DNA of 64,000 nt. It comes from Ceratodon purpureus (lineage: Eukaryota > Streptophyta > Bryopsida > Pseudoditrichales > Ditrichaceae). Of the stretch, positions 1-64,000 are shown one piece after another (the first letter of the stretch is position 1; each line of letters starts with the position of its first letter). The position numbers and the translations under genes were made by a program. The stretch spans positions 2,382,150-2,446,149 of the forward strand of contig CM026432.1 of the NCBI GenBank assembly GCA_014871385.1, given 5' to 3'. The notes under the pieces were generated by a model. That model was not told where the DNA came from. It did not search any database and saw only the letters and a program-made list of their open reading frames with translations.

Positions 1-26
1 AATAGTCAAAAATTTAAAAATTTAGT

Positions 27-60
27 GCTCACCGCTCACCGCTCACTGCTCACCGCTCAC
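27..60. repeat. 7 bp tandem repeat (GCTCACC)n
   Basis: Four full units and one partial unit of GCTCACC, with one unit GCTCACT, stand at the very edge of the window. The array may continue to the left, outside the window. Confidence 0.85.
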
Positions 61-2871
61 AAGATAGCATTCCTGAGTATAAATACAATGATAGGGATTT
101 AAATTGAAATGTCTAAATACATGATACATAAGTACAAAAAAATTATAACTAGAAAAATCCAATCAAAACAACATTCTCGTAATGCTTGATTTAGCTTGAT
201 ATTTTAATTGTCAAATCAAATAAAAATTAAATAATATTTTTGGCATGATTTTAGAGATACTGATAGTAGTTAAACCTTCAAGTTAAATAAGAAATATTTT
301 TTTGAAGAATAAAGAAAGACGTGTTTAAAAATTATGACAAATATTTAATTACCTTTCAATAAAGAAGGTTAATTCTCTTCCATATTTCTCCAAAAAGCCA
401 TAATGACATTTTTAGTTAATGGTCTCAATTGGAATGATTTGCATTAACGGATTCTTAAGAAAATCCAAGTTTTTTTAAGATCATATTTCTAAAGTAAATA
501 GAGTTATCATTGAATTCCATCAATGTACCATAAGTTCTGACTTCATAATCTTTCTCTACAGCAAATTTTCCTCACACATTTTCTCTTCTAATATGAGTTT
601 TTTCCCCTTAAATAGTAATTGGAAATAGAGAAGTTTGGTGCCTTCTTCATATTATATGTGTACAAACTCGGTGGTCTTTGAATTTGAAAAAATAATTTTG
701 CTATTATTTGTGACTGCAAAATGAATATGCCTTGAGTTGAAAAACCACCAAGCTCTTACACATCCAATAATGATTATAATGGAAAAACCACCGAGCTCTT
801 TAGATATTCAAAATGGAATAACTTACTATAAAAATAAGTTTAAGATGAAAAAATTCATGGTAAATTTAGAAGATTTTAAAGCAGAAGTTTGAAGTGTAGA
901 AGTGAAGACACTCCATGGATTAGGTCAAAAGTGGTTTGATTGGCATGTGATGAAAAAAGAAGAGGAAAGAGAGCCTTAAAGGTAGATAATAATCATAGAA
1001 TTAGAGTTTGAAATGGGAAAGGCTACTCTCACTTTATATATATGGATACCTGGCGTAAGGAAAAATCTAATTATTTTTTCTTGCAAGATTTAATATTTCT
1101 TTTTGGAACCAATATTTTAACGTTTTAGTTCTTCTTTAACTTTTCCTTGCATAAATTGAATTTGTTACTTGTACCACATTTTTGTAGATGGCTTTTAGAT
1201 TTCATATACCTTTCAATTCATTACTTTTGCTCGTAGACATGTACAAATTTGTGAAAAATCAATCCTAGATATAAAGAATAAGGTAGATTCATCCATTGGC
1301 TCACTCATGAAATTCAACATATGTGCTTAACAAAAGTATAGTTAAATCCTATAAAACCAATTAATAATTTGCCATCATCAATATGCACAATTACTGGTTT
1401 TTTAAAGTCAACATTTGGCTCATAAACTTTAGAGCTATTTTACCGTTGTAGATAGGGTGACGGTTCGATCAAACAAGATCGTAGATAGAAGCCTATGTGC
1501 CAAAATCTTGATTGTAGCAAAGACTAACTAGATTTGGATGAGTTAGTATGATTCTACATCCAAATACGATAGCAAAGGTGGATTAGAAGACAATTTTATT
1601 TCACAATGCTTTATGCAATTTTTTCCTAAAAGTAGACATTTTGAAATGTCATCTTCCTCTCTAACACCATGATGGTTGTATAAGAATTCGATTTTGTTTC
1701 TTCTACAACCTTCAATATTAATTCTTAACTACCAAATTTATGAAATAAGTATATCCACTTTGAACATTTTGGTGTCCAAATTTTTGCTACCTTCCTTCTT
1801 AATTCGAGGAATCATAATTTATGCATGCAATTTGAAGTTGCATATGGTATTTCAAAGATAACCATCAATGCTTTATTTTGTTACTATATTCAAGACTTGA
1901 AGTTTTATGTTGTGTCTACAATCATCAAAAGACAACAAGTAGCAGTTGAAGAATGACATATTTCAAATGCGCACATGGTAAACATTTGGGTTTAGAAGAC
2001 AAGACTAAATTTTGTTCAAAGCTATAAGATATAATGTTCACATATTTTATTTAAAAAAAATATATAAAAGATATGATGGAATTAAAATCTAAGTTTTTTG
2101 CATATTTCATTCAATCAACGTATTGATGAATCACTTCATGCAAAGAGTTTGAACTCCTCCATGTCTAAATTTTAAAAAATATGATTTCTTGAAGCCATTT
2201 GGCTCTAAACTAAATCCAAATGGACTATGATAATGTATGTTAATTTTTTTGGTATCATTAATTATTGTAGCCAAGTTTCATTGAGATATGTTTTTTGTTT
2301 TTTACATCATAATTATCCTTAAAGTCATCTAGAGTTTTTAAAACATATTGTGAGTTCCATTTTATTGTAATATTGTTTTTTATTCTAAATAGCTAAAAGG
2401 CACAAAATGATTTTGTGGTCACACTAAATTTGGAATGTAAGAGCTAGGTGGTCTCTAAATTGAAGAAAAATTACTTTTGGCTTCATTACATCATTAAAAA
2501 TTAGTTTTTTTGGGTTAAGAAACCATCAATTTATTACGTATTGAAACTACCAAACTCTTCTATGTCTCTTACATCATTAAAGTGGACAAATCAAGATTAT
2601 ATTGAATTAAAACTCATTTTATCTATATCAAGATATACAATAGCTTTTCAAATAACTTTAATGACTGCAATATATTTATTCACACTTTGTACAACTTGGT
2701 TAATACATTTATTTCATCGATTGTATACATAAATTTGTTTTTGAAAAAATCTATTGTATTCTACATTGTTGTTACAACCTCAACTACTGAATATGCTCTC
2801 TTATAGATCCTAAAGGGATGGTGGGTTTGCTTTGTGATGATGACAAAAGTAAACAAACAATACTTTATAAT
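61..2871. other. AT-rich intergenic DNA, no gene seen
   Basis: I see no convincing exon here; open frames are short and have intergenic composition. Near 665-680, 733-752 and 2440-2460 there are diverged copies, in both orientations, of a motif close to GTAAGAGCTTGGTGGT, which hints at worn-down remnants of a small repeat family. No boundaries could be set. Confidence 0.5.
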
Positions 2872-2876
2872 GTAAG

Positions 2877-3740
2877 CCCCTAATGTCGAAATCGACCCAA
2901 TCAGGGTCGATTTTGGTCCGGTCAGGCTCACAATTACTACATTTAGATCATATGAAGTTGCGACTTTTGGCAGACTCTAGAGTTTTTCTATACCTTTCCA
3001 AAAAGTCATCTCATGCTTCAAAATTCCTCATACTTTAGAAGATATTCCCAGTCAAAGTTAGAAAACACTATTTGTTCAAATCTGCCCAAAACTGCCCAAA
3101 CTGCGGTCTATGCTCATTTATTCTCAAAAACTGCCCAAAATCAATTAAAATGCAAAAATGCACCAAAAATTGAGATTTTACTTTTTTCAAGTTTTTTAAA
3201 AATTTTAATTTTTTTTTAAATTTTTTTTAAAAAAAAGTAAATAAGGTTTTGAGGCATTATCTCACCGTTTGGATTTTCAATCCAACTATTCTTCACATGC
3301 CTTTTTTATTGTCAAAGATTGGCCTTTGTAGTTGAATTTCAGCGTACATCCATGTGAATAATCAAGCATTTCTTTAGATTTTATAGGTCGTATGAAGGTA
3401 AAAATTGCAAAGGCATGTTCCTAACTCATCTAAAAACAAGAATTCGAAGAGCCTCATATTAAATTTTCTATCAAAAATGGATTTTTTTTGCCCTCAAAAA
3501 ACTAGTTACCCTTTTTCCAACAAGGGAAAAAAACTTTTTTTCCATCTTTAAACATTACGATCTCACATTTGGTAAGAAATTTGAATTTAAGATTTGACAT
3601 ACACATGCACATACAAGTTAGGTAAAAGATCTTATGGTTGCATACTCAAAAATACATAAAAAATTAAAAATTTGCACCTTGCATTTAAAGAAGGCAGTTT
3701 TGAGGGTTTTTGCAATTTTGAGGGCATTTGACATTAGGGG
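2877..3740. mobile_element. piggyBac-type miniature element, copy 1
   Basis: The left end starts CCCCTAATGTCGAAAT and the right end is the inverse (TTGACATTAGGGG), followed directly by TTAA at 3741-3744. The left flank reads TAAG, so the TTAA duplication has decayed on that side. A subterminal hairpin, AATCGACCC-loop-GGGTCGATT, lies at about 2890-2912. Internal stretches (a TTACGATCTC-like motif near 3555 and a block at 3265-3350) recur at 58.5-58.9 kb, so these are members of one family. There is no coding capacity. It would need a transposase in trans, such as that of the 22.25-32.27 kb element. Confidence 0.75.
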
Positions 3741-3744
3741 TTAA

Positions 3745-4327
3745 ATACCCATAGCCCAGTTTTAAAAAAAAGAAAAGAAAAAGAAACCTGCTTATGTCAC
3801 CAGACTGCAAGGTCTTTGAATGCAAAAGGTAGCAAGCTAACAATTGATTGGGATCAGACCAGTAAATAACTAAGGCAGCCTGATTACAAAGAGCTCTTGA
3901 ACAAGGAAGAGAATTCTGATCACAGCAACAGACTTTCAGCATAATAAGTACAGCAAGTTTATTATATAGCAAGTTTGTTGTCGAGCAAGCAGTCTTGTTA
4001 CTAACCGAAATTAGACGTCACCATACAGAAACTGAACAGACCAGTAATCCGTGCAAAGTGCGTGAGCGAAAACAGTCTGAAGAAACACATGCTACCGCAT
4101 CAATCAATCAGATTGTGGAGATGCTCTTCTCGATGCTTTCTGCCGGATACGATCGAACAGCTGATCCGGTGCTTTTGCACTCAGTTTTTGAATTTTGCAA
4201 TGGATTAGAGTTAGGTTGGTATTTAATGAGATTTGATGGAAGAATGTGCGAGATGTTGGAATTCATTGCATGGTGTAACGTTTGTACTGGTGAGATGTGT
4301 TGGTGGATCTTCCGGGAGAAGAGCGTT
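3745..4327. other. intergenic, no gene seen
   Basis: A frame open on the plus strand runs through 3995-4390, but only its last part (from about 4330) resembles a known protein, the EMC4 pseudogene that follows. The rest may be the decayed first exon of that pseudogene or chance. I recognise nothing else. Confidence 0.4.
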
Positions 4328-5377
4328 TGTAGGAAATGGTTGCAGGAGGATGGTGCTGATTGGAAGCAGCAGGTATGTGTTTCTCGTTGAGGTTTTTGAT
4401 TTGTTTGATTTTATGGTGGAGCCATAATTGGAGTTTTACCTGTGAAAACTGTTTCGAATTTATGTCCAGCTGCTTACTAAGAAATGTTTAAAGTAACTTA
4501 GGGTTAGGGTGGGATTTCATGTGTGAATACAGATTTGGGACCTATTTCATGTTGTGGTTTATGTCGGTATTTCATGTTGTTTGCAGTTTGTTTGGTGGAG
4601 CTAAGGGTTCAAGTTTCTTGATATGCAGAAAGCTGGGAGGCAGCACAAGCGCTTGCAAAAGATTAAATGATCTGGATGGCTGGGAGCACCGTTCATCTGT
4701 TCAGCATTGGCATCACATTCTCTGCGTTGTGGCAATCTGTTATTGCTCTCCAGAGCATTGGCAAAGGTTGCACCTCGACTTTGCACTTCGTTTTAGAATT
4801 GCAATTCATATTTTTCTGTGTTCTTGTCCCTTCCTTAGGCAAGTGGATGTTTTTGTGTTTTCGTAAGCATGTATTTAACTCTGAAACATATACGCTAGAT
4901 TTTGAGTTTAGTGTACCATTTCAGGAGGTATAGACTTTCAACTACCGAATCTAGAAGTATTAACAGTGATACTGATTTGTGACTTAGCAATATATGAGGC
5001 TTTTCAGGATGCTAATACCAGGACTTCCTTGTCAACGGTTGCATTTGTTGCTATTGGTCATGTGACTAGGTCTACGGAAGGTGAGGTGTTCGTTACTTGA
5101 TCTGATCACAACATTTAAGTGTTCCATCTGAATTCTCAAGCATTGTTGATATCTTCTGAAGGTAGATAGGTAATTCATGAGGAACCAATTGTGAAGTTTC
5201 TCTTTGAAGTTGAACTTCTGTCCACTCTCTTATTTGGTGTGTCAGTTGAACTCACTTGCTCTGCTACCAACTCATGCGTCTGAATGGTTATCAAATCTAG
5301 CACTCCCTCAGGTACTTTGTCAATGTCAACCATTTCCCCCTACTGTTAAACCCCCAATTATGCAGGAAGATTTCTCT
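4328..5377 (+). pseudogene. EMC4: EMC4 pseudogene (ER membrane protein complex subunit 4)
   Basis: EMC4 is a membrane subunit of the EMC, which inserts transmembrane proteins at the ER. Four blocks match it in order. 4328-4372 ends in DGADWKQQ before a GTATG donor. 4629-4766 encodes WMAGSTVHLFSIGITFSALW, the family's signature, then SVIALQSIGK. 4988-5080 encodes YEAFQDANTRTSL and is weakly similar to the second membrane segment. 5246 onward encodes LNSLALLPTHASEWLSNL, the conserved tail. Introns with GT-AG edges are kept, so this was a duplicated gene and not an mRNA copy. It is broken: a base is missing relative to the expected KAWEAAQ near 4633, a TAA stands just before MIWMAG, several codons of the NLMMMGF motif are lost, and the third and fourth blocks are not in phase. 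The N-terminal exon is not recognisable. An intact EMC4 must lie elsewhere in the genome. Confidence 0.75.
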
Positions 5378-5757
5378 TAGTAATCCATTCGAAATGACGC
5401 GTTTGCATTTTTGTGCAGACTAATCTTTTGTTACTGGTGCAAATCAATCGTTTACTGTAATCTCGCAGTAGCAAACGATTCCCGTGAAGCCTCCAGAATA
5501 ACATGATGTATCTAGCGGGCCTTCCAAAGTAGTATTCGTTAATCAAGTCGACTCTGTGATCGATTAGGCCCGCTATTGTGCCTTCTTCTGTCGACTGCTC
5601 AATTGGCAGTTGTCTCCTAAATTGGCTGATACGCATGTCAATACCTGGAGTTTTCATCAAGAGTAACGTGCTTGGCACTTCGACTTGCTAAGACAAATTA
5701 TTTTGCTTAGTATTGAAAATTATCTATTTGATATCCAGTGCGATGTTTGCCATGAAG
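5378..5757. other. intergenic, no gene seen
   Basis: This stretch separates the EMC4 remnant from the outer edge of the large inverted repeat. A 106-codon minus-strand open frame covers most of it (5358-5678), but it resembles nothing I know and I do not call it a gene. Confidence 0.45.
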
Positions 5758-6427
5758 TGTTCTCGGGTCCCTGAATTCTAAGCTACTTGTAAGGACATTT
5801 CCCCTCTGAGACGTGATCTTGTATGTTCCTTACAAGCCATATTTCATAGTATATCACCTGATTTCAATGTGCAGCTTCCTCCGTCGTTATCGTCACATCA
5901 TCATGTAGAATGAAAGATGCACTGAATTTGAGAACCACACATTTCTAATAGTAAACACGTGAAAGAACTCATTATAAACCAAATGCAAAATTGAGAAAGA
6001 TAAGACAAAAAAATGTGTTGTACAACTGTTTCCATCAAATTATATTTCACCAGAGCACCGACGTAGGGAGTGATGAGTCGATTATTCACCCTGATTCACA
6101 AGCCAGCTCCCAATTTCAAAATCTCTAGAACTGCGTCTAATTCATCTCACAGAGCTGCATAAGGGTCACAGACTAGAGATCATGAAGGAGAATCAAGCTG
6201 GAAATTTGGCACTTGGTTGCAACTAATCGAAATGCCATTGCTGGCAATCCACTTCTGGGTGAAGTGGGCTGCATCACTTTGCAATGACATCAACTAATAA
6301 GGCAATTGCCACTAAAATTATATCCTAGAATACCACATATCGATGTCGCTGTAGAACTTGAGACGCCGCCGCCTAGCTCCACAGTCGCCACCCTCGCAAC
6401 CGCTCCGATGTAATACCGCAAATATCA

Positions 6428-7252
6428 TCAATAGCTCGCAGGCGGAGGAGGTGAGGATTTGTACACAGGGGGAGGAGGTGAAGACTTGTAGACCACCGGA
6501 GGCGGTGACGCCTTGGGAGGAGGTGGTGACGCCTTGGGAGGAGGAGGTGAGGCCTTCGGGGGAGGGGGTGAAGCCTTCGGAGGTGGTGGTGACGCCTTAG
6601 GAGGAGGGGGTGAAGCCTTCGGAGGTGGTGGTGACGCCTTGGGAGGAGGGGGGGAAGCCTTCGGAGGTGGTGGTGACGCCTTAGGGGGAGGGGGTGACGC
6701 CTTAGGAGGAGGTGGTGAAGCCTTAGGAGGAGGGGGTGAAGCCTTCGGGGGAGGGGGTGAAGCCTTCGGGGGAGGGGGTGAAGCCTTGGGAGGTGGTGGT
6801 GACGCCTTAGGAGGGGGAGGTGACGCCTTCGGAGGAGGAGGTGAAGACTTGGGAGGTGGAGGTGACTTCTGCTCGTAAGAAGGAGGAGACTTCTGCCCGT
6901 ATGTTGGAGGAGACTTCTGCCCGTAAGATGGTGGAGACTTCTGCTCGTACGATGGTGGAGACTTGTGCTCGTACGATGGAGGTGACTTCTGCTCGTAAGA
7001 TGGTGGAGACTTGTGCTCGTATGACGGAGGAGACTTCTTGTCGTAAGATGGAGAAGACTTATCATCACCACTTCCCCAAGGAGAGGCATTGTCCTGAGGA
7101 GATGAAGGTTTGGACCCGCTGCGATCTTGTCCTCCCCATCCAAAGCCCCGCGCCGTCGCCGTAGCTGGGGTGAACGCCACTGCAGCAAGCAACAATACTA
7201 GCACCGAACACAGTGCCATGGAGTCGAAGACTCCTTTCACCTTGCAGCCCAT
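6428..7252 (-). CDS. extensin-like hydroxyproline-rich cell-wall protein, copy A (274 aa)
   Basis: A predicted secreted structural wall glycoprotein. The start ATG at 7252 is followed by a hydrophobic signal peptide (residues about 12-34, SMALCSVLVLLLAAVAFTP). A short Gly/Ser/Asp linker follows, then seven or so SPPSYEQK/SPPSYGQK units, about fifteen KASPPPP units, and a tail of VYKSSPPPP and PPPASY. SPPPP blocks are classic sites of proline hydroxylation and arabinosylation, and the spaced tyrosines could be oxidatively cross-linked. Copy B at 13906-14712 is 268 aa and differs mainly in repeat number. It is a single exon with no intron needed. A second ATG at residue 12 would also leave a good signal peptide. 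The family assignment is firm; the exact role (for example rhizoid or tip wall) is unknown. Confidence 0.88.
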   Translation of the reverse strand: MGCKVKGVFDSMALCSVLVLLLAAVAFTPATATARGFGWGGQDRSGSKPSSPQDNASPWGSGDDKSSPSYDKKSPPSYEHKSPPSYEQKSPPSYEHKSPPSYEQKSPPSYGQKSPPTYGQKSPPSYEQKSPPPPKSSPPPPKASPPPPKASPPPPKASPPPPKASPPPPKASPPPPKASPPPPKASPPPPKASPPPPKASPPPPKASPPPPKASPPPPKASPPPPKASPPPPKASPPPPKASPPPPKASPPPVVYKSSPPPPVYKSSPPPPASY

Positions 7253-7408
7253 GGCTGCTTTCTGTCTGCGAATTAACGATGGCAGAGATTGAACGCACTA
7301 ACACTCGAGCTAAAACTCTTTGAACTGTGAGAACCTTTGAGCAGTGACCCGTGGACTCTTGGACTCCAGAGTACGGAATGAGAGTGAAGATGATCCAGTT
7401 CAGAAACG

Positions 7409-7415
7409 CTTTATA
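7409..7415 (-). promoter_or_regulatory. TATA box of extensin-like copy A
   Basis: On the minus strand TATAAAG lies about 157 bp upstream of the ATG. It is conserved in the same place in the other arm (13743-13749), so both copies kept the same core promoter. Confidence 0.6.
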
Positions 7416-8656
7416 CTACCTGGTTGGAATCTAGATACCTGGGTCGCAACCTGCTGCGAAGTTCACCATCGAGACGCTATGGTTGCCACCCCGTTGAAAA
7501 TAGGAAATACTTCTAAAAGAGGTCGGATGCGCCAAATGAAGAGGAAATTTAAATGTAATCGGAAACGCTCGTGAACGACAAAGCAGATTGCGAGGGATTC
7601 AGACCTTGCTAGATCTCATGTCCCTGTCAAGCAATTTTACGAGTGTTGTAACTTGTGTGTGATCAATACATTGTCATCTATGTCCCGTCATGTCGATTTC
7701 GATGCTCACGTGAATCTTCGTGCGCGCTTTTAGTGCAGCGGTATCGTATCGGTTCTCCACTGTTACGTTGTTGCATCTTTTCTTGCAGCTGCGTTGATTT
7801 CAAAGGGGCTCTTGGCTCTCGTTACAAGTGGCTCAGAAATTCAGAATGTCCCAGGTGCTTCTGGGTCAGGCAATAGGCTGTCAGACTGTTGGCAGAACAA
7901 TCCGCCTTATCCGATGCGCCAGGGCCGTTTGTCGTTATGGACCCTGCATATTTAGCATTGTCAACGTTTGGCATTCCGGTGATCCACCAAGCTCTAGCCC
8001 GAAGGAAATCATCGCAGCGCACATAAGAATAGCACAATCCGCTTTGCTATGGGGATTTGTAATTTTGTTCTCGATATTTAGGACTATTGTTAACACTGCC
8101 TAGCTGTAAACTCCTCAGGAGGTCTTTCTCTAGGATTGCGGGAGTCTGCCCTTTAGCACTAATCGGTCAAATTAGGACACGAGTCAACTTGCTTCACGGG
8201 CATTGTTGAGGCACACTTACTACTAATGTCATCGACGAATCGGACGCATATCGTGCTATCCAGGCCCCCAGGATTTTCTTTCTTCAAGCGCACTCTCGGT
8301 GCCCACAGAAATCTCAGCAGCAGGAGCCTGGATCATCGTGGTGAAAAGGAAATGACAGGACGGTGAGTCAGTTGATGAGCCTGAGAATTACAGCTGAGCA
8401 GTACTGTTCAGCCATCGACAGAGACCATAACGCCGGGGGGCTTTTGGAGTGGAGTGAGCGACGCTTCCAGCGGGCCACCGGCTATCATGACGGCATGAGG
8501 AGGGCGGGTGGGCGGGGGCGAAAGACAGCGTTCAGGTGGAGCTTGGAAGCTGGAGGTGCTTCCTGAGTGCAATCGGAGGCTGCACTCATTGATCAACTGG
8601 GGAGAAAAGACTCAACTATGGTCCCTCAAACACAGAATTTCTCAACTATGGTCCCT

Positions 8657-11029
8657 GACTGAAGGGAATTTCTCTGATGTTGTTTCCACAGGCGTAAAGG
8701 CATTGGAGATTTTTATGTTCATCTGGCCCTCTTCAGAATGTGGTTTGAATGTCAATTTTATTGGAAATGTTGAGTTCTAGTTAAATAAATTCAAAACATC
8801 ATATTCTTTAAATTAGTCAATCTTGATGATATTGGCCGTTTAAATAGAGTGATATATCTTCATTTTCTGTCTTTATTTGAATAGTGTGACGGCCAATTCA
8901 AACTAGATAGGCCAATTTAATGTTTATGGCAATGTTTCTTCTAAATTTATTGTAATTTTAGTGAGTTTAGAGAAATATTAATCCATAAATTTGATTCCAT
9001 AAAGCTAGTTTTTGGTTTGATTATTGAACTTTAGAAGTATCCACTTGATTTGCCAAACTTGATGGTTTCTACATCCTGGATTGGTAGCATAAGAGCCATT
9101 GCATTCCACCAAGGCCATTATTAAATACCCTTTTCTTTTTGAATTCATTAATGTGGTCTTTAATAAAACTTTCATGTTTGTGTTTTGGCTCTATTATTGT
9201 TTGATTAAACCAAATAAGTTCTTCAATTTCTTGAAGTCTTTTGTATGTTTTTGCAGTTGAAAACTTTGAATTTCATGGAAACTATTGTACATACATTGCA
9301 GTAGTTGAAATGACTTATATACTAAACATCCACTAGTAAATCATGTAAGAGCCTTTGTGGAGTTCTTTATTCAAATTGCTTGATTGTTGAACTATAGATG
9401 TTGTAGAGTATTTTACATCCAACACTTCGGAATTTCATAGCCAAAGAAGGAGGCTCTAGATTAATCTAGACATACATCAAAATTTTGTATGATTGCAAAT
9501 ATTTTATAATAGATTACATTCCTCCAACTATAACAAAAAAAATATAATTTGGAAAGCACAATTGAATGATTACAAATGTCGTAAAACTAAACAATAGAAT
9601 TGTGATTTTATCTATTTGAATGCTAATGATGCGGATAATTTACTCTTGACCAATCATAAGAGAAAATAAAATTTAGTCATAAGGATAATATTATTTATGA
9701 AGGTATACATAATTTTTCAAATTCAAAGAACCCATTTTTAAAGTTCTTAATAAAATATCAAAAGTCAGAAATACCAATTTTTAAAGTTGTACATAAAATA
9801 CTTCACTTAGTTATACCTCCCATCACCAGTGAGTGAACTTTACATATACTACTATGAATTCATTCAAGTTATAAACCTAAAATAAAAAAGACTATTTTCC
9901 AAAAGCCTCTATATCAAAGAAAAATAATGTAATTTCAATTGCAACCTTTACATTCATTGGCGTTTAAAGACTAAAAGTTATATTACAATGTTGATTAGGA
10001 TAATAATGATTAATCAAAGTTTTTATTGAAAACAAAAAATTAGTTTGAGGTATTTATTTATTTTTATTTAAAATTTATTTTTTTATTTAAAATTTAAGTT
10101 TTTTTATTTAAAATTTAGGTAAAATAATTATCAGTCTTCTAATTAAAAACTAATGATTATGGTGGATATTAACAGACAAAAAAATTTAAATATTATCTTA
10201 AAATTCAACACATAAGCAAAAATAAATTTCATCATATACTATAGGATCTTTATTTTTTCTAGAAGGCAATTGAATGAACAAACTGTATGTATTCCCTCAT
10301 ATATTAAATGATTCCCTGTATTTACAAATATTTTCAAAATAAACACATTCAAAATTTGCATTGCAAGAACCCCCATGAAATCCCAATTATTCATCAAAGC
10401 AACCAAAGGGATTTTGAGGATTAAATTATTATAATCTTATCAAAAAACATATAAATTTATTCGAATTAAACATCATATTCCATGTCAAATGAGTCCAATA
10501 TTATAATATATTATTAATAATTTGAATAAGTTTGGTGACCACTTTTATTTAAATAGCTATTAACTAAAGTTTAATCACCTACCAATCACTGAATGCAATT
10601 CAATAACTTTCATGATTTTAAGGGTTAAAGGTTAATTATGACTATTCATCCAACTACTTCTTGTGCATTTTGAACTTAAAAACATCCAAACTGAGTTGAA
10701 AATTCACAATAAAATTAGTTAAACTAAATTGCATGTGCAGCCTATAAATAAGTTGCTTACTTCCAATCAACAAGTTAAAACATTAAGTTGGAGTGAAAAA
10801 TCTAAACTAAACCAAAGGCCTTCTTTGCCATCGTCACAAAATATAGCGTTATGCACGAACATACACTTAATTCACGTGGATCTCCTTCGGAGACTGAAGT
10901 TTCTCTCTCTAACGTTATGCACTAGAACGCGTGCGTAACCCCTGTTACTGCACCAGAGCACGAGGGGTGGTAGGGTGTAGCGCTCGAGGACGGCACGTTC
11001 CCAAACATAACGATGCATTACACTGTTAA
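8657..11029. other. AT-rich spacer of the large inverted repeat, no gene seen
   Basis: Together with the two mobile elements that follow, this forms the 3.84 kb loop between the arms. It is very AT-rich and has no credible exon. Three near-copies of TTTTTATTTAAAATTTA stand in a row at about 10052-10118. A short GC-rich patch at 10927-11005 contrasts with the surroundings, but I could not identify it. Confidence 0.6.
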
Positions 11030-12196
11030 CCCCTAAAGGCCCTTGAGACCTGATTTTGGTCGCAACACTACTAGGTAGGTTAATCTAAGCTTTCACATAA
11101 TTATTATTTTCTGAAATTTTAACTCTATGTAGCTCTTAATGGTAGTTTTCCAATGGCGCAAATTTCATAGCATTCGGAGTTATGATGCTAAAGTTATGAA
11201 TTTTAGAGGAATTTGCTCTAAATTCAGGCAATCAATAACCAATCAAAATCTCCCATTTTTTGCCCAAGTTGCCCGTCATTCAATAAGGAAGAAAGTGACA
11301 AGACAATTTTTCAAAGGTTGGGCACTCTCAAAATGATGGGACCAATAATTTTTCATCCATACACATTTATGACGATTTTCATTGGGTAGAAACTTTTCAT
11401 CGGACTAACCATTTCCATCTAAAAAGGTTGCTGATTTTTTCATCCAAACTACAATTATCATCCAAGGCTTACTTTTCATCCAAAATCCATTTTCATCCAC
11501 TTAAACTATTTCATCTAATCTTCATTTGTCAATCAAACTTAATAAATTTTATCCAATATCTATGACGTGGCAAGGGGTCCATCCACAAGATCCCTTTACC
11601 AAAACTGCCCTTTGCAATGAAAGCGAAATATACAATTTACACTTCCAAAAATTCTAGAAATTCTAGATCTACTCCGATTGCATTGAACTTTTTTGTGGAT
11701 TTTTCTCTCACTGACTCAAACATATCTATGGATCAAATTTCAATTGGACAATTTTAGACTACCCTGTAAGTAGTTTAAATTTTGGAGAATGTAAGGCAAT
11801 TTCAGCCCACCCCTTTCACAAAATCAAGGATTTGTTTGCCTTTCCAAGTCCGTATGAGGCTCAAACTTTGTTTGCTTATACCTAACTTCTATACATATAA
11901 GAATTGATGATCCTCCATGATTCAAATGTGTTTGCAAAGTGTAGTTATTGGAAGTCAAAGCTTAAGTATACTCTGGGGGGAGTGTCAGAAAAAACATTTA
12001 CACTGACTTCAAACGTTATAATCTCGCAATCTATACAATGAATCGTTCTTAAAATCAGAATACACCTTTTTGAATACCGTAGGTTCTAGGATTACATAGT
12101 CAATAATAAGTCTCAATTTAGACAACAGTTGATTCTTTTCTGAAAAGGTTTGTTAACGGCAGTTTCGGCTCCAAAAACACAAGGGGCCTTTAGGGG
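11030..12196. mobile_element. piggyBac-type miniature element, copy 2
   Basis: The left end CCCCTAAAGGCCC follows TTAA at 11026-11029. The right end is the inverse (GGGGCCTTTAGGGG) and is followed by TCAG, a decayed TTAA. An internal ACGTTATAATCTCGCA block near 12013 matches a block in the same subterminal place in copies 1, 3 and 4. At 11350-11540 there is an unusual cluster of eight or so TTTTCATCC-like motifs spaced about 20 bp apart. It has no coding capacity. Confidence 0.7.
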
Positions 12197-12284
12197 TCAG
12201 AGAGTGAGCTCAAAGTGCACGAAGTGCTCAACGAAGTGCTTAACCATGATATGATTAACTCTTAATATTGGTGACAATTAACTT

Positions 12285-12438
12285 TTTTTTTTTTTTTTTT
12301 TTGACACAAATAAAGGGTAAACCTTTACTGCAAGAAAGAAGAGATACAATACAAACCAGCCCCGCCCATTACGGCGAGACCGGTGGGCAGTTACACATGG
12401 TTAGTATGACTAAATCTAAGGCCAGCAAGCACCCAACA
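12285..12438 (-). mobile_element. short retroposon (SINE or 3' end of a LINE) with poly-A tail and 15 bp target duplication
   Basis: The direct repeat GGTGACAATTAACTT flanks the insert exactly, at 12270-12284 and 12439-12453. On the minus strand the insert is about 135 bp of GC-moderate sequence ending in a run of roughly 18 A (a T run on the plus strand, from 12285). That is the hallmark of target-primed reverse transcription. There is no reading frame. I could not find an RNA polymerase III box with confidence, so it may equally be a 5'-truncated LINE tail. Confidence 0.8.
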
Positions 12439-13742
12439 GGTGACAATTAACTTCACAACGCCTGCAACAAGGCACCCCTGCATGATGCAGTGGAACTAGG
12501 GGACCATAGTTGAGAAATTCTGTGTTTGAGGGACCATAGTTGAGTCTCTTCTCCCCAGTTGATCAATAAGTGCAGCCTCCGATTGCACTCAGGAAGCACC
12601 TCCAGCTTCCAAGCTCCACCTGAACGCTGTCTTTCGCCCCCGCCCACCCGCCCTCCTCATGCCGTCATGATAGCCGGTGGCCCGCTGGAAGCGTCGCTCA
12701 CTCCACTCCAAAAGCCCCCCGGCGTTATGGTCTCTGTCGATGGCTGAACAGTACTGCTCAGCTGTAATTCTCAGGCTCATCAACTGACTCACCGTCCTGT
12801 CATTTCCTTTTTACCACGATGATCCAGGCTCCTGCTGCTGAGATTTCTGTGGGCACCGAGAGTGCGCTTGAAGAAAGAAAATCCTGGGGGCCTGGATAGC
12901 ACGATATGCGTCCGATTCGTCGATGACATTAGTAGTAAGTGTGCCTCAACAATGCCCGTGAAGCAAGTTGACTCGTGTCCTAATTTGACCGATTAGTGCT
13001 AGAGGGCAGACTCCCGCAATCCTAGAGAAAGACCTCCTGAGGAGTTTACAGCTAGGCAGTGTTAACAATAGTCCTGGATATCGAGAACAAAATTACAAAT
13101 CCCCATAGCAAAGCGGATTGTGCTATTCTTATGTGCGCTGCGATGATTTCCTTCGGGCTAGAGCTTGGTGGATCACCGGAATGCCAAACGTTGACATTGC
13201 TAAATATGCAGGGTCCATAACGACAAACGGCCCTGGCGCATCGGATAAGGCGGATTGTTCTGCCAACAGTCTGACAGCCTATTGCCTGACCCAGAAGCAC
13301 CTGGGACATTCTGAATTTCTGAGCCACTTGTAACGAGAGCCAAGAGCCCCTTTGAAATCAACGCAGCTGCAAGAAAAGATGCAACAACGTAACAGTTTCA
13401 GAGAACCGATACGATACCACTGCACTAAAAGCGCGCACGAGGATTTACGTGAGCATCGAAATCGACATGACGTGACATAGATGACAATGTATTGATCACA
13501 CACAAGTTACAACACTCGTAAAATTGCTTGACAGGGACATGAGATCTAGCAAGGTCTGAATCCCTCGCAATCTGCTTTGTCGTTCACGAGCGTTTCCGAT
13601 TACATTTAAATTTCCTCTTCATTTGGCGCATCCGACCTCTTTTAGAAGTATTTCCTATTTTCAACGGGGTGGCAACCATAGCGTCTCGATGGTGAACTTC
13701 GCAGCAGGTTGCGACCCAGGTATCTAGATTCCAACCAGGTAG

Positions 13743-13749
13743 TATAAAG
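13743..13749 (+). promoter_or_regulatory. TATA box of extensin-like copy B
   Basis: TATAAAG lies 157 bp upstream of the ATG. Sequence and spacing match the other arm. Confidence 0.6.
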
Positions 13750-13905
13750 CGTTTCTGAACTGGATCATCTTCACTCTCATTCCGTACTCTGGAGTCCAAG
13801 AGTCCACGGGTCACTGCTCAAAGGTTCCCACAGTTCAAAGAGTTTCAGCTCGAGTATTAGTGCGTTCAATCTCTGCCATCGTTAATTCGCAGACAGAAAG
13901 CAGCC

Positions 13906-14712
13906 ATGGGCTGCAAGGTGAAAGGAGTCTTCGACTCCATGGCACTGTGTTCGGTGCTAGTATTGTTGCTTGCTGCAGTGGCGTTCACCCCAGCTACGGC
14001 GACGGCGCGGGGCTTTGGATGGGGAGGACAAGATCGCAGCGGGTCCAAACCTTCATCTCCTCAGGACAATGCCTCTCCTTGGGGAAGTGGTGATGATAAG
14101 TCTTCTCCATCTTACGACAAGAAGTCTCCTCCGTCATACGAGCACAAGTCTCCACCATCTTACGAGCAGAAGTCACCTCCATCGTACGAGCAGAAGTCTC
14201 CACCATCTTACGAGCAGAAGTCACCTCCAGCATACGGGCAGAAGTCACCTCCAGCATACGGGCAGAAGTCTCCTCCGACATACGGGCAGAAGTCTCCTCC
14301 TTCTTACGAGCAGAAGTCACCTCCACCTCCCAAGTCTTCACCTCCTCCTCCGAAGGCGTCACCTCCCCCTCCTAAGGCGTCACCACCACCTCCCAAGGCT
14401 TCACCCCCTCCCCCGAAGGCTTCACCCCCTCCCCCGAAGGCTTCACCCCCTCCTCCTAAGGCTTCACCACCTCCTCCGAAGGCGTCACCACCTCCTCCTA
14501 AGGCTTCACCCCATCCCCCCAAGGCGTCACCACCACCTCCGAAGGCTTCCCCCCCTCCTCCCAAGGCGTCACCACCACCTCCGAAGGCTTCACCCCCTCC
14601 CCCGAAGGCCTCACCACCTCCTCCCAAGGCGTCACCGCCTCCGGTGGTCTACAAGTCTTCACCTCCTCCCCCTGTGTACAAATCCTCACCTCCTCCGCCT
14701 GCGAGCTATTGA
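13906..14712 (+). CDS. extensin-like hydroxyproline-rich cell-wall protein, copy B (268 aa)
   Basis: The architecture is that of copy A: signal peptide (residues about 12-34), a linker ending DDKSSPSYDKK, then SPPSYEQK units, three AYGQ/TYGQ units where copy A has SYGQ/TYGQ, about fourteen KASPPPP units, and the same VYKSSPPPP tail. One unit reads KASPHPP, a change not seen in copy A. The frame is open throughout. It is transcribed away from the shared spacer, that is, divergently from copy A. Both copies look functional, with no stop or frameshift. Long repeats of this kind easily gain or lose units, so the length difference says little about age. Confidence 0.88.
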   Translation: MGCKVKGVFDSMALCSVLVLLLAAVAFTPATATARGFGWGGQDRSGSKPSSPQDNASPWGSGDDKSSPSYDKKSPPSYEHKSPPSYEQKSPPSYEQKSPPSYEQKSPPAYGQKSPPAYGQKSPPTYGQKSPPSYEQKSPPPPKSSPPPPKASPPPPKASPPPPKASPPPPKASPPPPKASPPPPKASPPPPKASPPPPKASPHPPKASPPPPKASPPPPKASPPPPKASPPPPKASPPPPKASPPPVVYKSSPPPPVYKSSPPPPASY

Positions 14713-15606
14713 TGATATTTGCGGTATTACATCGGAGCGGTTGCGAGGGTGGCGACTGGAGCTAGGCGGCGGCGTCTCAAGTTCTACAGCGATATCGATA
14801 TGTGATATTTCTAGGATATAATTTTAGTGGCAATTGCCTTATTTGTTGATGTCATTGCAAAGTGATGCAGCCGACTTCACCCAGAAGTGGATTGCCAGCA
14901 ATGGCATTTCGATTAGTTGCAACCAAGTGCCAAATTTCCAGCTTGATTCTCCTTCGTGATCTCTAGTCTGTGACACTGATGCAGTGTCTTAGTTCTCAAG
15001 CATCATGGCGTTAAGATGAATTAGACGCAGTTCTAGAGATTTTGAAATTGGAAGCTGGCTTGTGAATCAGGGTGAATAATCGACTCATCACTCCCTATGT
15101 CGGTGCTCTGGTGAAATATAATTTGATGGAAACAGTTGTACAACACATTTTCTTGTCTTATGTTACTCAATTTTGCATTTGGGTTAGAATGAGTTCTTTC
15201 ATGTGTGTACTATTAGAAATGTGTGGTTCTCAAATTCAGTGCATCTTTCATTCTACATGATGATGTGACGATAACGAAGGAGGAAGCTGCACATTGAAAT
15301 CAGGTGATATATTATGAAATATGCCTTGTGTGTAACATACAAGATCACGTCTCAGAGGGGAAATGTCCTTACAAGTAGCTTAGAATTCAGGGACCCGAGA
15401 ACAGTAACATGGTTCAAATAGCATCTATAATGTAGAAACACTTGCAGTGGTCCAAACAAAGAAGTTCGGCAATATCTATAATCCATTGAGAAATCAAATA
15501 TCTGGCAAGACAACCATAACAACAATTTGTCAAAACCTGGCCTTCCGCCAAGCTATGGTACAATGCAAGAAGATGTCATAATTCTTTGTAGTATCTAGAT
15601 GGAGAG

Positions 15607-18600
15607 TCAGGCGATGGGAGAGAAGCCGTTTCGCATGGCCGCATCCCAGACGATATCGATGCGTTGCACGTCGATGGAGCCAACCTCGTGGTGAGTCCAG
15701 CCCTCGAGGGCGTGGATGAGGCCTCCGGCATGGCAAGCGTGCACAGCGTGTCGTTGCATGTTCATCTCGCAGGTGCGCATGCCTTTGATGGCCGAGGCGG
15801 GCAGGAGCATCCCAGCGAGCATGCCGTAAGTGCAGTCGGTGCGGAGCGGGGAGATGGGGGGCACCACGAACTGGTGGAAATGGGTGCCGGGCGGTGCCCA
15901 TTGCTGGTCCTTGGCCCACGTCCACTTGCCCACGATCCATGTCTGCACAGTGATGACAACCATATCGATCGACAACGAGTATTGTCATCAAACTTGATAA
16001 TCCATGACGTCATTTTGATACGAAATCCTTCATTTTCTTAAAGAGACTGAAGTATAACACTTGTGTGATCACAGAAGGAAAAAGATCCAGGGCTGGATTT
16101 AAGATGAGCAGTTTTTAAGAATTGGGCGTTTCGTCGTACACACACATGGAACACGGTATGTTTAGATCATGCTGGAAAACGTTCATATACTCAAAGATTG
16201 TAAGGATTAGTAATTCAGCATATTGGTAACCAGTCCCGAGAGGTGGTTTTAGTAAAACACTTAAAACTCATGTGTTAGGATGATGGTTTTGGGTGTTGAA
16301 TCATTGAGGATTGTGTTTTGCACTATATGCCTTGAATTGGGTGAATCTGAGCCCGTGACACGGGTGGTTGGTATGTTTAAAACTTGATGTCCTCCCAAAT
16401 TGTGATTAAACAAGTATGTTGCAGGAATTCACCAACCTTACAGTGCTTCCCAGCCTGGTATTTGGTGACGCGGATGAGATTCTTTCTGAACTCGGGTGAG
16501 GCCTCTCTTTGAATGCTTTCAAACCGCTCGTTGGAAGATGTGAGCATCTGCATAATGTTACACATGCTGTCAATATTCCCTCACGTCGTGCTTCCATTCT
16601 AGCTCGAAAGCTTCGGAGCTTCTCTAAAGCACTCAGTAGATCCAAGGTATGTTTCAGAGCACAAAACTTATTGAATCAATAAACTGAAGGTATCGGTCTT
16701 TTGGACGCCTGAACACATAGATCGTGTTCACAAAATTCCATAAGTATCTAGTAGAACAAAATGATTGGCCATAAGATTAGTGTATTACCAGCACTCTAAT
16801 ACCGCGGCAGCAAAGGTAGAGAGCAATGGCACGGCCCAATTTGGACGTAGCTCCATTCATGAACACTTCCTTCACGTCTCGAGGTAGAGTTTTGATGATC
16901 ACTGCGGCAGTGAGCGTGTTGCCGTGCACCACACGCACTCTCAAGTTGGGATGCTTTTTCACGAATAGCAATCCTCCTCCATTCAAAGCCTCATTCTGTC
17001 AAACAAAATACGCAGGATTTAGCTACTGCTTGGTTGCAGTAATTTGTTCTGGAGAAGAGATGCAATAACCTTTGATCAATGTTTGATTTCTGTCGCTCAT
17101 GTAGCCAGCAACTCCTCGAAGAGAATCATTTGAGAATTACTTAAAGAAGCGAGGACAGGAGTTCATGAAATTGTACCTTGTTGAGAGCCGCGAGGCTGAG
17201 AACCTTCACCCCTTTGGCATCGGCATCGAGTATAGAATTTTCGATGAATTTGTTAATTCCATCCAATCCGAAAGGCAGGAAGTACTGCAGACACCAGTGA
17301 CAGGAACTGCCATCATAATCACATTCACTTCGTTTTTCTTAAGAGACAACAGCTCTTGACATGGGTTGCATCTTCTTAAATTAAGTCAGGAAGATATCAT
17401 GATGTATTTCTAATTCCAGGCAGTGAACCTTCGAGTCAAAATCAATGAATCTGGTGCCCTATATCTGCTGGAATGGTTTCTCACCCAAACTAATTCCAAA
17501 AAAACAGAGATAAGATATTTACACACGGAGATTATACCTGGAAGCCGTGGCGAGGGACGACCCAGGCCATGCACCTGAGCTTATAGAGGCAGTACTTGTG
17601 TGCAACGAAAGTGTCAGCGAAAATCCAGAACATGCACAAAATGCACAGTCCGGGTAGTAAGAAGGGCCACAGGAACCAATGCCATTCGTAAGGATGAGCC
17701 GCCAGAGTCCGAAACATAAATGACACTTGCAAGGAGGACAATAGATCAATACAATGTGCCAGAAACACGAACTCTGGAACTTCTTCAGGTATTCCTGCCA
17801 CAATTCAGCCATCCATGGAATTTATAATTTGGAGCTTCAAAAAGAAATTAGCCGGAAGGTTCAGTCAATAGCACGTCAGAGAAATTACCAGGTCTATCTG
17901 CGATAATGTTATGCTATTGTTAACATTTTCTTTGTCATACCTTTTCTTAATTCGGCATAAACCGAATCAGTTTTGGGGTCGACTGTGCCACCCAAGTAGT
18001 CATATAACGGCATGAAAAGGCAGAAGTTGCTCCTCTGTTCCGTATGATGGAGTGAATGATACCTGCACATGAGGTGGACACGATAAGGAAACCAAATACT
18101 GTACTCTTCGATCAATGCTTGTCCTTGGCCTCTATGGTATTCGAATACAACTGGAGAACCATTAACTAATCCTAAGTCCGCAGAAGATCCATAATTCAGC
18201 CAAGGAAATAGAATCTCCTACAGTTACAATTTTCAGCAGATACAATTAGGCTGATGCGTGATAGTTGAAAGTAGTAGTGAACAGATGAAACATACGAAGG
18301 TGTGTAGACCAGGTACTTGGCACCAGGCAGGTTATGCAGCCATGTAGGCACAAATTCGAAGTTAGAGTGGCCCACGCACTTGAGGAAGTCGAAAGCGATC
18401 ACATACACGTATATTAAGCCCATGGAAGCTGTGCCCATCACTGCTGCTCCAAGCAGTGGAATGCAAACCAGAAGAGATTGCAGCATTTGCTCTAACATGG
18501 TGGTGATAAAACCTGCATTATGTGCACCATTATTAGATGAACATATCAGTCTCACAATGTTGTGCAAAGAATCGTGTTAAATTTATAATTGGGTCTTCTT

Positions 18601-19524
18601 ACAAGAATTATTTGCATCTTAACAATATTTCAGAGTGGAATTTACCTGTCGGTGGCTCAGGGACAACAGAAAGGTGGTGGAAGGAATGGTATTTTTTGTA
18701 CAGTGCGTCTATATGAAAGATTCGGTGCACCCAATAGTACAAACATTCGGTTGGACCCACATGGAAAAGGAGTACCCAGAGGAGACCTTTCGAATTCCAG
18801 CCAGAGGTAAAATTGCTAAAACCGGGGAACCATGAATGTGCCACTGAGAAGAAGAGAAATTGCAACATCATGTGGTTGTCTCTGCAAGTACCCACCCAAG
18901 CATCCCATCAGGACCACTGAATGCTTAAAATTACTGATAGAACAGGGGTTTATCATTTTTTGGTTACATATCATGAACTCTATTCACGGCAGAGCTAGCT
19001 AAAGCTAGCAAGCAGGGGGTACGGTTTTGGTTTATCAAGCTCACGAATGATACTCGCGGTCGACTTGCTCGAAATCCACAGCGTATCTGTGGATCTCGTA
19101 TGTTCGGGTCACTGCATGAAGACGTGTGATAGTGTTCCAAAATTGTTGCACCGCATACCGGGCTATGATCAGTCCAAACATGTAGAGATACCAGTTGTCG
19201 GACTCGGGAAGGGCGCCCCTGAAAGTGGTCAGGTACAATTTGAACAAAAATGGCGCATAAACCCAGTACTGCAAATTTATACAACACTTCGTTTCGTGAG
19301 TACTTGCGTTGAAGAAAGTTTAGGTTTAGAAAAAAGGTTGTTGTGGTTTGCCTACTGCAGGATATGACCACCTGAACCTATATTTTCAAAATTTCCTTCT
19401 CATTCGAAAAGCTACCAATTATGCGATGTATTATACCGCCACAAACAAAGAATTTCCAGATTGATACCTTGTAGTTTCCTAGTCTCTCCAAAGGCCATTC
19501 GCCCAAGAATGCTTGGGTAACCAT
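15607..19524 (-). CDS. CER3: CER3/WAX2-type wax biosynthesis protein (624 aa, 10 exons)
   Basis: CER3 works with CER1 and cytochrome b5 at the ER to turn very-long-chain acyl-CoA into alkanes for the cuticle. By frame and GT-AG edges the exons are 19524-19468, 19268-19045, 18881-18646, 18512-18296, 18062-17941, 17794-17538, 17284-17177, 16995-16789, 16547-16437 and 15942-15607. They total 1875 nt and are in phase throughout. The N-terminal half is a fatty-acid-hydroxylase-type membrane domain with histidine boxes HRIFH, HSFHH and HSLHH. The C-terminal WAX2 domain carries [59 protein letters not shown] and HACHAGG. These favour CER3 over CER1; Arabidopsis CER3 is 632 aa. The start [19 protein letters not shown] aligns with the family N terminus. 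The gene looks intact. Its 3' end is close to the inverted repeat. Confidence 0.93.
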
Positions 19525-21199
19525 GTTGTACCAGAAGTGGAGGTTTCCCTAGCGAAAATGTTTGTACTGGTAGCTGGTGTTGATCGGAGAGTCGCTTCGA
19601 AGTCAATCTAGAGGTTCACATCAAATTTCGAAAATATCCCTTCTGCTGAAAGCCATTCAAATGTCATCATCTCTATCTGATCAGCTGGTATGATTCATTC
19701 ACGTACGCAAGCACAAACCTTATGCATCTCAAGATACATCCAGCTCACGCGAATGCATGCACTCGGTGATCGGAACTGAGTCTCAAAAATCCTGAATCTG
19801 TGGCTCACATGACAGACAGTCCACTAAAAATTACAGGAATCCAGTTCCCCTCTAAATAATCGATGGCCAGCCCTTGCATTGATCCAAATCAACCTACAGC
19901 AATTCACATTGTAGGCTGTCTCTAGCATCATATACTCTGTGAAGCTAAAATGTTGGTACAAAACTGCTCTAATGGAGAGGCAACAAAAGTCAAAAATCAC
20001 GAACATTCACACAGCCAGATGATCTCAACAACCAAAAGTGTACCTTCTCAAAGTTGAAGTGGGACGTCTTGAGCAGTAATAGTCAATCCACCACGTTTAA
20101 CAGTTACACGGTCAACTCAAAGTTTGGGAAGCTTAGAACTGAAGCTTCTCGACCGACGAGGTCTTCGCAGGAATCATTGCAGCAGATAGCCTAGCTCATG
20201 CTAACTGTCCGGAGTTAAACTCAGTAACCAGAGTTCACGAACAAACCTCAAGATCTCGCCAGCCAGAGCTCTAGCAGATCAAAATGACATCCTTCGTCCT
20301 GAAATTGAGTTGATGGCATAAGAAGTGAACGGCAAATATATATCATGTAGGACCTGCGGGGTGATCATTACAACCTGACATGGCAAAATCGAGAAAGGCG
20401 AATTTTATAACAAAACATTGTGCCGAGTACCGTTCAAGAACAATCGTCAGTGAGCTGGAAAAGTCCCAAGGCTTGTGAAGCTAGCATTGAACTCGCGACG
20501 AATTTAAATTATCTTAGTACGAAGATACGTCTCTGCATTCCATGATGAAGATTGAGGGTACTCAACTTCATAGTTGTAATTATCACTCTACTACGCTGCA
20601 GTTATATGTTACGGCATATACCTCTCTAGTCTAGCCAATTTCACATTCCAGATAGTCTGTACAGTAGTAGATATTAATTAGGCTTGTCTGTATTTTAAGG
20701 AAATTTGCAATTTGAATCAAGTAGCTAGTAGTAGTACAATAGGAGGTAGGTCAATCCAAAATTGTACACTTCCCAAATTTTCCCTCATGTTTGTACCTCA
20801 ATTCCCATTCTGGTATTACAGTCAAACGTCAAGACTTTTTTGCAATTCGAGTAAATTTGTTGTGATCCAGTGGCTGGTGCTACACCATGCTAAGTACAAT
20901 ACAACCCAATATTATGCAATTCTAAGTTCTGCGCAGGCCATGTTATTATGCTTCTCTTATGTTGGTAGTGGGCTCTGAATCAGCCACTTGGGTGGTCTTC
21001 TCTGTCATATGGAGATGCTGGTTTCATGGTGGTGCATCCTGTACAATTGTAGGAACAGCTGCACGGTTTGCATTGATGGTCACCAAACATCACCACCCAC
21101 TCTGAGCTACTTTGAGTCTTGTGTTTGATCATGTTACTTGTAATCTGGTTTTGAGCAAAACTTGATTTGGTTTTGAGCACAAGTGACTTGAAGAGGATC
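19525..21199. other. upstream region of CER3, no gene seen
   Basis: This holds the CER3 promoter and probably a 5' leader on the minus strand. I saw no convincing exon on either strand and no clear TATA box that I would commit to. Confidence 0.5.
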
Positions 21200-22090
21200 T
21201 AAGGTGGAACCACCTATTTCCGAACACTTAAGGAAATATCCTTGATGCAAAGCTCTGCATGAGCTGAATTTTTTTGCACAGATTAGCAAATACTAGGATA
21301 TGAGAATGGAAGTGAAATTATATTTTTCTCATTCTATATGAATAAGTTATGAATTTTCAGAGTTTTGTATGGCTAGACACCTATATGTGTACATAGACCC
21401 CTTCTAAAAGCGTGCACAAAGACAACTCACCTTTTGGTGACTTGTGCCAATCAATGAGTGCCTTGTGTTGGATTTGTTTTAGAAATGGGATCTTACTTGT
21501 ACAGAAATAGGTGATGCATTGCTTGTGAATGCTGCCATTTATAGGGTTTGGTTATGGGATGTTGTTCGCCAATAGGTGGTTCTACCTTACATACCATGTA
21601 CCTTCCATAATTCCATACTGACAATGGCCTGCCCAAGACTATGGGGCTCCTATGAAGACTATCCAATCCAAAGACATAAGTTATTCTAAACCATTGGCAG
21701 TAAGGTAGAACCACCTATTGGCGAACAGCATCCCATAACCGAACCCTATAAATGGCAGCATTCACAAGCAATGCATCACCTATTTCTGTACAAGTAAGAT
21801 CCCATTTCTAAAACAAATCCAACACAAGGCACTCATTGATTGGCACAAGTCACCAAAAGGTGAGTTGTCTTTGTGCACGCTTTTAGAAGGGGTCTATGTA
21901 CACATATAGGTGTCTAGCCATACAAAACTCTGAAAATTCATAACTTATTCATATAGAATGAGAAAAATATAATTTCACTTCCATTCTCATATCCTAGTAT
22001 TTGCTAATCTGTGCAAAAAAATTCAGCTCATGCAGAGCTTTGCATCAAGGATATTTCCTTAAGTGTTCGGAAATAGGTGGTTCCACCTTA
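21200..22090. mobile_element. foldback: two 390 bp inverted elements head to head
   Basis: Arms at 21200-21589 and 21701-22090 are reverse complements, with only two differences that I could find, both C/T changes; a 111 bp spacer separates them. Each arm has its own terminal repeats: the outer end starts AGGTGGAACCACCTATT and the inner end AGGTAGAACCACCTATT. All four ends are flanked by TA, as for Tc1/mariner-type or similar miniature elements. There is no coding capacity. A transcript through it would fold into a hairpin of about 390 bp. Confidence 0.9.
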
Positions 22091-23104
22091 TGTGTCATTT
22101 AATTTATGGATCAATACATCACTCATGTGTCATTGAGATCAGTTGATCTGATTCTCTAAAGTTACTCTTCAATACCTAGATCACAAGAACTTTCAAATCA
22201 GTAGCAGAAGTTGGAATACCCGTGAACTCACAAGTGGGAATGGTCTCTTAACCCTTTAGTGCCCAGCTCCTTTTGGGAGGGAGGTCTGTTTTTCCGACCC
22301 TGGCTGCGAAATTCTTCATCTGAGTGTAGACTTTCGGTTTTTTGGGAAATCTGAGCCGACGAGTAGGTTACCAACTCGGTTAGGTTCAGAAGTAAGCAAT
22401 GTGTTTAGAGTGAAAATGCAGATATTAGTGGAAATTGGACTGTATTTGACCTGTTTCGAAATGGCAATGTGTGCACTACGGTGAGAGTGCCTTGGAATGG
22501 CACAGCCATTGTGGATTCGGAAAAATTTGATAAATCTTGAAACAACAGGACCTGACTCCCAACATACATGAAGAGGCAGCCAAAAACAAAGCACTTCAAA
22601 AAAAATTTATCTCGAATTGTTATTGAATTACGAACTGCAATCTCCCAGGCAGGGATACGGTTCAAGTGAAACTTATACCCTGGAATTTCGTGGAACAATA
22701 TAAGTCCACACAAAGATCTGAGCGGTGAGTCTGAAGAGTTTCACATGGAGAATAAGAGGAGACATCGCTCACTCACAAAATCTAAGCCCATTTCTGATAA
22801 TGCACCCTAATACAGATTAGACTGTGTACACTACGAACAGGAGCTGCATTTCCTTCCGCCAACACGAACAGCCAAGAAAACGAAGACACGTGTCTCTTCT
22901 TTCCCGGAGAGAATATGAACAGCCACACCCCAGCCATTGGGAGCGACCAAGGGTGCGAGAGAATGTCTGGGAGCGACCACCGCCTGAGAGAGCGGCAGTG
23001 CTGGGAACCTGATTCAGCCTGGGGGGACCCGGGGAAGTTACAGGGCCTTGGCGGTTGGGGAAGTGATGTCCCTTTCAGCTGAAGGCCTAGCACGCAAGTT
23101 AGTT

Positions 23105-23129
23105 GGGGGGGGGGGGGGGGGGGGGGGGG
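23105..23129 (+). repeat. 25 bp poly-G run
   Basis: Twenty-five consecutive G lie inside the piggyBac element, within the probable downstream part of its accessory gene. The run could form a G-quadruplex and is prone to length change and sequencing error. Confidence 0.9.
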
Positions 23130-23430
23130 AATATGTTTAGACTATGGGCAGAGTCTATGAGCAGGAAGTGGCTTCAGAAAAGGGGGAAGGGCTGTCACGG
23201 CTTGTTCCCCTTGCGGTGTGCATCCCCTGCGAAATTGCAAACCCTGAGGGTGCTCAACCCCAGGGACGCTCACAGCTACCTGGTCGGATTCATTTCCCCA
23301 GAGAAGGGCGGCAATCATCTGCCGAGACAAGACGGGGGAGGTCAGGAGTGGAGAGAGAGTGTACGGTGATGCGGAAGGAAATGATTCAAAGTTTTGTTGC
23401 AATGGTGAGGGTGAAGAGAAGAGACTCACC

Positions 23431-25981
23431 TATGCCGTACTGCGCCTCCAGGTACTCAAAAACTGCAGCCATGTTCTCCCGGCAATCATACAAGTCACTA
23501 TTGTCGGTGTCGCCTCTAGGGGGGAACCCTGAGTGCTGGGAGTCGAGAGTGGCCCCCGACGTTGACTGAGCAGCACGCGGGGGGGAGGTGTTTGGAGCTG
23601 CGGCAACTGAGGTCGGCCCCTGCACTATTGCTTGGGTCTCGGGGCGAGTTTCCGCGCTGCAACTCTGTACAGCATTCTCCACTACGCGCAGCCACTCCGC
23701 CGTTGAGGCAGAGTGCGGGGGTGGCACCGGCGCCCGGGCTGCGGCAGACTGCGGGGGGGAAAGCGGGGCAGGGGCGGGGGGAATGCTGCCCAACGTCTCC
23801 GTCTTCTCGTCATCAGCGGAACCCGGGGCGGAATCCACGACTTCAGATGGTAATGGTGTGGCAGGTAGAGGGAAGGGAATGCCGGAGTACCACTCCATCT
23901 CCAGACGTTGGACCTCTGCACCGACGCTCCAGTGCCACTCCGCGCCAGGGACTAGCAAGTTCAGAAGAAAGCGAGGAGGAGGAAGCTCCTGGGAGCTTTG
24001 GCGGCGCCACTCTTCCACAGCGTTTAGCCATGGTGCCAGCTCCTCTACGGAGCGAGGGTGCTTGGCCACACCATCGCTATATCGAATGTCGCGAGGCATT
24101 CTGGAAAAGGGGGGCTTCCTGGGGTCGGCAAAAGGGTTTGGAGATGCCGCCGCCGGGTCGGTGAGGCAACAGTCTCTTCTCCGGGGGAACTCTGGCCACA
24201 GAACACATCAGAAACATAAGTAGAGTTTAAGATTTCCTACTCTAGAAGCAACAATGGCATATTTAGAATGAATCCTTTACAGTTTAGTAATGTTCAAACT
24301 GTGAATTTAGTCTATAGGCTCACTCGAAGATTACCAGCTGAAACCGTGTAGCACTAAGGCTGTAACTGTCGTGAGAAAGCGATTACCAAAACTTTCTATC
24401 TAACTAGTCCCCCACAACTCTGCTCTTGGAACAATTCAGTCCTAGAATGGGATACTTCAGTTCCCATATCTAACAGACCTGGGAAAAATTGTAACCAAGT
24501 CTTAATTCTCGCTTGAATCCAGAGTAAATGCTATATAGACGGTCGCATCTCCCAATCCTCCAGAAACAAGCTAGGTCACATAATTAACAACAAAGTCGAT
24601 TGGTTCACTAATTCCGCATTGATCAACTGTTCATCATCTTATAAAAAAACAAGAAAAAACGCGAAGTAGTGTTAGATGAATTTACCTAAATATAATCAAT
24701 GGTGGCCGTCCGAAGTTAACCTAGGTGTCGAACATGCATTGGAGGTTTCCGTAATAACTCTCAGTTGTTAATAGAACTCTTGCATCCTTCCAAATGCTGT
24801 GAATCCAGTGGTTAATCCCCTTCTGCCACTATCGTCGTGCCGATTGTAAAGACGGTCTCGTAAAACCAAATCGCTGTTGCAATACCTGCAAATGAATAGT
24901 AGAATGAGATTATTTAGGCGAGTTCGAGAGTTGGAAGGTTACATTGTTGGTCACAAGCTGGAAGGAAAATTAACTGGAGCTAAACTTTCACGGAAGCAGG
25001 GGAAGAAAAAAAGAAATAACAAGGAAATAACTTGCACCAAGATTCAGCTCTTCTTAGGACTTCTAAAATTCTAGTGCCGAAGAGGTCGAGGCGCAATATG
25101 AAATCTAAGAGCACTGCAAAGCGGGGATTCTGAAAATGAAAATCTTACTCTTGCAAAAAACCGAACAACTGATCACCGTTTGGGAATGAAAATGTCCAAA
25201 GCCCTGCGATTCATGCCCTCTCATAGCCAAACCCCAGACCCTGCCAATATCCTCATAACATCATACCAACACGGCCTCTCACAAAACTCGCATGATACAC
25301 TTTTGAGAAAGATTCAGCACACGAAGTCCTGTTTGGTACAAAAGCACACAAAAGCCTCGCTCTACACGATAGCTCCGCTACTGTCGCCCGAGAGTGATAC
25401 ATCAAAAACCCATCTCATTACACAATGTTCAGCCCATCACGATCACCCTCCCTTAACATACACGAAGAAGTTAACCTCATTTCCACTACCAAGTCATTTA
25501 CTGAAACTCACACTCCAACTCAAAACCCAATACTCATATCACAAACCTAATGAGAACGAGAATTAAACGACACTGAAACCAGAATAAAACCAGCTCCCGA
25601 CCAGCCACTGCCGTAGTAACAACCCAGCTCCGATCTACTCACTTCTCCACACCCATCCATGCCATAACCATGTCCCAGCGTCCAAACCAGCATCGTAGAA
25701 GAACGAGGGCTTGCTACAAACCCGGACAGAAACAATCATAAACCCCGAGCAAACAGAGAGGAAGGAGACGAGAAGCGGTACCCGGAAAACAAGCCCTGTA
25801 GTGATCTGCTGAGGGAAGTTGCCTCCTGCTCCGCGCAGCGAGGGAGCGCCTCCTTCAGCGCACTTAGGTGAACGACCCCAGTACCGAAGCTCCCGACTGC
25901 CTGAACAAGGACAGAAGAACCACCAGCAGCACGGCAGTACAGAGCGGAGCGAGCAAAAAGAAATAGAAGCGCAGGATCCAT
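23431..25981 (-). CDS. putative piggyBac-borne accessory gene, downstream of the transposase (unknown function)
   Basis: Two stretches look like exons. A first exon may start at the ATG at 25981 (MDPALLFLFARSALYC) and runs open to about 25785, near a GTACC donor. An internal exon covers about 24192-23431; it follows a good acceptor (TTCTGTGGCCAG), stays open for about 254 codons, and ends in EYLEAQYGIG just before a GTGAGT donor. The internal exon encodes a WHWSVGAEVQRLEMEWYSG block, then a Pro/Ala/Ser-rich acidic linker, then a block with NMAAVFEYLEAQYG. I recognise no domain. How the exons join, and the last exon, are not resolved. GC content is like that of the transposase gene. It could also be a captured host fragment or non-coding. 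Confidence 0.4.
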
Positions 25982-26715
25982 GCCTCGACGCAAAGTAAGG
26001 AAGACGTACGGTAATAGGATTAAGCAGCTATAGGGTGGAGGGAGGGGGCAACACGTACCTTGCATGCAACTCAGGTTTTAGGGTAGTGATGACCATAATG
26101 AGCCAACAGTAAAGAGAAGTGACATGTTACTTCAAAAAATAATTAGCGGACTTTATTAACAAGGGATTAGGTGCTTGCAGCTACAGATGGAGGGGGCTAC
26201 GAGTTGTCCTATGCGGGCCCCCCTAACCTATGACTTCCAACTGACAGAGACTCCCCCGGATCCGCGACATTGAAAAGAAACGTGCCCCCCAGCCACTGAC
26301 TTAGACAGAAAACTCAAGGTCGGTGCCGGGAGAATTCAAAACTTGAAGTTGCATGCCAAGGCGACTTCCATAATAGCCGGGTAAGGGAATGAAGCACCAA
26401 ATCCAAAGCACGGCTCACATGCGACCTCCATGATTAGTCGTTGGCATGTTTGCGCTGTCTCTCTTGCTGCTCGTCATAGATTGCCCATGTCTTCTGCCTG
26501 CGGGGCAGAGATCAAATGTGAGACAGAAGTGCAACTTACAAGGGACAAAATCAGATGATAAGAGATTTGCTTTAGGGTCCAACACACTGCAGTTGGATCC
26601 AGAGCGGCGCTATAGCAGAGATGTTAAAGTCTCGTACCTCCAGCGGTGCATCCAGCGCCGGAATCCAGGCTGGTCGAGCAGCCTCTTCCACTCTGCAAAG
26701 GAGAAGACGCAAGAG

Positions 26716-29592
26716 TCATAACAGGGCACTTCCGTGGAATTCAAGAAAACATCGGCCAGGGCACATGGAGCGCAGACGACATCCAGGGCATATCCAAAAA
26801 GTGCGAATTTTGCACACCCTGCATCGTCTACGCAGGGTGCCTCTGACGCTGTGACAGGGATTGGAGCGCCTTGTCGGGGTGGGGGCGGGGCTGCGGTGTT
26901 CGCTGGCGGTGGTTGCCCTGGTGCGAGAAGGAGGACGCGGCCCCTGCATGTCTCGGAGGGGAGCTGAGGGCTCACCCTGACTGGTACCATCCGTTCCTGT
27001 GGAGGGGTGACCTCGCGGGGGTGAGGCGGACCGGGGAGCATCAGGCAACTGTTGAGGTATCTCGCAGGCCAGGCCCGCGAGGGGTACCTGGTTCACGGAT
27101 TCCTGCGAGAGGATTACAATCTCCGGGTTCCCAGCAGGGTCCTCGTCGCAGTTAGCTGCGGTTTCTTCAGCCACGTCATGCATACACGATCTCCGAGCAG
27201 CAGGTGCGGAGCTTGTTTCACCGACTAGAGGACACTCCATTAGCCCGTGAGCCAGCAGTAGCATGAACTGCTCGTGATCCATAGGTTTCTGGTCGAGTTG
27301 TAGAGAGATATGCTTGTACCGGAGGTATGAGTTGGTAGTAGCCGAGTCCAGCCCGAAGTAGAACAACCTGTGCCACCACTTTTTAGTGAAAATCTGCGTC
27401 GTGTAGGCCGCCCTGAGCTGGTCTTGAGTGTCAACCCCCCGCATGGTGGCGCTGTAGAGCTTCTGTATTGGAGTTGTTGGTATCTCAGACTTGCCGCCAC
27501 TGTGATGCCGTGTGACTGTGATGCCCCCCTTCACCATCGGATCCGCAGCTGTAGACAGGAAAGCGACACCTTTAGTATCTTGCCAGTGTATGGCCGCCAT
27601 GGTCCGTTCCCTATGCACTCGCACTTCCATGTTGCCCCTCGGTGTCTTCTCCGGCACATGCAGACTCGTGGGGAACCCCACACGCCCTTGCCTAGCTGTG
27701 CCAACCGCATAAAATCCTCTGCGCAACAGGTCTTCGAAGAGCATAGGACTGGTGAAATAGTTGTCCATGGCCACTGTGTACCAGTGACCCTCCCAGCCAT
27801 TAGTGAGGCGCGACACAACACCCGCACCTGCCCCGCAGGCGTGTACTGGAAGCCCCGCAATCTTTTCGTTGGCAGCTCCAACGTACACCTCGAGATTCAG
27901 GACATACTTTGTCACTGAGCAGCAGAGACACCACACTTTGATTCCATGAGTGATCGGTTTGAGTGGAAGGTACTGTTTGAATGAGCAGTACCTTCCGTTG
28001 TACGGCACCATGGACTCGTCGACGCACATGAATGGTGATGCATTCCATAGGGACTGAAAATTCTTCACCAACGTCTCCAGAAGCCAACGAATTTGCTGAA
28101 TGGGGTCGTACCTCGGGTCAGGCTTCTCGTACTTGAGGGCACTCTTGGAAGCCACATGCAGGCACTGCAGAATGTACAGAAATCGGTTTCTTCGCATAGT
28201 CCCAGCCACGGGCGGGCAGTGAAGGGCATCACTCTGCACCACCCAGAAATCACGAACCCGTGGCTGGTTCCTGACAGCCATTAGAATGCAAATTCCAAGC
28301 CACTGTCGATGCTCCTTCAATGTGATCTTCGGCTGAACATCCTGCCCCCCCTTCCTCTTTCCTGTTTTTGGGTCCACCCAGTCTGCATACGCGTTGGACT
28401 CTTTCACTATCCTCCGCTGAATTGCCTCGTTCCATATGTCCAGGAAACTCTCAAGTGGGGAAATCGGCTGCGAGTAATGAATTTTGGAGCCCTGGGGGGG
28501 GCCTGTGAATTCATTTCGTGGATGAAGGCTCCAGGTCTTTGAGTGCCAGTTCCGCTCCTCGTACCGAGATTCGAAGCGCCCCTCCTCTTCGGTACAGGGT
28601 CCCGCAGAGTACTCCCCTAGCCCGGCCAGAACCCCATGGATGGGCTCCGGCCCGTCTTCACCATCCGACCCACTGGAGAACTCACTGCCAATGCTTGGGA
28701 ACCCTCCATCCCCTCCACCGCCAGCCCCTTCTCCTGAACAGGTAGAGTGCGGGGTCCAGTCCGGGTCGGACTCCTCGGCAATGTCTCCCAAGAACGTAGC
28801 CACACCCGGGTCAGTGGACGCTCCCTCTGGCGATAACCGGATGCCACCCCCCCTCCTATGCGAGTCAAGGTGCAAGTCGGCTGCGGTACAGGGCATTGCC
28901 TTCGCAGTGGCGACCCTCCGCTCGAGGGCGATGACTTCAAGTCGACTTGGGGGACTCGGCACCCAGGGAGAACAGTCCACCTGCTTCACTGTCTGAACTC
29001 CGAAGTACGGCCCAAAGTCCACCTCAAAGCAAGGACATCCCTCAATGTCTATACACATCCCAGTGACATCACCAAACACGGTTTGACACGGATTTTCAAT
29101 GGACTCTCCCCCCCACTGCATGTCTACAATTTTGATTGTAATTTTCCTTAGACTTTTACCTTCGAGTGACATCTCGGTCAAGTCGTCCATGATCACTCTG
29201 GTCGGGGTTGGTTCCGCAATGCTCGCCGCCGGGTCCAGAAAATCGGATGGCTGCAGCTCCTTCTCCAACTGCCCCCTTCGAGCAGGTACCTGTAGCACCT
29301 CCTCTGATGAGGCACTTGCCCTCACTCGGGTCCCTGCCGTGCTCAACAGGGCGTGTGCACGTGCCAGCTCTGAAGCACCCCCGCCAATGCTAACAGCCTC
29401 CCCTGTTGCAGCGGAGCACCGCAGGATCCATCCCTGTTATTTAAGTTCACATAACCCGCGCATGCAACATTCCAAACTCCGACACAGGCGATTCAGAATT
29501 CAAGCAAAGGCCGATGCCACATGCAACCTTCACATTAAAGCATGCCCCCAAATTCACTAAGCATTGGAACTTACCAGGTACTCGAGTGCCAT
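26716..29592 (-). CDS. piggyBac transposase (DDE_Tnp_1_7 family), about 911 aa, two exons
   Basis: It cuts and pastes the element at TTAA sites in the nucleus. The proposed start is the ATG at 29592 (MALEYL), with donor after 29575 (CTG|GTAAGT), acceptor before 29433, and one 2.7 kb exon to the stop at 26716. The triad is present: CVDESMVPYNGR (D near 28019), YTVAMDNYFTS (D near 27763) and MRGVDTQDQLRAAY (D near 27436). The spacings of about 85 and 109 residues match those of piggyBac (78 and 101). The C terminus is the cysteine-rich zinc-binding domain, VCKIRTFWICPGC through CPGRCFLEFH. The N-terminal 250 residues are acidic and low in structure, as in the family. No stop or frameshift is seen. 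The first exon is small and its start is the least certain part; the downstream exon is open anyway. Confidence 0.9.
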
Positions 29593-30060
29593 TCTCTTCG
29601 CCGCCCTCACACCCTTGCTCACCCGATGCCTGGCCCCTCATTTTAAATAAACAGCGTCGCAATGGGGACCCGGGCTGCCCGTCTTTCCCAGCGTTCCTCC
29701 TGGTTTGGGGTGGGCTGTACCGACCGTAGTGGAGGACAACCTCCACTTGCCCCTGTGGTAGCACTCCATCTTCCAGAGCACGATCTGGTGGTGCCTCCTC
29801 CAGCGTCGGTGTGCCTCCTCGTCCCCGCCCGGCACTGCCAGGCAGTGCACCTCCTGTTCTCTGGGGTCGGACACTTCCCCGCAACGAAGCCCCCCTTGTG
29901 GAAGCGCCTGGCACATGTGTGCCTTCCCCCGCATCGAGAGCTTGCTGTCCCGACTGCAACGCCATATCGTTGAGCCCACTCCGACCCGTTTTACCACCCC
30001 GGCCCCCTCGCTCACCCATTCCACGACTTGCCTTACCCCGCACCCCCCCTGCTTTCCTGT

Positions 30061-32065
30061 TCACCGAGGTGGCACCCGATTCATGGTGTCCACCGTCTCC
30101 CACCTTCCGCTTCCCTTTCCCCCTGCTCCCCCCCCCCCCGAATTTAGGCCAACCTCAAGTATCACCCCCGAGTCAGAGGGAACGTGCTCTCCTATTTCCC
30201 CCTGTAACTCCATCTCCAAGTCGTTTGTGAGCTTGTCCAGCATGGCGGTGACTTGCCCCACAAATGACACCCCCCCTTCGTCGGTGTTCCTCCCAAGTGA
30301 CTCAGTTTTGATCTTCCTCTCGTATTTTCGAACAGGCTTCCCAGTTCGTTTGCTGATCTTCACTCCTGGGGGGAATTGTGGCGTCGAATCCTCTTTGCCC
30401 GCTGCACTTGCCTGTTGCAGCATCCGCTCTTGTTCCTTCGCATTTGTCTGCAGTACCCCGCCGCATGAACCGACGGCAACATCCCCCGGCTCAGAAGGTG
30501 TTCCCCTCCCGAGTGTACCAGCCTCTGGAGCCTGCGGCTGCTGCGCTATGTCCTGCCCTACCCCGATCTGGCATGGGCCACGCCCATGCCCTCCGTCTCC
30601 TCTATGCGTGGGTAGAGACAGTGACTTCTTTGGAGCTGCGCTCTGTCTCCGATTCAAATCCTCGAGGGGTACCCGGTCCCCTCCACCCTACATCACATTC
30701 CTCTCCCGCTCCTCAGCGACTTTCTCCGCCTTGACCTGAACCGACGACTTGTGGTGCGTCCCATTCAGAATCCCAGGCCCTGTACTGATCGAGTGAGGGA
30801 AGCTGCCTGCCACAATTCTGGATGCCTCTCCCATGCCTGCCACATGCTGTAAGCAGTGATTGGCATGGCACTGCCCTTCCCCTTCCGCAGCACAACATAT
30901 TGCATCACCTTGAACAGGATTCCCACCTTGCATGGTAGAATCATAAATCCGGGTATACTTCCTCCCGGATGGCTCTATTGAGGGGGGCAGAGAATCCATT
31001 CGCCGCACCCTCCTCAATATGATTCCTCCACCCCAGTACCTTCGCAGCTTGTCTCCGAAACAGGTATCGCAGCTGTCGAGGCTCCAACGACTCCCGATTC
31101 CCGCACCCTTTGCAACCCCGCGGCAATGGCAAACGCACCAGGTACTCACTCCGCAAAAGTGCGCACAGAACCTCCAACTTATGTCCCCGCGCCCCCTGCT
31201 GATGTCCCCATTCCAAGAGGATGCGGTGTGCATCGGGAAACGGGGGGGGCGTTGATGGTATTGTCGGCCACTGCATAGGCCGACCCGATTGCCTGGGAGC
31301 TCTGCCCACGATGGTTCTTGACGGAAGTTCATTCTCCATTGCATTTCCTGCAAATTCACCCCCTACAGAGAAAGAATTCCCAGCCAGCTTCTTCAGATTA
31401 CCATGAAACCCTTCTTGTCCCAACCCTCTGCCACAGCCGCCTACATTTAGAACGAATTGAACATAAAAGACAACCCCAAACTCCACGCAACATACCTTGC
31501 ATCAGAGCCTCTAACGTAGTCTTCGGCTGTAGCCCACTCCGGCGATTAATTCGCTGTGACTGCGCATCCGCCTCACGACCTCCTCTCCTGGCGTAACGCG
31601 TCCCCCATTCGCTGCCGTAGGCATCCGCATACGCAATCGTCCAAACGTCGTCCCTGGGGTCTTCCAATCCCCAGTCGCCCCCTTTCCCCATCGCTCCTAC
31701 CGAAACCTCGAGTTCCAGAAATCCCCTGCGAAATCCTGACAGAAACCTCAAATCCCCCGCAACGCATTTAATCCATGAGCTCCTCGGTCGCGACGCAAGC
31801 AAGTCTCCGCCAATCCCTCGAAACCCTCCCCGTCAACCAGACAGGGGCGCACCTCCCAGGGTTCCAGTTTCCAAACGCACACGAAGAGGGACGCCGGGTC
31901 GACCCGTGAATTGGCCGAGGCAGTTACAGAGAACTCTCGTTCCCACCCACGAGGACACCCCCGACGCACATATCTGGGAACACCCAATTCATTTTGTGGA
32001 ACCCCAGGACCCTTTGGTGCCCTGAGTACGTATGAAACGCTTCTTTCCCCTTTGCGATGACTCAT
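30061..32065 (-). CDS. putative piggyBac-borne accessory gene, upstream of the transposase (unknown function)
   Basis: Between the right end and the transposase, long minus-strand frames overlap or abut: 32065-31748 (ATG, MSHRKGERSVSYVL), about 31802-31497 (ends KTTLEALMQ before a GTATG donor), about 31440-30941 (after an AAATGTAG acceptor; contains LEVLCALLRSEYLVRLPLP and RQLRYLFRRQAAKVLGWRN), and 31359-30061, which is one frame interrupted by a single TAG at 30685-30687. The last holds a basic patch, KRTGKPVRKYERKIK, and a helix-like MLDKLTNDLEMELQ. The amino-acid make-up looks coding, but I recognise no domain. Exact splicing is unresolved. The TAG may be spliced out or may mean the gene is damaged. 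Confidence 0.4.
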
Positions 32066-32271
32066 CTTTAATACGGCGTCACAGTATAAAACGGTATTTG
32101 AGGGGTCTGTGAGGCTCTGATTCTTGTTTTTTTTTTTCGAGCATGCAGATCAAGTAAACCCCCCAATCCGTCCCGGTTTACAGATTTCCATTCGAACAAC
32201 ACCCTAGCCGGAATCTGGTTTCTCCATGCCCCAGCGACCAGGAAATGGTCTGCTGGGCACTAAAGGGTTAA

Positions 32272-34472
32272 TCCACAAGTGTGAAAGTTGGTAGGCCATT
32301 GTGCAGTGTGTCCATAACTGATGATCCTGACAAGCATGTCAACAGCCTGTCTTCGCTGAGCATTGTGGACTCAGCTGTGTATGCTTGATTGATTCAAGCC
32401 CTGTGATCTTGTCCACTTGATGGACCATGGTAGAGTGACTTCAAACCACCTCTTAAAAAGGTAAAGCAACTCATAGCCACCCCTATAAGGAATGCAACCC
32501 TTTTTGCAAGTATTGTGTAAAACATCAAAAAAATTGATGGGTAGAAAGCAAGGTTTGAATTTCAAAGCATTTGCAATGATTTGAATTGATTATGAATTTT
32601 CTAAGAGTTTTTTTTTACAAAAGTAAAAAATCAACACTAGAGTAGCCATGAACCATTTATACAACAATTAGTAATGAATACTTAATGTGTGCATAATCAC
32701 TGTAATGTCGTACAAAATCCACCATTTATCAACTTGACCTATTTTGCCTACATATTTTCTTTCTAAATTCAATTAAGTTCACCTTATCTTTTATTACCAC
32801 CACTCTTTCACATCATTTGCACCAAAGTTCATTCCAAGTAAGTAGCCACAAGTGGTGGCATCCTATTTTTCTTCTTCTTGTAGAAACTAGGTGTAGTGAA
32901 TATGTACATCATTTACCTTGAATGTTGCTGAAGTGTTCCTCCTTGACAATTAACAAGTACACCTTTGATTGGTGTACTCATGGAAGAGACTTCACCAACC
33001 CGAGTATAGTCTCTACAATTCACAATTTTTTTGATAAATACATATTTTGACCTAATTTTTTTGTCAAATTTATAATCTCAATGAAAACATCTTCTGAACT
33101 TCCATTTTTTTAGTCACTTACATCATGCCTAAATGGTGGATTTTTTCTCTACTTTTATCTTTCCAATCTTATCTTAAACAATTTTAAAAAGTTACTAAGA
33201 GAGAAGTGGCAAATGCTCAAAAGGCGGCTAAATGCAAGGAGTTCTGATGCAAAAAGAGTAGCAACAACAAGAGAAGGATGTCGTGTAGGCCCAAAAGGCA
33301 ACGGACCGCAATGTTGCTACTCGAATTAAATTCCAATGTGCCTTTGAGCTTCTGTGGGCAAGAGCTAAAAAGTTGCTAAGAAATCCTTAGAAGTTGCAGC
33401 AAAACGTGTTTTTGTCTCAAGGGATCGCAAATCATCAAGGCATGTCAATATGCGGAAGTCGCCACTCATCCTTTTCTATAGCTTCATTTTTTACAATCGG
33501 TACCAATCAGTTCTTCTTCCCTTCACCTAGCAACGTCCCTTCTCTCCCTCATTTTGGCATACATCCACATTCTACGACCCCCTTTGCACAATTTCCTTTC
33601 AGATATCAAGTACCTACAATTCCTAGTCAACAAAAACATGTGTGGTCCACACCAATCCTACGAGAGGTTAGAAATAGAAGAGAGAGCAAGGAGAATGTAA
33701 GAGCTGTTGAGCATGAGTTTTAAAGAGCAACGCAAGGACACTCTCGACATGCTCAACATGTTTGGAGAGCAACGCCCTTCTCCATATACTCTTTGTTCAA
33801 AACCTACCTCCTGGTTATAGCGGTTTTGGATCCTACTAGGTATAGCATTTTTGGATCCTACCTGTAGCGATTTTGGACCATGTAGTGGCACAACTTTCAT
33901 CTCATGGTAACTCATATTGCACACCTCATGGTAACTCACAATATAGCAATGCAAGGGTGGATTTTGCTCACAAGTATTTCTCTTGCTTTACACTTCTGTT
34001 CACAGTTCAGTGTACATGGTGACAAGAAAATCATCTTCCACTACATAGACACAGGGAACCTAGAGATCATATTTGAATCACAAACTACTTTTCAATTAAA
34101 AACTTGCACCAACATGAACATTGTGAATAAAATTGTGAAAATTACAGCAATGCATTATTGAATAATCTAACAAGGAAAATTGTACTGGAATAAGGGCTGA
34201 TGGTAGATATATGCTCCTTTGCTTTGGGAGATGCAGATCTAAGTTTTCAACAATGATTCAAAGATTCATGGTCTGTTTTGGAATACTGTACCCACACATC
34301 TGATAGAAATGTGCAACCTTCAGACAGGTATTACAACCAAAAATATAGACCCATTTAGATGATCACCTTCATAGACAAGATTTGCAAACTCAGTGCTGAG
34401 ATATAATTTATATCATGTTACAAAATTGCTGCCAGAATTCGGAACACTCAAAGAGTAAACCCAATGGTATGT
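32272..34472. other. intergenic between the piggyBac element and CLP1, no gene seen
   Basis: The stretch is AT-rich. Part of 33180-33720 reads open on the plus strand (109 codons at 33394-33723) and looks like a decayed coding remnant, but I cannot name it. At 33820-33880 a short motif close to AGCGGTTTTGGATCCTAC is repeated three times. The 3' UTR of CLP1 lies at the right end. Confidence 0.45.
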
Positions 34473-37400
34473 TTACTCTGTCCAAGCAAGCGAACCAGCA
34501 AGAAGTAACTGACTTGGTAGTGGTCCTGGGCAAGGAGCCATGTATGTCACCTTTTTCCTGCAATGCGGGATTACCTTTTTGTTAGTATGCATTCATGGCT
34601 AGACAGATCATTTGTCCAGATTTCACAACAAAATTTGGAGATCCCAAAGTTGCTTCAATCTACAGGAAGTTTATGTCATATGTGTGAAAGTACTAAAACT
34701 ATTGAACATGATACTAAGCTTCAGGATAACTAGATTTAAGAATAACTAGACTAGAATAACATATGACAAAATCTACTAACACTGCGCATCAGATTGACTC
34801 TGCGCATCATCGCTCTTAGGCATCACGATATTATTACCGGAAAAGCCATGCAATATTTAAATATTACAATAGACCAAGTACCAAAACAACTACGAGTAGA
34901 ATTGCAAGAGATAAGCCTAACCTTTGCATGTCAATCTCGTTAATATAGATGAAGCCAGCAACATTACTGCTCACAGGTACCAACAAACACACACAAACTC
35001 TTGCATCGTCAATACATCGCATAGAAGACAACAACACTAAAAAATGTGCTGCAAACCAAAGTTTTTACACTTGAAGGTCATTAAAATTGGGTAAAAGAAT
35101 CTGGGAAGCTCGTGTCCTCAAAATGCAGTTTCAGTTCATGTACTCAATAATGCAAAAGCTATTTACTCAAGAACCGCAGTGCAATACTAGAAATCACAGC
35201 AAGAATATTCATACGCATCAGTATGCTCTGTAAGAGACAGCAGCAATTGTAAGCACCTCGAAAGGAGGTGTTCAGGGTCCTGGGCAAAGGAGACAGCCAG
35301 CACAACGTGTAACAAGTCGCGACTGAAGCCCACAGGTACAACACGTGTCGGATCTGCTGTAGGTTCTGCACCAATCGGTAAAGCTGATCGGGGGGCTTGA
35401 GGACCACCACCGATGCGGTACACTTGCAGGTCACTAAAATTCGCAACGGAGGAGTGGGGAGATAGATCATTTGACAACCCATAGAAGTACTCCTGCACAG
35501 AAGAAATATCAGAATTACATGTTCAAGACCAAACCAGAGGAGCGTCGTTTCACAGCGCTTTGTAGGGAATTCTACAAACACCATACAACGCTTTCCAAAA
35601 TAAGTCAACAAAATATGTCCTTCGTACCCCTCTCATACACATCCAGGACAAACAAAGTCAAGTATTGAACCATCAGAAGTTCTGCCAGGTCATCATTAAT
35701 AATACCTTTGTCTTCTGAACACGTGTCCGTTGTCGGTATTTTGAATTGCGATTCACAACACCTCCGGACTTGTGTAGTTTCACAATATCAACACCAGGCC
35801 TTGCTTTCAAGACTTCCTGGAGCATGCTGTACAATTTCTCCTGTGAAGTAAAAGGGTATACTTTTTTTTAAATCGGCACTTGACTAGCCCATACTACAAT
35901 AGTCTAAACACCACTTACAATAGGTTGTTTCAATCTAAATATCACTTACATATTGAACCTGATCCATTTATGTAAGGAGGAAAATTAGTGCACACGAATC
36001 ATAGGAACAAGAATTTGCCAAATAACAAAGCCAGATCTGAAATTAGTACCTGTCCAAGTACCAATACAACATCAGCTCGCAGTGTCTCAATGGCGTGCAA
36101 TAACAACTGAACCAACAATCATCCAACAAAGTGTCCACCCCAGTCAAAACTTATCCACGGCCACTATTAAACCAAATACACTAAATTTTGTTCAAACTAA
36201 TAGTGTGTACACCTCTCTAATTTCCAGCTGATTTAATGTATATTGGTAACAGTCACAGGTTGTTAAAAGCTATTACGAGTTTGGAAAACAATTATTAGTG
36301 TGCTCGATCAAATACATAATTTACACTAATATCTGTTTTCCAACTATTCCTATGATTCATCATACTATTTAAGAATCCAAACCAAATAATCATACACAAA
36401 GGTACGAGTTGCTAACCTCATAGCCGACTCCATCTACCCAACCCATGGTATTGATCACCATGCCCGCAGCTTGAACTTCAGGATTAGATGCTGATTGTAT
36501 ATCCAAAGTGCGGGCTAACTCTTTCACCAATACCTTATATAAGTCTAAATTCACACTGCACAATCACCTGCAAACTATTAATGGACTGGCATAAAAGACT
36601 TAAACGACAAACAAAAAACACTGAAGGTTTTACGATTATTACTATAAATACTGTCCAATTCTCCTCCAGTATGTAGAAAAAGGAAGAAAAAAAATGATCA
36701 AGTGTTTCAAGTCTAAATTCATTTTTGAGAACGATAAATAAGCTGTTATCATTTGAAACAATGATGCTCACGACCGACACCAATGCGAGAGATTAGCCGG
36801 ACTGTCCATGCTTCAGATTTTAACAAAAGAAGACTCGGTCATCCGAAGCAGACCCACCTTGGCGTAGTGTGTCCATAGAAGTAAACAAGGGGCAGATCCA
36901 GTGGAACTCCCTCGATAGGGTGTATAGGCATCTCGACTGGCGTTGCAGACACTGTACCAGGAATAGTGATTGAACCCTGACCTATATCCAGGTCTGCATA
37001 TGTTGGCTTCCAACCTTCTCTTGCAGCCCAACCAAGTAACATCCGCACCAAGCAGCTCTTTCCACAATCTGTTGGTCCTACCACGATACATCTGGGACCC
37101 TGCCAAAATCATATTGAAACTTAAAACAAAACAGTGAGAGAAGAAATGCAGGGCAGTCTTATAATCATCTGGACGCCTCGATCTAAAGCTAATCACTCTC
37201 ACTTACATAAGGTGCTGCAATCTAATTCTCTATCATCTATTAGCTGGACGGTAATGTCCACATGGGCTGTATTTTAACCATTGATTAAACATTGCGCCAA
37301 GATGGGTGGCACCCATTATAAAATTCAAGCAGAAAAGTGACATAGAAAGGGGAACATACTGCAAAGAAATTGCCCTCCAGTCGTTGAGAGTTGGGAGCAT

Positions 37401-38953
37401 CAGATGAAGACAGCGATTCCTTAGCTCTTCTGCGCCGTCGCTCAAGCACTGCATGCACATTCACATAGCTGACCATTGGAGTCTGTGCCCCACACCCGCA
37501 CACCAAAGAATGCCTGTCTTGATAGAGTCAAAGCCTCATCTTTACTATCATGAAAACTTACACGTTAAAACCATAAAAAATAAAATCGTAAAGCTTTAAC
37601 AGCGATAAAGAGCACGGGCTTTCATAAGTTTCAGAGGCAGAATAAATGAAGGTTCTCCTAGTTAGAAAAAAATGAAATTTAACCATACTGTTTTGCTCAG
37701 TTGAAGGGCCACGATTTTTAGAGTATTTTCGGTAGGTCTAGTGGGACACACAACTGAAGAACGTGTTCTCAACAGAGGTACAAGTGGAAACAAGCGAAGG
37801 CTGCGATGAACAGTGAAAAAATAACAACATAGTTTAACTTGTTTAGGTGCTCCTCCGCCAAAGAGTACAACATAAGTCGGTCACAATGACTAAACACGTA
37901 TCCTCTTAAACTTATTTCAGTAAAGGAAGATAAATTTACCTCGTCGGCAACATAGGCAACTTCAGAGACGCCATCCAACTCAATTGTGCATCCATGCCAA
38001 GTAAAGACCTGCAAGTCACGAAACGATTCATACGGAACTTAGCTGGATGAGATTATAGATTCTTGAGAGAAGCAGAAAATGTCCAACATCTAGAGAATTG
38101 GGGGAGAAAAAAAACAATGTACAGACTCTATCTACGCAACAGATACTGCAAAACACACATCCAGCCAAAGAAACCTGACTCGCTGGCAGCTCAAGATAAC
38201 TAAGACCAGAGCTCCCATGGCATCCCATAATGGGAAGGGTCCCATAACGGACCGTATCTTCACATATGATGCATATTTCTATACATTCCATAGACAACTA
38301 TTTGAAGGCCACAGCGTCCACCATGGGTACTCCTGCCTTTCTGTAAGAACTCTTCACAAGTCTAAGGTCCTCTGCCAAGACCCTTAAACCCTAAACCTTG
38401 ATAAACCAGTGGTATCATCATCTCTGATAACCTGACATCTGCTTAAGGAACTGGAAACCAAAAGGGACGATGATCCACCAGTGAATTCAAAAACCAGGCC
38501 ATGATCTTTGCTCTCTAAATTCAAATCTGCTGCCATCACTAATTTCTACCCATGTCATCGGCCAGTTCTTCACATGAATCATCACATAGCTCACGCATTG
38601 ATCCACATAGTGGGAGATTACGCAGTAGGCCGAGGCTTCGACAATGCGACTGTTCATTGCCAAGCACGTTTGAGCCATGCCGAAGAATATTGCAACATAA
38701 CCCCAGGCATGGAAACGAAGAGACTCACAGCGAACTTGTGCGCGGCAGGGAAAGTCATCCAAAACATGGGAGGCAGCTCGGTGCCAAAAATCTCTGCCGT
38801 CCCACTCACGAGCTGCAGCTTCAGCGACGAATCCATGCCCACCTCCACGCGCAGCTCATTCTCCCTCTGCAGCTTGAACTTCCGCGTCGTGCTCCCGGCG
38901 CCGGTTCCCGCCCCGCCCCCGCCTGTCACTCCCGCCCCCGCGCTCGCTGCCAT
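34473..38953 (-). CDS. CLP1: CLP1, polyribonucleotide 5'-hydroxyl kinase / pre-mRNA cleavage factor II subunit (451 aa, 10 exons)
   Basis: CLP1 acts in the nucleus in mRNA 3'-end formation with PCF11; family members can phosphorylate RNA 5' ends. Exons by frame and splice consensus: 38953-38729, 38008-37940, 37482-37360, 37099-36858, 36555-36417, 36106-36050, 35840-35706, 35492-35257, 34966-34922 and 34557-34473, totalling 1356 nt in phase. The N-terminal domain has ELRVEVG and SGTAEIFGTELPP. The P-loop is VGPTDCGKS in exon 4, followed by DLDIGQGSITIPG and PLVYFYGHTTP. MVINTMGWVDGVGYE and SDLQVYRIGGGPQAPRSALP follow, and the C-terminal domain ends APCPGPLPSQLLLAGSLAW. Arabidopsis CLPS3 is about 444 aa. 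The frame is intact. The protein starts with a Gly/Ala-rich stretch encoded by a C/G-rich sequence. Confidence 0.94.
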
Positions 38954-40594
38954 CTCCCTCTCCTCAACCCCCTCCCCCTCCCCACTTCTCCCCCACCCTT
39001 CAACCCCCCAAAAATCCCAAAAACCTGAAACCACAATTCCACCAAAAAACTTCAAGACTCTCACACATAACAAATCACTCAACTCATCAAGTACTTCAAA
39101 ATACTAACCCCTCCTCCCTTCACCATACCTCCTCCCACTCCCTCCTCAGCTCCCCCACATCCCTCAAAAACCAAAAAACCAACCCAAAATCCTAAAACAA
39201 CCAAAACCTTCACCAAAATTCCACAAAAACCAAAAAAACTAAAAACTAAATCACAAAACTCAAGAATACATCAAAAATCAACAAACTCCAGCAAACAAAA
39301 CTCTCTCTCCTTCACCCTAACGCTTCCCAATCCCTCCCACAACACACTCAAAATGATCAGGGCTCCCCTGAACTCAAAGTAAAAATGTTCATGAGAAATT
39401 TTACCGAATAAGAAGAGATGGGAGAGAGAGGAGTTGGAAAAAGAGGTGGAAAATTGGATGTGCTGGGGTTTTAGAGCATGGTGAGGAAGTGGGATGGCAG
39501 AGATGGAGGACCCATGTGAGGAAACACTGAACAAGTGAAGAAGTGAAGAAGAAGACTGAGAGTGAAGAGGCTTGAACTCCAGGTGCCTTGATCCAGGTCT
39601 AGGTCTTGGCTCCAGGTCTTGGTGTCTTTTCATGAGAATTTTTTGTTTGGGATCTTGACTGATTGATGAGTGATGTGGTTCACTTCATTGACTTGTGTCT
39701 TGTTTTTTCTTTTTTTTTGTGTTTATTTGGGGATGTATTTTGTGTGAAATGCCTTACTTGAAGTGAAGTGACTTGGGTCTGTTAGTGGTTTCGGGAGATT
39801 GATTTTGGAGGTTGATGTGAGTTGTGGTGATGTTTTTTTATTCGTTGGAGTTTGGTACTTTGGGAGGTTGCAAGGATGGGTGCTTTTGAAGATTGTGATG
39901 TGAGTGTGAGTCTCTTTCAAAAGATACGGTACTCTGTTTTGGCTGCCCTGCTTGAAGCTGTGTCTGTGGTTCATAAGTTTTGGATGTAGAAATTGCATTT
40001 GATTTTTAAAAAATGGGAAAAATTATAAGCTCAGAATGTTGCAGCTTGGTGTGCATCATGGTAGGTTTCCTACAAGATGGAATTATTTGCAGCTGTTGTG
40101 TTGTAAGATGCTGAAGTAGAAACGCAGGAAAACACAGGGGAAAACAACTCCACTAAGGCTGCACATGAAAGCTTCTGCTTTTTTTACTGTGACAGGCAAC
40201 AAGAAAGACGAGAGGAGATATTTACATATTTTCTTTCATTGATTTCTTCAACGCTTGGTTGAAGTTCAGTTGTCAAGCACTCTCAGTTCACCAAAAAATG
40301 AGATGATTCGATGAATACCAACATTAGGGCAATTTGCCATGGGGTCTGGCCAACTAATTGTAGGGTCATGCCTTGCCAAACTAGCCAAATGTTGGCTCCG
40401 AAATCTACAGATCACCATGGCAGGCAGCTCAATGGAAACATGGCCACAGAGGCTGTTCCATGCTACAATCAATGTCACTAAAAAAAAGCTGTGAAGAGAT
40501 TGTAAAAAGCATGTACTTGGAGATTGACTCCAAACCTGGAGATGCTGAGCTGCAAAGAATCGTTCATAATCAATGAATGGCACAATCCTAGTTC
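38954..40594. other. CLP1 upstream region, then RAD4 3' region
   Basis: From about 38960 to 39320 the plus strand is almost only C and A (G and T on the transcribed strand), a strong strand bias in the CLP1 leader or promoter. From 39640 to 40590 the base mix is ordinary; it must hold the RAD4 3' UTR and the CLP1 promoter. No further gene is seen. Confidence 0.5.
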
Positions 40595-43500
40595 CTACAT
40601 TTCTTCAACTTGTATCATGGATCCACACTGACACCGCTTGGTTGTGATACCAGTTTCTGCATCGTAGCTTTCACTGCTCTCAACGTAGTGGTGCACATGT
40701 GCAGGATCTGCCGCGTCGCCTGCCCGAGAGCTCTTATCTTCCGGAAGAGATTGAGTTGTGCAATCCATGGCACTCTCACTCTGGGTTGGAATGGCCGTAT
40801 CTGTTACTTCTGGGTCAGAAAGCTTCTGTCTTGATGTAAATGTTGCAGCTTCAGAAGGGTCTCCTTCGTATGTTTCTCGAAGCCGCTTGCGAGTAGCCAC
40901 TGATAAAAGGAGCTGGCGCCACCGCATAGCTGCTTGTTCCTCCCTTTTCTTCACGAGTTGGGCAGCCCGTTGATCCTCATATTCATAATATGCCTGCATC
41001 GAATTATAGAACGTCATTAATACAATTCAATGGTAAAATGGCAGTCATGGAAAGCAAACCGGGTATAAAAGAGTAATTGTGTATCAAGAACTTGGAAGGA
41101 GATGCCAGCCATTATTGCTCTGATAGTTTCGGTATTATTAGACTAAATAAAGAATGTGACCCTCTCTATTCAACAGAGTTCAAACGTCATAATTGTACTC
41201 TCTAGTTTGTCGTCATAACATACCTCCATAATTGCATCTTTGAACTCTTCACAAACCACGAGGCCTTCAAAAACTGGTACCGAGTGCCCCCTACGGATTT
41301 CGAATCCCACCATAGCAGGTGCAAAGTCGACTCCCAAACGTTGGCACACAGGAACCAGACGAGGAAATCGCAGATGCACAGTTCCAGGTGGTAAGCACTT
41401 TTCTGACCAGACATCCACCTGCCCACGTTCATTCTGAAACAAGACAGGAGCTTCTCAGTCATACTGTATGCATAAAAACAATGAGCGAAAAACATCTTAC
41501 ACGAAGATTTTGTTACCCGCCAAAAGAATCCGTCAGTATTCGATATCAACTCATTGAGTTCACAAACATGCAGAAAGAATGTCATGAAATTCCTACGTAT
41601 GAATCAGCAAATATCAAGTTTAGCCTCTGTTCGATAGAAGTCGCTTACTCTGGGTACGATCCCACCAACTGCTCGTGGAAGTTCATATTTCTCTGTCTGC
41701 CACTCCCCGAACAACTCCGCCATGATGGGTTCCTTCTTGCTTTCCTCCTGTGTCAAGTCCTCAGCTTCACCAGTGCTTTGTTTCGGTACAGCTCGAGATT
41801 TCACTATCTGTAGCCAAGATAGGGTGAGAACACCGTATCACATAAACAGTGGATATTGAACACACTCAAACATTGAAGTAAATGAAGCTGCAGCAAAACG
41901 AGCTTTAGTAACCGCACGAATCCAGGTGAAACAAACCTTGGCAGGCAACTCCCCGGGTTTCACTTTGCGGCCTTCTCGAAGCCAGCGATCACTGGTATGC
42001 AACGTCTGCACAGAACTCCGCCGAAAGACTGGTTGGCCAGCACAGTACCCAAGCACTGGACCTTTCGGATACACTGTTTCGTACTTCTTAAGCCATCTCT
42101 CCAGCACATAAAGGTGGTGTGTTTTATAAGCCTGTGTAATCCAAAATGGTTCCATGACATAAGTAACAGAACCGAGTGACAAAAACATATATCTCATCCT
42201 TGCACACCGAACCATTTATCAAGAGAAGAAGCATGAAGGAAACTGTATCTGAAGTGAGAATCGATCAATTGCTCGGTTTGAAAAGACCTGTTGATTGGTT
42301 GGCAGAGGCTCCCTATGAAGCTTGGTATCCAATTCCATATCCTCTCGATCAGCACGCGGAGTGTATTGAGGCTCTTCACGTCCATTAGCTGTCGTATCGC
42401 TACTTTTCAGCTCATTGAGAGAGGCCTGGAAAGGTATCGAGGGAGGAGGTAGTATTGAAGGTCCCGAAGTTGCATCTGCCTCCAGTTGTTTAAGAGGAAT
42501 CATAGTGGACTCCCACCATTCTGAATCCACCCTGAGAGGCTCTATAGATGACCACAAGTTCACGTACCTACAAACCATTGGCCAGAATAGACTGATTATA
42601 ACCAATCTGTAAATTGTTTCATGATATTCAAAGACCATAGACACCTTGGAAGCTTCCATTGAAAGCACGCTGTAGACAATCTATCTCGTTTAATCCCTCT
42701 CAGAGGCTTACGGAAGAAAAATTGTTAACGGGTCCAAAACATTGACATGACGATAATTTCAGAAAAAAAACTTGTGGGCCTCAGTAGGTTGAGATAAAAA
42801 CACGATGAAAGTTTGAGCAATGGTGGGACAATGGCATTTTCTCGCAGATAGAAATCAGACATAATCAGTAGAAATGAGATGTAGTAATAATGCACATAAC
42901 CAAACAACACTGGAAATATTGTGAGAAATAAGTAAGCACCTTCGTGTCACGTCCTTAGCTCCAGCACCTGCGAAAGCAACAACATAACGCAATGGAGATC
43001 GACACGCAGCTGTCGCGCCTTCCACCTGATCAGCTCCATCCACAATCCCTCTTGTGGCGTCCACGTGTACCCACCTGCAATGATAAGCCAGTTCTTGCTC
43101 AAAAAATGGATGCAGCCAACTACGAGTCCTAAATATGAATGCGTGATTCATAAGCCGAACACTACCATTCATCTGAAGAAAGTAGTCATGGCCTGTGTTC
43201 TTAGCAAATGCAGGTCAGTCCTTCAAAATCAGTAAATCTGAGCTACAACAATAAGATTACATGCTCAAGCCGCACGATTCATCAAGTTGAAGGCTCACCT
43301 GCCACCACTGCCTTCGCCTCCACAGTAGACTTCTGCCCATTGGAGCAAAGGGCCCATCTTCAAGGACCATACAGACCCACTGGTGTTACCTTTTCCTCCT
43401 TTTTCAAATATTTTTGATTTCCCACCACTGCCTTGAAGTTGGGGCTTGACACTGTTCTCCTCCTTCTCACTAATGACTGCATTAGTCTGTGCACTCTCTA

Positions 43501-46500
43501 TTTCAGCAGCTGCTGCAGTTGCGGCGAGAGCCATAGCTATCTGTGCTTCAAACTCTTCATCACCTTTTCTTTTTGAATTACTCCTTTCGGCATGCTCGCT
43601 ACCAGGAGTCTTGGAGCTCTCTCCCTGCTTCCCATTTTCATCTGCTTTTGCACGTCGTCGTCCCTTTTTGCCTGGAATGGCCTCGCTTTTAGCATCTACT
43701 TGGACCACGTCGTCAGATTTTGCAGCTTTGCCACGACCTCGACCTCGACCCCGACCCCTCCCTCTAGCAGGACTATCAGCTGTGCGTCCTCCATTACTTC
43801 CCCTACCAACGTCTCCAGATGTGATCGCCTGAACCTCATCCAGGGGAATGGGGGAATTTATCGCTACTCGAGTTTCACGACGAGCTAGGACCTTGCTAAG
43901 TTCTGCTACCTGTTGCTTTAGATCAAATTGAAACCGGGGTCCGATTCGTGTATAGCGGAATGGGGCATTGGGATCCCAATCGACTGATGCTTCGAGACTT
44001 TCGGCATCAGGTTTTATAGAAGCAACATCCAGTACCGTCACGTACCTGAGGACAAAGTGTTAGTTAGTTTTCATCTTCAGAAGAGACAACCCATGCTGAA
44101 TAACATTTTCATTTCTCCGTAATGTGGCAGTTGTGGAGTTACGACCAAGTGTCCAGAATATCATATATCTACCGGAAAGTCTCTTATATGTAGCTCACAC
44201 GTCAACGATTACACTAACAAAAATATATGCATAGCTTGGTACATACTTCCCAAGTGTCCAGTCTATGTGATGAGTAGCTGTCACCGACTTGGAATTTGCA
44301 TAAAAAGTCACTAACAGACGTACCTACAAACGTAACCAAGCCCTCGAAAAAGTGCCACAGAAAGTGCTGCAAGCTGTAAACAAGAATAAAAAGGTTAATA
44401 AATAGATTAAATTAACTCTTCAGAAGAGTGACTAGGTAGGAACACAATCTTCTAAGAGTGTAAATCTGGGACTTCCATGAGGCATACCATAAGAGAAGAG
44501 AACATACATATCAAAGAAGAACGAGATAATCGAGAGAAGCATAACACACTTCACAAGCATTATTATACCTCTTCTGCTGAGCCGCACTGCTTCTGAAGAA
44601 CTTCTGACAAACGAGTATCTAGTGTATCGACATCCTCTTTACTTTGCCTTGATGACCCTTCGTCAGGCAACAGCAATCGGAATTGGTTTTGGAACTGCAA
44701 AAAAACGATCCAAATTTATACTTCAATTCCAGACACACCACGAAAGCTACAAAAAAATAAATATATATCATCTGGTATCGGTAGAGCTCTGTGTTAAACC
44801 AGTTGAAGATCCCTGGACGTCTTAAGCTAAACACCCTGTATGGGATATCTACTCACTTACCCAGCTAACTATATGCTCTAGACGTCCAATAGTCACTCTG
44901 TCGACATCAGCAGATGGAAGAAGACGCGAGGGCAACACAGAAATAAGAGAAGCCTGTCAAAACCAGTAGAAAGGTGTCAGAAGTATAATATAGAAGATCT
45001 CACTGAATCATTCTGAAAACAAACAATGCAGACAACCCCAGCATACAAAACATATATCCTGAACGTTGCAAAATTTGCTCTCGCCAGCTCAGTGGTTGCT
45101 TCATGAGTTTGATAGGTCATACTGCTGTTTCTCTTGTTGAGATCCCGACAACAAACCTACGATACTAACCTGAAGTAGAGAATCATCACTTGATTGAGAT
45201 ACCATCCTCCCTCGTGCCAGCAAGCACAGTAAATGTGCCATATGAACTTGAGTAGCAAATTCCTGAGCAACATTAATAAGTACTGTTCAATACAATACAT
45301 ATTGGTTGAAATAGATCTCTAGTGCCTGACTTACACCATCGGCCCACTTGGGCCATATGAAGAATAACAGGTTCTGATCATAAAGCCAACTTCCAGAATT
45401 TTCCGAAGACACAGTCATCATATTCTGAAATTTTGACAAGCTTAAATACCTTGTCATTGGCGTTAGCCCTTCGAAGAGGGGATTTCTTTGACTTCTTCTC
45501 CAATTCTTCTCCAGGACTGCCATCTGCATCGAAAGTAATTTTTCCAGACCATCCTTTTAAGGGAGTAGTCTCATCAGCTCCTCCAACTCTAGCTCCTTCA
45601 TCACCATCTTCCCAATCAAATTCCTCGTCATTGGGAACATGGCTGTCATTATCTTCCTGATCAATTTCTCAAAATATCAATGACATGGCCCTCAACTTCC
45701 TCAACTGGTCACCAGGAATACGAATTCAATGCAATCTAGGTTCTCAGCATGTATATCATCTCCCATTCACAAAAGTCACAAGGCTTCAAGACACCAACTT
45801 TAAGATAGACACCGATTCCTCCACCACCTGCATAATTCATCATGCTGGACTAAATATCTTTCATTGCTGCAAAATTATGTGGGGCGTATGCCTTCGAGTA
45901 CAGACCTGTCTCTCGGATGGTTGAGGAAGACTGGAACTCGCCGGCTCAGATGTGCTAGGTCCAGCATGTTGTTGGCTCAGCTCAAGCTCTTGAGTTGTCC
46001 GTGCACGCATTCCACACACTACCTCTGAGGTATTTCTTTGAGAAGCTCGTCCACCAGGTATCCCCTGCTGTAATATGGTTGAATCCTTCTCATTCAGTTC
46101 ATCCTATAAATGGAAAAAAAATCTACGAAAATAGAGGTCCTAGAGTACAGAACAATGCACACTAACTCGTGTCTCCAATCTTAATCTTTGTACTAGTACA
46201 CATTAAAGAGGCAACCTAGTCCATTATCATCAAGTCCAGTGGCTCATTAGTCACAGATAGTTAAGATCGAGACAATTATCCTGAGTCACACCTAAGAAAT
46301 GCTAACCATACGAGTTACTTCAAAACTTATGCCTTATGTTTCAAACTTTAAGCATTCTGCAATTGATATGTTTTGCCACACCCTATATTCACATACTCGT
46401 TACAATACTCTACGTCACTTATTCGTGAAGGAAAAATCGTTTGAGGCTTACAATGGTGGCCTCCTTTTTAGTTCCAAGCCGCTTCTTTCGTTTCGATCCG

Positions 46501-46990
46501 ACCCGATCCAGTAGCTGATCCACGGTTTGGCGAGAGGCATCCGCCAGTGTTTCTGTAACATTACAGCTTCAACCAGTGAGTATTCTGGCCTTGTACCACT
46601 GCAGAGTGTAGAGACGTGGTTCCTAGAAGGAAAGTAGATAACGAGAAACGAGAGAACACCAAATGTCTTCCGAAACTTTTACACTAACTGCAAAGCACAA
46701 TTTAAAACACCTGGAGCAGCGGAGCCGTCTCCACCGCGGGTGGAAGTGTCATTTTCATGCAAGCTTCGGAGGAGGTTGTCTAAGCCTGCAAAGAACGATT
46801 ATTTTTCAAGTGTCAACACAATTTCACCTGTAAAGCAAAAGATTGATAAAGCCGGTGTTATATTTCATTTCCAATCTCAAGGTAGATATCACAAATAAAG
46901 ACAACTTCAGGTTGAAATTTCTGTGAAACACATTCGTAAACACTCACCCGTATCTCCTTCCTGAGCTTCTTTGCTCCGTCGAGTCCGCAT
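40595..46990 (-). CDS. RAD4: RAD4/XPC DNA damage recognition protein (about 1036 aa, 16 exons)
   Basis: XPC/Rad4 starts global-genome nucleotide excision repair by binding distorted DNA, with RAD23 and centrin as partners. Exons: 46990-46948, 46785-46711, 46552-46452, 46103-45906, 45656-45450, 45262-45170, 44953-44861, 44694-44569, 44373-44325, 44045-43299, 43074-42940, 42567-42288, 42131-41937, 41807-41649, 41433-41224 and 40993-40595. One edge near 44325 may be off by a base. The transglutaminase-like core spans exons 6-11 (RYVTVLDVASIKP, WVHVDATRGIVDG, RYVVAFAGAGAKDVTRRY). The beta-hairpin domains start at THHLYVLERWLKKYE; BHD3 holds GTVHLRFPRLVPVC and DFAPAMVGFEIRRG. The C-terminal TKRCQCGSMIQVEEM is typical of plant RAD4. 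The large exon 10 carries an RGRGRGRGRGRG tract and basic clusters, probably nuclear targeting. It is longer than Arabidopsis RAD4 (865 aa), mainly in low-complexity inserts. Confidence 0.93.
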
Positions 46991-47994
46991 CAATCACCCT
47001 ACTCGTCAGAATCCACTTCCAGAAAATTAATCACCTGTGTAGAATTCTCAAAGCAAGTGAATAACAAACGATACTCGTCACTTAAAACCGGAGTAACACT
47101 TCTTCTGCAACTAGTGCTGAAAATGCACTGTAAAACTTCGCACCCTAGACCGAAATACTCATCTCCTTTCAGTGGCACATCAACATGAAAAAGAGGAAGT
47201 CTAATATTTAAGCTACGTACTCCAAACACGATACACTCAAGATATCTCTGTCACATATGAAAATGCAAACTGCGTCTGCAACGACAAGCGCAGAAAAACA
47301 AGCAAAAAATAAAGTCCCAGAGCAGCTGCAACGTGATCCTTCACAGCGTCAATTCTCCAAATCTCCCTCAAAACACTATCTACTCCCTTCTCCATCACTT
47401 CATCTTCCAACAAACGTCTAACTTCGCACTAACAGACGTCCAGCCACACGTGAAACTCTCCAAAAAAATCAAAACGCAACCTCTTCTAACAGCATAGCTA
47501 CCACATTCCAAAACTAAACATCTCTGTCACACAATTACGTCAAAACTCCCCTCGTTGACACATTTTGCACAAGACAAAGATCCGAAGAAGGCTTCCACCA
47601 AAACCACACCAAGAGAAAAATTCCAAACGATCACCACCACCAAACCAACCTCAACGTAAAATCCCAAAACCTTCACAATCTGAAAAGTGATCCCACCTGG
47701 TTGAGTGCGCCAGATGACTCCGAAACACTGAGAGACAATTACAAGCACACACACAAAATAACACAAGAAGCCGCAGCTGGGTCGGACGCACAGACACTCA
47801 AATGAGCTCCAGCTTGTGCCTGCGTGAAGGAGAAGCTCCACGGATGGCGAAATGGGCTCAACTTGTCTGCGCAGGGAGCTTGCGCACCGCTCTTCTACGA
47901 CAAGGCTGCACACAACCCAGAAGAACTGCAGACGTCACTTTCTGTTCGTCGAACAGAACTTGGAGTTGTCTTCGAGTTCGTCGGCCCACTCTCC
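46991..47994. other. bidirectional intergenic region between RAD4 and PDCD2
   Basis: About 1.1 kb separates the two divergent start codons. It must hold both promoters and leaders. A 128-codon minus-strand frame at 47527-47913 shows no known domain and is probably chance or part of the RAD4 leader. Confidence 0.5.
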
Positions 47995-48009
47995 AGGGTT
48001 TAGGGTTTT
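47995..48009 (+). promoter_or_regulatory. telo-box-like element in the PDCD2 leader
   Basis: AGGGTTTAGGGTTTT contains TAGGGTTT, the reverse of the plant telo box AAACCCTA, 115-129 bp upstream of the first ATG. Telo boxes are known near the starts of plant genes for ribosomal proteins and other translation factors. That would fit a ribosome-biogenesis helper such as PDCD2. Confidence 0.5.
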
Positions 48010-48123
48010 GCGTTTTCTAGTCTGAAAGTCCAATTGGGTTCCACCAAAACTTTTGTTTCTTCTCTCCTCACATGACATTGATGTAGAGCTAAGATTGTGC
48101 TCGAAGTTGGTATTGAGTCGGAG

Positions 48124-49575
48124 ATGTCGGAGATGTCGGAGATGGCGGAGATGGCGGAGATGGCGGAGATGGCGGAGGAGATGGCGGAAGGTGATGGGAA
48201 TGCAGGGGAGCTCTCGACAGCGGTGCTGGCGATGAGCTTGGGGCATGGTTTGTATGGCATGAGTGGAATTGGCAAAACCGTGTTGGCGATGAACTTGCGA
48301 AACCGTGATTTGGAGGATTTGGAGGTGGAGTCGGATGGGGGAGATGAGAGTGATGAGGAGTTGATGGTGACGCTGGGGTTTGTGCAGCCTGTGGAGGAGT
48401 CATGGAAGATGGCGAGGCAGCAGTTCCCATGTAAAGTGGGCGGGACGCCGGCGTGGTTGGATCCGCTTAAGCTTCCGGAAGGGGAGAACACGCAGTGTGG
48501 GATTTGTGGGAATCCTCTGCAGTTTCTAGTGCAGGTGTACGCGCCGATTGGGGTGGATGATGCAGCGTATAGGGAGGAGGTTTTTCACCGGAGTTTGTTT
48601 CTGTTTGTTTGCCCCGACATGGCGTGCTTGCAGCAGGACCAGCATCATCAGCGGAAGAAACGAGAGGAGAAGCCGTGTAGGAGCGTGAAGGTGTTCCGGT
48701 CGCAGCTCGCGAGGACGAACCGGTTTTACTCGTATGAGCCTCCGAGTGCTGAGAGTGAGCCTGCGTTGAAGGGCGTCCCGGTGTGCACGTGGTGTGGGAC
48801 GTGGAAGGCGACGAGCAGGTGTGGGGGGTGTAAGCAGGTTAGGTATTGCTCTCGGACGCATCAGCTTGCGCATTGGCGGGCTGGGCATGACTCGTTCTGT
48901 CGGACTGTGCAAGCAGAATTGGCTGCCGGCAACCAGCAATCGGATTCCACCGCTACGGAAACGTTACAGAGCTCGGATGCTGGGCAGAAGATGGGCACTA
49001 GGGTTTCAGAGACGCCGCAACAGCCCGGGATCGCTACTGCCGCCAGTGATAAGCTGTGGCCTGAGATGGAACTGATTGTGGGAGAGGAAGAAGACAGCTC
49101 TCCGTCTGGTGATCAGGGCGTGTCAAACGACGCGCAGAAGCTGCTGGAAGATTACGAGACTCGAAGAGCTCAGAATGGTGAGGAATTTTCTGCTATTGAC
49201 ATGCAAGATGTGGAGGAGTCTTCGTTGGATCAGCAGCACTGGGCAGCGTTTCAAGCAAGGCTAGCGAGAGCTCCTGGTCAGGTTCTGAGATACTGTCGAG
49301 CTGTGGGGGCGAAGCCATTGTGGCCCTCATTGCAGGACCAGCCCAAGGAAGGTGATGTCCCTCGTTGTCAAAATTGTGGAGGCTCTCGTATGTTTGAGTT
49401 TCAGTTGCTGCCGCAGCTGCTGTACTATCTGGGCGTGCAGAACGAGGCGGACAGCGATTCCCTCGACTGGGCCACCATCGCTGTGTATACATGTGCTGCG
49501 TCTTGCAACAAATCGGATTCTAGCTTTGAAGGTTATGTGGAGGAGTTTCCATGGGTGCAGCTGGCTGTTACATGA
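48124..49575 (+). CDS. PDCD2: PDCD2 (programmed cell death 2) family protein, 483 aa
   Basis: PDCD2 proteins act as dedicated chaperones for ribosomal protein uS5 (RPS2) during small-subunit assembly, as established in yeast and animals. Single exon. The first ATG in frame is at 48124; six more in-frame ATGs follow within 57 bp because of a 9 bp repeat (MSEMSEMAEMAEM). The conserved N-terminal domain starts near LGFVQPVEESW, with GGTPAWLDPLKLP and CGICGNPLQFLVQVYAP. A MYND zinc finger spans about residues 221-259 (CTWCGTWKATSRCGGC, YCSRTHQLAHW, HDSFC). The C-terminal PDCD2_C domain has PGQVLRYCRAVGAKPLWP, CQNCGGSRMFEFQLLPQLL and FPWVQLAV. An extra N-terminal segment holds GMSGIGKTVLA, which looks like a nucleotide-binding P-loop. 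It is divergent from RAD4. The frame is intact. Confidence 0.93.
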   Translation: MSEMSEMAEMAEMAEMAEEMAEGDGNAGELSTAVLAMSLGHGLYGMSGIGKTVLAMNLRNRDLEDLEVESDGGDESDEELMVTLGFVQPVEESWKMARQQFPCKVGGTPAWLDPLKLPEGENTQCGICGNPLQFLVQVYAPIGVDDAAYREEVFHRSLFLFVCPDMACLQQDQHHQRKKREEKPCRSVKVFRSQLARTNRFYSYEPPSAESEPALKGVPVCTWCGTWKATSRCGGCKQVRYCSRTHQLAHWRAGHDSFCRTVQAELAAGNQQSDSTATETLQSSDAGQKMGTRVSETPQQPGIATAASDKLWPEMELIVGEEEDSSPSGDQGVSNDAQKLLEDYETRRAQNGEEFSAIDMQDVEESSLDQQHWAAFQARLARAPGQVLRYCRAVGAKPLWPSLQDQPKEGDVPRCQNCGGSRMFEFQLLPQLLYYLGVQNEADSDSLDWATIAVYTCAASCNKSDSSFEGYVEEFPWVQLAVT

Positions 49576-51782
49576 GGTTTATTATCACCTGAATTGCTTT
49601 AGTCATTGAAGGTATCCACGTGAGGATTAGATGCAAGATATTTGACATATCATATACTAGATCATCCATTGCTTGCAGGACATGAGAGAAGCTGATGAGC
49701 GATCATTGACTAGTTAAAAAGATGGAGTACAGCTATGGGTGAGCCATAACCAGTCAGGACTTGCGAGATTGAGCAGCTCACAGCATTATAGACTGAGAAT
49801 AGTTCGTATCTTATTTTTATGATATTGACGATTCTATTTTTTGCTTAGGCTAGGAATTAAGAAGGGATCAAAATTTGCAATCCCCGGTAGAAGGCAAATG
49901 TACTGGTATGTACCAATTCAGTAGCATAATGAAGCGGATGTCCCATTGAAAGGAATTTGGGTAGCTCAGTCTTCTAGGCTGTGTGGGCTGTTGTCTTCCT
50001 TGCCTTGTTAGCATTGACATGCCTGAGGGTGTTGGTCTAAGAACAGGTTGCTTCTTCACTCCAACAATATATACAGCCAGATTGTTTGTAACACTGTGCA
50101 TTCTACAGAGGTGTAGCGAGACCAACAGACGCTCATCTTTCAAGCCAGAATCCAATTCACTCACTGGGAAGAATAGCCAGAATTCAGTTACAGTCTCAGA
50201 ATTTTCAGCAGAAAAGAAGTCACGTGGTCACTCATAAATGAAGTACAGCAATGAATGTCAACTTTGGCAAAGGCAGCAATTCATTTCACTTGAGAAGTGA
50301 CTGGAAGTGGGTAATCTTAACTTAGCTTTGAAGCAACGATTCCACCCAATAATCTAGCAGCTTGTGATCCAAACCGGGAGTCGAAGGCTCCTTGCAAATT
50401 GATCCTGGCCACTTCGTTATTGACAAGGTCTGCAAGATGTGGTTCATCATTCTGGATTTGCGCTTCCACAACGCTTTTCCTGTGCAGTAATTTACTGCTG
50501 TTAAATGCAAATTTTCTCTCAATGGATGATCAGATAGTTCATGTCCATGTTATTTTTTGACACCTTAAATAACTTCAATTTTGAGGAATTGTTTCACCTT
50601 CATTCAATGCCCAATTTCAATGAAATTTGTTGGTTTAGATTTTGTAGGAAGAATCTCAAGATGTTGTATCTCGCGAGCATTCTATAACATGGTGGTTTAG
50701 TTTTAAACTTGATTACTTTGTAAAATTTGGACCATTTTTGGACATTTCAAAACTTTTTTGGATTCATCAATGTTTTTAGTATCAATGTATTTTTAAAATG
50801 GTTTTCAAAGAACTTAATAGTTGAAATTTCATTTTATTGAAAAATGTCTAGAAACACCATTTCAATTCTAAAATGCCAATTGTCTATGTTTTTGCCCATA
50901 AAACATTGTTATCTTCTAATCTATAAAGATTTATGAATCCAACTTTAATCTACATCATCTACAATAAGTCTATTGAAGCATTATTGGGTTGAAACACCAA
51001 GCTTCATGTTCATTTGCACATAAAGCACTTCAAAGGTACCGTACGTGATAGGCCAGTTCTACACCTTGCTATCGAATAATTATTACTTTTTTTGGATTTG
51101 CAATTCGACAATTCAATTTCCGTGCCAATTTCGTATTTTAGAGTACAAAAATATTTTTTCTAAAAATAGAAATTTCTGGATATTTCGGCGATTTCAATTT
51201 TAATTTAATTTCTGTCAAAGTGGCCTATCACATATGGTAATAATATGGTTTTAGTGAATGAGACTACAAGCCTTTAGCAATCAATACTTATGGTATCTAA
51301 CTCAAATTTTGAATACCATTTGCAAGCAATTCTATAGAAAAATATTTTAGTATCTAAAATTTAAAAGTTAATGACAAGAGTGGAGATATTCCAACATATT
51401 TTATTTATAAAATGAATAAATTATATTTATTAAGTTTAATGCTTGAGATGGTGCAATGTCAATTTGGAGTAGAAAAGTGATGAAAATTTAAATGAGTCTA
51501 TAAAAATTAATTATGCTATTGTTAAGGCAATCTATCCTCTATATTTTTTAGATAAACAAATTTTTTTTGAATAGGGAATAAGATATTTTATTTGAATACT
51601 TCCATTAGAAATTTCAAAGTGATTTAACAGTTCATACCAATGTAAGGATATCAAAAAATGATGTTCATGACAAATTTTTATATAATGTTTAGATAACATT
51701 ATAAGTATTTAATTTATTTATTTTACAAAGTAAGATGTTGATAAATTTAATTTTATAACATATAAAAATTTGAAAATGATAA
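49576..51782. other. intergenic, no gene seen
   Basis: The PDCD2 3' UTR occupies the first part. From about 50520 the sequence becomes strongly AT-rich with only short open frames. I recognise nothing in it. Confidence 0.5.
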
Positions 51783-51790
51783 GTCTAAAC

Positions 51791-54700
51791 CAGTGTTGCA
51801 CTTGTATGTGTCACACACCCGTGTCTCGAAATGGGTACGTGTACTGGTCTGCGATACGAGGTTGAACTAGTATGCCAAACACAAATACCATGGCAATGCC
51901 CGGGTACTGGGTTCTAAGAGTCATCAGAGACCTTGTTTCCAACCCGTACCTTGGAAAATGTCCCGCATTTCAAACCCTATTCGATGCACGTCTGTGGTTC
52001 ATTATGGCTCCATTTGTCGAAATATTGGTATGAGTAATGCAGACCGAAATGAGATAGTGGAGTTTATTGTTTTGCTTGATGTTTTGTTGGTGGGCTTTAA
52101 GGATTATCGATGCTTCATGAACGTGGATTGTTGCACCTTGAAGAAGAGGTAATGTCGTTTTACATTCTATCGGTTGCACCAACTCCATATAAGCTGATTT
52201 CATGTTGTGTACTGTTCACGTTGTTTGCATGTTGCTCTAGGGTTTTGCGTTTGCTCTAGGATTTTGGGTCAGGGTTTTGATTCGTGTTTGTCACCATGGA
52301 GTCAGTTGACACAGTTCAGATTTTGTTCCATAACGAGGGTGTTTGTGCACATGGTGACACAACTTTACCTATCAATACCATTCACTCTTGCGGAGGTACC
52401 GAGGGAGAGACACACACTGAAGCTACTAGCTCAACTGTGGAGCGCTTTGTGGAGACTAATTGCCGGATTGGAGAAGCAGTTGCTGCGGAAGAGGAAGTCG
52501 CTTGGCAGGTTTTGCAAGCGAAGCTTGCCAACCAGAAGTTGTGGATGCCGCACCATTGAAACTCACATGTGTGGGCGTTTTACTTGTTGAAGGACGGTGC
52601 AATGAAGGACATGGACACTTCGAAGCCACAGATGTTATGATGCATGGTATGCCACCCAAATCTTGCCGCAAGTAGCTCCAGCCAAACAGCACCTTCGTCG
52701 AAGAATAGTCAGAATAGGGTTGGAATCCTCAAGTACTCTGCCGAACACGGACTCACGTCAATGAAGAAGCACGTTGAACGGGAGCACCAGCAGGAGTTTG
52801 TGCGGTACAACAAGTATGCGAAGGACATAGAAGATGCAGCCCGCAGAGAGCAGCAAAAGGGAAAGAAGCATAAGTCTTTGCCACCAACATCGATTACAGA
52901 GTTTTTTTCTTCTGCTCGGCCATACAAGAAGTGCGATTTAATGCAAATCCGTTTCATCGAGGATTTAGTCCTGCTGGTTGCAAAAGGTGGCATTCCGTTG
53001 TCAATGGTTGAGAATCCTTGGCTCAGGCCTTTGGTGCTGCGATGTGATGCACGAGTTGTGTTCCCCACGCGGAATTAGCTTTCGAAAGAACACATTCCCA
53101 ATCTGCTTGCAACAACGATGGAACCCTACGTATATCCGCCGACCGCTGATCAACACTATTACGGTAACATTTGACCTATGGATGTCGCGTGTTGGATACG
53201 ATACATTTGCTGCAGTTGTGAATTTTGTTGACAAGTCATGGGTACCGCAGCATGTAACCATGGGCCTGTTTGATGCTCCGACAACTTCAGGGATAGCACT
53301 GGCTGAAATAGTGAAGCTACTGTTAGAGTAGTTTAAGTTGTCTCACAAAGTGATTTCGTACGTTAAAGACAAAGGCTCTAACCTGAAGACTTTGGAGAGA
53401 GCGTTGTCTGCAAACATTTCGTGTGATGTACTCGGGTTACAAGATCCGTATGCAGGTGTGTGCTTTGGACATGTGATGAGCAAAGCTGCTCAATATGCAA
53501 CTACCGAAGAGAAAGTGTGTATGAAGATGAAAGAGGTGAGCCTTAAGAATGCTCAAGCAGCTCTGTAGAAGACAATTACATGGACTAAGAAATCCACCAA
53601 AGGGAAACACGAATGGGATGTTGCATGCATTGAGGCTGGATTGCCCATAAGGCTATTGAAGACGTCGGTGAAAACTTCGTTTGCATCAAAAGTTGTGTTC
53701 TTTCAAGAAACCTTGAGGTACGCAGATTGTCAGATGACTCTTCCTACGCCGTGAATTTTGTACTAAACCAAACTCGCGGGTTTTCATTGCTCACTGATGC
53801 TATAGCAGGGGCATTGAAACTAATGGTACAAATGGAAGCGCAACACCTTGCTCGCAGCACCATTGAACCACCGTTGGAGTGCGGTGAGTTTGACAGTGAG
53901 CTCGAAATTCTCTATGGACAGATGGCAGGACAAGTTGCAGCGGTTTTGAGGCCGTTTCTTGCCTTCGCTAATAAGTATGACAAAGGACAGGCACAGAACA
54001 TGATAGCTCTTATGTTGGATCCTCGTTTCAAAGGATTGGAGCTGTTGTAGGATTATGTTGGTCGCGAAGTGGCGAAGAAGGTAGTGGATGTGTACGACAC
54101 CAATATCTTGGAGTCGATGTTGGTGAAAGTGACACTGAATTTCTCTCCTCCAGCTGTTCATGGTGCTGAAACTGTTCGCCGGCGGTTTCACGAGCTTCCC
54201 TTTTCGGTGCTCCAGCCTCTACCACCGAAGCTAGCAAGGGGCTGCTACTTGGTGAGCTGAGCCTCTTCCGGCGTCTTGTGGTTGAACCTGATACCGTTGC
54301 ATGCCCTTTGCAGTGGTGGAAGGAACCTGAAAAACGTTTCCAAACTGTTGGTTTTGTTGCACGACAGTTTTTAGGCATTCCAGGTAGTCAAATTGAGTGT
54401 GAAAGGATCTTTTCGATTGCTGGCATCCTCACATCCCTTCGGCGCTGTAGACTTGGAACCGAGAATCTTAATGCCCTTGTGATGATCCAAAAGAATTGGC
54501 CTTTTGATTCCCGTGCAGATACACGTAGTCCCAGTGACATCACTAAATTTTTCAACGATGAGGCTGATCTGCTAGATATTCATGAAGAGGAGGTCATTGC
54601 AGCGGGTGAGCTTGAGTAAGGTTTAGCTTGAGGAGTGTGGAGCAGTGGGTGAGCTTGAGTGAGGATCCGCTTTGACCACTGAACTTGGTTTAATTGAACT

Positions 54701-55053
54701 GATGTTAGAGATAGTAATCTGTTTCAAACTTGAATTGTTTCAAACTGTTTTAATTGGTGTTTTGAGTGTGGGGAGTATGTGAGTTTGGGTTGTTGGAAAT
54801 GTGATAAACTATTTCAAAAATAAGTCTGTGACATATTAGACCCATACACTGGGCAGCCCTGGTATGTGATTTAAAATTCATAGTACATACACGTTTTCTA
54901 CAATTTCAGAATCCTATGAAACCACATACACGTACCATATGTTGGAAATACAATACCATATGTATCACAGTATCTCGACCATCCACATTTCCAAGATTTT
55001 ATTAAAAATCGGCCCCCCCTTTATGCACTTTACAGCATACCAATGCAACACTG
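51791..55053 (+). mobile_element. hAT transposon, 3263 bp, with 8 bp target duplication
   Basis: The ends are CAGTGTTGCA and its inverse TGCAACACTG. GTCTAAAC is duplicated exactly at 51783-51790 and 55054-55061. Ends of the CAGNG type and an 8 bp duplication define the hAT superfamily, and the interior encodes a hAT transposase. The subterminal DNA contains several ACGTGTACTGG/GTACGTGT-like words, possible transposase binding sites. The transposase is broken, so this copy is not autonomous. Confidence 0.93.
52296..54619 (+). pseudogene. hAT transposase, broken
   Basis: Blocks of a BED-finger hAT transposase follow each other on the plus strand. The first ATG at 52296 begins MESVDTVQILFHNEG. 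A degenerate BED-like region near 52700-52800 has the TSMKKHVEREH end of the finger but not clear cysteines. The catalytic domain follows (ITVTFDLWMSRVGYDTFAAVV, YVKDKGSNLKTLERAL). Then ALMLDPRFKGLELL, and the C-terminal dimerisation region with LQWWKEPEKRFQTVGFVARQ and IPGSQIECERIFSIAGILTS. In-frame TAG stops lie at 53329-53331, 53566-53568 and 54048-54050. Frame changes are needed near 52560-52640, 53040-53080, 53710 and 54250. The order of domains and the direction match the element's ends. Confidence 0.88.
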
Positions 55054-55260
55054 GTCTAAACCAACAAGATATGGATTGATTCTTTTATATTGCCATGTTT
55101 TTTTGAATTTTGTTTGGTTCAAGGCGCCAAAGTTGTCCAAGGAATAAATTAGTGCCAACGTTTTTTTGGAAAACAATAATCTTATGAATTTTTTGATAGG
55201 ATTTCTACAATGTAGAATACCAACAAATACTTAGATTTTTCTTAACAAGAAGATATACAA

Positions 55261-56425
55261 ATGGATGAATTTATGAAATTTAACTTCAAGAATATTGAAA
55301 AGTGGATTAAAGGGGCACTTGAAATTGAGGTAAATAATTCTAAATATATATTTGAGATTGTGCAAGATATAGCAAGAGAAATTCATTTGGCATATAAAAC
55401 TTATGCAACATTATAGCAGAGTTAAAGGTACTTTAGAAAGTAAATAATTGATAAAACAAGGCGTATTTGTGCTTTGAAAATTGTAACAATAATAAAAGTG
55501 GACAATGAATTGATGAATCAAATAAGAATTTTGGAAAAAAATCATTGAAATTATATCCTCTAATATTGATAGCATAGTGCTTTTCAAAAGAACAATAGTT
55601 TAAAAACAATGTTTGTTGAAAAAACTACTTAATGCATTTAATAAAAAAACAAACTTTTGCCAAAATTATAAAGCTGAAAATCAATCATTTGATTTTTGAG
55701 CTGTTGTAGAGCAAATTTTCTTTGTTGATGATGTTTTGGATATGGAATGGACATGTATATTACAAGATTAAACAAAAAAAGTTGTAGTTTTTGAATTAAT
55801 TGAAACTGTGTTATTGAATGATGAAAGACACTTATTAGGCTTGGATTTTTATTTTAAACGTCTGCAAGAAATTTTTGGATTTATTTAGTTCAATGCTCGG
55901 GTAGATCACTTCATTGTCAAGTTGACACCACGTGCGGACAAAGTTTGCTACCCCTATATTACATGCCAAAAATAATTTTAAAATTTATGATATTTTTTCT
56001 ACATATACATAACCATGAGTATATCATTTGTATAACTTTTTGAAATTTTTAGTCATCTTTGTTTTTTTTAGTAATTGTTTTAGTTCAATTCTGTATCACT
56101 CTAGTTAGAAACGGAATGTTTTATGAAAAAAAACAAATCATCAAATTTAATTACCACTTTTAACTATGTCATAGGTACTGTGTATATTTACTCATGAAAA
56201 AAATTCAATAAAATTTTGACCCATTTTGGTGGTCCAACTTACCAAAAGAAGATTTTTTTTGGTCGCACGTGGTGTTCAACTTGACAATGGAGTGATCTAC
56301 CTGAGGTTCAATGTTTTTGAAGATGAAAATGAAAATATAAAAAAAATCACATTTGAAAAATATGATTTAAATAATGATGATGAATATCTGAGGGGAGTTG
56401 AGCAATTTGAAGCTATTCTATAAAA
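55261..56425 (+). pseudogene. broken AT-rich coding remnant of unknown origin
   Basis: Several plus-strand stretches read like protein although the DNA is very AT-rich: 55261-55413 (ATG, MDEFMKFNFKNIEKWIKGAL), about 55690-55990 (pieces such as FFVDDVLDMEW and LDFYFKRLQEIFGF), and 56226-56423 (LDNGVIYLRFNVFEDENE). Several breaks separate them. The codon use is Lys/Asn/Ile-rich and unlike the host genes in this window. I cannot name the family. A transferred or virus-derived gene fossil is possible but not shown. Confidence 0.35.
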
Positions 56426-57006
56426 ATTTGAAGCAATTGAATTTTTCATTAATATGGTCTAATAAAAATTTATTGTCATTGAAATTTTTAATTGCCATAA
56501 TGAAGTTACTTCTTAATTTGGAATTTCTTAGTTTGCTTCATAAAAATACAAAATAAAAATACCTTTGAGTATATCTATAAATATTCATTTAAAGAACTTT
56601 TAGAGAATATTTAATAGATTTCAGATGTTGGAATGCAACAATTTCTTCAGAAGTTTAACAACCATGTATGGCAAATATCTCCATGCAAGACGATGATGAA
56701 TCTAGGCATCATTCATTATTTTCTAGATAAGTCATAGCATAATAGTGTTTTCCTTGTTCAAGGTCTCAAATTTAGATAGTAGATGATGTTTCTTAATCCT
56801 TACTACCTCTATTTTTAGGTATTAACATATATTTTCCAACTTTTGAAATTGTTGTCACTTCTATTTGCAATACATTTTCTATCATGTGAAATTTTCATTA
56901 TATATATTTTCAATAATTAGGCTTCTTTTCCACGTTTGTAACACTTGCTACTAAAGTTGTCACCACTTGTGTAAAAGACTTTTATTAACATTTGGCATCA
57001 TTTTAA

Positions 57007-57935
57007 CCCCTTAGTGCCCAAGAAAGCCAAAACGGCTTTTTGCTGTTTCGGTCAGTCTAGATAAAGGAGTTAAAATTGATATTTTTGCCTAAGATTTTTA
57101 CTAGATGCTCATTGTACTGCAAAGTGTATATGATAAAATTTGCAAAGTCAAGTTCCATTTTTAAGACCTTCATCTAAAAAATTTAGGTTTCAAGTCCAAA
57201 ACGGGCAGCTTAAAATTAGGATTTTTTTTTAAAAAAATTCTTGAAATATGTTCATAACCAAACCACCACTCAAATTCCAAAGAGACCCAAGTCAAAAAAT
57301 ATACCAATTTTACAAGGGCAGCATCTAAAAATTACAAAGACAAGCTTCAATATTTTCAGTAATTTTTGAATTACTTCTTTCAAAATTCGTCAAAATTTGA
57401 GATTTTGGAATTTTTAAAAAATAATTTCACCCAAAACTCAAAAACTTATAAAGGCACCTAACCACCGTTCAGATTTTTCTAAAACCAAATATACGCGACG
57501 TCATGCATGTTTTACTATATCAACGTTTTCAAACCTGCTTCTAGAAAACAATTTTTATGAGAGCCAAAAAAATGAATGAGTCTCTCAAATTTTCCATGGA
57601 GGTACTCAACTTGATTACGTACATGGGAAAAAATATGAGCAAAATGTTTGGGGTAACAATCTTCAACTCCCCCTTTGCACCATTTTGTCGGTGTCATTCA
57701 GCCAATGCCCAAAAAAAGTTTTGCTGCAACTTTGAATATTATAATCTCTAAGATGGTAAACATCCAACGGCTGAAAATTTTATCAATACTTATAAAGAAG
57801 GTTTAGTACAAGATCTTACGGCTAAATGTTTAAAAAAATAAATTTTGTTTGGTTCAAATTGTCATTTCTACAAGGTGGTTAAAAATCACTGTTTTGGAGG
57901 TTTTGAGACCCAAAACATGCTTGGGCACTTAGAGG
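57007..57935. mobile_element. piggyBac-type miniature element, copy 3
   Basis: 929 bp with TTAA on both sides (57003-57006 and 57936-57939). Left end CCCCTTAGTGCCCAAG; the inverted right end CCTCTAAGTGCCCAAG matches at 14 of 16 positions. It is the closest of the small copies to the 10 kb element, whose end is CCCTTTAGTGCCCAGC. It shares the internal TATAATCTC and GATCTTACGGCTA blocks with copies 1, 2 and 4. No coding capacity. Confidence 0.85.
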
Positions 57936-58269
57936 TTAAATTATCATTAATTAAATTATCAACAACAAAAAGGCTTCATTAACATACATTTGGCATCTAC
58001 AAATCCATATTGTAGTTTAGAAAGTACATATAGATATACTATACAATCTATTGAAATTTGTTTAAATTGTATATAAAATGATTGATATTTTTTATTTACA
58101 ATCATATATAATCCAATATTGTGTTGGTCCAACATAGATCTTTTGTATTTCATCAACCCATAAAGGACAATCATCCACATTTGGGCTTCTTTGGAATTTT
58201 GGCATGTACCTATGAATGCAATTTACATCGGGATTTTCTGAAATTTTTATTGTAGGTAGGCCGTTCGGA

Positions 58270-59033
58270 GATCTTCGTGTGGGTATTTTTATTTTTCAAT
58301 TCCGACATCGGGATCAAAAGTTATGAAGCTTTAAGTGTCAAACGCCGCTCGTTGGGTAGCTGCTGAAATTTTCTAAGCCACTATGAATGCAGCAAATTCT
58401 GCCCAAAACTGCCAAAAACTGCTAAATTTAGCGAAAATCTGCAAAAATCTGCCCAAAGATGAAACTTTGAAATTCCACCAAAAATTGAAATTTTTCAATT
58501 TTTCAATTTTTTTTTTTTTTTTTTTTTTCTTAAAGATAAAGCAGTAGAGCATGTTTCTATCGTTCGGATTTCAAATCCAAGAATTTTTCATATGCTATTT
58601 TTATTGTCAAAAAACGGCCTTTGTATGTGAATTTCAGCATACCCCCTAGCGGAAAATGATCTTTTGGCAACCTTCCACAACGTATTTGAATATGATATTT
58701 TTTGAAACATGTACCTAATTCACTTAGGAACAAGAATATGGAGAGACTCATCCCATATCTACTTTTAAAAATGGTTTTTTGGGCCTTCAAAACTCTGTTG
58801 TCTCCTTTTTTGCAGGGAAAAAAAACTTGTTTTTTAACTTTGAACGTTACGATCTTGCAATTGGTGAGGAATGAGTGTGTGAGATTTGGTGGACATATAG
58901 AGATAGAAGTTAGCTACAAGATCTTACGGTTAGATGTACTATAAAATATCTCAAGTTTGGAGAATCCACCTAGCTTTGAAGAGGGGCTATTTTGAGGCAG
59001 TTTTGATGAAAAATACCCTTAGAACTTTAGGGG
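58270..59033. mobile_element. piggyBac-type miniature element, copy 4 (left end not found)
   Basis: The right end, inverted, reads CCCCTAAAGTTCTAAG and is followed by TTAA at 59034-59037. The body from about 58390 matches copy 1: GCCCAAAACTGCC repeats, a poly-T tract at 58507-58528, the block at 58560-58650, and GATCTTACGGTTAG near 58920. No matching left end could be found, so it may be truncated; the start given is a guess. Confidence 0.6.
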
Positions 59034-59201
59034 TTAAAAAATTAATTTTTATTGAAAAGAATGTATGAATTTTTAAGAATGTATGAATTTATCCTTTAAA
59101 TGAAGGATATATATAGTGATAGCTTTAATAAAATAACATGAAAAATATGATTTCACTTTTTTTAATAAAATAAAGGACAATAAAACAATGTTTATTATTG
59201 T

Positions 59202-59263
59202 AAATTGTGACAAGTATATAAATAATGCAAGGAAATTGTGACAAGTATATAAATAATGCAAGG
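59202..59263. repeat. 31 bp tandem duplication
   Basis: AAATTGTGACAAGTATATAA and the 11 bases after it occur twice in a row, then again as a short third start. A simple local duplication in AT-rich DNA. Confidence 0.85.
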
Positions 59264-60533
59264 AAATTGTCAAAAATTTATTACAAGCTTGTTTATTATA
59301 TAACTACATATCGAAGTATTTTTGAGTAATTCAAATACTATGTTGATTTTAAAATATATAATATGCATAATTTAAACGAATTATTATTTCTTTTTTGTTT
59401 AAGGTGTTAATATACAATTGAATTGGACAAGTATATGCTATAAGAATTTAATGCGTTGATATGAAAATATTATAAAAATATATGACATAAGACTAGGTTG
59501 ATTTACTTATGTGCCGTAATATATGTAAATGCAAACATCTGTTTTATTATTATTATTTTGTTGTTATATTTAGATTATTTATAGCTTTACAATTTCAATA
59601 CAATTGTTCATTAGACAAAACAAGTAATATGTAGATAATAACAACTAAAGTAATAAACATTCATTAAATAATCAAATCAACTTGACAGACGAGTTTGAAG
59701 TTTTTTATCAATAAATATTGTAAAACTTACCATTCTTTTTGTCTAAAAGCATGAAAAACATAGTTTACTTAAATGCATAGAGGCTAAATATCAAAATAAG
59801 ATTTCTTAAAGATGTAATAAAGGTTTATTTATATTTCAACTAGATGATACACCAAATCTAGAAAAATTATAGAAAATAAGGCTTCTTTTATTTAGAATAA
59901 ATAATATTTATAATTCATGATTGTCATAATTTTTATAACAATGTTTTTAAGAGCAATAATAAATATGACACTAAATTAATTAATTTTAACAAGCATGTAG
60001 AATAAATGTGTGTAAGATTTATTAAGAGTCCATTAAAGATATGCATTTATGCAATGCTAAAATATTAATATTCTTCAATATTAAGCAACAAAATTGTATC
60101 AAAACTAATTTGAAGTTTATTTATGTAATTATGAATCAAATCACAACCCAATTTGAAAAATTCCACGATTTGTTTGAATTGTAAGATATATAATTTTATT
60201 TAATAATAAAATGGGTCTATGTACAATAAAAAGTGATGCATTCTTCTCATCTCAACATAATTACATTGTCACAAAACTATTCGAATATATGTCATTATAA
60301 TGTTGAAAAGGCTATAAATGAATGTCATAAACTAGGTTGTATATTCTTTTGTGACATTTTTATAACACAAAGTTTTTGACAATTTTGTAACAACTTGAAT
60401 ATTGTTGTTGAAATAATTTATGACATATTCAAATAAAAAATAGTTCCACATGATGCAGATTTCTATTCAAAGAATGCAATGGAATTGCCATAAACGTGTT
60501 TTAAATCGTACATTCTTTACTTGTGTACAATCT
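59264..60533. other. AT-rich intergenic DNA, no gene seen
   Basis: No open frame of interest and no recognisable element were found between the miniature elements and the RAMP4 upstream region. Confidence 0.5.
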
Positions 60534-60644
60534 ATACCCGTCATAACCACCTACACCCGTTGTAATCATTCATACCCTCCATAACCATCAATACGCGTCC
60601 AAACCATCGATACCCGCCCAAATCGCCAATACCCGTCCAACATT
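60534..60644. repeat. 19 bp tandem array, five units plus a partial one
   Basis: Units such as ATACCCGTCATAACCACCT, ATACCCTCCATAACCATCA and ATACCCGCCCAAATCGCCA follow each other with a strict 19 bp period. They differ at several positions each, so the array is old or under little homogenisation. It lies about 300 bp upstream of the likely start region of RAMP4 transcription, at a sharp change from AT-rich to GC-rich DNA. Confidence 0.88.
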
Positions 60645-61220
60645 AATTTCAACAGTCACGGTTCTCAGGTTCATTGCACGTCCTCGACGACCTCCGCAAC
60701 CGCTACAGTCGCCTCTGGACGGCGTCACGATGCGCGTCTTCAATTCTCAACGCCACCCCCATTCCACGCGGAATCGTCGCCACAGGGAGCGCCTTGACAA
60801 TACAGCCCTCGTCCTCCGATTGGCCGCGGCCTCCCCTCTGACGTCACTCCCTCGCTCTCATTGGACCAAACACGCTGGTCTCGCCCGCATGTCCCACAAG
60901 TCGCCCACATGGACTCTGCCCCGCGTCTTCCATTATATCTGGACCCATAGCCAACACCGCACCCGAAACCCCTCTTTCCTAGATCCAGTGCTTCCAACTG
61001 TTCTCTCAAAGTACATATTAGTGGACATACCCAGGGCCGGATCGTCGTCTCACTTAAAATCAATCCAAAACCAACATATTACCCAACTCCACTACAATCT
61101 ACAACAGTTTTAGAATCGGAATCCGTAACTGTAACCTGGAAGTACATAGACTCGGCTTTGGGCGCTTGTGGCGGCTTTGAGTCGTCGTCTCCGATCAGAT
61201 AAATCGCTTACGACGGAGCG
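60645..61220 (+). promoter_or_regulatory. RAMP4 upstream region with possible TATA box
   Basis: The base composition turns GC-rich here. TATATCT at 60934-60940 could be a TATA box, which would put the transcript start near 60970 and the leader at about 470 nt. This is a guess from sequence and spacing only. A 127-codon plus-strand frame at 60730-61113 has no known domain and I do not call it a gene. Confidence 0.35.
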
Positions 61221-61445
61221 ATGACTGTCATTTTCCAAGCTTTTCTCTCATCGAAGCTCAAATATATTTCGAAGGGTAGCGTTAGTGGCGATCGTAGAGT
61301 TGATTCGGGACTATTTGTGAAGTGTTTGTTTGTTTTTTTGAGGAAGAGGAGATCGGGGTTACGTTCGGGGAAGAGCAGGTTGGAGTTTGTTGGAGGGCTA
61401 GGGTTTGGTTTCTCGCCTTTGTTGTTTTTGTCGCTGCGAAGATGA
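61221..61445 (+). other. upstream ORF whose stop overlaps the RAMP4 start codon
   Basis: An ATG at 61221 opens a 74-codon frame (MTVIFQAFLSSKL) that ends in TGA at 61443-61445, overlapping the RAMP4 ATG at 61442 as ATGA. If the leader is not spliced, ribosomes reading this ORF would end exactly at the main start, where reinitiation is possible. No known domain is seen in the peptide. Confidence 0.45.
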
Positions 61446-61648
61446 CGACCTCCAAGAGGCTGGCTGACAAGAAGAGCGCCAAGTTCCAGAAGAACGTGCA
61501 CAGGAGGGGCAATGTACCGGAGACGATGCTGAAGAAGAAGAACCAGTACCCAGTGGGACCGATGGTGCTGGGGCTGTTCGTGTTCGTCGTTGTGGGATCT
61601 TCTGTTATTCAGATCTTCCGATCTGCGACGAGCGGCGGCATGGCTTAA
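61442..61648 (+). CDS. RAMP4: RAMP4/SERP1, Sec61-associated ER protein (68 aa)
   Basis: RAMP4 is a small tail-anchored ER protein bound to the Sec61 translocon; it helps stabilise newly made membrane proteins under stress. Length and sequence are typical. The N terminus is MTTSKRLADKKSAKFQKNV with the basic cytosolic stretch HRRGNVPETMLKKKNQYPVG, then one membrane segment, PMVLGLFVFVVVGSSVIQIF, and a short tail. It is a single uninterrupted exon here. The start was chosen by alignment to the family; upstream in-frame codons are open but not conserved. Confidence 0.95.
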   Translation: MTTSKRLADKKSAKFQKNVHRRGNVPETMLKKKNQYPVGPMVLGLFVFVVVGSSVIQIFRSATSGGMA

Positions 61649-64000
61649 GGATATGAGGAGGATGGGGACTGGTAGTGTAGCGATTCTTTGGCGTCTCCAT
61701 GAGGAGACCCCGCCGCTATTGCGGTGAGGGTTTTGGTGGAGTGGCCGCTTGTTGGTGGCTTATGACGTATCGGGACGATGTTGTCTGGGACTCTTTTGTA
61801 AATTTTTAAGACTTTCAATCTAAAGATTGATACTATTTCCGCATATGCTTGGTCTGTGTATTGGTTTGTTCTCTTTTTTTCCCTTCAGATGTGAAGGACG
61901 TCTCTCTTTAGCTTTGGGTCTCTTGGATCTGGCCTCTAATGGGGTGGGACAAGTCGTTGCTAACTTCCTGGATACGGAGTTGTTGATGCAGTTGACAGCG
62001 GGTGGTTACAATCTCTTTCGATCAACTCAATGCACTTTAATGGTCGCTTGTTTTATTTAATGAAGTTCATTACAGGGTATGTGTTGCCGAGATGTGTTTC
62101 TCTGATTGATTCGTTGGCAGTATGAGCCTCTGTTCTCTGGAATGTCACGTGTGTGCGAATGCAGAGTCAGATTAAACTTTCAATTGTTGATGGCACTTGC
62201 AGATCGTGTGCCCTCCCAATTGGTAGTCTCTCAATGAGTTTCGCTGTTGAGAGCCATGTCAAAGATGTGTAGGCTTGAGTACATGTGTACGTGAATCGGA
62301 ATGTTAGGGAAGCTAGAAGTAAGGGTGCGCAAATAAGTCGACAGAATTCCCTTCCATGTGATTGTGTCCTCAGATTCCCTGCAAGTACTGTGACTCTGAG
62401 GGATGAGGATCCGGCAGCAAATATAATTGGAGCGTCGTAAGACCCAATAGCCTCACTGATTAAAACTCAATAGCAGGCATGTGACATGTAGACCTTCCCA
62501 GGTAAAGCAAATTGTAACAGCGCGAAATTTTGGTTTCGAGCCTGGAGACATGACTTTTGGGCGACTGTGTTTGACTTGTTTTTTCTCAACTTGATTTTAG
62601 CGTCGACGCCCAAGGTGAAACAAACAACGTGCAAAGAACGACATCTGCAATCCACAAGCTGTGTGTGCTTCATTCAGAACGTATGAGAAATTTGTACCAT
62701 CATCAGGGCACGATCATTGGGGATAAACATGTATAATTACAAGGATTACTGTGGTGAGTTTCTGGAAGTAATCAATGGCCAACTAGGAGTGAATTGTGAT
62801 CAGCACAGTTGACTAGGTGTGCACATCTTCTCTTTGTAACGTGTCTTACAATCATGCAAGCTTTGTCAACTTTATATATCTCACTCTTTTGTGCATGTAA
62901 TATTTAACTGTTTGTGGTTAGATTCTGATGAAAATTAGTTTCCACGAATTTCAGTACTTTATCTTTTATATTCAGCTCTATCATTTTGTGTGACTTCCAA
63001 TTGTGAGTGCATGTAGTTCGAGATGGTTGAACAGCAGCACTATTTAGACTGGCTGCTAAACTCAGAAATGTTCTTATCACAGCTAGTGATTTGAGTTGGA
63101 TTTTTCTTCCGTGCGTAGAATAGAATAATTATCACTTAAAAATTATACACGGCGTAAATTAACTTCCCCTTGTTCTATTAATTCAACACTACATACATCA
63201 AACGATTGGGGCAAGAGTATATCCTGAGATTAAATGGAAACCTCCATCTTGTGACACTTGAGGGATTACCCGAAGGCACAAGCAGATGCATCATACGTAA
63301 CGTGAAAGCAAGGAGATTACCAAGCAACGATGCGTGAGGGTGGAATATGTAAAAAGACGATACACGTTTCACACAGAAGATACACAGTTGCCAGTGGTAC
63401 TAGATGTGAAGCTTGTGAACGCATCGTGGCTTTTACTGCAATTAATGCAGTTCAAAGAAAAATAGACAAGGTACAACAAGAGCAGGGTGTGAGAGCAGAG
63501 GCTTGAACTAGGTTATAGCCCGTCGACCAACTCTAACACCGACGCCGGTATAATTTCTGCCGTTGATACAAACTGCTTCAGCTCTTGGAAGGTTGTTGCA
63601 AACATATAAGTTGTCAAATAAAATTTAATGCGAAGTTTCAACACTCCTCCTCAAAGGCCACTTCCAAGCGTTGGGACACATCAGCTACTCGACTTTTCAG
63701 CAATAGTGATCGGGGTTGCACAAATTTCCTCTCATTCATGTACATAAGAACATACCATGTCTACTTTCTCCATTGTTATAAATTCTTAAAAATCCACACA
63801 AGGGCATAATAGATTTAACACATAGTACCATACATTTCATGTTTGAACAAACACTGTACATATTCTTAATAATTTACAACCAAAAACCCTAAACCATATG
63901 CAAGATACTTCACATACCGACGTTGAGATAAGCCCGTACACACAAACAAAATATCATTTCTCAGACTCTATCAAAACGGTCTATTTCAGTAATTCGATCC
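61649..64000. other. RAMP4 3' region and intergenic DNA; possible last exon near the edge
   Basis: The first few hundred bases are the RAMP4 3' UTR. At 63509-63590 the minus strand reads ELKQFVSTAEIIPASVLELV and ends DGL before a stop, which looks like the C terminus of a protein, but I cannot name it or find its other exons. Nothing else is recognised up to the edge. Confidence 0.35.

Follow-up and report, generated by a model that had tools for sequence, protein, structure and literature searches.

A 10-kb stretch of moss DNA, bounded on both sides by short inverted repeats and TTAA, raises the question of whether it is a piggyBac transposon that is merely long or one whose additional length encodes something more. 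The window in which it lies, the whole stretch of DNA analyzed, measures 64 kb, and the features of the element are collected in Table 1. Transposons of the piggyBac superfamily move by cut-and-paste at TTAA, using a DDD catalytic core and a cysteine-rich tail that reads the element ends, and their excision is seamless, proceeding through hairpin ends. The present element measures 10,016 bp between its TTAA sites. Its left terminal inverted repeat, CCCTTTAGTGCCCAGC, has an exact reverse complement at the right end. The 20-mer formed by TTAA and this repeat was found in the window as two exact matches, which are the ends of the element, and at one site with three mismatches; 100 shuffles of the window, used as a control, yielded no match. 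The perfect 16-bp inverted ends with TTAA on both sides that a preliminary description of this locus had reported are thus present. A TTAA target and a short terminal repeat beginning with CCYT, as found here, are features of piggyBac membership, and CCCTT is given as the most conserved end motif of animal piggyBac elements in the available text of PMC10813416.

Table 1. Features of the element, in positions of the window
Feature	Position	Strand	Basis or remark
TTAA target site, left	22248..22251	.	20-mer end search
16-bp terminal inverted repeat, ORF2-side end	22252..22267	+	perfect; common to relatives genome-wide
11-mer TGGTCGCTCCC, one of a tandem pair	22939..22949	-	role unexplained; element comparison
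Second copy of the 11-mer, 30 bp away	22969..22979	-	element comparison
ORF2 exon 1, 223 codons plus one base, then GTGAGT splice donor	23430..24099	-	
Main transposase open frame, 906 codons plus stop; DDE_Tnp_1_7 core and cysteine-rich tail	26716..29436	-	
Cysteine-rich (zinc-binding type) tail, residues 837-871	26734..26838	-	piggyBat and L071 alignments
Catalytic aspartate 3, D639	27430..27432	-	structure alignment; invariant in A2
Catalytic aspartate 2, D528	27763..27765	-	structure alignment; invariant in A2
Catalytic aspartate 1, D443 of the 876-aa ORF	28018..28020	-	structure alignment; invariant in A2
Upstream transposase exon, frames C, D and E; upstream border approximate	29575..30994	-	
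Frame of N-terminal domain B; helical part about 30944-31258	30944..31363	-	
Possible first exon, ending at a CAAG/GTATGT donor	31496..31691	-	tentative, inferred
16-bp terminal inverted repeat, transposase-side end	32252..32267	-	perfect; common to relatives genome-wide
TTAA target site, right	32268..32271	.	20-mer end search

The catalytic part of the transposase is contained in an ORF of 876 aa (26716-29346, minus strand) within the 906-codon open frame. This ORF matched Pfam DDE_Tnp_1_7 over all 349 profile positions (1 to 349; 6.4e-75) and aligned to the structures of piggyBat (9c0f; 1.7e-26) and T. ni piggyBac (6x67; 1.4e-24). D443, D528, and D639 were in register with both structures, which bears out the earlier claim of an open transposase with three aspartates at the spacing of the family, and the three columns were invariant in A2, an alignment of six transposase rows. 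The cysteine-rich stretch, previously described as a zinc-binding tail, aligned separately to piggyBat, although weakly (2.0 bits), and to the relative L071 (6.6e-4), in agreement with that description. The main exon has its own stop just past this tail, and an AG at the very start of the open frame (29435-29434) is a possible splice acceptor. A Pfam scan of seven ORFs of the element found DDE_Tnp_1_7 as the sole family. The dN/dS of the transposase was 0.14-0.17 against four copies and 0.44 against the copy on contig C2, where few changes exist. Judged from its sequence, the membership of the element in the piggyBac superfamily is clear. The enzyme would be expected to cut at the ends and paste at TTAA like other piggyBac enzymes, and its tail would read the element ends, as in piggyBac.

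The window is part of contig C12 (16.7 Mb). The genome totals 362.5 Mb over 151 contigs, and contig C6 (110.5 Mb) makes up 30% of it. The LOB-domain family is specific to the land plant line, and 23 LOB-domain matches were found in this genome. The host is a land plant, as claimed for this piggyBac element, and the element is not a contaminant. A search of the genome with DDE_Tnp_1_7 gave 998 candidates, of which at least 116 lie above the cut-off (116 were scored, and 116 of 116 exceeded it). The terminal 16 bp together with TTAA matched, at no more than one mismatch, 90 + 89 = 179 sites genome-wide compared to none for the control; the presence of TTAA at these copies' ends is no independent test, since TTAA was part of the pattern in all genome end searches. 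The further copies with the same 16-bp ends that had been proposed as a check therefore exist, and the end and transposase searches agree with the idea of a large-bodied lineage with many copies.

Among 36 exact end matches, 28 could be paired by position into 14 convergent elements and eight were left single. The paired elements span 925-24,929 bp. Five measure 925-943 bp, four 8.6 kb, and two 10.0-10.2 kb, with single elements of 6.5 kb, 15 kb, and 25 kb. A sister end that terminates in CAGG had 52 + 52 matches in the genome; many of these form pairs spaced by about 1 kb, and a spacing of about 15 kb was seen for some. The copy on contig C2 (10.15 kb) aligned with the window copy over its full length at 97.7-98.5% identity, and the flanks differed among all 15 fetched elements with both ends, the C2 copy included. 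The elements of 0.93-1.0 kb that share the same ends (MITEs) are presumably mobilized in trans. The five MITEs that were read are not fresh, as three were 74-83% alike and two 90% alike. A search for the TTAA empty site within this assembly recovered none; the joined flanks matched the native flanks only (two). The preliminary description had regarded the lineage as recently active. A 10-kb twin that differs by about 2% speaks for this and the lack of an empty site in this assembly against it, and recent activity is plausible on these sequence comparisons.

Compared to well-defined piggyBac elements, given as about 2.5 kb, the element is unusually large, as had been claimed, but the contrast is reduced by the sizes that the available text of the same source (PMC10813416) gives for elements in animals, which are described as single-ORF and attain up to 9.51 kb. 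A nested insertion was considered as the cause of the length and rejected because the C2 copy shares this structure from end to end. Much of the extra length consists of 5' transposase exons and a second gene.

Further conserved frames were found upstream of the catalytic exon. Frames C, D, and E are joined in a single open frame in C2 (638 codons), C9 (607), C1 (614), C4big (519), C3t (604), and C5b (597), and are broken in three of nine copies (window, C7, and C4). A GGTAAGT donor follows frame E in six of the nine copies examined, the exceptions being C4big, C3t, and C5b. In the window, the upstream exon contains a stop and a frame offset, neither of which is present in the 98%-identical C2 twin. 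Under the inferred exon model, the transposase exons of the window copy are not all open, and, with the upstream exon broken, this copy is probably unable to produce the complete transposase. The earlier view of the element as complete and intact thus stands for its perfect ends and open catalytic exon and fails for the exon upstream of the latter. If the window copy is mobilized at all, other copies would most likely supply the proteins.

In the window, domain B occupies its own frame, upstream of frames C, D, and E. In L071, which represents a deeper lineage, a B domain (40% identical) and the catalytic core are encoded in a continuous open frame of at least 1,041 codons; B is therefore the N-terminal part of the transposase in L071, and probably also in the window element. 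Of 50 rows with domain B, 36 had it upstream of a listed transposase and on the same strand, none had any other arrangement, and the remaining 14 had no listed transposase within 8 kb. An ORF2 row, representing the second gene, lay downstream on the same strand within 15 kb in 28 of the 50, so that B, transposase, and ORF2 travel together. The structure model of B is helical (mean pLDDT 77, pTM 0.68; first 28 residues unreliable), and its folded part is basic (pI 9.6). Domain B had no match in Pfam, and its model gave no significant match to PDB folds or to viral folds.

The second gene, ORF2, is an open frame of 237 residues (23386-24099) downstream of the transposase on the same strand, and its exon 1 encodes an acidic protein (pI 4.6). 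A homologue search of the genome gave at least 155 matches (1,609 candidates, 150 scored). A GTGAG donor occurs at the same place in 10 of 10 aligned loci (nine GGTGAG, one AGTGAG) and indicates that the region is spliced; the frame beyond it is not conserved. In A1, an alignment of 21 ORF2 rows, 12 positions are invariant, and no invariant or nearly invariant cysteine is found. Pfam searches gave no match for the window protein and, over the 21 proteins, two families with one member each, neither significant (0.058 and 0.084). The ORF2 profile found no credible match among PDB sequences, the best being a designed protein (0.02). ORF2 and domain B thus have no match in the libraries used (Pfam and PDB). 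The structure model of ORF2 is poor (pLDDT 57, pTM 0.40), with helices in the conserved part, and a fold search with it gave no match to a known fold. Since neither model matches a known fold and that of ORF2 is poor, the roles proposed below for B and ORF2 are guesses.

When the first 45 ORF2 rows were typed, 27 had a listed transposase within 6 kb and 18 did not. ORF2 followed the transposase in the same orientation in 27 of these 27, compared to a mean of 0.2 and no more than 2 in 500 random placements. Among weaker ORF2 rows, one of 22 had a listed transposase within 6 kb. The dN/dS of ORF2 against the window copy was 0.16 for C2 and 0.28-0.39 in 11 of 16 comparisons, with saturation in four of 16, and ranged from 0.16 to 0.55 among eight closer pairs. 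ORF2 is under purifying selection. A search of seven further elements with the ORF2 profile gave a clear match in C4big and a weak one in C3t (E 0.0017, in a small set) and no match in C3big, C5a, C5b, C9b, or C1b. Thus even relatives whose ends are nearly identical do not all carry ORF2. ORF2-like domains also occur at more than 80 further loci, two of which were read in an 8-kb context and had no piggyBac transposase.

With a pattern for exon 2, a conserved stretch was found past exon 1. A splice acceptor at this stretch was rejected because its AG, part of CAG in the window, is CGG in several relatives; an acceptor further upstream is possible. In a translated comparison of the region past exon 1, conservation appeared in several frames and on both strands, and no coding frame could be picked for this reason.

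The ORF2 side of the element also contains a tandem 11-mer, TGGTCGCTCCC. In seven of seven elements with ORF2 and both ends, the distances of the pair from the ORF2-side end are 702/732 or 703/733 bp; the pair was also found, at no more than one mismatch, in five of 11 further loci checked. The 11-mer was absent from the five MITEs read, from C9b, and from C3big, and C1b had one site with one mismatch. Its absence from these MITEs weakens the reading as an end-binding site required in cis. The 11-mer may be coding, as its spacing of 30 bp keeps the reading frame, while its identity at all 11 bases suggests a role at the DNA level.

The interval is probably a single, un-nested piggyBac transposon from a clade that has multiplied in the moss and that carries a conserved second gene, ORF2, and domain B. 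A more extensive reading, which we put forward tentatively and rate slightly below an even chance, is that the land-plant piggyBac clade is a two-protein system composed of a long transposase with a new helical N-terminal domain and an acidic accessory protein from a previously unseen family. Selection would have maintained the pair as the clade diversified into large elements and MITEs throughout the moss genome, and the fixed tandem 11-mer may be a binding or control site. The transposase would then have about 1,500 residues, a length obtained as the sum of open frames in predicted exons. In several other families of DNA transposons, a second protein binds the transposase or regulates it or its expression. 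By analogy, the acidic ORF2 protein, largely without confident structure, may be an accessory protein that acts in this manner. Basic domain B could be an added DNA- or partner-binding module, and it might contact acidic ORF2; alternatively, ORF2 might control the level of transposase.

Other explanations of the same observations have to be weighed. ORF2 could represent 3' exons of the transposase gene, used in a longer isoform through alternative splicing. Its position on the same strand and downstream in all 27 rows where a transposase is listed within 6 kb, together with its conserved splice donor, would agree with this. However, the main exon stops on its own just after the cysteine-rich tail, most ORF2 homologues read begin at an ATG in the same place with unrelated sequence before it, and ORF2 lies at a variable distance from the transposase (1.2 to 2.7 kb among the closest copies). 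We consider such an isoform unlikely. It is more doubtful still that ORF2 and domain B are captured pieces of host genes with no role in transposition. Neither matched a known transposon protein in the Pfam searches, and ORF2-like domains are found at many loci, including the two contexts without a piggyBac transposase, as capture would predict, but dN/dS stays far below 1 where dS between copies exceeds 1, the same gene order recurs in many divergent elements, and B is fused in frame to the core in the L071 lineage.

Equally doubtful is the reading as an ordinary, recently active, and fully intact piggyBac that is merely long. The perfect ends, the open catalytic exon, and the 98% twin fit this description, whereas the upstream exon, which six other copies keep open, is broken in the window, protein conservation extends over much of the additional sequence, and no empty site was found in the assembly. 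Finally, Kolobok-type elements also duplicate TTAA, and some of their lineages encode a second protein (PMC9587614, in its available text), so TTAA sites with a second gene might point to such an element; against this, the ends start with CCC rather than with the purine-purine of the 5'-RR...YY-3' pattern, and the ORF has DDE_Tnp_1_7 as its sole Pfam family and aligns to two piggyBac structures, making a Kolobok origin exceedingly improbable.

Compared to known systems, the piggyBac element with ORF2 and domain B exhibits both shared and distinct features. It shares with T. ni piggyBac (6x67) and piggyBat (9c0f) the DDD core, the cysteine-rich tail, the TTAA target, and ends beginning with CCCTTT. 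It differs from the superfamily in its length of 10 kb, its several conserved upstream frames including helical B, its second conserved gene, and its land plant host, with at least 116 transposase matches among 998 candidates. MuDR, En/Spm, and PIF/Harbinger are two-gene plant transposons with an accessory protein and short non-autonomous derivatives. The moss element resembles them in pairing a transposase with a putative accessory protein and in having short non-autonomous derivatives that share its ends, and differs in superfamily, in target sites, and in its unrelated transposase.

There is some precedent for a second protein in piggyBac elements. According to the available text of PMC9587614, some Kolobok lineages encode an accessory protein beside the transposase, KolX has seven conserved cysteines, and a few piggyBac families encode a protein that resembles a portion of KolX and lacks most of these cysteines. 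These families, like Kolobok, resemble the moss element as TTAA-specific transposons with a second protein. Compared by description only, ORF2 has no conserved cysteine, unlike KolX, and the KolX-like piggyBac proteins likewise lack most of them. Teratorn, as described in the available text of PMC10175614, is a large piggyBac with extra genes, 180 kb long and fused with a herpesvirus, with CCYT ends and TTAA. The moss element is likewise a large piggyBac with extra genes, CCYT ends, and TTAA, but measures 10 kb, has the transposase family alone in the Pfam scan of seven ORFs, and carries a domain B without a viral-fold match. In the available texts, piggyBac in plants appears as a passing line in a repeat table of C-fern (PMC6890710) and in a list of MITE superfamilies (PMC10004981). 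Literature searches of partial coverage returned no description of the element, which does not establish its absence in print.

With about 1,000 candidate loci for piggyBac transposases (116 scored among 998), several deep lineages, and a second gene that is conserved, the moss would make mosses a suitable subject for research on the evolution of piggyBac. Two protein families without a library match, in a superfamily widely used for genome engineering, are directly testable, and they raise the question of how an accessory protein affects the rate, target choice, or self-control of piggyBac. The preliminary description had proposed to place the transposase in a tree. A tree of 28 rows (22 of them different; 26 from the host genome and two from animals) shows several deep lineages of the transposase, and no placement is claimed because both animal rows sit on very long branches. 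Scans of virus and prokaryote contig collections with the transposase alignment found no relatives, a weak test given the contents of those collections. Among the large relatives in the moss genome, C4big holds an insertion with large frames that appear pol-like by eye.

The ORF2-side end of the element, which lies beside the accessory gene downstream of the transposase, is accompanied by a tandem 11-mer, TGGTCGCTCCC. This tandem stands at constant spacing from that end in all seven ORF2-bearing elements read with both ends, and it is missing from each of the five MITEs read, which are short elements of about 1 kb with the same ends.

Related large elements with CAGG ends, a sister version of the terminal end, were found on two other contigs and measure 14.8–15.9 kb. 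The one on C3, the only one of the two read for ORF2, yielded no such gene. In a 15 kb piggyBac copy on C4, domain B, the helical N-terminal domain of the transposase, is split by large frames that appear pol-like by eye and probably represent a retrotransposon insertion.

Features and their coordinates in the window and on host contigs
Feature	Location	Details
Tandem 11-mer TGGTCGCTCCC	window 22939-22979	constant spacing from ORF2-side end
ORF	window 48097-49575	PDCD2_C and MYND finger domains
Third end-like site TTAACCCCTTAGTGCCCAAG	window 57003-57022	3 mismatches
Related element (L039+L040)	C3:4644371-4659582	CAGG ends, 955-codon transposase frame
Related element	C10:5918491-5934375	CAGG ends, 955-codon transposase frame
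Large frames, pol-like by eye (L036)	C4:9129864-9138863	within 15 kb piggyBac copy

Matches to ORF2 in the host genome place an ORF2-like domain at more than 80 further loci (L064-L068 and others), mostly with 31-43% identity to ORF2 over residues about 8-105. Within the 8 kb context of two loci, L069 and L070, the domain has no piggyBac transposase nearby; its neighbours there include a Ty3-type gag as well as an ORF resembling a kinase.

Contig C6 of the host genome (G000), probably the sex chromosome, spans 110.5 Mb (30% of the genome) but holds 26 of the 142 transposases (18%) on a list that is an incomplete census of the genome.

Elsewhere in the window, the ORF with PDCD2_C and MYND finger domains is probably a host gene, and the third end-like site may mark the terminus of a piggyBac element that is more distantly related.
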